Shown here in pieces: positions 1 through 64,000 of a stretch of 64,000 nucleotides of DNA. Positions within the stretch are counted from its first letter, which is position 1; every line of letters starts with the position of its first letter. The notes under the pieces are model-generated. The model was not told the origin of the DNA and did no database searches. It saw only the letters and a list, made by a program, of their open reading frames with translations. Made by a program: the position numbers and the translations under genes. This DNA comes from Muscardinus avellanarius (lineage: Eukaryota; Chordata; Mammalia; Rodentia; Gliridae), in assembly GCA_963383645.1 (NCBI GenBank), contig OY726572.1:70308856-70372855 (forward strand). The letters are read 5' to 3'.

Positions 1-502
1 CAATTTGACTCACTGTTCTTGAGTACACAGATGTAGCTGTACTGGATTCGGTGAATTCTCTCCTGCTGCCGCCGGTGGCAATATGGCGCCGCTGCTATGC
101 CCTCGGCCGTGAGGCTGCCATATTTCTTCTTGGTTTTGATTTCCACTCTGAATCCCTGCGGCGTGTGCTGAGCTCAGCCACTGGGAGCTTTAGATTTTAC
201 CTGCGGCGAGAAATCCCACCTGGCTGTTCCGCAGCGGCTCACCTCGGCTTGCTCTAGCAGTCCAGTGAATTTGCCGCTGCCGCCGGCAGTATGGCGCTGC
301 TGCCGCATCCTCGGGCGTGAGGCCGGTTATCTCCTCTGTGGCTCTGAGCTCTGTTCTCAGTCCGCTTTCTCTCTGGAGCCTGGTGATTTTTTTGTTTCTC
401 TGGTGATGGTGTTTTCTGGCTATGAAAAGCGCTGATTTTGTGGTAATGGAGATTGGTTGTTAACGGGGCTCTTAAGCCCTGCTTTTCTCGGTCGCCATCT
501 TC
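1..502 (-). mobile_element. L1-type 5' UTR, truncated by the window edge
   Basis: This is the reverse complement of the 5' UTR seen in the two chimeric half-L1 copies at 19905 and 59421. The element's 5' end lies near 502 (gtcgccatcttcc, i.e. GAAGATGGCGAC on the element strand) and the element runs leftward out of the window. It has two related CpG-rich monomers, marked by atggcgccgctg at 83 and atggcgctgctg at 291, a period of about 208 bp. Whether the missing part is a full L1 or another half-L1 cannot be seen. No target-site duplication can be tested. Confidence 0.85.
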
Positions 503-512
503 CCGGAAGTCC

Positions 513-639
513 CTATTTTATATTTTATTTGGAGACAGGGTCTCTTAAGCCAGCTGAGGCTGGCTTCGAACCTGCACAATCCTCCTGTCTCAGCCTCCCA
601 AGCGCGGGGATTACAAGCATGCACCACCACGCCCGGCTG
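513..639 (-). mobile_element. B1-like SINE monomer (young type)
   Basis: Antisense left (7SL-like) half only, with ggagacagggtctcttaagc at one end and the antisense head gcaccaccacgcccggc at the other. The 'cttaagccagc' version marks the less decayed subfamily in this window. It directly abuts the L1 5' end at 502. Confidence 0.75.
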
Positions 640-672
640 GTGTTTGGTCCATTTGGATGGTCCATTTTATTC

Positions 673-747
673 GGTGGTACTGGGGTTCCTGGAAACCCTT
701 CTACTTTCGAGTTATTTTTTTAATATATTTTTTTTATTTGGAAACAG

Positions 748-750
<3 letters not shown>
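673..750 (-). mobile_element. B1-dID fragment, ID-like part
   Basis: Antisense ggtggtactggggttcctgg followed by the linker ttttatttggaaacagag. It then breaks off into a CT microsatellite, so only the 3' half is left. Confidence 0.65.
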
Positions 751-785
<35 letters not shown>

Positions 786-881
786 CTCTGTCTCTCTGTC
801 TCTCTCTGTCTCTGTCTCTCTTTGTCTCTGTCTCTCTCTTCTCTCTCCTCTCCTCTCCTCTCCTCTCCTCTCCTCTTCTCT

Positions 882-920
<39 letters not shown>
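751..920. repeat. CT-rich microsatellite complex
   Basis: Pure (CT)n at both ends, with interrupted ctctgt and cctct runs between. It links two antisense B1-dID pieces with the same ID half, so it probably expanded from the 'gtctct' stretch of the SINE. Open frames across it are low-complexity artefacts. Confidence 0.9.
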
Positions 921-924
<4 letters not shown>

Positions 925-1098
925 GGTACTGGGGTTCCTGGAAAGCCCTTCTACCTTCGGGCTACACTCCCAGACCCATTTTATATTTTTATTTGGAAAC
1001 AGGGTCTCTTAAGCCAGCCAGGCTGGCTTCTAACCAGCGCGATCCTCCTGTCTCTGCCTCCCAAGCGGGGGGATTACAAGCGTGTGCCACCACGCCCT
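921..1098 (-). mobile_element. B1-dID SINE, full dimer (young type)
   Basis: Antisense order: ID-like part from tggtggtactggggttcctg, A-rich linker, then B1-like part ending at accacgccctg. Confidence 0.85.
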
Positions 1099-1212
1099 GT
1101 TTTGGAGACAGGGTCTCTTAAGCCAGCTGAGGCTGACTTCTAACCTGCGTGATCCTCCTGTCTCTGCCTCCCAAGCTCAGGGATTACAAGCGTGCGCCAC
1201 CATGCCTGGCTG
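1099..1212 (-). mobile_element. B1-like SINE monomer
   Basis: A second antisense left half (ggagacagggtctcttaagc to caccatgcctggc) in tandem with the preceding dimer. Either an insertion into its head or a tandem duplication. Confidence 0.75.
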
Positions 1213-2575
1213 AATTATTTTATTTGGTGTGAGATAAGGGAACACTTCTCCTCCTCCTCCTCCTTCTCCTCCTTCTCCTCCTCCTCATATTTTACTCCCA
1301 CCACCTTCTCATTATTATTACTATTACTATTTGTATGAGAATGTTCAGTTGAAAGCTGCACTTCTTGTCCAGGCACCATCTTTTCCCTTTTCTTCTCCCT
1401 TCCTGAATTGTAGATGTGATGACTGGAGATGCAACAGCTAGCTTATGATGATAAGGGGAAGAACAGGTTTTGTAGATTCTGAACTAAATTGCTGAGTGAA
1501 TTTATTATAATGTGAGAAAACCACAAATCATAATTGTTTGAGGGTTTCTGTGATCTTCCCAGGCCAAAGCCTTATTACACCTCACTTTTTTCTTCTGGAG
1601 TAGACACCAATGTAGACATTTTATGTAGTGGTTTATGTACCACTGCAGGGTGACTCTACCTTGATTGAAAATTTCCCAAGACCAGGAGAGGATGTATGTT
1701 AATCATGGATCTTCCATGCAGGAAACCTCATTATTCTGGCCAAATACAATTGACCTGGAACTGGACTCAGCACAGCGAGTCCTTTCTCTTGGAAATCTGC
1801 AATGTTGAGCTGAGTGAGTTTTTGAGTGAAGGTTTATTGTTTCCATGTAGCTGAAGTCTTTGAAACGTAAGTGACTTTTTTCTCTCTCTCTCTTTTTCTT
1901 GGATTCGGTGTAACAATGCCCCACCCAACATCCCTCTATTCTTCAAAAAGTTATTTTTGGCTTTTTTTTTGTTTAAGCTAGACAGAATTAATATCTGTTA
2001 TGCGGGACAAAAAAAAACACCCCTGTAATAACATGTTTTTGCTTTTTTTTGCCATTCATGGTCTCATTCTGTAGCTGCCTAGACAGACATTCATACAGGC
2101 ACTGGAAGATTATTCTCTCTGTATGGAGTTGGTACATAAAGTGCTAAGTCCAAAATTTTCCTTAGGAAGCCAAGGAACCATATCATTCTTTTCTTTCAGA
2201 GATATAAAATGAATATTTTTGTAAATGGTTCTCCATGCTCTTCCTATTCAGGTCACAGACAGTTTAAGAGCAGTTAAGGTAGATTCAAAATTAATTTATA
2301 ATGGTCATATATTTGTAGTTATTATTTATTTTTTGAGAGTCTGTGGTCCATAATCCTTGTCACTCTGGTAAACCAATATTAGTTTAAACTGCAGAATATC
2401 AACCATTCCTTATTTAGCAGGAAACTAATGGATAACTCAGACCTCAAGTTTGTGATTTTTGGCTCTAGCAGGTTAGCAAATACCCAAGTATTTCTTTTTA
2501 AAGATCTATAGATATTGGGAAGGGCCTTTGTAAATTTGGGTCTCAACAGTATTCGAGCATCTTTAAAATCTAGTA
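1213..2575. other. Unique sequence, no gene seen
   Basis: Mostly AT-rich single-copy sequence, with a (CTC/CTT)n microsatellite at about 1249-1286 and several T-tracts. I see no splice-bounded open frame and no recognisable repeat family. Confidence 0.5.
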
Positions 2576-2576
2576 T

Positions 2577-2779
2577 AGCTAGGTGCAACAGTGTACACCT
2601 GTAACCCCAGTTCTTGAGAGGCTGACACAGGAAAGTCACAGGTTTGAGGCTAACCTCAACAACGTATACGCTTAGCAACTTAGTAAGAGCCTATTTCAAA
2701 ATAAAATAAACTAAAAAAGGGCTGGGAGTGTAGCTTAGAAATAGATTGCCCCTGAGTTCAATCACTAGTACTGAAAAAA
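2577..2779 (+). mobile_element. B1-dID SINE, old
   Basis: Diverged sense dimer: cacctgtaaccccag core, a linker with aaataaaataaa, then ggctgggagtgtagcttaga and caatcactagtactgaaa. Confidence 0.75.
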
Positions 2780-2787
2780 TAATCGAA

Positions 2788-2912
2788 TCTATCCAGGATT
2801 GGTAGTACAAACTTTTAGTCCCCAATACATGGCAGGCTGAGGCAGAAGGACCCCTTGAACCCCAGGATGTTTGAGGCCAAGCTGGACAATAAAGAAAGAC
2901 CACATCTAAAAG
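2788..2912 (+). mobile_element. B1/Alu-like SINE monomer, old
   Basis: Decayed sense left half (aggctgaggcagaaggac, tttgaggccaagctgg), directly behind the previous SINE. Confidence 0.6.
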
Positions 2913-3047
2913 GAAAACAAAATAATGGACAATATAAATCCAATCTGGCCTGGCTCTCTTAAATTTAATTATATCAGGTTTTATTCTGATTAGTCTGAAC
3001 CAGATATCCTGAGATCCTGGTGGAAACTCCTTTGACAGAAATATTTT

Positions 3048-3182
3048 TTTGGGGAGGAGGTGCTGGGAATTAAACCTAAGGGCATTCTAACTCTGACCTA
3101 CACCCTCAGCTATATTTTCTTTTTTATTTTGAAACAGGCTCTTACTTAGTTATTGAGGGTATCACCAAGTTGCCAAAAATCT
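3048..3182 (-). mobile_element. B1-dID SINE fragment, old
   Basis: Antisense ID-like part (gtgctgggaattaaacctaa, cctacaccctcagc) followed by the gaaacaggctcttac linker region. The B1 head is lost. Confidence 0.6.
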
Positions 3183-3209
3183 GTGTCTGTTAATCAGTCA
3201 ATTGATTGT

Positions 3210-3264
3210 ATCCGTCCATCCATCCATCCATCCATCCATCCAGTCTCCATCCATCCATCCACCC
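3210..3264. repeat. (ATCC)n microsatellite
   Basis: Two runs of the ATCC tetramer separated by the short break 'agtct'. Confidence 0.9.
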
Positions 3265-4107
3265 ATATAAAATAGTATATGTGCATAGGTTCTCAGAGTA
3301 TGCAATACTATCCCAAGGGGGTACAGGAAAAAATATAGATCCATAAAAGAACACAATTTGTCACTGCATTTTTCTGTTTATTTGGTTAAAGAAGGCAGAT
3401 TTTTTTTTTGGGGGGGGTGAGGGTTGCTGGGCATTTTATTTATTTTTCTGCAAAGGGTGATTAGCCAAAACTTTTGGAAATTTTTGGGCCTAGTTTATGC
3501 TGTGGTGGCCAGGATCCTTAAGATTTCGGTGGCTTTAAGTGACAGAAATTTAATTTTTGGTTAAAATCAAATTCAAGATTTTTTTAATGGAGGGAGAGCT
3601 TAGCTCCATGTTGTCCTCACTCGAAGATCGCCTAGGTTGTTGGACACTATGCTCTCTGCACACTGGGCACTGCAATGGTAGTTAAAGGCTATGATGCAAC
3701 GGAGACACGTGCCCCTTTCGCATAGGATCCATTACTAAGTCAAATGGTCACATCTGACTCAGAGTTGCGGGAAACGCTTTCCTGTGTGGTAAAGGGGTTT
3801 GCTGGTGCTAATGAGCAGCATTGCCAGTGTGTCTCCTCCTTATCCTCTTCCTCCTTCTTGTTTTTCTTTATCTATCTTTACCTATTTATTTTTCTGAATT
3901 TAATTTGTCTTATGATTCAATGCTTTTTAAAGTCTTAAATTATGGGAAAATAGGTGGGGGAAGATTTCCCCTTATTAGGTATCCCAGTGTCCACAAGGCC
4001 AATATTCTTTGTATGGTCACTCTCAAAGATAAAGATGAAAACAGAGAAGAACCATACATCCTGCCAGCAATACAAACACAAGAAAATATGATAGCAAGGT
4101 GTTCTAG
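3265..4107. other. Unique sequence, no gene seen
   Basis: AT-rich, with a T10/G8 run near 3400. No repeat family recognised and no supported coding frame. Confidence 0.45.
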
Positions 4108-4453
4108 TTTCCTATGGCTACTGCCAGGAATCACATCAAAGTTGATGGATTGTAACAATACCTATTTATTCTCTTGTAGTTCTAGAGGTCAGAATCTGAA
4201 ATTAGCATTCAAAATGTTTGCAGGCATGGACTCCTTTGGGTGGTTGTGGGACAGAATTCATTCTCTTGCCCTTTTCAGCTTTTAGAATTCCATTCCTTGT
4301 AGTCTTAGACTCCTGGCCTCTTCCTTTCTTCTTAAAACCAGTGGTGTAACATCTTTAACTCTCTTTTTTCTCTCTCTTCTCTGTCACATCACTTTCTTTT
4401 ATTTTGTTTCTGCGATCAAAATTCTTTTTGCCTTATTTTTTTTATAAGATATA

Positions 4454-4731
4454 CAAGTATACTGGGGATTGAATCCAGGGGCATACTAACTCTTAGCTAC
4501 ACCCCAGCTCTTTTTATTTTTCATTTTAAAACAGGGTCTAAGCTGGGTGTGGTGGGGCACGCTTGTAATCCCCGTGCTTGGGAGGCAGAGACAGGAGGAT
4601 CGCGCAGGTTCGAAGCCAGCCACGCGCACTCTGGCTTAGGAGACCCTGTTTCCAAATAAAAATGTAAAAAATAGGTCTGGGAGTGTAGTCCGGAGGTAGA
4701 AGGGCTTCCAGGAACCCCAGTACCACCAAAA

Positions 4732-4774
<43 letters not shown>

Positions 4775-4893
4775 AAGGTCTAGCTACATTGCTGAGAGTC
4801 TTCCCAAGTTACTGAGACTGACCATGACCCTGTGATCCTCCTATCTCAGCCACCCAAATACTGGGATTACAGGCATGCACCACCAAGCCCGGC
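4454..4893 (-). mobile_element. B1-dID SINE, old, split by a younger SINE
   Basis: The ID-like part is at 4454-4540 (tactggggattgaatccagg) and the B1-like part at 4777-4893 (tgggattacaggcatgcacc). They are separated by the sense SINE at 4541-4776. The split falls in the 'acagggtct' linker. Confidence 0.85.
4541..4776 (+). mobile_element. B1-dID SINE (young) with (AAAT)n tail
   Basis: Sense dimer from agctgggtgtggtggggcac to the (AAAT)n tail at about 4731-4776. It is flanked by ggtcta at 4535-4540 and again at 4777-4782, a short target-site duplication from insertion into the older antisense SINE. Confidence 0.88.
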
Positions 4894-5062
4894 TGCTTAG
4901 TATACTTATGTTCCATCTGGATAATCTTGGCAACTCTCCACATCTCAAGATCCTTACCTTAATCACATGTGCAAGTTCACTTTTGTCCTGTAAGGTAACA
5001 TTCACAGTTTTCCACAGATTAGGACCTAAATATCCTGAGGGGCTGCTATTGAGCCTACTACA

Positions 5063-6820
5063 CTAATTGTGTGCAAAAAGTTGTCATATTGCATCTCTAC
5101 TACTTAAGACAATGATTAACAATATTGCTTATCGACCCATCTCTGACCTGGTTTTGCAGTAGATACCAGAACAAAACTTTCTAGAAAAAAAAAGGAATCC
5201 AAAACAAATCAGTAATTAGTGATTGCAGATAATTTTTTGCGGCTTTTATGTATTTTTTAATGCTGATTTGAAATTTGCTGTACCCGGAGATTACATTTCA
5301 TATTCAGAATCTAAATACATTTTGTTTTATAAATATAGTGACTGGGTTTGCCGTATTTAGCAGAAAATTCATTGCTTATACTTCCAAAATGAAACCCGTT
5401 GGAAACATTTTGTACATATGGGGCCATGAATTATGATTTTTTCCCTTTACATGATATTTGCAAGTCAGAAAAGTAGAATCATTGCTTTCTCCCCTCTTTG
5501 ACTCTTTTGGGAAGGGGGCTGTGAATCTCATCTTTTGGCAGGTCGGAAACTCTCAGACTCAGGCAAGCTTGTTCAGACACCCAAAATTAAATACTAGATG
5601 TATGAATGTCACACATATTTAAAGAAGATGGAACCTAAATTGAATATTAATGAGTAATGAAAGTTGAAAACAAAATTGCCTGTTGGAAATATGCTTATGA
5701 GTTATGAGAACGATGTGTGAGGCTTCTCTTCCCACTTCATTTTGAAAATTGCTGTCTACGATGTGGCTAAGCAAGCCCTGGGATCCTGATATATTTTTCC
5801 AGGGTGGCTGTAGACTCTTGAGCAAATAATTTGTTCCATATTGCTGAATTCCTGAGAAATAAAATTGCTCACCCTCAAAAACAGCCTTTTCAGGACTCCA
5901 GGGTAATTTCCTCCTGGTGTGTTCAGTGCTTTTTACCCCTATTTTTTTTTTTTTTTTTGGCTATTAGACTCTTACCGAGGTAATGCAATAATTCCTTGGC
6001 ACTTTTCTCTTGTAGCTGCTGACAGGGTGAACTTTTCCTTGGGCCTGTGGTGTCTGGCTGTCAGGTGGACTGTAACTACTTTCACATTTTTATTCATTAA
6101 AGGAACCAAAGTGGGAGCACTTCAGTGTCTCCCAAGGCTTCCATTGAATCTTTTAGGTGATACAAACCTGATCTCATCAAAATGAATGGCTGATGGTCAT
6201 TCACACTACTGCTGTTAATGCGGCTGAGCATGCATTACCCTCTGCAGAAATGGTGCTTATTTGGGACATAGAATACAACCTAGTCTGGGAGTTTTGTCAC
6301 CCGAGACTCTGACCACCCCGTGCAGAGGGGAATTTGGAGCACCTGGCAGAGAGAGTTTACAAAATGAATAATGCAAGCATTCATTGCAAATTGCTGCTGG
6401 TGCTCAAGCAGGTTGTGGCAAAAGACAGCAATGAGGTTTAAGAATATGTTAACAATGCGCTTGTGTTAACAGAACAGAAGCTATCCTCTGCGCTTTGTAA
6501 TGGAAGGGGAATGAGTTTTAATACAGGTTCTGGCATTTGGCTGTTTCAGTCTGTGGCTCCACCTCCCCCCATTGCCCAACTTTTCAGGAGGGCAGGAGGG
6601 ATCAATACTTAACTTTGGTCTCCTTACATTTGTCCATTCCTGTCAGCTAGCCAAGGTACAGATTTTGTCATCAAGGCTCAGCCCCAGATTGAGGCAGGGA
6701 AAGACTGGATCCTAAATAGTCATGAAGTTACTGCAGAAATACAGGAGAGTTCGGGTGGAGGTGTGGGCTAAAGGGGTGACAGTGGAGATCAGACAAAGAG
6801 AATGATTTAAAAAGGCATTT
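5063..6820. other. Unique sequence, possible conserved noncoding stretch
   Basis: No repeat family recognised apart from a T18 run near 5942. The part at 6180-6530 has balanced base composition and no low complexity, unlike its surroundings. That is how a conserved noncoding element often looks, but conservation cannot be tested here. No coding frame has supporting features. Confidence 0.35.
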
Positions 6821-7011
6821 GGCTGGGCATGGTGGTGTGCACCTGTAATCTTCATTGCTCTGGAGGCTAAGACAGGAGGATTGCGGGTTCAAGGCAGCCT
6901 CAGCAATTTAGAGAGACTCTATTTGAAAATAAATAAAATAGGATTGAGGGTACATCTTGGAAGTAGAATGGCCCTGGTTTCAATCCCCAGAAACACAGGT
7001 GTGTACGTGTG

Positions 7012-7013
<2 letters not shown>
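6821..7013 (+). mobile_element. B1-dID SINE
   Basis: Sense dimer from ggctgggcatggtggtgtgc to the ID end caatccccagaaacac. The CA repeat grows out of its 3' end. Confidence 0.85.

Positions 7014-7063
<50 letters not shown>
7014..7063. repeat. (CA)n microsatellite
   Basis: About 25 uninterrupted CA units at the 3' end of the preceding SINE. Likely polymorphic. Open frames on both strands here are repeat artefacts. Confidence 0.95.
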
Positions 7064-7067
<4 letters not shown>

Positions 7068-7429
7068 CTCTTTGGGAGGTAAGCACAGTCAGGACACTGT
7101 GCCTGAATGGAGAGAGTGAATAGAGAATTTCCAACTAACTCCAAGTCTTCTGGCTTGAGCAACTAGGAAAGATATTCATTGACACTGATTTGGCCAGTAG
7201 AGGAGACAAGAGACTTAAGGGTGGTATGGATGTCAGGATTTGAGTGTGGGATGGACTTTGACAAGTTAGTTTTGATAGGCTTGTGAGAGCCAGGTAGAGA
7301 TGTCACACAGATTGTTGGACAGTGGAGTCTGAAGCTCAGAGGAAAGGTTTGAGATGATAAAATAAATCTGGGTGTTATTAGCACATCAATGACTTTAAAG
7401 CAGGAATCTGGTTCAAATCATTGAGAGAA

Positions 7430-7497
7430 AGGGTGATCCTTCTGCCTCAGCCTCCCAATGACTGGGATTACAGGTGTGCACCACAACACCTGGCTGG
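7430..7497 (-). mobile_element. B1-like SINE fragment
   Basis: Antisense head only: tgcctcagcctcccaatgac to cacctggctgg. Confidence 0.65.
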
Positions 7498-8799
7498 TTC
7501 TTCTTCATTTCTAAAGTGTCACTTTGTTGGCACAGCATTCTTGGTTGACAGTTTTCTCCTTCAGTGCTGTGAAAAATCCCATCCCAGACTAGACTTAGAC
7601 ACCAGAGGCACAGCCACTGTTCTGAGGCCAGGAACCATGAGTTTTTGTCCAGCTCTGGGAATCAATTTGGAGGAAGTCACTGTGAAATTGCTTGGTCCCT
7701 ACTTCCTTCTTCCCCTATGTGGACAGCTACTCTTTGTGTGTTGTACTGCCAGGGACTAGGGGAGGAGTCAGATGGACATTCTCATGGCCATTAATTCCAC
7801 AATGCTGGACACACCTAGAGCCCACAGCCTGCAGAGAAGAGTTCATTACAAAGGAAAGACTATGGCCTACCCATTGCTGAAGTGAACTCATGGTCTGGGG
7901 CTGCAGCAACAGCCTCAGGTGATGATAGCAAGGGCTGAGGTCCATTCAGCTGGGGCTGCAGGTCTTCTGTTTGTGTTGGGGAAGCTTCAGAGGCTCTATT
8001 CTCAGGTACTGTCTATGTCTATGTCTATGTCTCAGGTACTGACTAGGGCCATTTAATCTGTTAGGTTTTACTGGCTCAGCAATGAGTTTCAACACAAAAG
8101 TCCTGAGCTCTGTTTCCTGCCTTCATCTCCAGTGGGCAGAGCCTTGCTCCTTGCCCTGCAGTCCAAGGTTGGGGTGGAGCGATGGAGGCAGTTCCTTGGC
8201 CACCTGAAGTGATGCTAAGCTGGGTTGCACCTGAGTCTTATAACCATATGGACCTACAGTCTCAGGGTTGCAGCTAGACCTCCATAGTGACCAGGAGTAA
8301 TGCAGGCTGAAACAAATCCATCCCATTGAAGTGCAGGACTCTGTCTGGGGCTGAGGGAGGTTCAGCAGGTCTATCTGTGTGTACTGGCCCTTGGATAGGA
8401 ATCTTTGGGCTCAACTTCATGTTGGGTCTCACTGTGATGTAACAAGCACTGAACTTCAATTAAAAGTCGTGTGCACACTTTCCTACAATGCCCCTACTTT
8501 GTGTAGTCTTGTTCCACTCTGAGTGGCTTGGGTTTGAGGGAGGGATGGTGAGGGCAGCCCCTTTGTCACCTGGCTAACATGGGGCCAGAGGCTGTTTCCA
8601 TGGGTTTTGGTCAGGGACAGGTCCCTTAGGCCTCTGTGGCAGTGAGTCTCATTGTGACAGCCTGATACTGGGGTTCACGTCTGGGGCCTGGACTTAGTTT
8701 CTTTTCTCTTCCCTAAGCAGAAGATGTCTCTCTCCATGCTGTGCTGCTTAACGCTGGAGAAGGGGTGATGCAGACAGCTCTTTCCTTTCTGCTGTTTTG
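7498..8799. other. Sequence interrupted by the L1 nest, no gene seen
   Basis: Fairly GC-rich sequence without a recognised family; it may be old LTR or other repeat. It holds a short tatgtc repeat at about 8004-8027 and a 'caggtactg' duplication at about 8006 and 8032. The L1 at 8810-13344 is inserted at its right end. Confidence 0.4.
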
Positions 8800-9790
8800 A
8801 TGTGCCTTTCTAAAAAATATGCTTTTATTGGTGCAGTATAGTCTCATATCATAATATAAATCATGTTGACAGTGACATACATGCACATGGCCCCTTGTCC
8901 CCCCTCACACCCCTGCATCCCCATCTTCCCCCTTCCCCATACAGAGTACTGAGAGTGACATTGCAATATTCACATATGTAAACATAGCCTATGGTAGTAA
9001 TTCCTTCAATGAACCTCGCTCATCTCCCTCCTCTTTTCTTAGACCACCTCCCTGCTCCACTGAAGTTTCTCCTCCATTATCTGGAGTCCCTCTGGTATCC
9101 CCATTACTCCATAGTTTTAACATATTAGAAAAAGACATATGAGACATATGACCCCTCACTTTATGTGACTGGCTATTCTCACTTAACATAATGTTCTCAA
9201 GGTTCTTTCATTTTTTTTTCCCAAAGGACATGATTTTGTTCTTTATTGCTGAATAGAATTTCATTGTGTGGATATCTCATAATTTTGTAATCCATTCATC
9301 TGTTGATGGATACCTAGGTTGGCTCTATAATTTGATTATTGTGAATTATACTGCTATGATCATGGATATGCATAGAGTACTATAGACCAGAAACTTTGAA
9401 GAGGAAGGTATAGTTCCAATATAGAGGCACTGGTAGAAACTTCCTCAACAAGAGTCTCATAGCTCAGAAAATTAAAATGAGAATTAATAAATGGGATGGC
9501 ATTAAACTAAATGTTTCTGCTCATCAAAGGAAGCCATCAAGAGTTTATAGATAAAACCTACAAAAAATGAGAGAAAATCTTTGTCAGTTATCTCTCTGAT
9601 GGTGGGCTAATACCTAGAATATACAAAGAATTTTACACTAAAAATAATCAATCCAATCAAGAAACAGGCAACTGAATTGAATAATACTTCACAAAAGAAG
9701 AAATACAAATGGCCAATAAATACATGAAAAAATGTTCAATGTCATTGGCAATCAGGGAGATGCAAATCAAAACTACATTGAAAATCCATC

Positions 9791-12700
9791 AATCTTGTCT
9801 CACTGTACCCAACTCCAGGGACAAACAGGACAACAACCAAGGACCTGAAGTAAGCAGCTACAAATCATCAGAATTGTAAGTCATCAGTTCCTCCTGTGCA
9901 AACACTGGCTACAACTTTTAGCAGTGGTAGTTAAGCTCACCATGCCCTCCAGAGATCCAGATCAGTGCACAACAACACCATAAATGAAGCTGCCATCCAA
10001 GCAGGAGAATGCCCAGTGCAGTGCCTGTAGGGATTTGCACAGCTGTGATAAACTCCAGGGTCTAAGACTTTGTGGTTCAACAAGGTGAAGGTGGGAGTTG
10101 AATCGGCTGTTGGAGATAGCAGAGGCTCAAACAGACTCAGGCTCTGTATCAGTGGAAAGTATTGGGGGAGACCTATGCTTACCACTAGATCTAACTAGTA
10201 GGATATCTGGGATCACCAATGACCACCCACTCATGGTGAATGGGGAGAAGTCAGACTAGACCAGCCCTACCTCTGGAGAACAGAGACTCTTACATTGAGT
10301 TTGGTCTCAGAGGCATCTTCCACCTACGGAGGCAGGGAGAGACCGAGAATCTACATCTCTGAAAAGCACAGAGGGTGACCTGCACTTAACACTAGATCCA
10401 GCACTATTGATACAGGCCATCTGCATAGACTGAGAAAGATGGGGAGAACCAGGTTGTAGCAGGAAAGGTGCTGATGGCACTCGGTGCCGGCACAGAGAGG
10501 TACTACAGAGGCCCAGTCTGCTGAGTATTTAAATATTTGTAGACTTGCATTAATTTGTTGTTGGTGTTGCTTTTTTTGTTATTTTTTTGTGTGAGTGTGT
10601 ATGCCTGTTTGCTTGCTCTCTTCCCAACCCTTCTCCCAAGTTTCTTTCATTGTACATACCTATTCTCTTCCTTCTGTCCCTTTTCTTTCATTTTTCTTTT
10701 CTTCTTTCTTATTTTTTCTTCCTTGTATTAAACCCACTTCATATCACTATACAAGAAAATCGACACTGGTTCCTAGAATACTACCACATATTCACTATAT
10801 CTAATCCTACTATATACTACTACCTGACCAAACTCATATTCTCATTCTATTTGATCCTATCTGAGGCTTTACCCTATTCTTGCATTTACGATTTCATTTC
10901 ACCTTCACTCAACCTTCACTGTTGAGTACAATACAACTTGTTCTTGGATATAACAGCTGACACCTAGAGACAGAGAAAACTATCAAATACAACAGATACA
11001 AACTTATAAAATCATGAGAAGGAGGAATAACAAGGAAGCAATGAGCTCCTGCAACACCACAATAATAGAATAGATAACACAGAATTGCAGAAATCTCCAG
11101 AAGGTCAAGTCAGGAAAAATATAACTGTAGAAATAATAAAGCACTTCACAAAAGAATTTTTTGGTCATACTTCCAAAAGTGATCTACAGATTCAACACAA
11201 TACCCATAATATTACCAATATCATTCCTCACAGACATAGAAAAATCAGTCTTTAAATTTGTTTGGAAAAAAACAAAAACCCAGAATAGGCAAAGTAGTTC
11301 TCAGCAAAAAAACCAAAACCAAAAACAAAAACAAAAAACAAAGAACAATCAAGAGACATCACAGTACCTGACTTTAAACTAAACTACCATAGCCATAGTG
11401 ATAAAAACTATAGTAATTAAAACAACATGGTACTGGCACAGAAACAGATATATAGACCAGTGGAGCAGAATAGAAGACTCAAAAACAAATCCACACAATT
11501 ACAGCCAATTGATTTTTGACAAAAGGGCCAAAAACATACACTGAAAAAAAGATAGCCTGTTCAACAAATGGTGTTGGTAAAACTGGTTAACCATTTGCAG
11601 AAAAATGGAAATAAACCCTTCTTTTTCATCCTGCACAAGTCAATTCATGATGAATTAAAGACTTTGGAAATTAGACAAGAGACCTTGAGGCTCCTTGAAG
11701 AGGGCATAGGTTCAACACTGCACTACAAAAGTACAGATAAAATCTTTCTCAACAAGACCCCAAAGGCACAAGAAAATAAAAGATGAATCAATACGTGGGA
11801 TTGCATTAAACTGTAGATCTTCTGTACAGCAAAGGAAACTATCAAGAACATCAACCATGAGCCAACAGAATGGGAGAAGACTTTTGCCAACTACTCTTCA
11901 GACAGAGAATTAATATCTAGAATATTCAGAGAACTAAAAAATCTCAGCACTAAGAAAACAACCCAATCAAAAATGGACGCCGGGCGTGGTGGTTCACGCT
12001 TGTAATCCCCGCGCTTGGGAGGCAGAGACAGGAGGATCGCGCAGGTTCAAAGCCAGCCGCGCGCTGGCTTAGGAGACCCTGTTTCCAAATAAAAAATGTA
12101 AAAGTAGGTCTGGGAGTGTAGCCCAGTGGTAGAAGGGCTTCCAGGAACCCCAGTACCACCAAAATAAAATAAAATAAAATAAAATAAAATAAAATAAAAT
12201 AAAATAAAACAAAAATGGGAAAGTGAAGTAAATAGACACTTCACAAAAGAAGAAATTCAAATGGCCAATAAATGCATACAAAATGGTCAACATCATTAGC
12301 AATCAGAGAGATGCAAATCAAAACTACCCTGAGATTTTACCTAACTCCAACTAGAATGGCAATCATTCAAAACACAAACAATAACAGATACTGGCAAGGA
12401 AGTGGAGGAGTAGAAACTTTAATACATTGTTGGTGTGATTGCAAATTAGTGCAACCACTTTGTAAAACAGTATGTAGCATCCTCAGAAGAATGGGAATGA
12501 ACTTACCATATGTTTCAGCAATACCACTTCTGGGTATCTACCCAAAAGAAAGGAAACAAAACTACCAAACTAATGCATGTGTATCTGTGTTCATAGCTGC
12601 ATAATTCACCATTTACAAACTATGGATCCAGCCAAGATGTCTGTCAACAGATGAATGGATTACAAAACTGTGGGATATGTATACAATGGAATTTTACTCA

Positions 12701-13124
12701 GCCATAAAGAAAAACACAATTATGCCATTCACAGGGAAATGGATAGAGCTGGAAGACATGGATAGAACTGAAAGAGATTAATCACAAAAAATAAGAAATC
12801 AGATGCTCTCCCTAATATGTGAAATCTAGGGAGAAAATAGGTCACAGGAGGAACTCTAGACAAAGAATGAGATACTATAGATGAGCAAATAAGGTGACCT
12901 AATTGAGAGGATGGGAGGAAGGAAGAGGGAAATCCCCTAATGCACATGATGTATTTTAACAAACATATCAATGTCAATCACTAAGCCAAACATGACAAGA
13001 AGGGAGGGGGAGGAAATGGGATGGGAACTGTGTAAGGGCTAAATGGGTGATGTGTGCATGTAGTCTCCACCACCTTGTACTCCATTAAGATGTATGATTA
13101 CAATGGACCAATTAAAAAAATAAA
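9791..13124 (+). mobile_element. L1, internally deleted, nested in the twin-primed L1
   Basis: Flanked by gaaaatccatc at 9780-9790 and 13125-13135, an 11-bp target-site duplication. Order: 5' UTR of the older type (9791 to about 10990; its 9835-10060 part matches the 222-bp monomers at 26369-26790 in reverse), ORF1 start region (atgagaaggaggaataacaa near 11014), then an abrupt jump near 11160 into the middle of ORF2. After that come the ORF2 C-terminal half, the G-rich 3' UTR and the end accaattaaaaaaataaag. It carries a SINE at 11977. ORF2 is broken by stops and frameshifts. Confidence 0.85.
11977..12209 (+). mobile_element. B1-dID SINE (young) with (AAAAT)n tail
   Basis: Sense dimer from gccgggcgtggtggttcacg with right half gtctgggagtgtagcccagt, ending in about nine AAAAT units. 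The duplication caaaaatgg is at 11968-11976 and 12210-12218. It interrupts ORF2 sequence of the inner L1, so it is the youngest layer of this nest. Confidence 0.93.
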
Positions 13125-13354
13125 GAAAATCCATCTAACTGCAATTAGAATGGCAATCATAAATAATTGAAAACAATAAATATTGGTGAGGATGTGGGGA
13201 AATTGGAAATCTCCTACACTGTTGGTGGAATTGCAAATTCGTTCAGCTGATATGGAGATAAATTTTCCCAGAAAACTGGGAATGGATCCACTATATGGTC
13301 CCCCTATACCATTCCTGGGTATCTTTCCAAAGGGGCTGGAATTAATGTGCCTTT

Positions 13355-14640
13355 AAAATGATTATATTAAACTCAGACACTGTGGTCTTTCTTGGCTTCC
13401 TTAGTACTTGTGAAGGTTACATTTCAAGAATGGGTAACTGAGACAAGGAATGGGCTGACAAAGATGAGAGGGTAGTAAAGACACAACATTTATAACACTG
13501 AGGTGAAATGTAAGTTGAACACAAATGAAATTATCTGGAAGAATTATCTAACACGGGGGATCTAGACAATGCTGGTTTTTCAGTGATTCTCTATATGCAG
13601 CCAGAGTACCACAGTAAAAGCCCAACTTCCTGATGAAAATGAGGGAAGAGACTGACAAGAAAAAGATGGAGATGTCCTACAGAAAGTGACACTGAGAACT
13701 TCCTATTAAAGGATTATTTGAAGATATTCCAACACATTAAAAGTGCAAAGGGCAAAGTATTGCAAGATGATCTCCGTTTAGAAAAGAGCACAGTTCACCA
13801 AAGCATAGAGATGCTCACTCCGTATATTAAATTATAGAATGAGACAAAGAAGAGCATCATTTATTCTTGGTAAGATTTTATTTTTACAAAGAAATAATAC
13901 ACTTTGATTCTCAAGACTTCTATTTTAAATTGTAGAATATTCAATAAAGATTCATTTTTACTATTTTTTATTACAGTAGAAATTTATTGCTGACAGTAAC
14001 TAGCAGCAGTTTTTAAAGGTCATAGAGCAAAGACTGCTTTGCATAGTTTTAGCTCCTCCTGCCGTTTTTTTTATTTATGATTTTGTATTGTGATGGGAAG
14101 TGAGGACTGCCTGGATCCCTTATCTTGTCACATCAGCCGAAACCTTTGGAACAAGGATAAATAATGACTAGGCTATTTCTAAAACATTTTCTAAAAAAAA
14201 TTTGCAGCATTACATTCTGAAATGTGGTGTTGGGGAAAGAGATGTTCAAGGCGGGTCCTATGTTCTTTCTTTTTTGGGCTTTTTATTTTTTGTTTTATAT
14301 TTGCATAGATTCTGTGGGAGTGTTTGAGAGTTTTAAGAGAATTGTCCCATGGCCTGTGCTGGTCTTCACATTTGATTGTTCAAATTAGAAGTGTTTGTGG
14401 TAAGGTGCTGCTGGGATCTTTTCTCAGTTCTTGTGAAACATGGATTCTATCTTGGGAAGGACCTTTGTAAGTAGCTTTCACTTCAAGTTGGATCCCTTCC
14501 TTGTAACAACACTTAAGGGTTTTTCCAATTAAAAATATTTTTTTTGTATCTGTAAATTTAAAAGAAACCAGGGTTAAGTGACTATAATAAAGTTACCATT
14601 TTTCCCAGAAATCCACAACTTTTAAACTCCTTTGTTATAT
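13355..14640. other. Unique sequence, no gene seen
   Basis: AT-rich. It continues the pre-insertion locus from 8799 for some distance. No supported coding frame or RNA gene. Confidence 0.45.
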
Positions 14641-14710
14641 TGAGCTGTTCAATCTTTAAAACAAGCAAAGAAGGAGCCTTTTATCCAATATATATTTTAT
14701 TCAATATATA

Positions 14711-14712
<2 letters not shown>

Positions 14713-14765
<53 letters not shown>

Positions 14766-14816
14766 ATATATCTCTATATCTATCTGTCTATCTATCTATC
14801 TATCTATCTATCATCT
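14713..14816. repeat. (TA)n and (ATCT)n microsatellites
   Basis: About 24 TA units, a short break, then ATCT tetramers. Confidence 0.93.
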
Positions 14817-14837
14817 ATCTATATATCTTTGTGTGTG

Positions 14838-15046
14838 TGATATACTGGGGCTTGAACCTGGGGGCATTTTACCTCTGAACTATATCCTCAGCCCTTTTGT
14901 GGGTTTTTTTTTTTGTGTATTGAAACAGAGTCTTGCAAGTTTCCTGAGGGTCTTGCTACATTGCTGAGGCTGTCCTTGAACCTGCAATCATCCTGTGTCA
15001 GTCTCTCAAGTGCTGGAATTACGAACATACTTCACCACATCCAACT
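14838..15046 (-). mobile_element. B1-dID SINE, old
   Basis: Antisense dimer: tactggggcttgaacctggg (ID-like) through to the decayed head acttcaccacatccaac. Confidence 0.78.
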
Positions 15047-16268
15047 TCATTATATTTTTATTGAATATTTTTATGCATGATTTCACCATGAGGAGGAAAG
15101 GTTAGAATTAGAAAGCTCAGCATTTGATATTATGTCTGAGGGCTGAATTATCTGTATACTTTTCTCAGTTGTGAACTTTAGTTGGTCTATACCTTTGCAT
15201 GTTGTGAAGAAAACACATGATACAGAGAAGGAAAGCAAAAGTGTGAGAAATTATACCTTATTTTGGTTGACTGTTTTACCTAGCCTGGCATTTAATGTGT
15301 TATCATAAGTTTACCGGAGTACCATGCTCAGAGGATCGAAAATACGATGAGAAATGGTTCATTAGTCAATAACAAATGCTGAAAAATTAATGGTGTTGGC
15401 TTTGAATAAAAAAAAATTACCCTTCCAGCATGATCATGGGATTCTTGTATTATTAAAACTGGCTAAACTAGCACACAGATCCTTAAAGTGTCTGATAAAG
15501 AGTGGGAATATGAATTACTTTGGACTTCTAACCTAGAGCAATCCTTTACATAATTTAGATTCTGTCAGAAGATACACAAAGTTTCATCAAATATTGACTT
15601 TTTGGCAAAGATCAAAGTAAAGGCCTGTGTTTCTTTACTTCAATTTCTTCTGCCGTGGTTTTCTCCACTGCAAAGTACAATTTTCCACATTTATCTTTCC
15701 TCTGCTGTTGTTTTGTTTATTTTAATATTTTTTATCAAGAAATAATTTGGATAAATTGTCTTCATGAAAGTACAGTGAAAGCTACCCTGTGATTGTTTTT
15801 TGAAAGGATGGATTTAATTTATGATAGGAAAGGTGTTGGACATTGAAAGTAACCCAGATAACATCCATGGTTGCTACTGTAATTATGTTTGTCATGATAA
15901 CAGAACTGGGCTCCCCTGTCTCTTTCTTCACATAATGATGTCACTCAGCGTGGGATTTCAGATATCTCAGTTCTATAGAGGCAGTGTATTAATGTAAACA
16001 TTATCAAGTAGGTAGTGCTTGAAAAATTTGAAATAATTTCGGTCAGTGAGTTTTATTTTAAAAGCAGGTATTTTCTGTAACAATCAGTATATCTACTCAT
16101 AATGCACCAATAAAAAATATAAAACAAAGCACATATTTTCTTAAAGAATTAAAATCTTACAATTAAAGCAAAGATATAATAAAGATGCAATAGTCTAACA
16201 GTATTCATAAATAGATGTAGCTTCCTGTATTGGGTATTTTATTTTCTAATTATAAAATATTATAAATT
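15047..16268. other. Unique sequence, no gene seen
   Basis: Single-copy AT-rich sequence. A short stretch at 15880-15990 is less AT-rich and contains a CRE half-site-like 'gatgtcact'. No coding support. Confidence 0.4.
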
Positions 16269-16480
16269 AGCCAAGCGTTGTGGTGCACACTTGTCATCAC
16301 AGTGCTTGGGAGGCTGAGACAGGAGAATCTCACAGGTTGGAAACCAGCCTCGGCTACTGAGTGAGGCTCTCAGCAACTTAGTGAGACCCTGTTTCCAAAT
16401 ACAAGATAAAATAGGCCTGGGAGTATAGCCTGGAGGTAAAAAAGCCCCTGGGTTCCACCCAGAGTACTACAAAAAAAATG
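16269..16480 (+). mobile_element. B1-dID SINE
   Basis: Sense dimer with a duplicated 'gtgaggctctcagcaactta' segment before the linker. ID part ggcctgggagtatagcctgg. Confidence 0.82.
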
Positions 16481-16486
16481 TAAGTT

Positions 16487-16715
16487 ATAGCCTTGTATGG
16501 CGGTGTATTATTTCAGTATTTGGAAGGCTGAGACAGGAGGAAGGCAGATTTGAGACCAGCCGCAGCAACTGAGTGATACCCTTAGCAACCTAGTGAGACC
16601 ATGTTGCAAAACAAACAAACAAACAAACAAACAAACAAACAAACAACAAAAACAGGGCTGGGTATGTAGCTTGGAAGTAGAATGGCTCTGGAATTCAATC
16701 TGTAGTACCAAATAC
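16487..16715 (+). mobile_element. B1-dID SINE with internal (CAAA)n
   Basis: A second sense dimer directly behind the first. Its inter-monomer linker has grown into (CAAA)n at about 16612-16650 before ggctgggtatgtagcttgga. Confidence 0.82.
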
Positions 16716-16805
16716 AACACACATACACATAATAATACTAATGATGGTGTCAATTTACTTTAGAAAATAAGGATTTATAAATTAAAACAAACAAAAGCCT
16801 ATATT

Positions 16806-17135
16806 TTAGTTACATTTCTGTTGCTATAACAAATATTTGGCCTGATAGTTTATAGACAATAGAAATTTATTTCTCACAGTTCTGGAGATTGGGGTGTCCA
16901 AGATCAGATGGGTGAGGGCTGTCCCCCACTCCTTCATAATATCTCCTTGGAGCTATGGTCTCACATCTTGGAAGGTGGTGGAACAACTCTTCTTCCTCAG
17001 GTCACTAATCTCATTCAGGAGTCTCTGCCCTCATCACTTAATCACCTCTTGGGTCTCATCTCTTAACAGGATTATGGTGGCGATTTGGTTTCAACGTTGT
17101 ATTTGGGAAGAGAGACACAATCAAACCATCACAGT
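16806..17135 (-). mobile_element. MLT1-like (MaLR) LTR, antisense
   Basis: Opens with ttagttacatttctgttgct, followed by agaaatttatttctcacagt and ctggagattggggtgtccaa, then the cacttaatcacctcttgggt block and the aggattatggtggcgattt end. This is the known order of an MLT1 LTR read in reverse. The long open frame beginning at 16894 lies mostly in this LTR and is not a gene. Confidence 0.8.
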
Positions 17136-18354
17136 CTTCCATGCCCCTGATATAACTTCTTCCTTTCTAGAATCCACTCTGCCAGATATTCATGGTCCCC
17201 TCTCCTTCCAAACATGGGCTCATATCCAGATTTATTTTTTGAAACTGCTTTTTACTCCTCAATATATCAGTCATCCATTCACAATAGTATATCCACGTCT
17301 GCTACATTTTAATAATTCCACAGCAATCGAGTGAATAGCTCTTTTATTATATACATATTATATATATATTTTATTATATATATATGTTAAATATCATTTT
17401 GTTAGACATTTATGTAATTTATCAATTCTTTATTATAATGCATCTCCTGGTAAGTGTTATTACACAATCTATAATTTTAAGGTTGTCTATTTATTGACTA
17501 TAAATACCTAATAATAAAATTTTATGGTTAAGTGATAAGTGGTAATTTCGTGGTTAAGTGATAATTTTCATGGCATAGTGATAAACTAGGCAAGCTTTAG
17601 CAATTTCCATTCTACAAGTGGAAATGAAAGTGTCACTGTCTCTAAATATTTGTCACAGAATTATGTAATTTTATTTTAATTTTTAAAAACTTTCTTGACA
17701 AAATAAGATGCGCTATTTTAATTTACTTTGGTTTTTCTTACTTGTAAGAGTTTGCTTTATAAACTTTTTAAATTTTATGATTGTTTTGTAAATAGTCTCT
17801 TCTTAAACTTTAAAAAAAGAAGCGGGTTAACAAACAGAAGGTAAAATTTTGACTGGATTGAATGCATTCAATATAAAATACTGAACACAATGAAGTTGTA
17901 GCCCTATACATTTAAAGAGTGGGAAGGTTGTAAACCAAAATATTATTATTGAATCAGGGTGTCCTTCATGTGGAAAGGCTATAAGGAAATCATTTCTAGA
18001 CATTAAAAGGTTTAGAAAATAGTATACTGATGAACTCTTTGAAAGTAAAGTTTGTCAAAATGTTAGTCCCACTGAAAGATGGAGCCTGTTTTTTAATAGT
18101 TTCTGTCACTTGGGAAGAAAAATAATTAATGAAGAAGAGGCATTCACTCCAAGGAATGAATCAATTTGCATATGCAGAAATTTAGCAACAGAGACAAAGA
18201 AATAATTTTGCTATAAACCATAAGTATTATTTTATTTAATTAAGTAAATATGTCAATAAACTAAATAGCTGACAATAGGGACTTTGGTACTATACAAGGA
18301 GGTGGAATATTCTGTAGCCATTAATAAATAATGTTGAAAGGTACTCAGTGACAC
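17136..18354. other. AT-rich unique sequence
   Basis: Contains an AT-repeat patch at 17346-17390 and a local duplication 'ggttaagtgataa' near 17526 and 17553. Nothing gene-like seen. Confidence 0.45.
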
Positions 18355-18545
18355 CTGCCCTGTGCTAATTGTTTTATGTTCATCATTTTCTTACAGTTAC
18401 AAATGTATGAGATAGGTATATTGATTAAACTTATTGTACAGAGAGAGTAACTGGGGCTTAGAGAAATCAGTTTCTAAGGCCCTAGAGCTAAGGTTTAAAC
18501 TGAGGTCTCTCCGAGCCCATTGTTTTTACTCTTACCCAGTAGAAC
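18355..18545 (-). mobile_element. MIR SINE, antisense
   Basis: Matches the MIR reverse pattern: tatgagataggtatattgat, tgtacagagagagtaactgg, ggcttagagaaatcagtttc and ccctagagctaaggtttaaa. MIRs are ancient mammalian tRNA-derived SINEs. Confidence 0.75.
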
Positions 18546-18737
18546 CTGTTTAAGGTAGAAAGAAATATGGACAGCTATTTGATGTGCCACGTGGAATTCT
18601 TTAGGAACATTGATATTAAGGTGTCTTTGTTAATTTGTTTCTTGTTTTCGTTGTTTTCTACAATTAATACTTATTATTTTTTAATTTAGGACAAAAGAAT
18701 TGGTGAAAAGTGAATTGAATGCACAAAAAATAATAAC

Positions 18738-18835
18738 AAGGGAGGTATATATGCACAATGGAGCCCTATTCTGCCACAAAAGTGTAATATCCTGTTGTAT
18801 TGTTCTCCTTGTTGACACTATGAATGGAACTAAAA
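18738..18835 (+). mobile_element. Old L1 ORF2-end fragment, sense
   Basis: Diverged match to the L1 segment around 'tatatatgcacaatggagcc' and 'atgaatggaact'. It points the opposite way to the large L1 that begins at 18838. Confidence 0.5.
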
Positions 18836-19893
18836 GTCACACGCAATCCCAAGTATTGATTTGCCTTTGAGTTTCTTGTGCCTTTGGGGTCTTGTCGAGA
18901 AAATTTTTATCTGTGCCTATGTGTTGCAGTGTGGGACCTATGACCTCTTCAAGGAGCCTCAAGGTTTCTGTTTTAAATTCTAAGTCTTTGATCCATCTTG
19001 AATTGATTCTTGTGCAGGGTGAGAAAGAGAAACTTATTTCCATTTTTCTGCATATGGTTAACCAGTTTTGCCAACACCAACACCATTTGTTGAACAGGCT
19101 TTTTTCCAGTGTATGTTTTTGGCTTCATTGTCAAAAATCAATTGGCTGTAAGTGTGTGGCTTTGTTTCTGCGTCTTCTATTCTGCTCCATTGGTCTATGT
19201 ATCTGTTTCTGTGCCAGTACCATGCGGTTTTTATAACTATGGCTTTGTAGTATACTTTAAAGACAGGTACTGTGATCTCTCCTGCTTGATTTTGTTGCTG
19301 AGAACTACTTTGGCTATTCTAGGTTTTTTGTTGTTCCAAATAAACTTAAGGACTGCTTTTTCTATGTCTGTGAGGAATGATCTTGGTAATTTAATGGTTA
19401 CTGCATTGAATCTGTAGATCACTTTTGGAAGTATGGCCATTTTGATGATATTTATTCTACCTATCAATGAACTTGGATGATCTTTCCATCTTCTAAGGTC
19501 TTCTTTGATTTCTTTTTTCAATGTTTTATACTTTTCTTTGTAGAGGTCTTTTACCTCCTTCGTTAAGTTTATTCCTAAGTATTTTATTTTTTGTGGGAAA
19601 TTCTGAGTGAAAGTGTTTCCTGGATTTCTTTTTCAGTGGATTTATGGTTAGTATGCAAAAAATTCCAATTTTTAAGATTGATTTTATATCCAGACATTTT
19701 GCTAAATTTGTTGATAAATTTTATAAGCCTTTTGGTTGAGTTTGTTGGGTCTTCTAAGTATAGTATCATGGCATCTGCAAATAGTGAAAGTTTGTGTTCT
19801 TCTTTCCCTATTTGTACTCCTTTGATTTCTTTTTCTTGCCTTATTGCTCTGGCTTGAGTCTCAAATACTATATTAAAGAGAAGTGGTGATAAT

Positions 19894-19904
19894 GAAAATC
19901 TTTG
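19894..19904. repeat. Target-site duplication, left copy (half-L1 copy 1)
   Basis: gaaaatctttg, repeated at 22665-22675 directly behind the A-rich tail. Confidence 0.88.
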
Positions 19905-20405
19905 GAAGATGGCGACCAAGAAAAGCGGGGCTTAAGATTCCCACTAACAACCAATCTCCATTACCACAAAAAGAGCGCCTTTCATAGCCAGAAAACACCA
20001 TCACCAGAAAAACAAAAAAACCACCAGGCTCCAGAGAGAAAGCGAACTGAGAACAGAGCTCAGGGCCACAGAGGAGACACACGCGCCCGAGGACGCGGCA
20101 GCAGCGCCATACTGCCGGCGGCAGCGGCGAACTCAGCGGACGGCTACAGCAAGCCGAGGTGAGCCGATGCGGAACAGCCAGGCGGGATCTTTCGGCGCAG
20201 ACAGCATTTAAAGCTCCCAGTGGCTGAGCTCAGCACACGCTGCAGGGATTCAGCGTGGAAATCAAAACCAGAGAAGAAAAAATACGCCAGCCTCATGGCC
20301 GAGGGCGTGGCAGAGGCGCCATATTGCCACCGGCGGTGGCAGCAGCAGTGAATTCACTGAGTCCAGTACAGCTACATCTATGTACTCAAGAACAGTGAGT
20401 CAAAT
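19905..20405 (+). promoter_or_regulatory. L1-type 5' UTR promoter with tandem monomers and YY1-like sites
   Basis: CpG-rich 5' region of the half-L1. The first bases, GAAGATGGCGAC, resemble a YY1 site at the transcription start, as in human L1. Two related monomers carry gcgccatactgcc at 20104 and gcgccatattgcc at 20316, a 212-bp period; GCCATNTT-type cores are also YY1-like, on the other strand. Promoter function is inferred from position and family knowledge. Confidence 0.6.
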
Positions 20406-20687
20406 TGCGGGCCACAGAGGAGAAATCCCAGTATTGTGCCTCCTGGGACTTGACCCAGTGAGGGAGTGGTGGTGGCAGAGATATCACACCATAGGAGAGC
20501 GTGCAACCTGGCACCCCCCATAGTTTAAAGCAGCCTCTATCGACTCCCTGGGTCGGAGACTCTGTGATACAACCCAGTAAAAGAGTAGTAGGGTCTGAGA
20601 TAATACAGACTCGAGATCCAGAGCACCTTAAGTGAAGCCATAGTGACCCAAGGGAAGAACCCAGAGAAGGCACAAACCTCCGAAATC

Positions 20688-21605
20688 ATGGGAAAGAGGA
20701 ATAACACTGAAGTAATGAATGTGCACAACCCCACAACATCAGAACCTGATAAAACAGAAAATCAGAGATTTCTAGAAGATCAAATCAGGAAAATAACTGT
20801 AGAAATAATAGAGGTGCTTCGAAAAGAACTCAGAGAGAGCCAAAAAGAGATAAAGGATGCAATTAATGAAGTAAAGGCCTCAATTCAAAGCACAAACAAC
20901 CGATTAGACCACATGGAGAACAGAATCTCGCTCTTAGAAGATGAGCAATCCAAAAATGAATGCATAGTTTCTAATCTAGAAAAAGATATCCAACAGCAGG
21001 AATCTGACATTGAAGAAATATGGGCCCATTTTAAGAGAGCTAACCTAAGAATAATTGGAATAGAGGAGGGAAAAGAAAGTGATACCAAAGGGATCAACAA
21101 TCTCTTCAAGGAAGTAATAGCAGAAAATTTTCCAAATATAGAGCAAGAGGTTGATACACAGATCCAGGAAACTTATAGAACTCCCTTTAGACAGGATCCG
21201 AGAAGAGGATCCCCACGCCATATAATTGTCAAAATGACCAATGTGGAAGCCAAGCAGAGAATCTTAAAGGCAACAAAAACAAAGGGCCAAGTGACATTCA
21301 GAGGCAAACCAATTAGAATCACTCCAGACTTCCCAAACCAAGTCATGAGAGCCAGAAGGGCTTGGAGTAACATATTCCAAACTCTGAAAGAAAACAACTT
21401 CCAGCCAAAAATTTCCTATCCAGCAAAACTTTCTATCAAATTAGATGGAGAAATAAGAAGCTTCCATGACAAACAGAAACTGAAGGAATTTATGTCTTCA
21501 AAACCAGCGCTAGAGAAAATACTCAAAGAGATTAACTACAAAGAAGAAATAGGTAACACTCACCAGAACCAGAGAAACAAGAGTTTCCATCCAACAGACA
21601 ACTAA
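20688..21605 (+). CDS. L1 ORF1p-like RNA-binding protein (half-L1 copy 1)
   Basis: Intact 305-codon frame starting at the ATG at 20688 (MGKRNNTEVM) and ending in TAA at 21603-21605. The frame is also open for 15 codons upstream, but without an ATG. L1 ORF1p is a trimeric nucleic-acid chaperone that coats L1 RNA in the cytoplasm. Visible layout: acidic N-terminus; long heptad-rich coiled coil at about 25-115 (KITVEIIEVLRKELRESQKE); RRM-like domain at about 117-200, from LRIIGIEEG to RHIIVKMTN; C-terminal domain at about 205-275 with YPAKLSIKLDGEIRSFHDKQ. Length is slightly below the 338 residues of human ORF1p. It shares about 96% of residues with copy 2. No ORF2 follows. Confidence 0.88.
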   Translation: MGKRNNTEVMNVHNPTTSEPDKTENQRFLEDQIRKITVEIIEVLRKELRESQKEIKDAINEVKASIQSTNNRLDHMENRISLLEDEQSKNECIVSNLEKDIQQQESDIEEIWAHFKRANLRIIGIEEGKESDTKGINNLFKEVIAENFPNIEQEVDTQIQETYRTPFRQDPRRGSPRHIIVKMTNVEAKQRILKATKTKGQVTFRGKPIRITPDFPNQVMRARRAWSNIFQTLKENNFQPKISYPAKLSIKLDGEIRSFHDKQKLKEFMSSKPALEKILKEINYKEEIGNTHQNQRNKSFHPTDN

Positions 21606-21639
21606 GATTGGTTATCTGTGGAGATTCATTATTTATGTT

Positions 21640-22330
21640 AGTCTTTTACCTATCTCTAAATTGTATTGTTTGCCTTTATTGTTGTTAATTTTTAGGATTT
21701 CTAGTTGGAATATTAATATACCTTCAGATATAGCATTTGGAAATATTTTATCCAATTCTATTAGTAGCTTTTAACTCTGTTTACATTGTCTTTGGATATA
21801 CAATATTTTCTTTTATTTTTTAGGGAGTTTGTATATTCTTCTGTTGCCTGTGCCATTGAAATCATATCCAAGAAATCACTGCCAATTTCAATGTTGTGAG
21901 GTTTTATGACCCAGATTTTCTCCTAAAAGTTTATAGTCTTAAGATTTATATTTAGGTCTTTTATCTAGTTTGAGTTAATACTTGTATGTGGGATTAGGTA
22001 AGGGTCCAATTTTATTCTTTTCCATGTAATTATTATTTTTCAACAATATTTAGTTAAAAGATTATTATTTCCACCACCAAATCTTCGTGGAAACCTTGTC
22101 AAAAATAACTTGAAAATATAGGGAAGAAGTTAGCTCTAGGCTTGTATTTAACTCCAATGGTCTATATATCTGCCTTTAGAACAGTACTACACTGTTTCAA
22201 TTATTGTAGCTTTATATGGTTTGAAATCAGAAAATATACATCTTCTAGCTTTGTTTTTGCTTCGAGATTGTTTTGGGTATCTAGAGTCCATATTCCATAT
22301 CAGGATAGATTTTTTTCTGAAAAATAAATA
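21640..22330 (-). mobile_element. Antisense ancient-L1 ORF2 segment built into half-L1 copy 1
   Basis: The minus strand shows old L1 ORF2 order: aaagctacaataattgaaac, gtagtactgttctaaaggca, agtattaactcaaactagat, tttcttggatatgatttcaa, ggcacaggcaacagaagaat. It is far more decayed than the host half-L1 and matches ancient mammalian L1 rather than the L1s nearby. The same segment is in copy 2 at about 57000-57690 in the corresponding orientation. Its ends are approximate. Confidence 0.8.
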
Positions 22331-22664
22331 TATGATAGTTTCACCTAAAAAAAAAGAAAAAAAATATTCTCTGGTAAGAAAGAAAGCAAAAAGAAATATT
22401 GAAATGTTATCTTTAAGTCATCAAAAGCTTGGTATCAGACAAATGAAACTGTTATGTGAGATTATCATTTTTAATTTTGGATAAATTGCTATAATACTAG
22501 ATGTCAACCACTAAGCCAAGCATGGGAGGGAGGGATGGGGAGAGAATGGGATGGGGATCAGGTGGGGGCTGACTGGGCGATGTGTGCATGTATGTCTACA
22601 AAAGTCTGTATCCCACTATGATGTATGAATACAGTGCACCAATAAAATAAAATTAAAAAAAAAA

Positions 22665-22675
22665 GAAAATCTTTG
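22665..22675. repeat. Target-site duplication, right copy (half-L1 copy 1)
   Basis: gaaaatctttg, identical to 19894-19904. The host L1 sequence resumes right after it. Confidence 0.88.
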
Positions 22676-24749
22676 TTTTGTTCCTGTTTTTAGAAGAAAT
22701 TCTCAAAGTTTTTCCCCATTTAATATGATGTTGACTGTGGGCTCACTATAGATTACCTTTATGATGCTGAGATATGTTTCTTTTATTCTAACTCTCTGCA
22801 CTGCTTTTAGCATAAATGGATGTTGGATTTTGTCAAATGCCTTTTCAGCTTCTATTGAAATGATCATGTGATTTTTGTCTTTGGTTCAGTTTATATAATG
22901 AATAACATAGATGGATTTTCATATGTTGAACCAGCCTTGCATCCCTGGGATGAACCCTGCCTATTCGTGATATATGATTTTCTTGATTTGGTTTTGAATG
23001 TGTGTTGCTAGTATTTTATTTAGCAGTTTTGCATCCAAGTTCATCAAAGATATAGGCCTGTAGTTTTCCTTCCTTGATCTGTCTTTATTTTTTTGGTATT
23101 AATGTGATGTTGGCTTCATAGAATGCATTTGGGACAGTCCCCTTTATTTTTTTTTTCCTATTTCATGACATAGATTAAGGAGTTTCAGGATTAGCTCTTC
23201 TATAAAGATTTTATAAAATTCATTTGGGAAGCCATCTGGTCCTGGACTTTTATTTGATGGTAAGCTCTTTATTGCTGTTTCAATCTCTTTGATTGCTATT
23301 GGTTGGTTTAAATTTTCTATATCTACTTGACTCAGTATAGGAACATTGTATTTATCTAGAAAGTTGTCAGTTTCTTCCAGATTTTTCATTTTGTTGGAAT
23401 ATAGAGTTTCAAAGTAGTTTCTGACAATCCTCTGAATTTCTACACTGTTAGTAGTAATATCTCCTTATCTCTTATCTTTGTAATTTGGGTTGATTTTTTT
23501 TTTTTTGGTTAGTTTAGCTAGTGGTTTATCTATTTTTTTGAGAAATCAGTTTTTGGTTTTGTTGATTTTATGTATTTTTTTTGTTCTCTACTTCATTGAT
23601 TTCTGCTCTGATTTTAACAATTTCCTGTCTTCTACTGTCTTTGGGGTTAGGTTGTTCCTGTTTTTCAAGGGCTTTGAGGTGTGTCATTAGGTTATTTATT
23701 TGGTGATTTTCTCTTCTTATGTGAGCAATTAGTGCTATGAATTTTCCTCTTAAAAGTGCCTTCAAAGTATCCCAGAAATTTTGATGTATTGTATCTCTAT
23801 TTTTGTTTGTTTCTAGAAATTTCTTGATTTCACCCCTTACTTCTTCTATGACCCATTTCTTACTCAGCAGTGTGGTGTTCAGTCTCCATATGTTTATGCA
23901 TTTTCTCTGGGTCTTCTTATAGTTGATTTTTAGTTTCATTGCATTATAGTCTAAAAAGACACAGAGAAGTATGTCACATTTTTTAATTTGCTAGTGCTCA
24001 CTTTGTGTTCCAGGATGTAATCTATTTTGGAGAAGGTTCTGTGAGCAGCTGAGAAAAATGTTTACTCTGCTGTATTTGGGTGGACTATTTTATATGTGTC
24101 TAATAGGTCCATTTGGTTGATGGTATTTTTTAGGTCTGAGGCATCTTTACTGCCCTTTTATCTAGAAGATTGGTCTAACAGTGTGAGAGGAGTGTTGAAG
24201 TCTCCCAGTATTATTGTATTGAGATTTATGTTTGACTTAATGTCACAAAGTGTTTGTTTTATAAAGGTAGCAGCACCTATGTTTGGGGCATAAATGTTGA
24301 TTACTGCTATTTCTTCTTGTTGGAGCATTCCTTTTACCAGTTTAAAAAAAATATCTTCTTTGTCTCTTTTAATAAGGTTGGGCTTGAAATCTAACTTGTC
24401 TGATATCATAGTTGCTACTTTCGCTTGTCTTTGTGTTCCATGGGTATGGATTACCTTGCCCCAGCCCTTTACCTTAAATTTGTTACTATCTATACTGTAA
24501 GGTGTGTTTCTTGCAGGAAGCAGATTGATTCTGGTTTTTAATCCATTTTAATCCCTTTTATTGGGAAGTTGAAGCCATTTGTGTTCAGTGTGATTATTGA
24601 GAGATAAGTTTAAATTTATAACATATTGAGATTTAACTTCTGTTTGAGATAGTGTTTGTTCTTCTTTGCTTATTTGTTTGCTAGATGGAAATTTTTGTTT
24701 CTCTCCTCTGGCATGTATAACATTTTCTTCTTTGCAGTTAATCTCTTTG

Positions 24750-25900
24750 AGCATTTTCTCTAGTTCTGGTATTTTTTTTTCTTATTTTCTTTTTTCAGTA
24801 CTGGGGATGGAACCCAGGGACATCCTACCTCCAAGCTACACCCCAAGCCCTATATTTTATTCTTTATTTTAAAACAAGGTCTCACTGAGTTGCAGAGGGC
24901 CTCACTAAGTAGCTGAGGCTGGCTTGTGAACTGTGATCCTCCTGCCTCAGCCTCCCAAATGCTGGGATTACAAGCATGAACCACCATGCCTGGTCTTAGT
25001 GCTGGTTTTGAAGACAGAAATTCCTCAGCTTCTGTTTGTCTTGGAAGATTTTTATTTCTCCGTCTCATTTGAAAGATAGTTTTTCTGGGTAGGAAGTTTT
25101 GGGCTACAAGTTGTTTTCTTTCAGAATTTGGAATATGCTACTCCAGGCCCTTCTGGCTTTCATGACTTGGTTTGGGAAGTCTGGAGTAATTCTAATTGGT
25201 TTGTCTCTGAATGTCACTTGTTCTGTTGTTTTTATTGTCTTTAAGATTCTCTTTGGCTTCTACATTGGATCAGTTAGACTGTTATGTGACATGGTGAACC
25301 TTTTTTCTGATCTTGTCTAAAGGGGGTTCTATAAGTTTTCTGTACCCATGTATCAACCTCTTGCTCTGTGTTTGGGAAATTTTCTTATATTACTTATTCA
25401 AAAAGATTGTTGATCCCTTTGGCTTCACCTTTTATTTGCTCTTCTATGCCAATTATTCTTAGGTTAGCTCCTTTAAAATGGGCCCGTATTTCTTCAATGT
25501 CTAATTCATGCTGTTGAATTTTTTTTTTAAGTTATATACTATGTGTTCATTTTTGGAGTGATCATCTTCTAGGAGCGAGATTTTATTCTCCATGTGGTCT
25601 AATCAATTGTTTATGGTTTGAATTGATGCCTTCACTTCAATGCTTGCATCTTTTATTTCTTTCAGACTCTTTCTAAATTCTTTTCAGAAGTATTGTATTA
25701 TCTCTATAGTTACATTCCTGATTTGACCTTCTGGAGATCCCTGCAATTCTATTTTGTCAGGTTTTGTTATTGTGGTGTTATGGAAGTTCAGTGCTTCCTT
25801 GTTATTCCTTCTTCTCATGACTTCAGAAATTTGCATATGTTGCTTTTGATAGCTTTCTCTCAGTCTCTAGGTGTCACCTGGTGTATCCAACGGTAAGTTG
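24750..25900 (-). pseudogene. L1 ORF1 pseudogene (old L1)
   Basis: Minus-strand remnants parallel the intact ORF1 copies. The block at 25099-25260 mirrors the region around NQVMRARRAWSNIF, and 24720-24770 mirrors the C-terminal LEKILKEINYKEE region. It is interrupted by stops and by the SINE at 24776-24998. Confidence 0.75.
24776..24998 (-). mobile_element. B1-dID SINE
   Basis: Antisense dimer from cagtactggggatggaaccc to caccatgcctggtc, inserted into L1 ORF1 sequence. L1 phrases tagttctggt (left) and tagtgctggt (right) flank it as an imperfect duplication. Confidence 0.88.
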
Positions 25901-26368
25901 TGTGTATTCAATAGTGAAGCCTGAGTGAGAAGGGAAATAAAGTTGTAAATGCAAGAATAGAGTAGAGCCACAGATAGGATCAAAGAGAATGAAAGGATGG
26001 GTTCAGTAAGGTAGTATAGAGCAGAAATTAAAAATAGTGTATATGTAGTAGTACTCTAGTAATAAATGTAGAGTTTCTCCCTGTTCACCATGATTGGGTG
26101 GTCTGTGGTGATCCTGGAGAATCTGCTAGTTGGGTCTTTTGTTAAGCGTAGGTCTACCCGCACACTTTCCACTGATGCAGAGCCTGAGACTGTCTGAGCC
26201 TCTGCTATGTCCAATAGCAGACCCCACCCCCACCTTCTTCAGGTGGAACAGAAAAGTCTCAGGCCCAGGGAGTTTATCGTGGCTGCACGATTCCCTGGGA
26301 GCCCCATGCTGGCATTCTCCAGTTCTCCCGTGGGAACTGCGGCTTCACTTATGGTGTATTTTGAGTGG

Positions 26369-26790
26369 CTCTGGATCTCTGGAGGGCGTGCTGAGCTCGG
26401 TCACCACCGCTTTATGTTGTAGCTGATGTTTGCACAGGAGGAATGGATGACCCACAATTTCAATGATCTGCAGCTGCCCACTTCAGGTCCCTGGTTGCCA
26501 TCTTGTTCCTACGTAGAGTCAGGTGCAGCAAGGCAAGATGGCGCTGGTGAGGCACCCTCAGCCGAAAGTGGGTGGGTTTTCCCTCTGGTCCTCTGGATTT
26601 CTGAAGGGGTGTGATGAGTTCGGGTGCCACCACTAAAAGCTGCAGCTGGTTGTTTGCGCAGGAAGAACTGATGGCCCACAACTCAGATTGCATCTGCTCA
26701 CTTCAGGTCCTTGGCTGTTTTCCTGTTTGTCTCTGGAGTTGGGTGTAGTGAGGTAAGATGGCGCTGCTGAGGCACCCACTGCCGGGTTTC
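26369..26790 (-). repeat. Two tandem 222-bp 5'-UTR monomers of the old L1
   Basis: ctctggatctctggagggcg at 26369 recurs as ctctggatttctgaaggggt at 26591. Both units run through tttg(c)acaggaggaa-type and cacttcaggtcc blocks to aagatggcgctg. Tandem 5' monomers are known as promoter units in mouse L1; here the monomers are unrelated in sequence as far as I can see. YY1-like aagatggcg occurs once per unit. Confidence 0.8.
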
Positions 26791-26965
26791 TTTTATGCTC
26801 TCCAATCAGTCTTCTAACCTTTTGTTTCCTCCAGCCATGTACCTATCATGTTATTCCTCTACTGGTAGTATTTTCTGGCTTTGTAGAACACTGTTTCCAA
26901 TGCAATGGAGACTGGATGTTAGCAGGACTGGTATGTGCTACTTTCTTCAGTCGCTTTCTTCCCCC

Positions 26966-27579
26966 CAACCCCCAGCAATCTTTTATATCACTGATGGTAG
27001 CCCTTATTGCTGCAATTTCCGCATGGATAAGGAGTTGCCTTTGGTTTCCCGTTTTGACGGGTATGGGAAGATGCAAGGATTTCCATTGGTCTTTTTTAGA
27101 ATAAGAGTCATCATTCTATTGATCAGGAAACAAATGGAAGATTATGTCATTTGTCTAACATGAATGTTGCAATTACATAATCAAAGACTAGGAAAATAAA
27201 TATAGGGTTGTCTGAAGATCCGATGATCAGGCAATTTCTCCTCGCCAAAGAGCAGTCACCACTGTAAATGACCTAAAGTTCTAAAATTTTTGTAAATCAA
27301 ATAATATTTAGGCAGAATTTCCATCTACTTAGTTCTTAGAAACATTATGACTGCATTTAACCATCCTTAAGGATCCCTGTGTGAGAAAGGATTCTAATTG
27401 CCTCTCTGTCCTTGCCCCTTAAGATAAATATGCCTACCATATTTCTGCTAGTTGAGCATACTTACTTGGCTCCATTGAAACTGGGGTGATCCAGGGTGAC
27501 AGTTTTCTCATTGTTAAGGGCAAAGACAATTTTTTGTAGAGCTTTTTTCTTTTTCTTTCTTTCTTTTTTTTTCTTTCTT
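26966..27579. other. Unique sequence, no gene seen
   Basis: Some of 26966-27080 may still belong to the L1 5' flank. The rest has no recognisable repeat or coding frame. Confidence 0.4.
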
Positions 27580-27763
27580 TTTTGTTACTGGGGATTGAGC
27601 TCAGGGTTGTTCTATCTATTAGTTACAGACCCAGCCCTTTTCATTTTAAAAATTTGAAACAGGAGCTTGATAAGTGGCTGAGGCTGGTCTTAAACCTGAA
27701 ATCCTCTTGTTTCAGCCTCCTAAATACTGGAATTACAGGTGTGCACCATCATGCCCAGCTGTC
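27580..27763 (-). mobile_element. B1-dID SINE, old
   Basis: Antisense dimer: gttactggggattgagctca to caccatcatgcccagctg. Confidence 0.8.
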
Positions 27764-28019
27764 ATAGAGCTTTTTAAGAAAGCTGGAGCTCCCCTCACTA
27801 ATGTAAACTCTGAGATCCCTAATGCATTATTCAGTTTATCAGAGAAGTAATTATTCAATGGTTTCTGTTGGATGATAAGAGTATGAAATCCTTTCTGTAA
27901 ATTATGCCAGAAACTTGTCAAAAGCTTTGAATTTAGGCCATTGTTTAATTCAGATTCCAGTCAATTATCCAAAAACACTGTTAGAACTCAAATGTTATAA
28001 GAATTATAGGAATAAAAGG

Positions 28020-28202
28020 GGCCAGGCATGATGGCTCATGCCTATAATTCCAGTACTTGGGAGGTAGAAACAGGAGTATCACAGGTATCAGGCCCACCTC
28101 AGCAACTTACTGAGATCCTGTTTCAAAATGAAAAATAAAGTAGGGGTTGGGGGATTTGTAGAATGATTCTGGTCCAATCTCCAGTACTACAAAAAGAAAA
28201 AA
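28020..28202 (+). mobile_element. B1-dID SINE, old
   Basis: Sense dimer: gggccaggcatgatggctca, then ggggttgggggatttgtaga and ctccagtactacaaaaag. Confidence 0.8.
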
Positions 28203-30504
28203 GAGACTAGGAAGAAGGAACAGAATGGGTGAACCTGAGAGGTTAGGAGCAGAATGGGTGACCATGAGAGGTTATGTTGCCCCTGTGTTAGAGTCCACAC
28301 TTGCAAACATGCTGCTACAGTGGTTAAGACTCTGAAAGTTGGTTCTGAACCCACTTAAGAAGTAGCTCACTGACCAAGGGAGGGGGAAGCCTCAAATGCA
28401 CTACTATTATTGCTGAAACGTGGAGAGAATGTGCTTCAGAGAATCAGGGGGACCTTCATCAAAGGGGTTATTTTTGGGCTGGTCTTGAGGAATGAGCAGG
28501 AATTCTCCGAAATTTTTTCCATGTGGGCAAAGAGTTTCAAAACCCAGTTTTCTTCTATAGGTTATACACAGTGGCCTTTGGAAATGAGTAGGAAATGTTT
28601 AGAAGGTTTATCAATATGGCTCACACACCACATATACCAGTGCTGGAGTGTTTCATAGGAGATGGAACCTAGCAATTTATTCATTTAAACAAAGAGATTA
28701 GGTAATTTTTATATGCAGTGAGGTTTGAGTGAATCAAAATTTTAGAAACTTTAGCAATTATTCAGTCAACTAATTATGACTCGAGAGAGTAGAAAACTAC
28801 AAGAAGTTTTTCCACCCACATCTACATTTGGTTTTGGCTTAATATATCCATGTAAGTGTGTAGATAGAGGATACACAGTGAGCTTATTGTACGTATTTGT
28901 TACTTGAGTGTGCTTATGCATATGCAAGTATGTGGGCCATTTTCTGTTGAATTTTAAAAATAATGATAACGAGATGCTGTCGATGATTTTGGAAGATATA
29001 ATAATCAAGGGATTCTGTGAAGTAGAGCCAGGACTTCTTTTTAAACACCCCCAGACCATTTTTTCTTGCTACCTTATCCTATGTGTAAAGGAAAGATGTC
29101 CAGAATAAGGAACATAAATGGTTCATCATTAAAGAGAAAGTACATCTAATTATATAATCTTCTGGAGCTTTTCTTTTTAAATCTTATTTCAAAGTTGGGA
29201 TGAAGAGAAATGATCAGTTGCTTGTTATTTTCATCAAAAGTTGGGAAATTTTCTTTGAGGATTTCAGGACAAAAAGAAATGCAAGCTTGCTAGCTTTAAA
29301 TTCTATTTCAGGTATTGGAAAAGAAATTCCTGAAAAAGAGAAAGTTTTAACACGAGTGAATTTTATGGATTAAAAACAACATTAAATACTGAATAAGAAA
29401 GGCCTGATAGAAATCTGCCAATAATAAAAAAAAAAACCCACAATTTGAAAAGTGCAAATTTTCTCTAGAAAATGAAGCTTCATAATATAGCTGATCTTAC
29501 ATATGACTAATCTAAAGAATGGGTTCTAAGTTTCACAGGTCAAGCTTTCAGAAAGTGAAAGTACAGAGTCTTTTCATCTTAACTAGAAAAAAGTATCATC
29601 ATTTTGCCCTTTGCCTTTGATCTATTCATTTAAATTTAAATTCCCTTTAAACACAAGGTTTTAAGTGAGCAATTTGTAGAAGGGATTTGGGTTTAATTAT
29701 CAGTTCACAGAATTTTCACTAGAGCTAAATATTTATCCTTAGGCTAGGTATACTGAATGTGTTGAATTAAGGCATGCTGCTAGAGGGGGAGGAATTTAAT
29801 TGCCAAAAAAAGTGACTCAATTTGTTCTACCTGTAAAGTGCACTGATTTACTTAATTTCACTCTGTCAGTTTTAAAAGCATTATTATAATTGCAAATTCT
29901 CAAGTATTAGGTGTCCAAATGACAAGGAGATCATCGTTAAAGATGAAAGGAGAGAATATCCAAGACATTTAGGAAAAAGCTGAATCTATTTATTGTTCTG
30001 CCTTATTTTTGCTATCTTCAGAGGTATGGAGAAATTTTGTACAGATCAAAGGAAATTAAAAATACATAAACCTGCTGAAAATATCAGAGAGTTGAAAGCT
30101 TGAAAGAACCAAAAGGAAGGTTGTAAATTAAACAAACAAAAGAGAAAAAGGATGGAATTAAGCCATAAACACCCATTGAGAACAGTAGGAGAGAAGCAGG
30201 TAACTCATGGTGATCTCTATTTGATAGGAGCCACCAGAGGGCTTTGCTAAGGGCAACCTGATTGTGGAGGACTAACTGTGATTAATAGTTCTTAGGAGGG
30301 ATAACTCCCTGCCATTTTGGAAGAAGAGAGTTGGCTTCTATGTAAAACCCTATCACACAGCACCTGTGTGTCATGTACTAATCCACTGAGCAGTATATCA
30401 CGCATGGACTTGGAGATATGACTTTTGTTGGATTTTTCAAAATTTCACCATTCACTACAAAAGGAACCTTTTTTTCTGTAATATTTGCCTTGTTGGAAGA
30501 ATCT
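28203..30504. other. Unique sequence, no gene seen
   Basis: Long AT-rich single-copy stretch. A 29-bp near-perfect tandem duplication (agaatgggtgaacctgagag and its copy) lies at about 28222-28276. No repeat family or supported exon is visible. Confidence 0.45.
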
Positions 30505-30841
30505 ATTATGGGTTGAATCTGAAAAGTTTCCCCAAAGGCCAGGTGCTAAAGACTTAGTTGCCAGCCTATGGTGCAATCCCCTTGTTAGGGGAAGTAGGTG
30601 AATGGGGGTGTGACCTGGAAGGGTGTGTCTTGTTCTCTTTTTTTCTTGGCTTCCAATGAGGCTAGTAGCTTTGCTCCACTAGACCTTTCTTACCATGATG
30701 TTCTGCTTCATTCCAGCTCAGAATCAATGGAGTCACATGAGTTTGGACTGAAACCTTTGAAAACATAAGCCAAAATAAATCTTTCCTTTTCTAGTTGATT
30801 TTCTAAAGCATTTTGTCATAGCAATGGAAACTGACCAACAC
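30505..30841 (+). mobile_element. MaLR (MST/ORR1-like) LTR
   Basis: Sense LTR: ttatgggttgaatctgaaaa, then ccatgatgttctgcttcatt, the poly-A region aagccaaaataaatctttcc and the end gaaactgaccaacacagg. The 3' part matches the copy at 38385-38717. Non-autonomous ERVL-type LTR, probably solo. Confidence 0.75.
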
Positions 30842-30903
30842 AGGAAGAATAAGGCTATTTGTGACATAGGTTCTTGGTCAAAACAAGAAAAAAATCTTGG
30901 CCT

Positions 30904-30934
<31 letters not shown>

Positions 30935-31429
30935 TTATTTTTTTTTTGAGAAGAAGAAGATGCCTTTTACTCAGGCCAGCCCGTAGTAGAAGATTAGGGA
31001 TTTAGGGAGAACTTAAAATATTAAATAAAAGCACAAGTTTGTTCCATTTTTCTGCCAATTGAGACAAAATAGTAAAAGTGTTCACAAATATGGTATGTAT
31101 GTAGATATAAATATATATGATATAAAACATGGTATGTATGTGCATGTAAAGATACTCGTTCTATGCTTGGCAAATATTAGAATTTATTGTTCATATTTAA
31201 TTAGTGACAATAGTATTAGTCAGGGAACCTGGTCAAGACATGTAGCACTGTTTCAGTGGAGAAAGTTAAAAAAAAGGTGGTCAGTATAAGATTTTATAAA
31301 ACAATAGCATCATAACTGGATTCACTAAATATGCTTTGAGATAGGTATTTTTTGTTCAAAACTGCTAGACAAAATCTTTCAGTGTAGCATTGCTGTTGCC
31401 TGGGAAGATAGCAACCTCCAATAGAAGGA
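30842..31429. other. Unique sequence with (TTTA)n
   Basis: A (TTTA)n microsatellite at about 30905-30936 with a following T-tract; otherwise no feature. Confidence 0.5.
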
Positions 31430-31640
31430 GTCTTGATTTTGGTATCTGATACATCAGTAAAAATCTTACTTCTGTTACTTATTTAGTTGAATTACCTTGG
31501 CCACACAGCTTATATTCTCTCAGCCTCAGTTTTTTAGTCTGCAAAATGTAGATTGTGACTAGCATGGAAATGACAAACTTTGCAGGATTCCAGGCACACA
31601 GAAGGTGCTTAACATATGCAATAGTTTCTGGATTACATTT
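31430..31640 (+). mobile_element. MIR SINE, sense
   Basis: Typical MIR order: gttacttatttagttgaatt, accttggccacacagcttat, ctctcagcctcagttttttag, then ccaggcacacagaaggtgct. Confidence 0.8.
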
Positions 31641-32229
31641 TCTTAATATAGTCTATTACTTAAAGATATTTGGGATTTGTGCAGGAAAAATTTTATCAAC
31701 TTATATAGCAATGCAAAATAGCCTGATGCTAAGGAGATATTTAATTTTCCAAGTATAATAAAATTTCTTTCATATCCTCATTATCAACTATCTTTTGAGT
31801 TCAGCTTTAACTCAATGTATTATATTTTAGAATGCCAAAAAAAATCAATCTTTAACAGCCATAGATTTTTCAGCTTTGTCTAATAGTCTTGGTTTTCAAA
31901 ATGTAAGTCTCTTTCACAGGTGACAAATGATTAAATCTGAGACATAAAACATTTTACCTCCTTTGGTTAAAAAAAAAACCTTGAAAGAAATCCTCCAATT
32001 ATTTTATTTTAATAAGGGAAGCAACGCATATGCTTTTGTATTCCCGATTTCTGAAGACCTCCTGTTGGGTATATTTCCCGTAGTTCTATTGGCTTTTGAA
32101 AGATTAACAACAGACAGATGTCTAAGCAGAGGCCTGCTCTCTTTCTACCCTTTTACTGTCTACAGTGGCATACAAAACTGATTTGATCATGTACCAGAAA
32201 AAAAATAGAAAATTTGATTTTTCCTTGTT

Positions 32230-32640
32230 TGTATATAGTAGTCTCCCTTTATCTGTGGTAGATACATTCCAAGACCCCCAGTGGATGCCTGATACCATGG
32301 ATATACTGAACCCTATATAAACTATTTTTTCCCCTAAATGCCCTGCAATGTTGCTATATAGCATCAGAGTTCATCTGTTCTTCCCTCTTTTATGTCCTGG
32401 GGCCTCTTTTGACTAACTCTTGCACTTTGGTATAGTTATTAACTAAAATAAGGGTTACTAGAACACAAGTGTTGTCATACCATGACAGTCAATCTAATAA
32501 CCAAGATCGTAACTGAGTGACTTGTTGGGGGTAGTACATACAGCATGGATACACTGGACGTGAAGATGAGCGATGTCAAGGCAAGATGGCACAGTATTTC
32601 ACCATTTTACTCAGAAAGATATGCAATCTAAAACAAAGGA
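32230..32640. mobile_element. DNA-transposon-like repeat (pogo/Tigger-type), tentative
   Basis: The part atctgtggtagatacattcc, followed by aagacccccagtggatgcct and ctgaaccctatata, resembles non-autonomous Tigger/MER-type fragments from memory of the family style. Termini were not located, so the assignment is weak. Confidence 0.35.
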
Positions 32641-32767
32641 GCTGTTTACTTCTGAAATTTTCTATTTCATATTTTCAGACCACTACTGACTTCTGTTAAT
32701 TGAAACCTCATAAAGTAAAACCTTGACTAAAGGGGCAGTGTTCTATTTTATTTATTTGTTAATCTAC

Positions 32768-33186
32768 TGAAATGATGGGGTGTCTCCTTTTCTAGGGTTC
32801 TTGTCCAGTGAATTTTGATGAAGTGCAAGAGTACAGAAGAGTTTAGAAATAGAGAAGTTGATGTTTAAGTCAGAGAGAGAGAGAGAAGACAGAAACAGCT
32901 TTCCCCCTCACATGGTGGGGGGAGGTGTCTCCAAAAGGGAATAATAACCACTGAAGCTCTTGAGAGGTGGGCTTTTAAACCTTACCGAGGTTACCCATCT
33001 GTCCTTTTTTAAAATTAATCTGATTGGGTTTGGGGGAACCAGTGTCTTCTGGCCAATTTCAATTTTTAATTTGAATGGTTATCTTGTGGATTGGTAGGCC
33101 GTGATCTCCTGGTGCCCATGGTCTCTTACCTCCTGCCTTGCAGAGGATGATGCAGATGGCCTTTTCTTTTAGTCTCCCCTGTTCTT
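32768..33186. mobile_element. Solo LTR, family B, copy 1
   Basis: Matches the TG...CA unit at 52481-52939 along its length: gggcttttaaaccttaccga, gaatggttatcttgtgg, gaggatgatgcagatggcct. Start near 32768 (tgaaatgatggggtgtctcc); the right end is approximate. No duplication found. Confidence 0.7.
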
Positions 33187-33234
33187 AGGTGTGGACATTA
33201 GCACATATTATTTACATTATGTGTCATTAAACAG

Positions 33235-33350
33235 AAATAAAAAAGAAATTGGTGGGGGGGTCACCAAGTGCTGTGTGCACGCCTGTCACTGCCACCATGA
33301 TTTACATTATGCTGTGAAACTATAATGCACCAATAAAAGCATACTAAAAT
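33235..33350 (+). mobile_element. L1 3'-end remnant, sense
   Basis: A short G-run (ggtggggggg), then tgctgtgtgcacgcctgtc and tataatgcaccaataaaagc, the standard L1 tail of this genome. Strongly 5'-truncated. Confidence 0.6.
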
Positions 33351-33901
33351 AAGAGATTGAAAGAAAGACGAAATCAATGATTATATATTTTAACTGTTTT
33401 GGTAAGCATGATGGTTCCAGACAGTTATAACTTTCTAACTTTTCATGGCACAATATATATGCAGGGTGGGTTTTATCAGAGAATACAAATTTGTATTTCA
33501 AATAGTCCCCATAAGACTTTTGGCTGATCTGAGCTGCCTCTTTGTCAGACCTATTTAGATGATCATTGTTTTACTTAGCGGCCTGTTGCAGAGGAGCAAA
33601 GAGCAGAGACTTGAAGGAAGAGAAAGTATCCACATCGCTATTTCCTTGTTAGTCACTTGTGCTTGCTTGATGAGAAGAAAATCTCTCTTTAAAGTGGGTG
33701 GCTTAGCTTAGCTACATGGTCCTTTACAAATGACATTGGACTGTGGAGCTTTCTTCTGCTAATCAATGAATTGATGCAGCCTTCTTGCTATCTCTGGTTC
33801 ATTTTTTTTTCTCTCTCTCAAACACACATACATGTACATGCATAGCGACACCCATGTACACCTGGTAATAAGGTAGCTGCTATCCTTTTATATTAACAAG
33901 A

Positions 33902-34098
33902 AGGCTGGTGTGGTGGCTCACGCTTGTAATCCCAGTACTTGGGAGGCTGAGACAAGAAGGTTGGAGGCCAGCCTTAGCAACTTAGCAAGACCCTGTTTCC
34001 AAATAAAAAATAAAATAATTCGGGGGGTGTGGCTCAGAAGTAAACTGGCCCTGAATTCAATCCTCAGTATCTCCTCTACCCCAAATAAAATAAAATTA
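33902..34098 (+). mobile_element. B1-dID SINE
   Basis: Sense dimer: aggctggtgtggtggctcac, linker of aaaataaaataa type, then cggggggtgtggctcagaag. Confidence 0.85.
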
Positions 34099-34934
34099 AC
34101 AGGAAGACACAAAGGGAGACTCTGATGTGCTCTGCTTTGTGTGCTCGGAGCGTTGTACAATGAGGGTGCAAAAGGACTTCCCCAAATGGCAGGGCATACT
34201 CTTGCTTTCAGCACCTCTCAAAAATTTTAGCAAATCCTGACAGTTGCATGGAAATAGAGACAGAAGACAGAAAAATGGCTCAAGAAACAAGTGCAATTAG
34301 CATGAAGGTTTTTTTTTTTCACACGCAAATATTGGAAGGGATCTCTGTCCAGTGGACTCTGTCCACAGTTCTGCTAACACTTACATTCCCACTTCCACTC
34401 AGTTTCCATCTTTTATACACTCTAGGTGGCCCTGACCCCCTGTCCCGGTTATTTAGTATCATGAAAGTACCCAGAGCTCCCTACAGAAAGGACTGTACTT
34501 TGGCTAGTTTTGTCCCCAAATTGCCCCCTCTCCTCACTGTCCTTTTCCTTAAACAATAGTTAGCACAGGTGAGAGCAACTGCTTTTACTAGTGAGCTCTC
34601 CTAAGCAGAGCATGACCTGTGCAAGACAGAGCTCATAAAACTCTCCAGAGAAACCTGAGGTACTATTTATACATGGAAGAAGTTGTTGCCTCTTTAGCCT
34701 TTAGGATCCAGCTAATTTTTCAAAAGGGTCAAGCAAGCATGAAAAAAGAGGACAAATCACCTTAGGACCTTGGACTTTGGGCTTAATTGAGAATTTCATA
34801 TCATTTTTTTCCCCAAACAGCAAGCATGGCCTGTTGCTGTGGCATTTTCATAGAATAGGTGGTTTCATAGGACCATGATTCCCAGGTGACTAAAGCTGAC
34901 CCTCTTCAGGGAAGTGAAGAAAACCCACATTATT
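34099..34934. other. Unique sequence, no gene seen
   Basis: Moderate GC. An open frame of about 100 codons at 34248 has no recognisable domain, and nothing supports it as an exon. Confidence 0.4.
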
Positions 34935-35155
34935 ATGTATTACTTGCCAGGTCTGGAGGTAGGTTTGCAGTAAGTCATTAATTTCTTTGGTCGTTCAAAA
35001 GCCATAAGAAAGAAGCATTATTAGACTAATTTAAACTCATACAGAGAAGAAACTAGAGCTCAGAAAGGTTAAGGAACTTGTCCAAGGTTAGGAAGGACAA
35101 GAGGGCAGGATTTCCACTCACCCTTAATCCTGTCTCCATTGTCTATGATACTTTC
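34935..35155 (-). mobile_element. MIR SINE, antisense
   Basis: Core pattern agaagaaactagagctcaga, aaggttaaggaacttgtcca and aggttaggaaggacaagagg. Confidence 0.72.
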
Positions 35156-35867
35156 TTTATTTGAGATCTTGCATGATTCCATTTTAAGTATTGCCCTTCT
35201 TTAACAAAGATTATTAAATATTTTTCAAGTTGTTCTTCATAACCCAGTATTGTCTTATGATTCATAGCCCCACAGGGACTTTTGAAGTATGAAGGATGTT
35301 TGTCCTGGGGCCCCATCTGGAGTGTTATTTTTTTTTTTTAGCTCTTCTGTCTATTTTTGATCAGTTTTCAATCTTTGTGCTCATCAACAAGCTTTCAGCT
35401 GTCACTTCTGATTTCTATCTCTGTAAATGCTCCTCTTGAGCTACTTACCACTGCCCATTTCTAACATTCAGGCCAAAGTCCTGATGACTACAAAACCAGG
35501 CCTGCTGGAATTACATCCTAAGGTGGTGCTTTTAGAGTCAGAATGAGGGTCTGAAGAACAGGATGAGGAGGTAATTATTTGAACTGGTCAGGGACATTTT
35601 TGCTTGCTCTCCACTTTCTTAAGTTTCTTCTGTAAACCCGAGGCCCCTGGGTAAGTAAGCTGCAGAAAATTGAGACTGCCACCTTTATTTTAGGTATATT
35701 TTAGAAAAATAAGGTCAGCTTTATCTTAGGTATATTTTAGGTAAAAACACCTGTAACCTAGTTTTTTCCTTCATATTTTCTTTCAATTCTAGCTCACTAC
35801 ATTTGTCTCTCTTTCTATTCCCTTTGTCTCTCTATTACAAGCTTAAGAGTTAAAGAACTGACATTCC
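35156..35867. other. Unique sequence, no gene seen
   Basis: Contains a 37-bp local duplication of ttaggtatattttag at about 35690 and 35727. No further structure recognised. Confidence 0.4.
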
Positions 35868-36064
35868 ATCCAGACATTGTGGCCCATACCTGTAATCTCA
35901 GTACTTGGAAGGCTTGAGACAGGAAGATTATGGGCACCCGGCAAGCCTAGAAAAATTAGCAAGGCCCTCAACAACTTAGCAAGACCTCGCTTCAAAATAA
36001 AATACAAAATATAGCTGAGGTGTAGTGTGGTAGAAAGCCCCTGGGTTCAAAATTCAGATCGCGT

Positions 36065-36065
<1 letters not shown>
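35868..36065 (+). mobile_element. B1-dID SINE, old
   Basis: Sense dimer (cccatacctgtaatctcagt; gctgaggtgtagtgtggtag), with the CT/CA microsatellite attached to its 3' end. Confidence 0.75.

Positions 36066-36162
<97 letters not shown>
36066..36162. repeat. Compound (CT)n(CA)n microsatellite
   Basis: About 33 CT units passing directly into about 15 CA units. Confidence 0.95.
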
Positions 36163-36163
<1 letters not shown>

Positions 36164-36329
36164 CATTCCTCAAATTCAAGAAAAACAAAAACATATGAAT
36201 TAAATGGAAAATTGACTCCAGGGAAGACAGAATGGATTTCTAATGGGGAGAATTTGTCCTTGATTTCTTTGTTTTTTGTTTATGTAAGAGCAAAGTGTGG
36301 GACCCTGTATGCATTCAGAAACCAGCCTT

Positions 36330-36440
36330 GAATGGAATGTTAATACCTACCTGATGGAGCTGTTTTGACTATGAAATAAAATCACTTGAGAAAGTAGCTG
36401 GTACGCTGGTAAGATCTGATCAAATGTAAATACTTGAACA
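36330..36440 (+). mobile_element. MIR-like 3' fragment
   Basis: taatacctacctgatggagc and actatgaaataaaatcactt resemble the 3' half of a sense MIR. Weak. Confidence 0.4.
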
Positions 36441-36570
36441 GCATCTAATATAATTTACAGGATGTCATAAACTTGACTTAACATTAGACCTTCCTCAAGG
36501 AGGGTGAGGAGGTATCTTTTTCTGAAAGATTCTGGTATGCACAGATAGCTGAATGCAAGAGACTGAAGCT

Positions 36571-36812
36571 GAAGCTGGGTGCGGTGGTATATACCTGTAA
36601 TTCCAGTACTTGGGAGGCTGAAACAAGAGGATTGCAGGTTTAAGAGGCCAGCCTCAACAGTAACATCAAAGTTCACTGCCAGCCTCAGCTACTTAGTGAG
36701 CAACTTAGTGAGCCCCTGTTTCATAATAAAGAATTAAAAAAAAAAATAGGGCACGGGGTGTGCCTCAGAGGTAGAATGCCTCTGGGTTTAATCGCTAGTA
36801 TTACAAAGAAGA
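36571..36812 (+). mobile_element. B1-dID SINE
   Basis: Sense dimer from agctgggtgcggtggtatat with an expanded middle in which the 'agcctcag..acttagtgag' segment is duplicated. Confidence 0.82.
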
Positions 36813-36965
36813 AGAAAAAAAAAGAGGCCAGCCTCAGCAACTTAATGAGACCCTCAGCAATGTAACAAGACCCTGTTTCAAACTAAAAAGTAATTAAAAA
36901 AACCTAAAAGTGTAGCTTGGAAAGAGAATGCTCTTGAGTTTCATCCCCAATGCAAAAAATAAAAA
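36813..36965 (+). mobile_element. B1-dID SINE fragment in tandem
   Basis: Begins inside the B1 part (gaggccagcctcagcaactt) and continues through the ID part to catccccaatgcaaaaaat. Tandem to the previous SINE. Confidence 0.75.
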
Positions 36966-37636
36966 TGATAAATAAATAAGGGCTGTGTAATTTAAAGGCT
37001 GTGGAATGTGACTGTAACCTATTGGATCCGATAGGTTACTAGTCTGTTGCTTCTCATAGATCTTGAGCTTCTTGACGACTGGCGATATCTGATTTCTCTC
37101 TGTATTTCCAGGTTCCAACACAGTGCTCAGTGTGTTGTTGATACACCTAGTGTTTTTCGAATGATGAGTTGGACGGATGAATGCATAGTCATGAGGTGAT
37201 GTTGCCAGAAGCCCATGCGCTCACCACAACCCACCTCTTATCTAACCAGCTCTCCTGGGCACCAGACTTGGCAGGAAGGGCCAATTCATCCGTATTTCAT
37301 TGTGAAACTCAGTACCACACTGATGTGCTCTCGTTTGCTTTAGGAACCATGAAGGGATCTATTTTCTTTACTTTGCTTTTGAAATTGATTTTTATTTCTT
37401 CCAGGGCATTACTCTAAAATAAAAATAGAGTAGAACATTACTATAAACCAGACTCTTATTACCTATATTGAGATACAGAGCTGGCTAGTTCCAGCCCCTG
37501 AGACATAACAACTACATGCAATAAAAGTCCCATAGAACTCCCTGATGGATGGTGTTTGTTCTGTCCCTCAACTCTAGAATTAGACAATATTCTTCTAAAA
37601 TTCCTCTTTATAAAACTCTCTATAACAGAGGTTATT
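36966..37636. other. Unique sequence, no gene seen
   Basis: No repeat or coding evidence. Short near-palindromic attggatccgataggtt at about 37020. Confidence 0.4.
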
Positions 37637-37831
37637 TTTGTGGTACTAGGGATTAAACCTCCAAGCTATACCCCCCATCCCTTTAAATTCTTGTTTTTTA
37701 ATTTTAAAACAGGGTCTACCTACATTGGTGAGGGTCTCACTAGGTTGCTGAGGCTGCCTTGAATTCTGCAATCCTCCTGTCTCAGCTTCCAGAGTACTGG
37801 GATCTTAGGCACATGCAACCACACCTAGCTT
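37637..37831 (-). mobile_element. B1-dID SINE, old
   Basis: Antisense dimer: tgtggtactagggattaaac to gcaaccacacctagct. Confidence 0.8.
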
Positions 37832-38384
37832 TTTATAACAGAGAATTCAAGCATAAGTAAAAAGGCTAATGTTAACAGGGGCTTTATTTCATCATTGCTA
37901 TTCTCATTATAAATAAGAAATATTTTATTGCTTCCTCCAGACACAAAATTTTATTAAATATTGCCCTCTGTCACATGATATAACTTTTATAAATTCAATA
38001 AGCTAATACAAAGTACAAGTTATTAAAATTGCTTAATAATTTCTAAGACCAGTATATTTCTTTGGTGTTTATAGTATCCATGATGAGACTTAGAAACATC
38101 ACAAAAGCTTAAAATAATAATTAGAGTAAAAAAAACCCTTCATATTCTTTAGTGACTTTACTTGTTTCAAGAGTATTTCTTATCTTCTGTTTTCTTTCAG
38201 ATCTGTAAAATTTTAGAAACAGCATCTCTTTCAGCAGAGCTAAAGAAAGTAACTATGGATCTGGAACGTCCCTCAGAGTTTCAGTCCCCAGTGCAGCATG
38301 TTCAAAAGTAGGGCTTTCCAAAAAGAGCCAAACTCTGACTGTTCTACCCTCATCAGGAGATTAACCCATTTGATAGATTAATAA
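37832..38384. other. Unique AT-rich sequence
   Basis: No feature recognised. Confidence 0.4.
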
Positions 38385-38717
38385 TTGCAATGAGCTCTTG
38401 GAAGGTGGTGTTAACTATAGGAAGCTAAGCCTAGTTGGAGAAAAGAGGCCACAGGGGGAGTGTCCTGGCAGGGTGCTCCCTGTGCTCAGACCCTACTCTC
38501 TCCTCTCTCTCTTTCTCCCCCTCTACTTTCTGGGTGTATGAGCTGAGCAGCTTTCTTCCATGTCCTTCTGCCATGATGTTCTGCCTGACCTCAGTCCCAA
38601 AGCAATGAAGCCAGCCAACCATGGACTGGTACCTCAATAACTAGAGTCAAAATAGACCTTTTCCCCTTTAAGTTGTTTTACAAGTATTTGTCATGGAGAT
38701 GCAGAGCTGACTAGCAC
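38385..38717 (+). mobile_element. MaLR (MST/ORR1-like) LTR
   Basis: Shares ccatgatgttctgcctgacc, a 'caatgaagccagccaacca' block and the end gctgactagcacagg with the LTR at 30505. The middle carries a CT-rich run (ctctcctctctctctttctc). Confidence 0.7.
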
Positions 38718-38974
38718 AGGAAGTCTTAAAACTTTTGTAAACTATGCTAAACAAGTGTAGACACATTGACAGCGAACTATCCAATACCCATTTTCTTTCT
38801 CCTGTTTTCTTGCTAGGATAGCTCTAATATTGTTGGAGGTGAAATATGCTCCATTAAATATTCACCTTCCCTACCTTTTTACTAAGGGTTCATGGGAACC
38901 AGTGCATTCATCTTACCAGTGAGATGAGGCTGAATTCTACTCAGTGTCCCTGGCTCAGCTTCTGCCTTCCTGTT

Positions 38975-39357
38975 ACGGGCTGAAGGCTTGACCCTACACT
39001 CTGCACCCCTCCCCCAAATTTATATGTCCAAGCCCTGGTCCTCAGTGTGATGATATTTGGAGGTAAAACCTTTGGGAAGTAATTAGGTTTAGATTGGATC
39101 ATGGGGTAAAATTGCTCTGGTAGGATTGGCAACCTTATAAAAAGAGATGGAGAAAAGCGAGAGGGAAAAAGGGAGGGAATATCTTGTTCTTCCATGAGCA
39201 TGCACCATGCAAGGAAAGGCCATGTAAGTACACAGTGGAATAGCAGCTGTCTACAAGCCAGGGTGTAGGTTCTTGCCAAACACCAGATCTGCTGGCATGA
39301 TGGCCTTGGGCTTCCCAGCCTATAGGTTTGTGAGAAATAAGTTTCTATTGTTTAAAC
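38975..39357 (+). mobile_element. MLT1-like (MaLR) LTR, sense
   Basis: Good textual match to MLT1: caaatttatatgtccaagcc, gtgatgatatttggaggtaa, ggaagtaattaggtttagat, accttataaaaagagatgg, then gtttgtgagaaataagtttc. Its 3' end is cut off by LTR A. Confidence 0.85.
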
Positions 39358-40103
39358 TGAGGTAGGCTAGAAGAAATAAAATAGTTAGAAAGGAAACATA
39401 AAGGGAAAACAAGGAAAATGTAACTTCAATATGAAAGCCTGTGGCAAAGCCTGTTAGTCTCAAGTTTCTAACTTACACATCGGTCATAATTACCCTGAGC
39501 AGTGCCAGTGATCCTCAAAGAGATATTTACTGATCAGAAACAGAGGCTACACAAAAGATCCAGGAAAGTGGCTGGGCATTATGTTGGGGACTCACTTATG
39601 AAAAACCTTGAACTGTTAATTATCCACCCTAGGAATAGTTAAGCAGGGCAAATATCTGTTGGTCCAAAAACAGAGATCACCCAAAAGATTAATCTCCTTG
39701 GGCACTGTTCGCCATCTCACCTGTAAACAGTTTAAACATAAGAGCAATCTCCTTGGGCACTGTTAGCTGCCCTTGAGTAATCTAAACAAGAAAGATGCTT
39801 ATTGAGAGAATAGTGAAAGCCCCATTGGATCCCAAAGATGACCTTAAATCATCTTGTGACTACCAGATTGGGGGCATTCTCATATACTTTCTCCTGCCTG
39901 CCCAGCATGAAAGTCCACTATAAAAGAAGAGCTCTGTACTCCCAAAGCTTCTCTCTCACTTCTGAGGTGGCCCGCATTCTCCCTTGAGTGTGTATTTCTT
40001 ACTTTCTTAAATAAGTCTCTGTGTCTCTGACTGGGACATGCTGAAATTCTTTTTCATCACAGAACTCAAAGACCCCACCAATTCTGCATCTTCTCCCATG
40101 ACA
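39358..40103 (+). mobile_element. Solo LTR, family A, copy 1
   Basis: TGAGGTAG...CATGACA unit of about 746 bp matching the copy at 52191-53334. It has a TATA-like ccactataaaagaagagctc near 39919 and a poly-A-like ttaaataagtctctg near 40008, in the order expected for U3-R. U3 holds a 55-bp direct duplication around aatctccttgggcactgtt (39691 and 39746). It truncates the MLT1 3' end. Duplication not clear, boundaries within a few bases. No internal retroviral genes beside it. Confidence 0.72.
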
Positions 40104-40640
40104 AATCCTCCCCGTCTATGATATTTTGTCCTAGAAACTTGAGAAGAAAAACACTGGCCAAAGAGGGAAGGTGAGGCTGTGACTATCTTTCTCCTCTCTA
40201 TGTCTATATGATTTAAATATAAATGTGATGTGAAAGCTTAAGTAGCCATTTGTGATCACTGAGTGATAAGTATAGGATAGAAACTTATATACTAAGGGCA
40301 GAAGAGCAGGAAAAACCCATCTTGGGACCTTGATGGCATCTTTGAGCAGTTTGTATGTAATCATCTAGTTTCAGACTTCTTGTTATAGCCTTCTAGTTTC
40401 TGAGACTTCTTGTTACCTTGGAAAAGGAAACCATTATTTGTTTCAATGACTGAAAATTAGGTTTCTTGTTATTTGCAGCATACAGAAGTCATAAAACATA
40501 AGACATGGCTATGGTTCATTAGTTCTTTTTCTGTTTCTAGATATTTGAAAGATTTTGAAATTTGCTTCTTAGCAATTTCTCAAAGCAGCTGGGTACAGTA
40601 TCAATTAGGAGTATCAAATTAATCTTAACAAATAACTCTT
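40104..40640. other. Unique sequence, no gene seen
   Basis: Includes a duplicated 'gtttc(t)gagacttcttgtta' around 40370 and 40398. Otherwise featureless. Confidence 0.4.
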
Positions 40641-40829
40641 TTTTAGTACTAGAGATTGAACCCAGGGTCATTATATCTCTGAGCTATACCCCATTCCTTT
40701 TTTTTTTTTTTAAACTGAGTCTTACTATGTTTCTAAGGCTGCGTTGGAACCTGAGATTGTCTGGGCTCAGCTTCAGCCTTAGCCTCCCAAGTACTGGAGA
40801 TTATAGGCATGTGCCACCATACTAGGCTC
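40641..40829 (-). mobile_element. B1-dID SINE, old
   Basis: Antisense dimer: ttagtactagagattgaacc to tgccaccatactaggctc. Confidence 0.8.
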
Positions 40830-40892
40830 AATAAATAAAAATTTAAAGTTGTTACAATATCTTTAAGAAAAAGACAACAAAAAAAAATTTTG

Positions 40893-40975
40893 GTGGGGGT
40901 GGTGGGTTTTGGATATTGACCTTGTATAGAGTAAGCATATGTTTTATAACTAAGCTACATACATGCCCAGCCTTA
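40893..40975 (-). mobile_element. ID-like half, very old
   Basis: ggtgggttttggatattgac and aagctacatacatgcccagc resemble a decayed antisense ID part. Weak. Confidence 0.4.
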
Positions 40976-41440
40976 GGAAATTTGTTTGAGCCCCAGCTAT
41001 ATTCCTGTAAATATTCTAAGTAACTCCGATGATCTGGAGAAGTCACTGCATTTCTTAGCAGCATTTCTTTGGGGTTTTGTTTCTTTGGCTACTTCTCAGA
41101 AGCTGCGAGTACAGAAAACATGTTTGTGTCAGGACCTAGTAGACTGTATATATAGGTAGTTTTCAAGCTTAGGAAAAGTCCATTTCTATCATTAACAGAT
41201 GACACTGCTGGCTTTACTGGTTGCTTTGAAGGATCAGACATTTAGGTATCTGGATGCACAACTCACATGCCCATATTTTCTTTCATTTGTAGCTGCTATT
41301 GCAGGACTATCTTTCATCCGCCTCTCACTTCTACCTTTGCCTGCCTGTGCATTTGTGACAACGACTGTCATCTTGAAAAGATGACATTTGCATGTGCATG
41401 AAGTCTTTCACGTGATCAGACATTTCAAAATACTTAGGAT

Positions 41441-41624
41441 AGCCAAGCATGGCTGTGCACACCCGTCATCCCTGTGCTTGGGAGTCTGAAACAGGAGGAC
41501 TGTAGGTTCAAGACTAGCCTCAGAGATTTAGCAATCCTATTTCAAAAACAAAAATAGAAAGGCCTGGGGGTGTGGCTAGGAGGTAGAATGCCTCTGGGTT
41601 TAATCCCCATAGCATAAAACACAA
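41441..41624 (+). mobile_element. B1-dID SINE
   Basis: Sense dimer: agccaagcatggctgtgcac; ggcctgggggtgtggctagg. Confidence 0.83.
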
Positions 41625-42027
41625 ACTAAAAGCAAATACTTAATATAGAGGCCTAGTCTGTGAAGAACCAACCAACAAATACCAATTCATTAACCAACCA
41701 ACCAAATAAAACTCTTTGGCTTACATAGATTATCAGCCCCAACTAAAGCTATAAAACAGAAAAAATCTTTTGTTGATGTGTTTGTTGTACTCTTCTACTG
41801 CATTTTATATGTTCTATTTCTTCTCCTCCTCCCATAAAACTGAACAACCCAGTAGCTCAGTTTTTTTATTATGTGGTCTTGGGTCTTGTATTCTTAATCT
41901 TTCTACATATTCAGTTGCTACCCTAGCAAATATGCCTTATGTCCTTCTCCCTCAGAATTTCTTTCTTCAGTAGATGTCATGTTGAAGGGGAACTGACTAT
42001 GAAAATTTTAAATAATGTTTAATATAA

Positions 42028-42246
42028 GCTGGGTGTGGTGGCGCACACCTGTAATCCCAGTATTTTGGAGGCTGAGACAGGAGGAACACAGGTTTGAGGA
42101 CAATCTCAGCAATGTAGTGAGTCTCTCAATAACCTAGTGAGAACCTCTTTCAAAATAAATAAGAAAATAGGACTGTGGGTGTAGCTCAGAAGTAGAATGT
42201 CCCTGGGTTCAATCCTCAGCACTGCTACCAGCACCACCACCTAAAA
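42028..42246 (+). mobile_element. B1-dID SINE
   Basis: Clean sense dimer: agctgggtgtggtggcgcac; aggactgtgggtgtagctca; gggttcaatcctcagcac. Confidence 0.88.
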
Positions 42247-43172
42247 AATCCTTAATATATTTATTCTTAAAATTTATTTGGATTATAAAAGTGCCATTGC
42301 TATTCAAAATAATTTATAGCTACTGGAGGTACTAATCTATGACATTAACAGAGGCCTATTACTACTGGCAGTATTTGGGAAATGAGGTACATTCTTTTTT
42401 ATTCTCACCAGTGTTAGATGGGCTGTTTTCTAAATCAACTTAAAATGGTTGACTTTACTTTAATGGTTTCACATAGCTCCTGATCAATGGGGAAAATAAA
42501 ATTACAGGGACTATTTTTTAAGCTGATAAATGGAGCCATGAGAGATTTAGCTATTCTCATAATTTTTCTTTTCAATGTCACACAATGACTTGTTGGTAGG
42601 ACCAGGTTGAATTTAACCTAGTTTTAACTTAGCATGTTCTTTGTAAATTGCTACAGGCGTTATGGATCTGTGTTCTTGCCATGGCCAATATTTATTCAGA
42701 AATAGTCAAGGTCAGATTTTCAATTCTATCAGGGAGCAATTGCATGGAAAACAACCGGATTGGCTAAGAGGTAAGTGATCAGAGTATGCCCCAAAGAGCC
42801 AGATTGACCGTGCAACAATTTCCTCTTGAAATGTGCTCATCTGTAGCCTAACTCCTGATAAATATAAATCAGCGCTATTTAAATAGCTTCCTGAAGGAAC
42901 ACTGTGCCATTCTAAAAGTGCTCATCTTCCAATGGATTGTTAACTAAATGACCACGTATCTGAATAATGAGACCATTGGAGAACTTGTTAGATGTCTTGA
43001 TGTGTAAATAGTAACCACTTTGAATTCACAGAGCATATATAATTAAAAATAAAAACAACTTCTTTTAACTAAAATCCAAATAAGAAAAAAAATAATTCTA
43101 AGTCATGGTCTTTAGGGAGCAGGAGGGGAGTGAGTAGACAGCATAGTAGGATGGTCTTGTAAAACTGAAGTG
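42247..43172. other. Unique sequence, possible conserved noncoding element
   Basis: 42640-42990 is free of repeats, balanced in composition and dense in short motifs (aatcagcgctatttaaatag). This is a candidate regulatory block by appearance only. Confidence 0.35.
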
Positions 43173-43301
43173 ATGGCCAGGGGTGGTGGTGCACACCTGT
43201 AATCTCAGTATTTGGGAAGCTGAGACAGGAGGATCACAGGTTCAAGGCCAGTCTCAGCAAATTAGTGAGATCCTTACCAATGAGACCTTGTTTCAAAAGG
43301 A

Positions 43302-43345
<44 letters not shown>

Positions 43346-43432
43346 GTTGGAATTGTAACTCAGAGGTAGAATGCTCCTGGGCTCAATACCTACTACTAAA
43401 CCCATCAACCAACCAACCAACCAACCAAAGAA
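43173..43432 (+). mobile_element. B1-dID SINE with (GAAA)n linker and (CAAC)n tail
   Basis: Sense dimer from ggccaggggtggtggtgcac. The middle A-rich linker has expanded to (GAAA)n at 43300-43345; the ID half ggaattgtaactcagaggta follows, with a (CAAC)n tail at about 43406-43430. Confidence 0.85.
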
Positions 43433-45274
43433 CAACAAAATACCTGAGTGGGCAACCTGATGCTAACACTCGGATACAGATATTTTCATTTCTGTTTCTG
43501 TAAGAAAAAGCTAAGTGTGACCATTTGTCAACACCTGGAAAGAACTTTGAAGAGGTAACTGTGCATCATCTAAAAGGATTTTCTCAGCAACAGTCTGTCA
43601 GAGGAAAATATTAGTCAGTTTAAGGAAAGGCAACATTAAATGGGCATAAAGAATTGCTTTGAAAGTTGAAAAACCCAGAAGGTTGAACTTTTGCAATCTA
43701 TAAAACTCCATAATTCTTCTTTTCAAATATTTTTTCTTTTTGAGGTGGATTTATTAGGAAAATCCTCAGGTTATCAAGGCTCTTGTCAGCAGTGGTAAAA
43801 GTGCTTTAGAATGACTGAATCATTCTTTAGAATTCTGTGATATTATTTTGAAGCTGGGGATTCATGGACAGAAGAAAGGATTCGGGAATCTCTGTATTTA
43901 ACTCTTACGCCCTGTGGTTGGAAACATGCTGAAAACATGTGTCTAAATTAGCACTCTACTGATCCCTCTCTTCTCTGGTTAGGAGAACCTGTAGCGGGCC
44001 AGTTTTCACACTTGGTGGCTTTCAAACTTTAGAAATAAGCAGCCAATTGTCTTTATTTTTCTCTTCTTCTTGCCGTACAAAGTAGAAGAGACTTTGGAGA
44101 GTACTTTTGTCAAAGCATTTTTTTTCTCCTGTACTCCGGATGTTGTTTGTCTTACACAATAGGGTTTGAGTACGTTGTGTGTTTCCTGATTAGTGTTTCT
44201 GATTAGGACACGGCTAATCATCTAAAATAAGTGCTGCTGGGTATTTTTGGACTTCACATAAATATACATGAATGTGGATGGCAGGAGCGTCGTAAATAAC
44301 AATGCCACGCTGAGTGATTAGAGTCTAATATGCTATGTTGTCAGGGAAGAAATGTGGGTTCAATTTCCAGTGGTAGCCTCTTATAACTCACCCGGATCTT
44401 AGAGCAATGGGATCCTGACCCTGTCGGAATGTGCACTGGGTGTTTTGCTCTCAAACCAGAAAAAAGAATCAGCTTCCTAATTCCAGAATTTTACTTCCCT
44501 TTTAATGTTCATTTTGGGATTTGAAGTACAGGACCAATTGCATGGGCTCATTTCTGTATGTCAGAGGTTGTTATTGGTCTTTGAGAAAAGGAAGGAAGAG
44601 GAAAAAATTCACAAGTGAATAAATATATACTTGTCAGTCTGATACATTAATCACATGGATGCTTTAAGAATGAATGAGAATTTTTAAAAAATTAACTTCT
44701 TCATGCCAGGTGGCACACAATCTCTCTTTTTGCAATCCATCTTTATGCCAGGTGGCAAATGACCTTCTCTGCTTTTGTGAGTGTCTGTCTTGCAGATGAG
44801 TGCTGCCTTTGCAACCCAAGCGCCCACGTTAATTCACAGGCTGTCCCCTCCTCTCCTTGTCCACAGCTGTTTGCCTGCAGATGGTCTTAGGGACTGCACT
44901 GAGCCGTCTTCTGTTTATAGGTGATGAAGTCGAGATGCAGAGATGAAGACATTGGCCTTGAGTTATGGCCTGACACGGTGCCAAAGACAAGAACTCCAGG
45001 CTTTCTAATTCCCAGTTCTGTGAAACACCAGTTTTTATTTTCTCCTCATCTCGGCTTCATAGTCTCTTCTGTAAATCAGGCCCAGTGGCCCCACCACAAA
45101 CACTGCCTGGCAAACCCAGCACTTAACACCGTGTAAATGGGCTGTCAGGACTCACAGGACAAGAATCTAAAATAAATGACCTGAAGCTGGCTTCAAGAAT
45201 ATGAGCCGACCCCATGATTTTAATTCCTGCTCCCTTCCTAAATTCCACTGACATGGTTAAAGGAATGTAAAACC
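43433..45274. other. Unique sequence, no gene seen
   Basis: Includes a short direct repeat atgccaggtggca at 44703 and 44746. The open frame at 44921 has no domain features. Nothing else recognised. Confidence 0.4.
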
Positions 45275-45283
45275 AGGAAAAAT

Positions 45284-45913
45284 GATCCAGCAATATCAAT
45301 TCTGGGTATCTACCCAAAAGAATGAAAACCATAGTGCCAAACTAATGCATGCGTATCTATTTTCATAGCCACACAATTCACACTTGTCAAACTATGGAAC
45401 CAGCCAAGATGTCCATCAATAGATGAATGGATTACAAAACTGTGGGGTATGTACACAATGGAATTTTACTCAGCCATAAAGAAACACACAAGAACAGCAT
45501 TTACAGGGAAATGGATGGAACCAGAGGACATTATGCTAAGTGAGATTCGTCAGTCACAAAAATTAAGAAATCAGATTCTCTCCCTATTATGCAGAAGCTA
45601 GGGAGAAAAGGAGTCATAGGAGGAAATCTAGACAAAGGAGAAACTATATAAGCAAAAAAGGTGACCTAACTGAGGGGGATGGAAGGGAGGAAGAAGGAAA
45701 TTCCCTAATGTACATGATGTACATTCACAAACACATCAGAGTCAATCACTAAGACAAACATGAGGAGGAGGGAGGGGGGAGGGAATGGGGTTGGAATTGG
45801 GGAAGGGCTAAATCGGAGTTGTGTGCATGTATGCCTCTATCAGCTTGTAGATACTCCATGAAGATGTCTGACTACAATGCACTAAAAAAAGAAAGAAAGA
45901 AAGAAAAAAAAAA
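45284..45913 (+). mobile_element. L1, 5'-truncated, sense
   Basis: The last about 630 bp of an L1: ORF2 end (tcaattctgggtatctaccc, atggaattttactcagccat), 3' UTR with the G-rich tract gagggaggggggaggg near 45768, then tgcactaaaaaaagaaag. The duplication aggaaaaat is at 45275-45283 and 45914-45922. A good type copy for the L1 3' module found in the composite elements here. Confidence 0.9.
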
Positions 45914-45922
45914 AGGAAAAAT

Positions 45923-46425
45923 CTGCATGGGTTACAAAAACCAGGAGAAAAGCCTTCCATCTGCCAGGGGAATGTCAGCAAAATGCAGCTGAAGTAGGTA
46001 GCAAGCTCTGAAGGGGTTCTTGATGGCCTGTGAGTCACTGCATGGCAGCAAAAATTGGCTTGAGGGAGGAGTGGGTACATCCCCAAATAGAGAGCCACTG
46101 GGAGCTGGGCAGGTGGACTGCAGATCCCTGCTCTTCCAGAAACCGTGGGATGTGCAAATGTCAACAAATAGTGGCCGGCATCTGCCCCTGAGTCTTCAGT
46201 TAGCATTTGCTGCAGAGGGGCTGAGCTTCCCTGACAAGTCAGGGAAATTTCTCCCTCCAGGCTAGACCTTCTACCTAACACCTTTATAGAATTCAGAGCA
46301 AAAGTTCAGCTTTTTAAACTCAGTGCCGAGCTCACAGTTTTCACGCACACACCTGAATCTCTTGTGAAGACCATTTTCTCACCTTTCTTTCTTCCTTTTC
46401 TTTCCTTCCCTCCCTTCCTTTTCTC
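45923..46425. other. Unique sequence, no gene seen
   Basis: Moderate GC. Open frames on both strands overlap one another and have no recognisable domain. Confidence 0.4.
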
Positions 46426-46488
46426 TTGTGATAGTAGAATTTGAACCCAAGGGCATTCTACCTCTTAGCTATACTCATAGCCCTATTT

Positions 46489-46531
<43 letters not shown>

Positions 46532-46683
46532 TTCATTCATTTATTTTGGTTTTAGAACAGGGCAGGGTCTTGCTAGGTTGCTGAGGAACTCTCTTAGTTG
46601 TTGAGGCTGGCTTCAAACCTGTGATCTTATTGTCTCTGCCTCCCAAGTACTAGGATTACAGGCATGCATCACCATACCTGACT
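46426..46683 (-). mobile_element. B1-dID SINE with (ATTT)n linker
   Basis: Antisense dimer: gatagtagaatttgaaccca; (ATTT)n at about 46489-46545; head gcatgcatcaccatacctga. Confidence 0.83.
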
Positions 46684-47211
46684 CCATTTTCTTTTTCCTC
46701 AGCTTCAAGGTGGGAGTTTTTACATGTCTGAATGTCACTTATCGCAGAGGTACATGCTGCCACAGTGCTATGGGGGAAGAAGTCATGGTGGTAGAGAAGT
46801 GTCCAGGCTTTATGGTTGAGTCTTAGTGGGCTGGGCTTCTCTTCTAGTGACTTGGAAACTTTGCTATAACCTATGGCTCCTCTGTCTAGGACACGGAGGG
46901 CAGGGATTTGGCTGATCCTGAAATCCATTCACAGCTTTTAAAGCTTAATATCAATTCACCTCTTCTCAGATAAAGACCTATTAAATTGGCCTAGTTGGAT
47001 GCCATCGAATATAAAGAACATTCCAGATTCTCTCAAAGCATAAGTACTTCAACATCTGCAGACTTCGTAGTCAAAATACAGCCTGGGTGGGCGACACACA
47101 CGTTTTTCTTTCTCTAATCTCACTGTTCTTTCGCAGTGCATCCACACAGCAGCTTAAAGGAATTGCATTGTACCTTGTCCAGGAACAATTTTTTTTACAG
47201 TACACATAATT

Positions 47212-47312
47212 TTTTAAACTTATCAGTTATACCCCAGCCCTTTTTATTTTTCATTTTGAAACAGTCTTAACTACATAGCTGAAGCTATCCTGGAAACTGT
47301 GATCCTTCTTTT
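47212..47312 (-). mobile_element. B1-dID SINE fragment
   Basis: Antisense piece across the dimer joint: ttataccccagcccttttta, attttgaaacagtcttaact, aaactgtgatccttc. Confidence 0.65.
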
Positions 47313-47463
47313 TTGAAGAAATCATTTTGTGAAGTGCACCAAGGGAACTTATTCTTATTAGTGTGTTCCTGTTAGTACCCAATAAGACTGGGCTAGGTGC
47401 AGCAATTGGTCTGCCCAAGACTCACTTCTAATGCAAGAATTCAAGTCAGAAAAGAAAGGGCTC

Positions 47464-47668
47464 TGCCAGGTGTGGTGGTGCACGCTTGTAATCCCAGCAT
47501 TTGGGGGCTGAGACAGGAGGATCTGGGTTCGCAACCAACCTCAGCTACTTAGTGAGGTCCTTTGCAACTCATTGAGACTTTCCTTCAAAATAAAGAATAA
47601 AAATAGGACTGGGGGTGCAGCTCAGAGGTAGAATGCCCCTGGGTTCCATCCCCAGTACCACAAAAAAT
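47464..47668 (+). mobile_element. B1-dID SINE
   Basis: Very regular sense dimer, useful as a family reference: gccaggtgtggtggtgcacg; gactgggggtgcagctcaga; ggttccatccccagtaccac. Confidence 0.9.
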
Positions 47669-48296
47669 ATATCTATATATATATAAAAAGAAAGGAAAGA
47701 AAGGATGATGCCCTTGTTTATTTTTGGACCCAAGGGCACACTTTCAAAGAAACCCTCTTCCAATAGGTGCAGAAATCCTGGATTGAGGCTACCTCTGCAC
47801 ATGTCTACCTATTGCCAACTCACAGACAATACTACCCCAATTTGTGAGAGCAGACCAGTGGAAGGCTACAAGCTGCTTTCTTTCTCTCATATGCACCACA
47901 AAGATTTTACAAAGAGAGCATGCCAGTCTTTTAAAAACATCTCCTTTCCTAATTCTGGACAATTGACTCTTCCTTTCCTCCCATCTAGACACCAACAGTC
48001 ACCTACACTTTAAGGATGAACAAACAGAGAAAAGTCAACAGACATATGAGAGTCTCAGTCCTTCATCAGAAAGGGATTTAAGGAATCAGAGCAAAAATCT
48101 CCCTATGCAGCGAACTTACTATGTGGAACTAGAGATAACTTCAGAAACTTTATTTTGTATTTTTGAAAAGACTTAAAAAAAGGTACTGAATCTATGGAAA
48201 GGGAATGCTTTGAGATAAAGAAAAGAATGCTAAAAAATACAGCTTCATGCCTTTTAACATAAAAATACCGCAACAGATCTTTTCTAAACTTTGAGT

Positions 48297-48425
48297 TTTA
48301 AAAATGCTTTTATTAGAGCATTGCAATTATACATCACAGTGAGATTCAAAGTGATACAAATACACATGGCATTTGGTTTATTTTCTATAATTTGAATTTT
48401 ATAAAAATAAAAACTTTCCCCTCAC
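48297..48425 (-). mobile_element. L1 3'-end remnant, antisense
   Basis: atgcttttattagagcattg and aattatacatcacagtgaga look like a decayed antisense L1 3' UTR end. Confidence 0.45.
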
Positions 48426-49156
48426 CAGCATCCAATAATGTGTAGATGCAGGAATTATATACTATAGAAGAAAGAGAAATGTTACCAGAAGGATGTGGAG
48501 AAAGAAACTAAAATGACATAGAGATATTTCTTATGAACTAAAATAAGAGTTTTAATGAACTTATTTAGGACATTGAAAATAAGGGAATTTCACAAGGAGA
48601 GAAAAAATGGTGTGGGAGAAATAAACAAAAATTTACGGAATTTCTTAAAGCTCAAGAGACTCGACTCTTCAGTTATATAACTGAAAATTAATTGAAGTGA
48701 TCCATATTGAGATAATGTTAAAATTTCTATATCTCGGCAGAAAATGCATGTGGCTGCCAATCAAACTTCTCCTTGGAAACACTCAATTCCAAGAGACAAT
48801 AAAAGGACACTGCTAGAGTTTGCAGCAAAAATCATTGTGACCCAACTATTGTATGCCTGCCAGAGATTATTCATGTGCAAGAACAGCAGACGGGCATTTT
48901 CAAACATGGAAGGAATCAAGAAAGCAAATGAGCAATGCTCGGTTCCTGAAAATACAAATCAATAAAATATTTGTAACTAACTGAGAAATGCATTGAAACG
49001 AAGAACTCGTGTATGGGCAAGATAGAGAAACAAAAAGAAAAAGGGCACGAGCCAATAAAAGACACAGAGGTAAAACTAAATGACTGTTGGTATGACTGCA
49101 GAGTCATTGGGAAAATAAAATAGAATGGAAGATAGTCAGTAGTCTATTCTATTTAT
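48426..49156. other. Unique sequence, no gene seen
   Basis: AT-rich. The small open frame at 48744 has no homologue I can recognise. Confidence 0.4.
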
Positions 49157-49220
<64 letters not shown>

Positions 49221-49348
49221 GCGGTACTAGGAATGGAACCCAGGGGCATTCTACCTCCAAGTCTCACTGAGTTGCAAAGGGCCTCCCTTAGTAGCTGAGG
49301 CTGTCCGCGAACAGCGATTCTCCTGTCTCGGTCTCCCAAACGCAGTAC
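49157..49348 (-). mobile_element. B1-dID SINE fragment with (TTTC)n tail
   Basis: (TTTC)16 at 49157-49220 is the expanded tail of an antisense SINE: cggtactaggaatggaaccc, then gaggctgtccgcgaacagcg. It lacks part of the linker and the head. Confidence 0.82.
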
Positions 49349-49473
49349 TCAATTTTAAAATTCTAGATTATTCCCATAAAAGCTAGGAGGTAGGGATGGT
49401 ATGGTTCACTGTCCACTCAAGTCCATTCTGAGGTCCTGCCAAAGCTCTGGAGTTGAAGCTGGGTCCATGAAGG

Positions 49474-49491
49474 TCCAGGGAGACTATTCTT
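49474..49491. repeat. Target-site duplication, left copy (composite VNTR element)
   Basis: tccagggagactattctt, repeated without mismatch at 51946-51963. The last T may be ambiguous with the T-rich tail. Confidence 0.93.
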
Positions 49492-49510
49492 TTTTCTTTC
49501 TTTCTTTTTT

Positions 49511-49900
49511 TTATTAATTTATTTTTTAAATTGGTGCATTGTAGTCATATATCAATCACATTGGAGTACAAGACTTGAGAGGATATACAAGCACACATCA
49601 TCCAATTAGCCCTCCTCCAGCCTCCATCCCATTCTCTCCCCCTCCCTCCATCCCACGCTTCTTTGGTGATTTACTTTGATACATTTGTTTATGTACCTCC
49701 TGCGTTTTAAAGGGGCTCCCTCCTCCAGTATTACATACCCTCTGATTGGTGACATTAGTTGCTTCACTATAGGGCCCTTTCTATAGCTCAACCTCTTCCT
49801 GTTGTCCTTTTTCTCCTAGTTATTGCTGATTAAGAGAAGCGTCTGATTTATATTTTCTGCGATATTTCTCTGTGCATGCTGCATTGCAAGTACCGATCCC
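49511..49900 (-). mobile_element. L1 3' module of the composite VNTR element
   Basis: Minus-strand order matches the L1 copies at 12780-13124 and 45560-45900: aaatcagacgcttctcttaa, actaggagaaaaaggacaac, then the G-rich ggagggagggggagagaatg, gatgtgtgcttgtatatcct and actacaatgcaccaattt. The upstream join to the VNTR lies between about 49870 and 49930. Confidence 0.8.
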
Positions 49901-49929
49901 ACTCTTGATGGTCCCAGTAGTGGGGTGGC

Positions 49930-51065
49930 TACTCAGTGGACTGATCCAGACCTTGCTGGCTCAAGCAGCGGCCTTACCTCATGGGAGGCCCCAGTTCTGG
50001 TCTCGCTGGCCCCTGCACTGGTCTAACCCCTAAGCTGGCTTTGGTCCCGGCCTTGGAGGCCGCAAGAGTGAACTTGCCTCACGCCAGGCTCCGATGCTGG
50101 CCATTGGCCCCTGCACCGGCCTAACCCCTTGGCAGAATTCCAATCCCGGCCTCGGAGGCCCCAGCACCGGCCTAGCCTCACGGCAGGCTCCAATGCCGGC
50201 CTCGTTGGCCTCAGCACTGGCCTAACCCCTCGGCAGGTTCCGTTCCCGGGTTAGGAGGCCCCAGCACTGGCCATGTCTCACTGCAGGCTCCGATGCTGGC
50301 CTCGCCTCATGGCAGGCTCCGATGCCAGCCTTGCTGGCCCAAGCACCGGTCTAGCCCTTCGGCAGGTTGTTATCCTGGCCTCGGAGGCCCCAGTACCGGC
50401 CTTGCCTCACGGCAGGCTCTGATGCCAGCCTCGCTGGCTCCAGAACTGGCCTAACCCCTCGACAGGCTCTTATCCCAGCCTCGGAGGTCCCAGTACCGGC
50501 CTTGCCTCCTGGCAGGCTCTGATGCCGGCCTCACTGGCCCCAGCACCGGTCTAACCCTCGGCAGGCTCTTATCCTGGCCTCGGAAGCACCAGTACTGGCC
50601 TTGCCTCATGGCAGGCTCCGATGCCGGCCTTACTGGCCCCAGCACCGACCTAACCCCTCGGCAGGCTCTTATCCTGACCTTGGAGGCCCCAGCACTGGCC
50701 TTGCCTCACGGCAGGCTCCGATGCTGGCCTCGCTGACCCCAGCACTGGCCTAACCCCTCGGCAGGCTATTATCCTGGCCTCAGAGACCCCAGTACTGGCC
50801 TTGCCTCACGGCAGGCTCCGATGCCGGCCTCGCTGGCCCCAGCACTGGCCTAACCCCTCAGCAGGTTCTGGACCCACCTCGGAGGCCCCAGCACAAGCCT
50901 TGCCTCATGGCAGGCTCCAATGCTGGCCTCGCTGGCCCCAGCATTGGTCTAACCCCTCGGCAGGTTCCAATCCCAGCCACGGAGGCCTCAGTAGTGGCCT
51001 TGCCTCACAGCAAGCTCCAATGTCGGCCACTGGCCCCGGCGCCCGCCTAACCCCTCAGCAGGTTC
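49930..51065 (-). repeat. GC-rich VNTR, about 11 units of 100 bp
   Basis: The anchor ctaaccc(c)tcggcagg recurs at 50451, 50551, 50650, 50750, 50850, 50949 and 51047, a spacing of 98-100 bp. Each unit has two related halves of about 50 bp, built around ggcctcggaggccccagcac and ggcctcgctggccccagcac, joined by cttgcctcacggcaggctc. Outer units (49930-50330) are more diverged and one is shortened. Open frames through it have no coding meaning. Confidence 0.92.
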
Positions 51066-51560
51066 TGATCACTATCTCTGTGGTTATTATTTCAAAGGTT
51101 CCAGGTGTAATGTATCAGATCTCTGCCTCCCCTGAGTATTGGCCACTGGCATTGCTACTGCCTCCACCATTTCAAATCCTTCCCAGGCTCTTTTTCCACT
51201 CTGAATGTTGTCTAGTGTTCCTAAGCATGCATGATGGTAGCATTTGACATTTGGTGTAATTTCTCCAAAAAAATAAAGTTGGTAAGATCCGGTTTCTGCT
51301 TCTCCTGAATACAAGTCTCCACCACCATCGTGGAGAACTCTTTCAACACCGCATTTCTCCTTGGTCTCTGCTAAACTCTCTCCTTACAGGTGATGTCTGA
51401 GATTCTTAACAATATAGAGAAATAGCAGTCCTCTTTCACGGCTAAATTTTCCATAAGTTCCAGTGCATTTAGATAAGTTTTGTCTGCATCTCCAGTGTCC
51501 TGGCATCCATAACGGCTTTCTTACCTCCTCTACGATACTTTTCTTTATCTTTTTCTGTTC
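51066..51560 (-). other. Middle segment of the composite element, origin unknown
   Basis: Normal GC, non-repetitive, lying between the two tandem arrays. On the element strand a 75-codon stretch (51314-51087) is open from a TTG, without ATG, and includes YFFGEITPNVK and KRAWEGFEMVEAVAMPVANT. It looks more like a captured host or retroviral fragment than random sequence, but I do not recognise it. A donor-like gaggaggtaagaaa lies near 51520 on the element strand. Confidence 0.5.
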
Positions 51561-51945
51561 TGGGCCCGGTTTCTCCAGGGGTCTGGCGTGCTACTCGCAG
51601 TTCGGCCCGGGGCCCAGGGTCCCGCGACCTGGGCCCCAGCTGGCGTGTCCCGCGCTCGACCCCTGCCCAGAACCCAGCGTCTTACTGGGCCTGGTTTCTC
51701 CAGGGGTCTGGCGTGCTATGCGCAGTTCGACCTGGGGCCCAGAGTCCTGTGATCCGGGCCCCATCTGGCGTGCCCCACGCTCGACCCCTGCCCAGAACCC
51801 ACCGTCTTACTGGGCCCGGTTTCTCCAGGGGTCTGGCGTGCTATGCGCAGTTCGACCTGGGGCCCAGAGTCCTGTGACCCGGGCCCCATCTGGCGTGCCC
51901 TGCGCGCGACCCCCGCCCAGAACCCAGCGTCTTACTGGGCCCGGT
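51561..51945 (-). repeat. 125-bp tandem repeat at the 5' end of the composite element
   Basis: tgggcc(c/t)ggtttctccagg begins units at 51561, 51686 and 51811, and a stub at 51936: exactly 125 bp each. The units are CpG-rich and similar; units 2 and 3 are nearly identical. Position at the 5' end and composition suggest promoter monomers, like those of mouse L1, by analogy only. Confidence 0.93.
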
Positions 51946-51963
51946 TCCAGGGAGACTATTCTT
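51946..51963. repeat. Target-site duplication, right copy (composite VNTR element)
   Basis: tccagggagactattctt, identical to 49474-49491. Pre-insertion sequence continues as aatacttgccgatatgtgtg. Confidence 0.93.
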
Positions 51964-52190
51964 AATACTTGCCGATATGTGTGTGCCTGGGGTGACCTTC
52001 TTATAAATAGAAGGAGAACAAAGTGATAGTTTTCCGTCCTAGATCTGGAGCTTAAGACAGCCCACACACCCTTTTAGACCTGGGAAAAACTCAGCCACGA
52101 GATGGTGACAATGCCCAAGAGGCCGGGGGACAGTGCCTTGGAAGGAACTTGGGTCCCTAATTAGTAAGGAGCAGAGCTGGCTGTTCTGTC

Positions 52191-53334
52191 TGAGGTAGTA
52201 TTGAAGAAATAAAAGACACAGGTAGACAAGAGACATAAAGAAAAACGTAACTTTAATATGGAAGCCTGTGGCAACATTCCCCAATACCCCTCACCAATTT
52301 GTTAGTCCCCCAAATTTCTGAGGGGTCTGAAAGTCTTTCTTCATTACCTGGAGCACTGCTGACTGTCTTCAGGGAGGTGTCTGTTGACCAGACAACAGAG
52401 ACAACATCAAAAGCCTAATCTCCTTGGCCACTGTCAGTCTGTAAATAGTCTAAATGAAAGAACAACCTCTTTGGCACTGTTGAAACAGGGCTATCTCCTC
52501 TTTCAGGAGTTTTGTCCAGTGGATTTGGAGAAATAAAGTTCAAGGATTCACGAAGGGTATAGAAGGGTGATGAAGGGTATATAGAAGTTTAGTTTGAGTT
52601 GGGGAAAGAGAGGAGACCAAAACAGCTCCCCCTCTCCATAGCAGGAGGGCAGAAAGAGAATAGTGAACAAAGCTCTTGACAGATGGGCTTTTAAACCTTA
52701 CTGAGGTTCCCCATCTGTTCTTTTACGATTTGTCAGAAGTCGTCTTGGGGAACCAATGTCTTTTGCACAATTTCAGTTTAATTTGAATGGTTATCTTGTG
52801 GGCTGCTGAGCCCTGACCTCCTGGTATCACCCCACAGTCTCTGGGCTTCCACTTCCCGCTCACTTTCCCCATCTCACAGAAGGTGATACAGATGACCTTT
52901 TTAAATCCCTTTTCTTGCCAGATCCTCTGCTCTGCCTCACTGTTAACTGTCCTTGAACAGTTGAAACAAAATGGGTTCTTATTGATAAGACAGTATAATC
53001 CCTGTCACGTCCTGGAAGATGACCCAGACTCCCTAAGTGACTCTGTGACTACCAGATAGAGGTCGTTCTAACATACTTCCTCCTGTCCATGCCTCATTAA
53101 AACATCTCTGAAAAAGTCCTCTCACAAAGAGCCCTGCTCTCTCAGAGGCGCCTCTCACTTTTAGGGTACCCCAAGTCTCCCTTGAAGCTGTGTTTTTTTA
53201 CTTTCATAAATGAATTTCTATTTTTCTGACTGGGCATGTGCTGAAATTCTTTGCCATCAAGCAAGCCGAGGACCTCTCTGGTGCCAAGTGTGTTCCCTTC
53301 CCCCCCACTGGGATCAATCCTTCTTCTGTGACAT
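52191..53334 (+). mobile_element. Solo LTR, family A, copy 2, split by LTR B
   Basis: TGAGGTAG...TGTGACA unit matching 39358-40103: ctttaatatggaagcctgtg, ctaatctccttggccactgt, tgactgggcatgtgctgaaa. Interrupted at 52481-52939 by another LTR; own length about 685 bp. It shows a degraded form of the U3 duplication seen in copy 1. No adjoining internal genes. Confidence 0.75.
52481..52939. mobile_element. Solo LTR, family B, copy 2, inserted in LTR A
   Basis: 459-bp unit starting TGAAACAGGG and ending CTGCCTCA, flanked by ctgt at 52477-52480 and 52940-52943. TG...CA ends with a 4-bp duplication are the pattern of gamma-type (class I) retroviral LTRs. Homologous to 32768-33186. Orientation is uncertain; a TATA-like tttaaaag on the minus strand favours minus. 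Confidence 0.75.
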
Positions 53335-53569
53335 ACTAACCCAGGACATCCATATCTGAACTATTAAATGTGTGGGACATAAACTTTCCTAAGTCACTGT
53401 GCCCTTGGGTCTTTTGATATGATAGACTAGCTTTCCCTTGACTTTTATAAATAAATGCTATGAGGAAAACAAAACAAGTGCATAAAGTAACACACAAGAT
53501 TATTGATGTCAATAAAAGGTTCAACCTAAACATAAAATATTTTGCAACAATCAAGTCATCTTATATGTA
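53335..53569. other. Unique sequence, no gene seen
   Basis: AT-rich stretch between LTR A and the old L1 fragment; no coding or repeat evidence. Confidence 0.4.
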
Positions 53570-53765
53570 TTGTTTCGCAACTTGATTTGTACATTAAACA
53601 ATGCATTCTGATTATTCTTCCATGCTAATATAAAAAGAGTTGCATACCTTATTTGTAATTCTGATACAGTCCTCTACATTGTGATGGTTCCATAATGCAC
53701 TGAATTCTACTTTCTTCTGTTTGGGCAATACATATCTTGTTAGTATCTGGCTGTTATAAACAGTT
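53570..53765 (-). mobile_element. Ancient L1 fragment, antisense
   Basis: cattctgattattcttccat, attgtgatggttccataatg, ttcttctgtttgggcaatac and tctggctgttataaacagtt follow the order of an old mammalian L1 3' region in reverse. Confidence 0.55.
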
Positions 53766-54050
53766 CTTTTTTTATTTTATTTTATTTTATTTTTTATTCT
53801 TGAAAAACTTTATTTCAATTTAAACAAAGCAAATGATATTTATGTCATCCAAGAACAGATGAGAGAGTATATGGTCATCCTTCATAGCTGTATAGCTGGT
53901 AAACTCCAAATGAGAGATATAATCTACGTAAGAGACACTTATTAATCCAGATTATATTTATCTCCCAATCTGACATTATGAAATTAGTCACAAAGATTAA
54001 AAATAGATTTATATGAAGTCACATCAGAAAAGCTGAGAAAGTGATATCTA
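53766..54050 (-). pseudogene. Possible retrocopied 3' UTR (minus strand), tentative
   Basis: On the minus strand, ttgaaataaagtttttcaag has an AATAAA signal about 15 bases before an A-rich tail (AAAAT repeats, plus strand 53766-53800). That is the look of a processed transcript end. The upstream part does not identify a gene, and no duplication was found. Confidence 0.3.
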
Positions 54051-54106
54051 ATGTTTTGGGAAATTCCGTTACTATAATTATTATTATTACAATTATTTAT
54101 TTATTT

Positions 54107-54183
54107 TACAGTGCTGGGGATCAAATCCAGGGCCCTGAACATGCTTGGCAATTGCTCTACTTCCAAGCTATACCCCCAGACCA
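54107..54183 (-). mobile_element. ID-like half
   Basis: Antisense gtgctggggatcaaatccag to gctatacccccagacc, without a B1 part. It retains 'gcttggcaattgctctacttcc', closer to a free ID/tRNA-Ala element than to the dimers. Confidence 0.65.
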
Positions 54184-54215
54184 AGAATTAATTCTTTTTT
54201 TTTGTTTGTTTGTTT

Positions 54216-54431
54216 TGTGGTACTGGGGATTGAACCCAGAGGCATTCTACCTTGGAGCTCCCCCCACCCTCACGCCCACCCCCACGTGCCTGATTTTATT
54301 TCTTAGTTGGAAACAGAGTCTCCCTAGGTTAATGAGAATCTCACTACTTGCTGAGGCTGTCCTTGAACCTGTGATCCTCCAGTCTCAGCTTCCCTAGTAC
54401 TGATATCACAAACTTGCCCCACCCTGCCCTG
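54216..54431 (-). mobile_element. B1-dID SINE
   Basis: Antisense dimer: tgtggtactggggattgaac to cttgccccaccctgccct. Confidence 0.83.
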
Positions 54432-55202
54432 TGAAATTTTTTTATGAGAATTTCTGTAGAATAGGTCTTTTAGGAATGGAGATTCTGGCATAAAGATATG
54501 TACCTGGGGTTTGCAAAATTGATCTTTGGAGACTAGAGGATTCAGAGGCAAATGTTCTAGATGGTTCTAGATGGGCATTTGCCCTGGTGATGCTTACGGC
54601 TAGCTGGACTATGCGGCTGGTGTAACTCAAGATTTTTCTCTCTTGGTTTGGATGGGGCTCAGGGATGTTCCTGGCTCATTCGGCAATACTTTAGCTCCAA
54701 CTGGCTGCGAGCCCTGGCTGGTACTACCTTGTTCATGCATTTACCGGGGAGATTTCTTCCTGGCTTCTTCAGCAAGACCACTTTTCTTGCTATGGTGACC
54801 TGCCTGGCAAATCTCACGATTATTAACCTACTTTCCAATCTGTGGGACTTGAGAGTGGGTTGAGAAGGCTAAGCATACAGGTGAGCTGCTGATGGTTGGG
54901 AGGAAGTCTTGCAACTTCTTCTGGATTTCCAAATAGGCAGAGAACAGTAGCTCCCTTTCTGATTTTACTATTGTCCCAAACTATATACTATACCTCCCTT
55001 TGCTGAGCTAAAGTATGGAATGGCGAGTATGGTTATTCATCTGATTATCTGTCCTCCTCTCTGTCTTTTGTTTCTCCCACAAATTTCTACTGGAGGGGCC
55101 AAGTTTCCTTTCATGTATACTGTATAATACTTTCTATGCCAAATTATTGTCTGTTAATATTTCTATTTTGAAAGAAAATTGTATTAATTTTTTTGTGCGC
55201 AT
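54432..55202. other. Unique sequence, no gene seen
   Basis: Moderate-GC single-copy sequence. The plus-strand open frame at 54648 has no recognised domain. Confidence 0.4.
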
Positions 55203-55401
55203 GTGTGGTACTAGGGGTTTGAACCCAGGGCATTCTACCTCCAAGCTACACCCCCCAGCCCAATTTTTAATTTTTATTTGGACATGGTCTCACTAGATTG
55301 ATGAGTCTCACTACTTGCTGAGGCTGTCCTTAAACGTGTGATCCTCCTGTCTCAGTCTCGCAAGTGCTGGGATTGCAGACATGTGCCACCACACCTGGCT
55401 T
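55203..55401 (-). mobile_element. B1-dID SINE
   Basis: Antisense dimer: gtgtggtactaggggtttga to gccaccacacctggctt. Confidence 0.85.
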
Positions 55402-56594
55402 CTTTCTTTTGTGAAAGTTCTCCTAGGTAGATAAATGCTTATGTAGGCAAAAGAAAAAAAAATTTTGTGCTTGGAAAGGCAACCCCATCCAAAACAATAA
55501 TAAGCAAAAATAACAAAACACACATAGACACATTCAAAATTATGTGTGTGTGTGTGTGCCCCTGATTTCATACATTTAAATTTTTAACAGTTTCTGTTAA
55601 TTTATCTAAAACTTGTTTTGTATTTTAAAGTTCCTTTAATAGCATATGAGTGTGGCCCTTATTCCACGTTACCGGCAAACAACGGGCATCACCCTCTTTC
55701 TTTTTCTTCTTTCTAATTTATTTCCCATTTCTTATTTCTAGAAAGATTGTCCATCTTTTGGTGTTTATTTGCCATCTATTTTTCTTCTTCTGTTAGTGAA
55801 TGTCCTTTTTTAATGTCTTACTGGGCTGTTTTACTTTTCTATAGACTTTAATTTCTTATTATGTGAGCCAAGACAGGTTGAGCATTTAGAAGGGTGCTTA
55901 AAACACAGTAACAACTTCACATGAGTTGAGCTAGAGAAACAGAATTAAAAATAAAGTCTCCAGAAAAACTCTCTACAGAGGTAGTAGAAAAAACAGTTTT
56001 CTCACTGAGTATGCAATAAAGTAGAATGTGATACACATCACAGGCAATTCACCAGGAGATTGCAAAGACAGAAGAGAATCTCACCTTTTTATGTGGCCAA
56101 CAAATGCAAGCCATTCCACACACGCTTTCAAGATGGACAAGTAGTCTTCAAATAAGACCATTTGCCATACCTGGCTCATCTTAGGTTCACCTGGTAAATG
56201 TGGTGATGGGCTATGTTTACCCAGAGGAAAAACAAACTTTACCTATCTTTATCACTGGAGGGAGTTTTGCAACATGAAGCAAAGTGTCTACTAAAGTTAA
56301 GCTCTCGCCCTCCCAAGGAAAGGGGAGAAAGGGAGAAGGGATGCCATTTGCCTTGATGATTACATTTCAAAAGGATGGCTTCCAGGTCCTTGAGAAAGAT
56401 GTGCCGTACATAAACCTGACAAAAGGCCTATCTAGTTTTCAAAAGGATTTATACACATTTCAAAGAGAGGAGAAAACACCTCACCTTTATCAGTGACCTC
56501 AGCAAAAGCTCTAAGAAAAGAGAGCAGAGGGAAATCTGTTACTTTCAAGAGAAATTAAATGCTTTTTTCCCCCTTATTATTATTATTATTATTT
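55402..56594. other. Unique sequence, no gene seen
   Basis: No repeat family or coding support. Contains a (TG)n patch at about 55542-55557. Confidence 0.4.
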
Positions 56595-56653
56595 TTTGGT
56601 ACTGGGGCTGGAACTCAGGGTCATTTTATCTCTGAACGACACCTAGCTCTGTG
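56595..56653 (-). mobile_element. ID-like fragment at the half-L1 insertion site
   Basis: Antisense tttggtactggggctggaac to gacacctagctctgtg, cut by the half-L1 insertion. Confidence 0.65.
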
Positions 56654-56666
56654 TGTGTATATGTAT
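56654..56666. repeat. Target-site duplication, left copy (half-L1 copy 2)
   Basis: tgtgtatatgtat, repeated at 59422-59434. The low-complexity sequence makes the exact ends soft. Confidence 0.75.
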
Positions 56667-56999
56667 TTTTTTTTTAATTTTATTTTATTGGTGCACTGTA
56701 TTCATACATCACAGTGGGATACAAACTTTTGTAGACATACATGCACACATTGCCCAGTCAGTCCCCACCCGATCCCCACCCCATTCTCTCCCCATCCCTC
56801 CCTCCCATGCTTGGCTTAGTGGTTGACATCTAGTATTATAGCAATATCCAAAATTAAAAATGTTAATCTCACATAACAGTTTCATTTGTCTGATGCCAAG
56901 CTTTTGATGATTTAAAGATAACATTTCAATATTTCTTTTTGCTTTCTTTCTTACCAGAGCATATTTTTTTCTGTTTTTTTGGTGAAACTATCATATATT

Positions 57000-57690
57000 T
57001 ATATATTTATTTTTCAGAAAAAAATCTATCCTAATATGGAATATGAATTCTAGATACCCAAAACGATCTTGAAGAAGAACAAAGCTAGCAGATATATATT
57101 TTCTGATTTCAAACCATATAAAGCTACAATAATTGAAACAGTGTAGTACTGTTCTAAAGGCAGATATATAAACCATTGGAGTTAAATACAAGCCTAGAGC
57201 TAAATTCTTCCCTATATTGTCAAGTTATTTTTGACAAGGTTTCCACAAACATTTGGTGGTGGAAATAATATTCTTTTAACTAAATATTGTTGAAAAATAA
57301 TAATTACATGGAAAAGAATAAAATTGGACCCTTACCTAATCCCACATACAAGTATTAACTCAAAATAGATAAAAGACCTAAATATAAATCTTAAGACTAT
57401 AAACTTTTAGGAGAAAATCCGGGTCATAAAACCTCACAACATTGAAATTGACAGTGATTTCTTGGATATGATTTCAATGGCACAGGCAACAGAAGAGTAT
57501 ACAAACTCCCTAAAAAATAGAAAACATATTGTATATCCAAAGACAATGTAAACAGAGTTAACAGTTACTAATAGAATGGGATAAAATATTTCAAAATGCT
57601 ATATCTGAAGGTATATTAATATCCCAACTAGAAATCCTAAAAATTAACAACAATAAAGGCAAACAATACCCTTTAGAGATAGGTAAAAGA
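57000..57690 (+). mobile_element. Antisense ancient-L1 ORF2 segment built into half-L1 copy 2
   Basis: The plus strand reads ccaaaacgatcttgaagaag, aaagctacaataattgaaac, tacaagtattaactcaaaat, gatttcttggatatgatttc and ggcacaggcaacagaagagt, i.e. old L1 ORF2 in sense on the strand opposite to the half-L1. It corresponds base for base in order to 21640-22330. Confidence 0.8.
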
Positions 57691-57726
57691 CTAACATAAA
57701 TAATGAATCTCCACAGATAACCAATC

Positions 57727-58647
57727 TTAGTTGTCTGTTGGATGGAAAATCTTGTTTCTCTGGTTCTGGTGAGTGTTACCTATTTCTTCTTTGTAGTTAA
57801 TCTCTTTGAGTATTTTCTCTAGCGCTGGTTTTGAAGACATAAATTCCTTCAGTTTCTGTTTGTCATGGAAGCTTCTTATTTCTCCATCTAATTTGATAGA
57901 AAGTTTTGCTGGATAGGAAATTTTTGGCTGGAAGTTGTTTTCTTTCAGAGTTTGGAATATGTTACTCCAAGCCCTTCTGGCTCTCATGACTTGGTTTGGG
58001 ACGTCTGGAGTGATTCTAATTGGTTTGCCTCTGAATGTCACTTGGCCCTTTGTTTTTGTTGCCTTTAAGATTCTCTGCTTGGCTTCCACATTGGTCATTT
58101 TGACAATTATGTGGCGTGGGGATCCTCTTCTCCGATCCTGTCTAAAGGGAGTTCTATAAGTTTCCTGGACCTGTGTATCAACCTCTTGCTCTATGTTTGG
58201 AAAATTTTCTGCTATTACTTCCTTGAAGAGATTGTTGATCCCTTTGGTTTCACTTTCTTTTCCCTCCTCTATTCCAATTATTCTTAGGTTAGCTCTCTTA
58301 AAATGGGCCCATATTTCTTCAATGTCAGATTCCTGCTGTTGGATATTTTTTTCTAGATTAGAAACTATGCGTTCATTTTTGGATTGCTCATCTTCTAAGA
58401 GCGAGGTTCTGTTCTCCATGTGTTCTAATCGGTTGTTTGTGCTTTGAATTGAGGCCTTTACTTCATTAATTGCATCCTTTATCTCTTTTTGGCTCTCTCT
58501 GAGTTCTTTTCGAAGCACCTCTATTATTTCTACAGTTATTTTCCTGATTTGATCTTCTAGAAATCTCTGATTTTCTGTTTTATCAGGTTCTGATGTTGTG
58601 GGGTTGTGGGCGGTATTCATTGCTCCAGTATTATTCCTCTTTCCCAT
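57727..58647 (-). CDS. L1 ORF1p-like RNA-binding protein (half-L1 copy 2)
   Basis: Intact 306-codon frame from the ATG at 58647-58645 (MGKRNNTGAM), stop at 57729-57727. Same three-part layout as copy 1: coiled coil, RRM-like LRIIGIEEG to RHIIVKMTN, C-terminal YPAKLSIKLDG. About a dozen substitutions and one extra residue near position 12 separate the two. The charged RNA-binding stretch reads RQDRRRGSPRH here against RQDPRRGSPRH in copy 1. It lacks any ORF2 partner, so it could act only on its own RNA or with ORF2p supplied by a full L1. Confidence 0.88.
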   Translation of the reverse strand: MGKRNNTGAMNTAHNPTTSEPDKTENQRFLEDQIRKITVEIIEVLRKELRESQKEIKDAINEVKASIQSTNNRLEHMENRTSLLEDEQSKNERIVSNLEKNIQQQESDIEEIWAHFKRANLRIIGIEEGKESETKGINNLFKEVIAENFPNIEQEVDTQVQETYRTPFRQDRRRGSPRHIIVKMTNVEAKQRILKATKTKGQVTFRGKPIRITPDVPNQVMRARRAWSNIFQTLKENNFQPKISYPAKLSIKLDGEIRSFHDKQKLKEFMSSKPALEKILKEINYKEEIGNTHQNQRNKIFHPTDN

Positions 58648-58919
58648 GATTTCGGATGTTTGTGCCTTCTCTGGGTTCTTCCCTTGGGTCACTATGACTT
58701 CACTTAAGGTGTTCTGGATCTCGAGTCAGTAGTATCTCAGACCCCACTACTCCTTTACTGGGTTTTATCACAGAGTCTCCGACCCAGGGAGTCGATAGAG
58801 GCTGCTTTAAACTATGGGGGGGTGCCAGGTTGCACGTTCTCCTATGGTGTGATATCTCTGCCACCACCACTCCCTCACTGGGTACAGTGAGGTACAGTAC
58901 TGGGATTTCTCCTCTGTGG

Positions 58920-59421
58920 CCCGCAATTTGACTCACTGTTCTTGAGTACGCAGATGTAGCTGTACTGGATTTGGCGAATTCACTGCTGCTGCCGCCGCCG
59001 GTGGCAATATGGCGTCGCAGCCACGCCCTCGGCCATGAGGCTGGCGTATTTTTTCTTCTCTGGTTTTGATTTCCACTCTGAATCCCTGCAGCGTGTGCTG
59101 AGCTCAGCCACTGGGAGCTTTAAATCCTCTCTGCGCCGAAAGATCCCGCCTGGCTGTTCCGCATCGGCTCACCTTGGCTTGCTGTAGCCGTCCGATGAGT
59201 TCGCCGCTGCCGCCGGCAGTATGGCGCTGCTGCCGCGTCCTCGGGTGCGTGTGTCTCCTCTGTGGCCCTGAGCTCTGTTCTCAGTCCGCTTTCTCTCTGG
59301 AGCCTGGTGGTTTTTTTGTTTTTCTGGTGATGGTGTTTTCTGGCTATGAAAGGCGCTGGTTTTGTGGTAATGGAGATTGGTTGTTAGCAGGGCTCTTAAG
59401 CCCCGCTTTTCTCGGTCGCCC
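58920..59421 (-). promoter_or_regulatory. L1-type 5' UTR promoter of half-L1 copy 2
   Basis: CpG-rich with two monomers (atggcgtcgcag near 59009 and atggcgctgctg at 59220, about 211 bp apart), as in copy 1. A near-palindrome, ggggcttaagagccct, lies close to the 5' end on the element strand. Promoter function inferred. Confidence 0.6.
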
Positions 59422-59434
59422 TGTGTATATGTAT
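59422..59434. repeat. Target-site duplication, right copy (half-L1 copy 2)
   Basis: tgtgtatatgtat, identical to 56654-56666. Confidence 0.75.
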
Positions 59435-59620
59435 ATATACACATATATAATATATATAAAATAAAATATACCCTGTATATACATTATATATCTTATATAT
59501 GTACATATATGATATATTAAATAAAATATAATAAATATAATAAATATAATTTATAAAATATATAATTTGTAAATTTATAAATAAAATTTATTTATTTGTA
59601 TTTATTTATTTATTTATTTT
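59435..59620. repeat. AT-rich low-complexity region with (TTTA)n
   Basis: TA-rich runs, ATAAA repeats and (TTTA)n at about 59596-59620, the last being the tail of the next antisense SINE. Confidence 0.85.
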
Positions 59621-59621
59621 G

Positions 59622-59822
59622 TGCTATTTTGGGGATGGAACCCAGGGACATTCTACCTCTGAGCTACACCCCCAGTCCTATTTTTTATTCTTTATTTTGA
59701 AACAGGGTCTCACTAAGTTGCAGAGGGCCTCACTATGTAGCTGAGGCTGTCTGTGAACCGAGATCCTTCCATCTCAGCCTCCCAAGTACTGAGATTACAA
59801 GCCTGTGCCACCATGCCTGGCT
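59622..59822 (-). mobile_element. B1-dID SINE
   Basis: Antisense dimer: ttggggatggaacccaggga to gccaccatgcctggctt. Confidence 0.88.
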
Positions 59823-59936
59823 TTTGATTTTGAAAGAGTCTCACTAAGTTGCTGAGGCTGGTCTTGAACTGGTGATCCTCCTGTCTCAGCCTCAAGTACT
59901 GGGATTAACAGGTGTGTGCCACCACTCCCGACTGAA
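59823..59936 (-). mobile_element. B1-like SINE monomer
   Basis: Antisense left half in tandem: tttgaaagagtctcactaag to ccaccactcccgactg. Confidence 0.78.
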
Positions 59937-60367
59937 TTAAATGCTTCTTAGGTTTAATTTATATTTGTCCTCATGGTTGCAGATAATAAATAGTACTGTT
60001 GTTTTTTGCATATGCTTTATACACTAGAGATATTAAATTTTAGTGTACTATATACTCAGTAAACAAGCAAAAAAAAACAAAATAGAAACCAAACTGAACA
60101 ATCAAAAAATCAAAACAAAAATAACCCTACACCTAACACTGGCTTCTAGGCCTCTCTCAGTCTGGCCCTGTTACCTCTTAGATCTGAGCTGGGAGTTTTC
60201 TCCCCATCTCACCCCACCCTGGTGGCAGGGGCAAGCCTCGGGGCTTCCTCATTGATGCTGAGACTGCTGACCCTTGGATATGTTTACAGTCTTCTTTCTA
60301 CTGGCAGCTTGGTTTTCTTTCTTTCTTTTTTTAATTTGTATGCCACTTTTTATTTGAGATTATCTTG
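59937..60367. other. Unique sequence, no gene seen
   Basis: A short A-rich patch at 60070-60125 and a GC-richer stretch at 60150-60260. No coding evidence. Confidence 0.4.
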
Positions 60368-60391
60368 ACTTCTTTCTTTCTTCCTTCCTTC

Positions 60392-60430
<39 letters not shown>

Positions 60431-60448
60431 TTTTTCTTTCTTTCTTTC
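60368..60448. repeat. (CTTT)n/(CTTC)n microsatellite
   Basis: Expanded pyrimidine tail of the antisense SINE that follows. Confidence 0.9.
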
Positions 60449-60858
60449 TGGTGGTACTGGGAATGGAACTCTTCTACCTCCGCGTTACACTCCCAGACCT
60501 AGTTTATATTTTTATTTGCAAACAGGGTCTTATTTATTTATTTATTTATTTATTTTTGCAGGTCTGGAACCCAGGGGCATTCGACCTCCGAGCCACACCC
60601 CCTGCCCTAATTTTTATTCTTTATTTTGAAACCGGGTCTCACTGAGTTGCAGAGGGGCTCACTAAGTAGCTGAGGCTGTCCACGAACCGCGATCCTCCGG
60701 ATCTCAGCCTCCTGAATGCTGGGATTACAAGCGTGCGCCACCATGCCCAGGGCAAACAGGGTCTCTTAAGCCAGCGAGGCTGGCTTCGAAACTGTGCGAT
60801 CCTTCTGTCTCCGCCTCCCAAGCGCGGGGATTACAAATGTGCACCACCACACCCGGCA
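60449..60858 (-). mobile_element. B1-dID SINE (young), split by another SINE
   Basis: ID part at 60449-60530 (ctggtggtactgggaatgga) and B1 part at 60752-60858 (ggtctcttaagccagcgagg to accacacccggc). They are separated by the SINE at 60531-60751. Confidence 0.9.
60531..60751 (-). mobile_element. B1-dID SINE nested in another
   Basis: Antisense dimer with (TTTA)n tail at its left, flanked by gcaaacagggtct at 60518-60530 and 60752-60764, a perfect 13-bp duplication. A clean example of SINE-into-SINE insertion. Confidence 0.92.
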
Positions 60859-60885
60859 TGACTTCTTTTTAAAAGTGATATATTA

Positions 60886-61076
60886 ATTGGGTGTGGTGGT
60901 GTCTGTCTACAATACTAGTATTTGGGAGGCTGAGACAGGAGAATTGCAGGTTTGAGGCCAGCCTCAGCAATTTATTGATAAATCGTTTCAAATTAAAAAT
61001 AAAATAATAAAAACAGGGCTGTGGGCGTATCATGGTGGTAGAATGCCTCTACATTCAATCCCCAGAAACAAAAAAA
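60886..61076 (+). mobile_element. B1-dID SINE, old
   Basis: Sense dimer: attgggtgtggtggtgtctg; ggctgtgggcgtatcatggt; ttcaatccccagaaac. Confidence 0.82.
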
Positions 61077-62084
61077 TATATGTTTACACGGCCTCCACTA
61101 CTTCTACCAAAATCTTCCCTTTATTTTTGTCTATAGCACTTCTCACCTGTTTGTGAACTCAATTATTTTTCTTATTTATTTTGTTTGCTGTTTGCTCCTT
61201 CTCATTGGAAGGGAGTGTCAGGGATTCCCAATATTTAGTTTATTTTGTTCACTATTCTGTCTCCAAGGCCGAGTAAACCTTAACATTATTTTTGAGACGA
61301 ATGCAAAAAATCGTAAATATATATTGCCATTTTCCATTGACTTTTCCAGTATGCATAAAGAGGTTTTCCATGTAGAAAATTTTTAGTTTGCTATGGACAA
61401 ATCTGGCAGACTTCTCTTTTAGTGTCTGATCCTGATTGTGCATGCTAACCATGAGAAAAACATCTGATCACACAAGGAGAATATTCCTAGGGGCTCACAT
61501 TGAAGGAACATGAATAGATTGTTTATGACAAGCGATCAGTACCGATGATACCCTGGACTTAATTAGTCTCATTGTGGAGGACAAAAGACTTAGAACTAGA
61601 TGGATCATGTACTTATTTCTAAGTAGCTTCTAGAAAACAACTGGACTCTAACCATTGTCATCCCTGATGTTTCTTAAGTTCCTTTGTGGCTCTGGGAGAT
61701 ACCAGCAGTTAATTGTAGGGGCCTGAGGTCCAATTAAGATGGTTAGTGTTAATAAGATTCCTGTTCTGAGTATAGGAGGAATGTGATGATTACTTTTGAA
61801 ATGGAGTGTAGTACGGTCTAGATGTTTGGGTGTGGTTATGAGATTTTCATGGAGGGCAGCTGAAGCTTTAAGACAAACCCAGCACTTGGAAAACTGGCAG
61901 TCATCCAGATTGGGAAAGGAGGATGAGGGACTTTGTGATGTTTAAGGAACCAAGACAATGAAGAGAGAAGGAACCGGGAGAGAAAAACATGGCACCCTGG
62001 ACACAAAATAAAAATAAAAGCCAAGCAGGCAGTTAAGGGGACAAAACAAATTACATGCAAATCCTGTGTTCTAAACATGCATTT
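61077..62084. other. Unique sequence, no gene seen
   Basis: No repeat recognised and no exon-like frame with supporting features. Confidence 0.4.
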
Positions 62085-62304
62085 TTATTTTATTTTATTT
62101 TATTTTTTGCGGGTCTGGGGATGGAACCCAGGGGCATTTGACCTCCAAGCTACACCCCCTGCCCTATTTTTTACTCTTTATTTTGAAACCGGGTCTCACT
62201 GAGTTGCAGAGGGCCTCACTGAGTAGCTGAGGCTGTGAACCGCGATCCTCCGGTCTCAGCCTCCCGAATGCTGGGATTACAGGCGTGTGCCACCACGCCC
62301 GACT
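62085..62304 (-). mobile_element. B1-dID SINE with (TTTTA)n tail
   Basis: Antisense dimer, well preserved: tctggggatggaacccaggg to tgccaccacgcccgactt. Confidence 0.9.
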
Positions 62305-62769
62305 TGCATTTTGATGTAAAAGCCAGTGGAAGAAGCTGTTCCCCACACTCTAGTGGCAGCATGTCTTCTGGTCTTCTTAGTGAGCCTTTGAGTTTGACCC
62401 CCAGAGGAAACCGACAGCCGCGGTGTGGGATTCTGACAGCGTTTACACCAGGAAACAAGAATGCGGTTGTATGACCTGAAGTGTAAGAACAGAGTTAATG
62501 GACAATAGTACCTGGAATGGCCCTTTCAAGTCAGGCTCTTATTTATTTCCCTTTCAGTAAACCCTCCTTCCTCATTGGGCCTCATGCACAGGAGAGTCTG
62601 GGGATTCTTGGATGTGCAGCTTACATAAGCTTGGGTGTATGATTGAGAGTTTTTTTTTTTAAATTAAGAACCAGCATTTTAATAAGTTGAGGCATTTAAG
62701 GTCGTTAGGAGAGGGTGGATGTAATTTGCCTGCGAGGACATACATTTTGAAGGAAGGTAGAGGATGGAG
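62305..62769. other. Unique sequence, no gene seen
   Basis: Includes a T-tract at 62651. Nothing else recognised. Confidence 0.4.
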
Positions 62770-63680
62770 TATTATGGAATGGATTTGTTTTCTCCCAAAC
62801 TCATATATTGAAGTCTCCCCCTCAATACCTCCTCAGAACATGAGTTTCTTGGAGACGCGGTCTTTCAAGATGTAATTAAGTTCAAATGAGATCCCGGATC
62901 CTAAAAAGGAGAAATTGGACACAGATACAGAAGCAAGACTGTGAAGATAGGAGGAAAAGGAGGAAAAGATGGCTGTCTACAATCCAAAGAGAGAAACCTT
63001 CGAAGAAACCCATCCTGCCTCAGACTTTTTGCATCCAGAATTGTGAGAAAACACTTTTCTTAGGGCTCTGCGATGCAGAGGGGAAAGACAACTGTACACT
63101 CTTTTTACATTCTGAGACTTTCACAAACACCTTTGGTGCTGATTGACTTGTTGGCCTGCAGCGGCAGCTGGGCCTAGAGCCGCAGGAACTTCTCCCTCAA
63201 TCTTCAGTTTCTTCTGACTCCTGGAGCCAGCTGTGTCTGCTCAGCTTTGTTGGCGATCAAGGGCTCAGGTTTTGCATGATGGTATCATCGTCAAGGTCAT
63301 AGCTCATCAAGGTCATAGGCCGCCAGATGGAGCACAGGGCTCCCACTCATGCTCATGGGGGTTTCTACACTGCGTGAGATCTTTTCTTCTTGCTTGACTG
63401 TGGACTCCAGGGTTAGGTAAGGTCATTAGGGCAGTGCCTCGACCCAAGAGGATGTGTCCTTCTAAGAGTTGCCACCAGGGGGTCAGCTTCTTCTCTGCCT
63501 TGTGAGTACACTTGAGAAAGACCACTGTCTTCAGCCAGGTCTCGAAAGAAGTCCTGCCCTGCAGCAGGATCTTGACCTTGGCCTTTTGGCCTCCAGATTG
63601 AGAAATACGCATTTGTTTCAAATCTGTTTCTTATACAGCTTTTTTTTTTTCTTTTTTAAGCAGCTGGAACAGACTGAGAT
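62770..63680 (+). mobile_element. MLT1-like LTR, sense, with a large insertion
   Basis: Left part 62770 to about 63055: ttgaagtctccccctcaata, catgagtttcttggagacgc, aagatgtaattaagttcaaa, gagaaattggacacagatac, gaattgtgagaaaac. The LTR end reappears at about 63640-63680 as ttttttaagcagctggaaca and gactgaga. About 560 bp between them are foreign to the LTR. Confidence 0.65.
63056..63620 (-). pseudogene. Unidentified insertion with a 102-codon minus-strand frame
   Basis: GC-richer than its surroundings. The minus strand is open from about 63621 to 63313 (no clear start; first ATG near the left end, MRISQSGGQKAKVK), then stops, with more gene-like text in other frames downstream (KPEPLIANKAEQTQLAP). 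That suggests a decayed retrocopy with frameshifts. I do not recognise the parent, and neither a poly-A tail nor a duplication is clear. Confidence 0.35.
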
Positions 63681-63689
63681 ACGGGTTAT

Positions 63690-64000
63690 TTTTGTAACAA
63701 GAATATAAAGCAATAATACTGAATTTAATTGTGTGTCTGTGAGGATAGCCTGTCTTAAAAGGAACTAAATACAAAAGTCCACAATCTTTTGCCTTTTGCT
63801 AATTATGTGTATTTCCAGGCATTGCTAATTATATTCCCAAATTCCTCAAAAGAAAAATGTAAGATAAATGCTAAATGGGGATGATGAGAGGTTTTTGATT
63901 ATTTATTTTTTCTGTGTTTCTTGGAGAGAGCTGTGACAAATTCATGTTGGAATTAACCAGCAGCAAAACTCAGGGCACCTAATTTTACATTTGATCAGAG
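63690..64000. other. Unique AT-rich sequence to window end
   Basis: No feature recognised. Confidence 0.4.

Follow-up and report, generated by a model that had tools for sequence, protein, structure and literature searches.

The unit at positions 49474..51963 of the window (the whole stretch of 64,000 nucleotides analyzed) is almost certainly a young insertion that belongs to a non-autonomous family of composite VNTR elements, probably transcribed from the 5′ monomers and mobilized by L1 in trans, and the best reading of its make-up is convergence on the SVA/LAVA design from different parts. The wider claim that this is an undescribed and independently evolved VNTR composite of a non-primate mammal, with several thousand copies, probable recent activity and an L1-style tandem-monomer promoter, is offered tentatively and with slightly less than even confidence. 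A search of the literature for a rodent equivalent of an SVA-like composite found none. Osmanski et al. reportedly made a large curation of mammal repeats, and a repeat library or this curation may already hold the family, perhaps under another name.

The composite unit is 2,454 bp long and lies on the minus strand, running from 51945 to 49492 between the two copies of a duplication identical at 18/18 positions, exactly where the initial annotation had placed a minus-strand unit inside an 18-bp duplication. The anatomy claimed there (125-bp repeats, a middle, a 100-bp GC-rich VNTR, an L1 3′ end and an A-rich tail) is also right, the order in the sense direction being monomers, middle, VNTR, spacer, an L1-type 3′ end of about 370 nt and the A-rich tail. 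The 5′ part consists of 3.1 tandem CpG-rich monomers of 125 bp (about 51560..51945, minus strand) with 91% matches, a GC content of 70.5% and a CpG observed/expected ratio of 0.67, and forms a putative internal promoter. The window copy has its 5′ end at monomer position 116, with a 3-nt gap, and its monomers 1 and 2 differ at 2/95 positions. The middle (0.49 kb, 51071..51559, minus strand, 41% GC) occupies a tether-like place with the monomers on one side and the VNTR on the other. The VNTR (49970..51070, minus strand, GC about 65%, or 65.5% to one decimal place) is built from 100-bp units each composed of two 50-bp halves, 80/100 positions agreeing when the unit is shifted by 50. Its inner units are more alike and its edge units degenerate, with a median difference between inner units of 8.3% at non-CpG sites (20 pairs). 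Because the VNTR units differ more than monomers 1 and 2 do, the tandem arrangement of the VNTR probably predates the insertion. A short non-repeat spacer (49872..49969, minus strand) leads from the last VNTR unit to the L1-type 3′ domain (49505..49871, minus strand), which matches four other L1 3′ ends of the window at 69–76% (blastn); in the copies read, about 80 nt separate the last VNTR match from the start of the 3′ query. The A-rich tail (49492..49531, minus strand) contains two AATAAA words.

The target site duplication (TSD) bracketing the unit lies at 51946..51963 on the 5′ side of the element and at 49474..49491 on the 3′ side (no strand assigned), reads AAGAATAGTCTCCCTGGA in the sense direction and gives a sense insertion site of TT/AAGA. 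Its last 7 nt, CCCTGGA in sense, are present in the monomer too, and since these nucleotides nearest the element may be junction microhomology, the certain length of the TSD is 11–18 nt. As a chance control, exact repeats of at least 14 nt at a spacing of 2–3 kb were counted across the window after removal of simple-sequence pairs, giving 12, six of them at least 18 nt long. The other five pairs of at least 18 nt sit, by reading, in SINE or L1 copies, and the TSD pair exactly brackets the element.

Copies were searched for in the element's own genome (2,497,143,478 bases in 104 contigs). Counts of 30-nt words with up to 3 mismatches, for which the same words reversed served as the control, gave 3,581 occurrences of a word from the middle and 3,075 of a word across the middle/VNTR border, with 0 for either reversed control. 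Since the border word is found 14% less often than the middle word, in counts that are unpaired, the VNTR may be missing after some middles, or the sequence there may have diverged. Similarity searches returned 3,176 first-look candidates with the monomer, 3,026 with the middle and 4,457 with the VNTR/3′ junction as query; for each, 40 candidates were scored and 40/40 match, at 97–98% for the middle (excluding the window itself) and 97% for the junction. A one-off retrocopy had been considered and was dropped on these dispersed matches to the monomer, middle and junction together with the middle-word count.

Eighty fetched loci were annotated, corresponding to 77 distinct copies, as the window copy is included three times and two loci (L039 and L063) are the same. 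The order monomers, middle, VNTR is present in 20/20 monomer-centered and 30/30 middle-centered loci, that is 50/50 (49 distinct copies, both sets including the window copy), and VNTR, spacer and 3′ domain follow one another in 30/30 junction-centered loci, for which the query itself held both parts. The 3′ domain is reached in 18/30 middle-centered copies (12 at least partly inside the locus and six after added stretches, the remaining 12/30 having been read less far), and it is the same diverged L1-type domain in 18/18. VNTR and spacer together, measured from where the middle ends to where the 3′ query begins, span 602 to 2,982 bp (n = 25 copies); taken modulo 50 in 19 copies, this length falls at 0–3 in six, at 30–34 in 10 and elsewhere in three. 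The family has the central GC-rich VNTR of copy-to-copy variable length that defines a VNTR composite, and its dispersed copies have TSDs, A tails and L1-endonuclease sites. Many dispersed copies with the same order, variable VNTR length and their own TSDs were what the initial annotation had proposed to look for, and all were found.

The marks of insertion were read in two sets of copies with one copy in common. In the first, the 5′ flank and the sequence beyond the A-rich tail have 9–17 nt in common in 10/12 distinct copies, the misses being L032 and L038. For the second, the program finds at least 9 nt in 10/13 copies, six of which were judged clean (10–21 nt); L029, L034, L035 and L047 have simple sequence and are hence ambiguous, L023 and L048 are imperfect, and L038 has none. 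Overall, clean TSDs are present in 16/24 distinct copies plus the window copy and are unclear or absent in 8/24, and mismatched-pair controls gave at least 9 nt in 21/156 and 19/156 (two of the 21 being the same copy twice). The words TTAAAA or TTTAAA occur 5–26 nt upstream of 24/50 distinct 5′ ends compared with 2.9% of 980 control flank pieces, and together with the TT/AAGA site of the window copy this bears out the earlier proposal of an L1-endonuclease-type insertion. Six TSD-bearing copies are truncated within the VNTR (L056, L057, L062, L068, L074 and L078). TSDs, endonuclease sites and 5′ truncation are what insertion by L1 endonuclease and target-primed reverse transcription leaves behind.

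Individual loci show further features. L032 and L038 are without the usual A tail or TSD, and L038 has SINE-like sequence (by reading) directly after its 3′ end. L057 is an apparent nested insertion, an older copy having its 3′ domain split by a young one that points the other way, and in L044 apparent nesting takes the form of VNTR in reverse upstream of the first monomer.

The 5′ ends of the copies are unevenly placed with respect to the monomer. Position 111–112 is the 5′ end in 10/50 distinct copies, a number reached in 0/20,000 uniform simulations, and these 10 copies have 1.2, 2.2, 3.2, 4.2 or 5.2 monomers ahead of the middle. Among the 29 middle-centered copies other than that of the window, which were chosen independently of monomer length, six have their 5′ end at 111–112, and 10/20,000 simulations are as high. 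The other 40/50 ends are scattered, with four at position 59 and three each at 28 and 41, and are read as truncations. The shared position of 10/50 5′ ends points to a predicted transcription start in each monomer, and 5′ ends clustered at successive monomers provide a testable promoter map. RNA polymerase II would start near position 112 of a monomer and read to the L1-type polyadenylation site; L1 ORF2p would take the RNA in trans by way of its L1-like, A-tailed 3′ end, and target-primed reverse transcription at TT/AAAA-type nicks would turn the RNA into a new insertion. With a start site in every monomer, the promoter would travel with each new copy.

Divergence from the column majority at non-CpG sites averages 0.9% in the middle (n = 50; 1.3% for the window copy) and 0.6% in the 3′ domain (n = 34; 1.6% for the window copy), values that overstate youth and uniformity because the copies sampled in detail are the best hits to the window copy. 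Judged by these divergences, the sampled copies are young. The 3′ domain is 95–98% identical among sibling copies, and two loci, L057 and L066, happened to include the 3′ ends of older members, at 87–88%. Over 155 columns, the 3′ domain of the window copy differs by 26–32% from the four other L1 3′ ends of the window, so that of the claimed L1 3′ end its L1 type stands, but it is no recent piece of the L1s in the window. The age of the domain and the older members at 87–88% indicate that the family keeps its own long-separate L1-type end.

When the middle was translated in all three sense frames, Pfam gave nothing over the cut-off and no ORF1 or other L1 protein domain, the single match below the cut-off being Ribosomal_L18p (E 0.069), and open frames of at least 150 amino acids overlapping the element run through the repeats on the opposite strand. 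The window unit has an L1 3′ end, and at 2,454 bp with a central VNTR it is too small for both ORF1 and ORF2; the ORF1 that HAL1 retains is likewise without a Pfam match in any sense frame of the middle. Protein searches with frames spanning the monomer/middle and VNTR/middle had 0/169 and 0/647 candidates, respectively, passing E 0.01, and Rfam gave no match at gathering scores. Exact VNTR words are absent from viral and prokaryote contigs, a null result of little weight because a squirrel-type SINE word is likewise absent from the viral contigs.

The 5′ parts were compared with L1 and with SINEs. Neither the 5′UTR-ORF1 of an L1 (19911–21605) nor an older L1 (9700–13130) resembles monomer 1, the middle or a 200-nt piece of the VNTR more than shuffled sequence does, and blastn within the window gives no L1 match for monomer, middle or VNTR. 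The window copy has no CCCTCT hexamer; its best blastn match to an Alu has E 0.024 over 16 nt, which is at chance level for an Alu-like 5′ region, and SINE sequences have no significant match to it. With neither the hexamer nor a significant Alu/SINE match in the window copy, an independent convergent origin relative to SVA/LAVA, which the initial annotation had put forward, is supported as the better reading. The SINEs of the window include 44 segments matching squirrel-type Alu/ID, one matching ID and none matching mouse B2 (E 1e-4), which suggests a squirrel-type rodent as host; the assignment is weak because 34 segments also match human Alu. ARAGORN places a tRNA-Pro(ggg) at 4545–4629 (plus strand), which may be a SINE or chance.

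The C-terminal domain of L1 ORF1 has 38,986 first-look candidates in the same genome, 150/150 of those scored pass the cut-off, and many open ORF1 frames of 320, 331 and 333 amino acids occur among them, which suggests several recent L1 lineages in the genome. An L1 3′ end with a 73% match to the 3′ domain of the element lies in one of two stretches sampled downstream of long ORF1 frames, at positions that were guessed; the other stretch has none. Within the window are two ORF1-bearing L1 derivatives without ORF2, at 19911–22664 (plus strand) and 56666–59420 (minus strand), which form a pair 95.9% alike and each have an apparent TSD of their own (GAAAATCTTTG and ATACATATACACA). Between their 5′UTR and ORF1 on one side and 150 nt of L1 3′ end on the other lies other sequence of about 0.9 kb, and their ORF1 frames, 333 and 332 amino acids from stop to stop, match Pfam PF02994 and PF17490. 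The 0.9-kb part includes a 76-nt antisense piece of an old L1 (72%), and as this part recurs at 93–96% in L009 and L047 the derivatives look like a dispersed HAL1-like family. A piece of the 5′UTR of these half-L1s (88%) lies at 1–503 on the minus strand.

A serious rival to an independent composite concerns the origin of the family and not its mobility. By a HAL1-like logic, an internally deleted L1 lineage would have contributed its 5′UTR and tether as the monomers and middle, the VNTR would have replaced both ORFs, and the L1's own 3′ end would have been kept. Monomers followed by a tether are the layout of the mouse L1 5′UTR, in which 5′ termini likewise favor certain monomer positions in the account drawn on here (part of PMC9022269); the 3′ domain is L1-type, and two ORF1-bearing, ORF2-less copies with an L1 3′ end lie in the same window. 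The 5′ parts of the family may be those of an L1. Such an origin is nevertheless considered unlikely, as monomer, middle and VNTR are without similarity to window L1s, by shuffle comparison or by blastn, and the VNTR, never ORF1, follows the middle in all 50 loci, which represent 49 distinct copies and were drawn from the best hits.

A host non-coding transcript retrocopied by L1, in which a CpG island would provide the start, a minisatellite an exon and an old L1 3′ end the terminator, was allowed by the local evidence of an old L1-type end in a young insertion, but it is a very improbable account given that thousands of copies, tandem 5′ monomers and an excess of 5′ ends in one phase fit a self-promoting element; a retrocopy of this kind could be the source of the first copy. 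Practically no credence is left for an ordinary local minisatellite with a chance duplication, since the degenerate edges and more alike inner units of the VNTR are as in many minisatellites but the dispersal of the whole architecture and the TSDs in most copies examined refute it. A second origin of a VNTR composite, apparently unrelated to the first and differing from it in both 5′ end and VNTR, would provide a natural comparison: what SVA, LAVA and this family have in common, a GC-rich VNTR followed downstream by a 3′ end with an A tail, becomes a candidate for what L1 needs in trans movement. On the wider and more tentative reading of an undescribed, independently evolved composite, L1-parasitic composites would repeatedly evolve GC-rich VNTRs because the VNTR helps trans-mobilization.

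HAL1 elements, reportedly described as half-L1 elements by Bao and Jurka in 2010, resemble the family in being non-autonomous L1 relatives with an L1-type 3′ end. They differ in that no ORF1 domain was found in the composite, and the two ORF1-only copies of the window fit HAL1 better. The mouse L1 5′UTR, as presented in the part of the source used, is similar in having tandem promoter-like monomers followed by a non-repeated stretch and 5′ termini that tend to certain monomer positions; its monomers are 208–214 nt long compared with 125 bp here, the two are likened by layout and not by sequence (PMC9022269), and in the loci seen here no ORF1 follows the monomers and middle. Recombination that yields chimeric insertions of L1 with other RNAs can create new composite elements according to a 2026 survey, the main text of which, in the portion considered, mentions neither squirrel nor marmot (PMC13174262). 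By reading, that survey catalogues individual insertions (PMC13174262, in part), whereas the family here is amplified. In the ground squirrel, LINEs or SINEs are described as quiet in the section of a review referred to here (PMC5857283). Many long ORF1 frames and closely similar copies of the composite family occur in the genome examined; if its host is a squirrel, either that description does not apply or a different species is concerned.

The closest likeness in overall design is to the SVA/LAVA group, the comparison resting on part of one source (PMC4432496). The VNTR composites SVA, LAVA, PVA and FVA are called specific to hominoid primates there, with SVA2, the VNTR-composite ancestor, also in macaque, and all of them have a CT-hexamer/Alu-like region at the 5′ end and contain a GC-rich VNTR. 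The window copy lacks both the CT-hexamer and an Alu-like region and begins instead with tandem 125-bp CpG-rich monomers, and for this reason the family is not filed as a member of SVA/LAVA. The LAVA VNTRs are described in the same part as nearly perfect EagI repeats, whereas the window copy has no EagI site (CGGCCG), and SVA and LAVA belong to hominoids whereas the family here is apparently in a rodent. In common with the group, the family is non-autonomous as far as seen and has a variable GC-rich central VNTR, a 3′ domain, an A tail and a TSD; the VNTR repeats of SVA are 30–50 bp long, comparable with the 50-bp halves of the dispersed family, and LAVA likewise ends in an L1-derived (L1ME) fragment (PMC4432496, same part).
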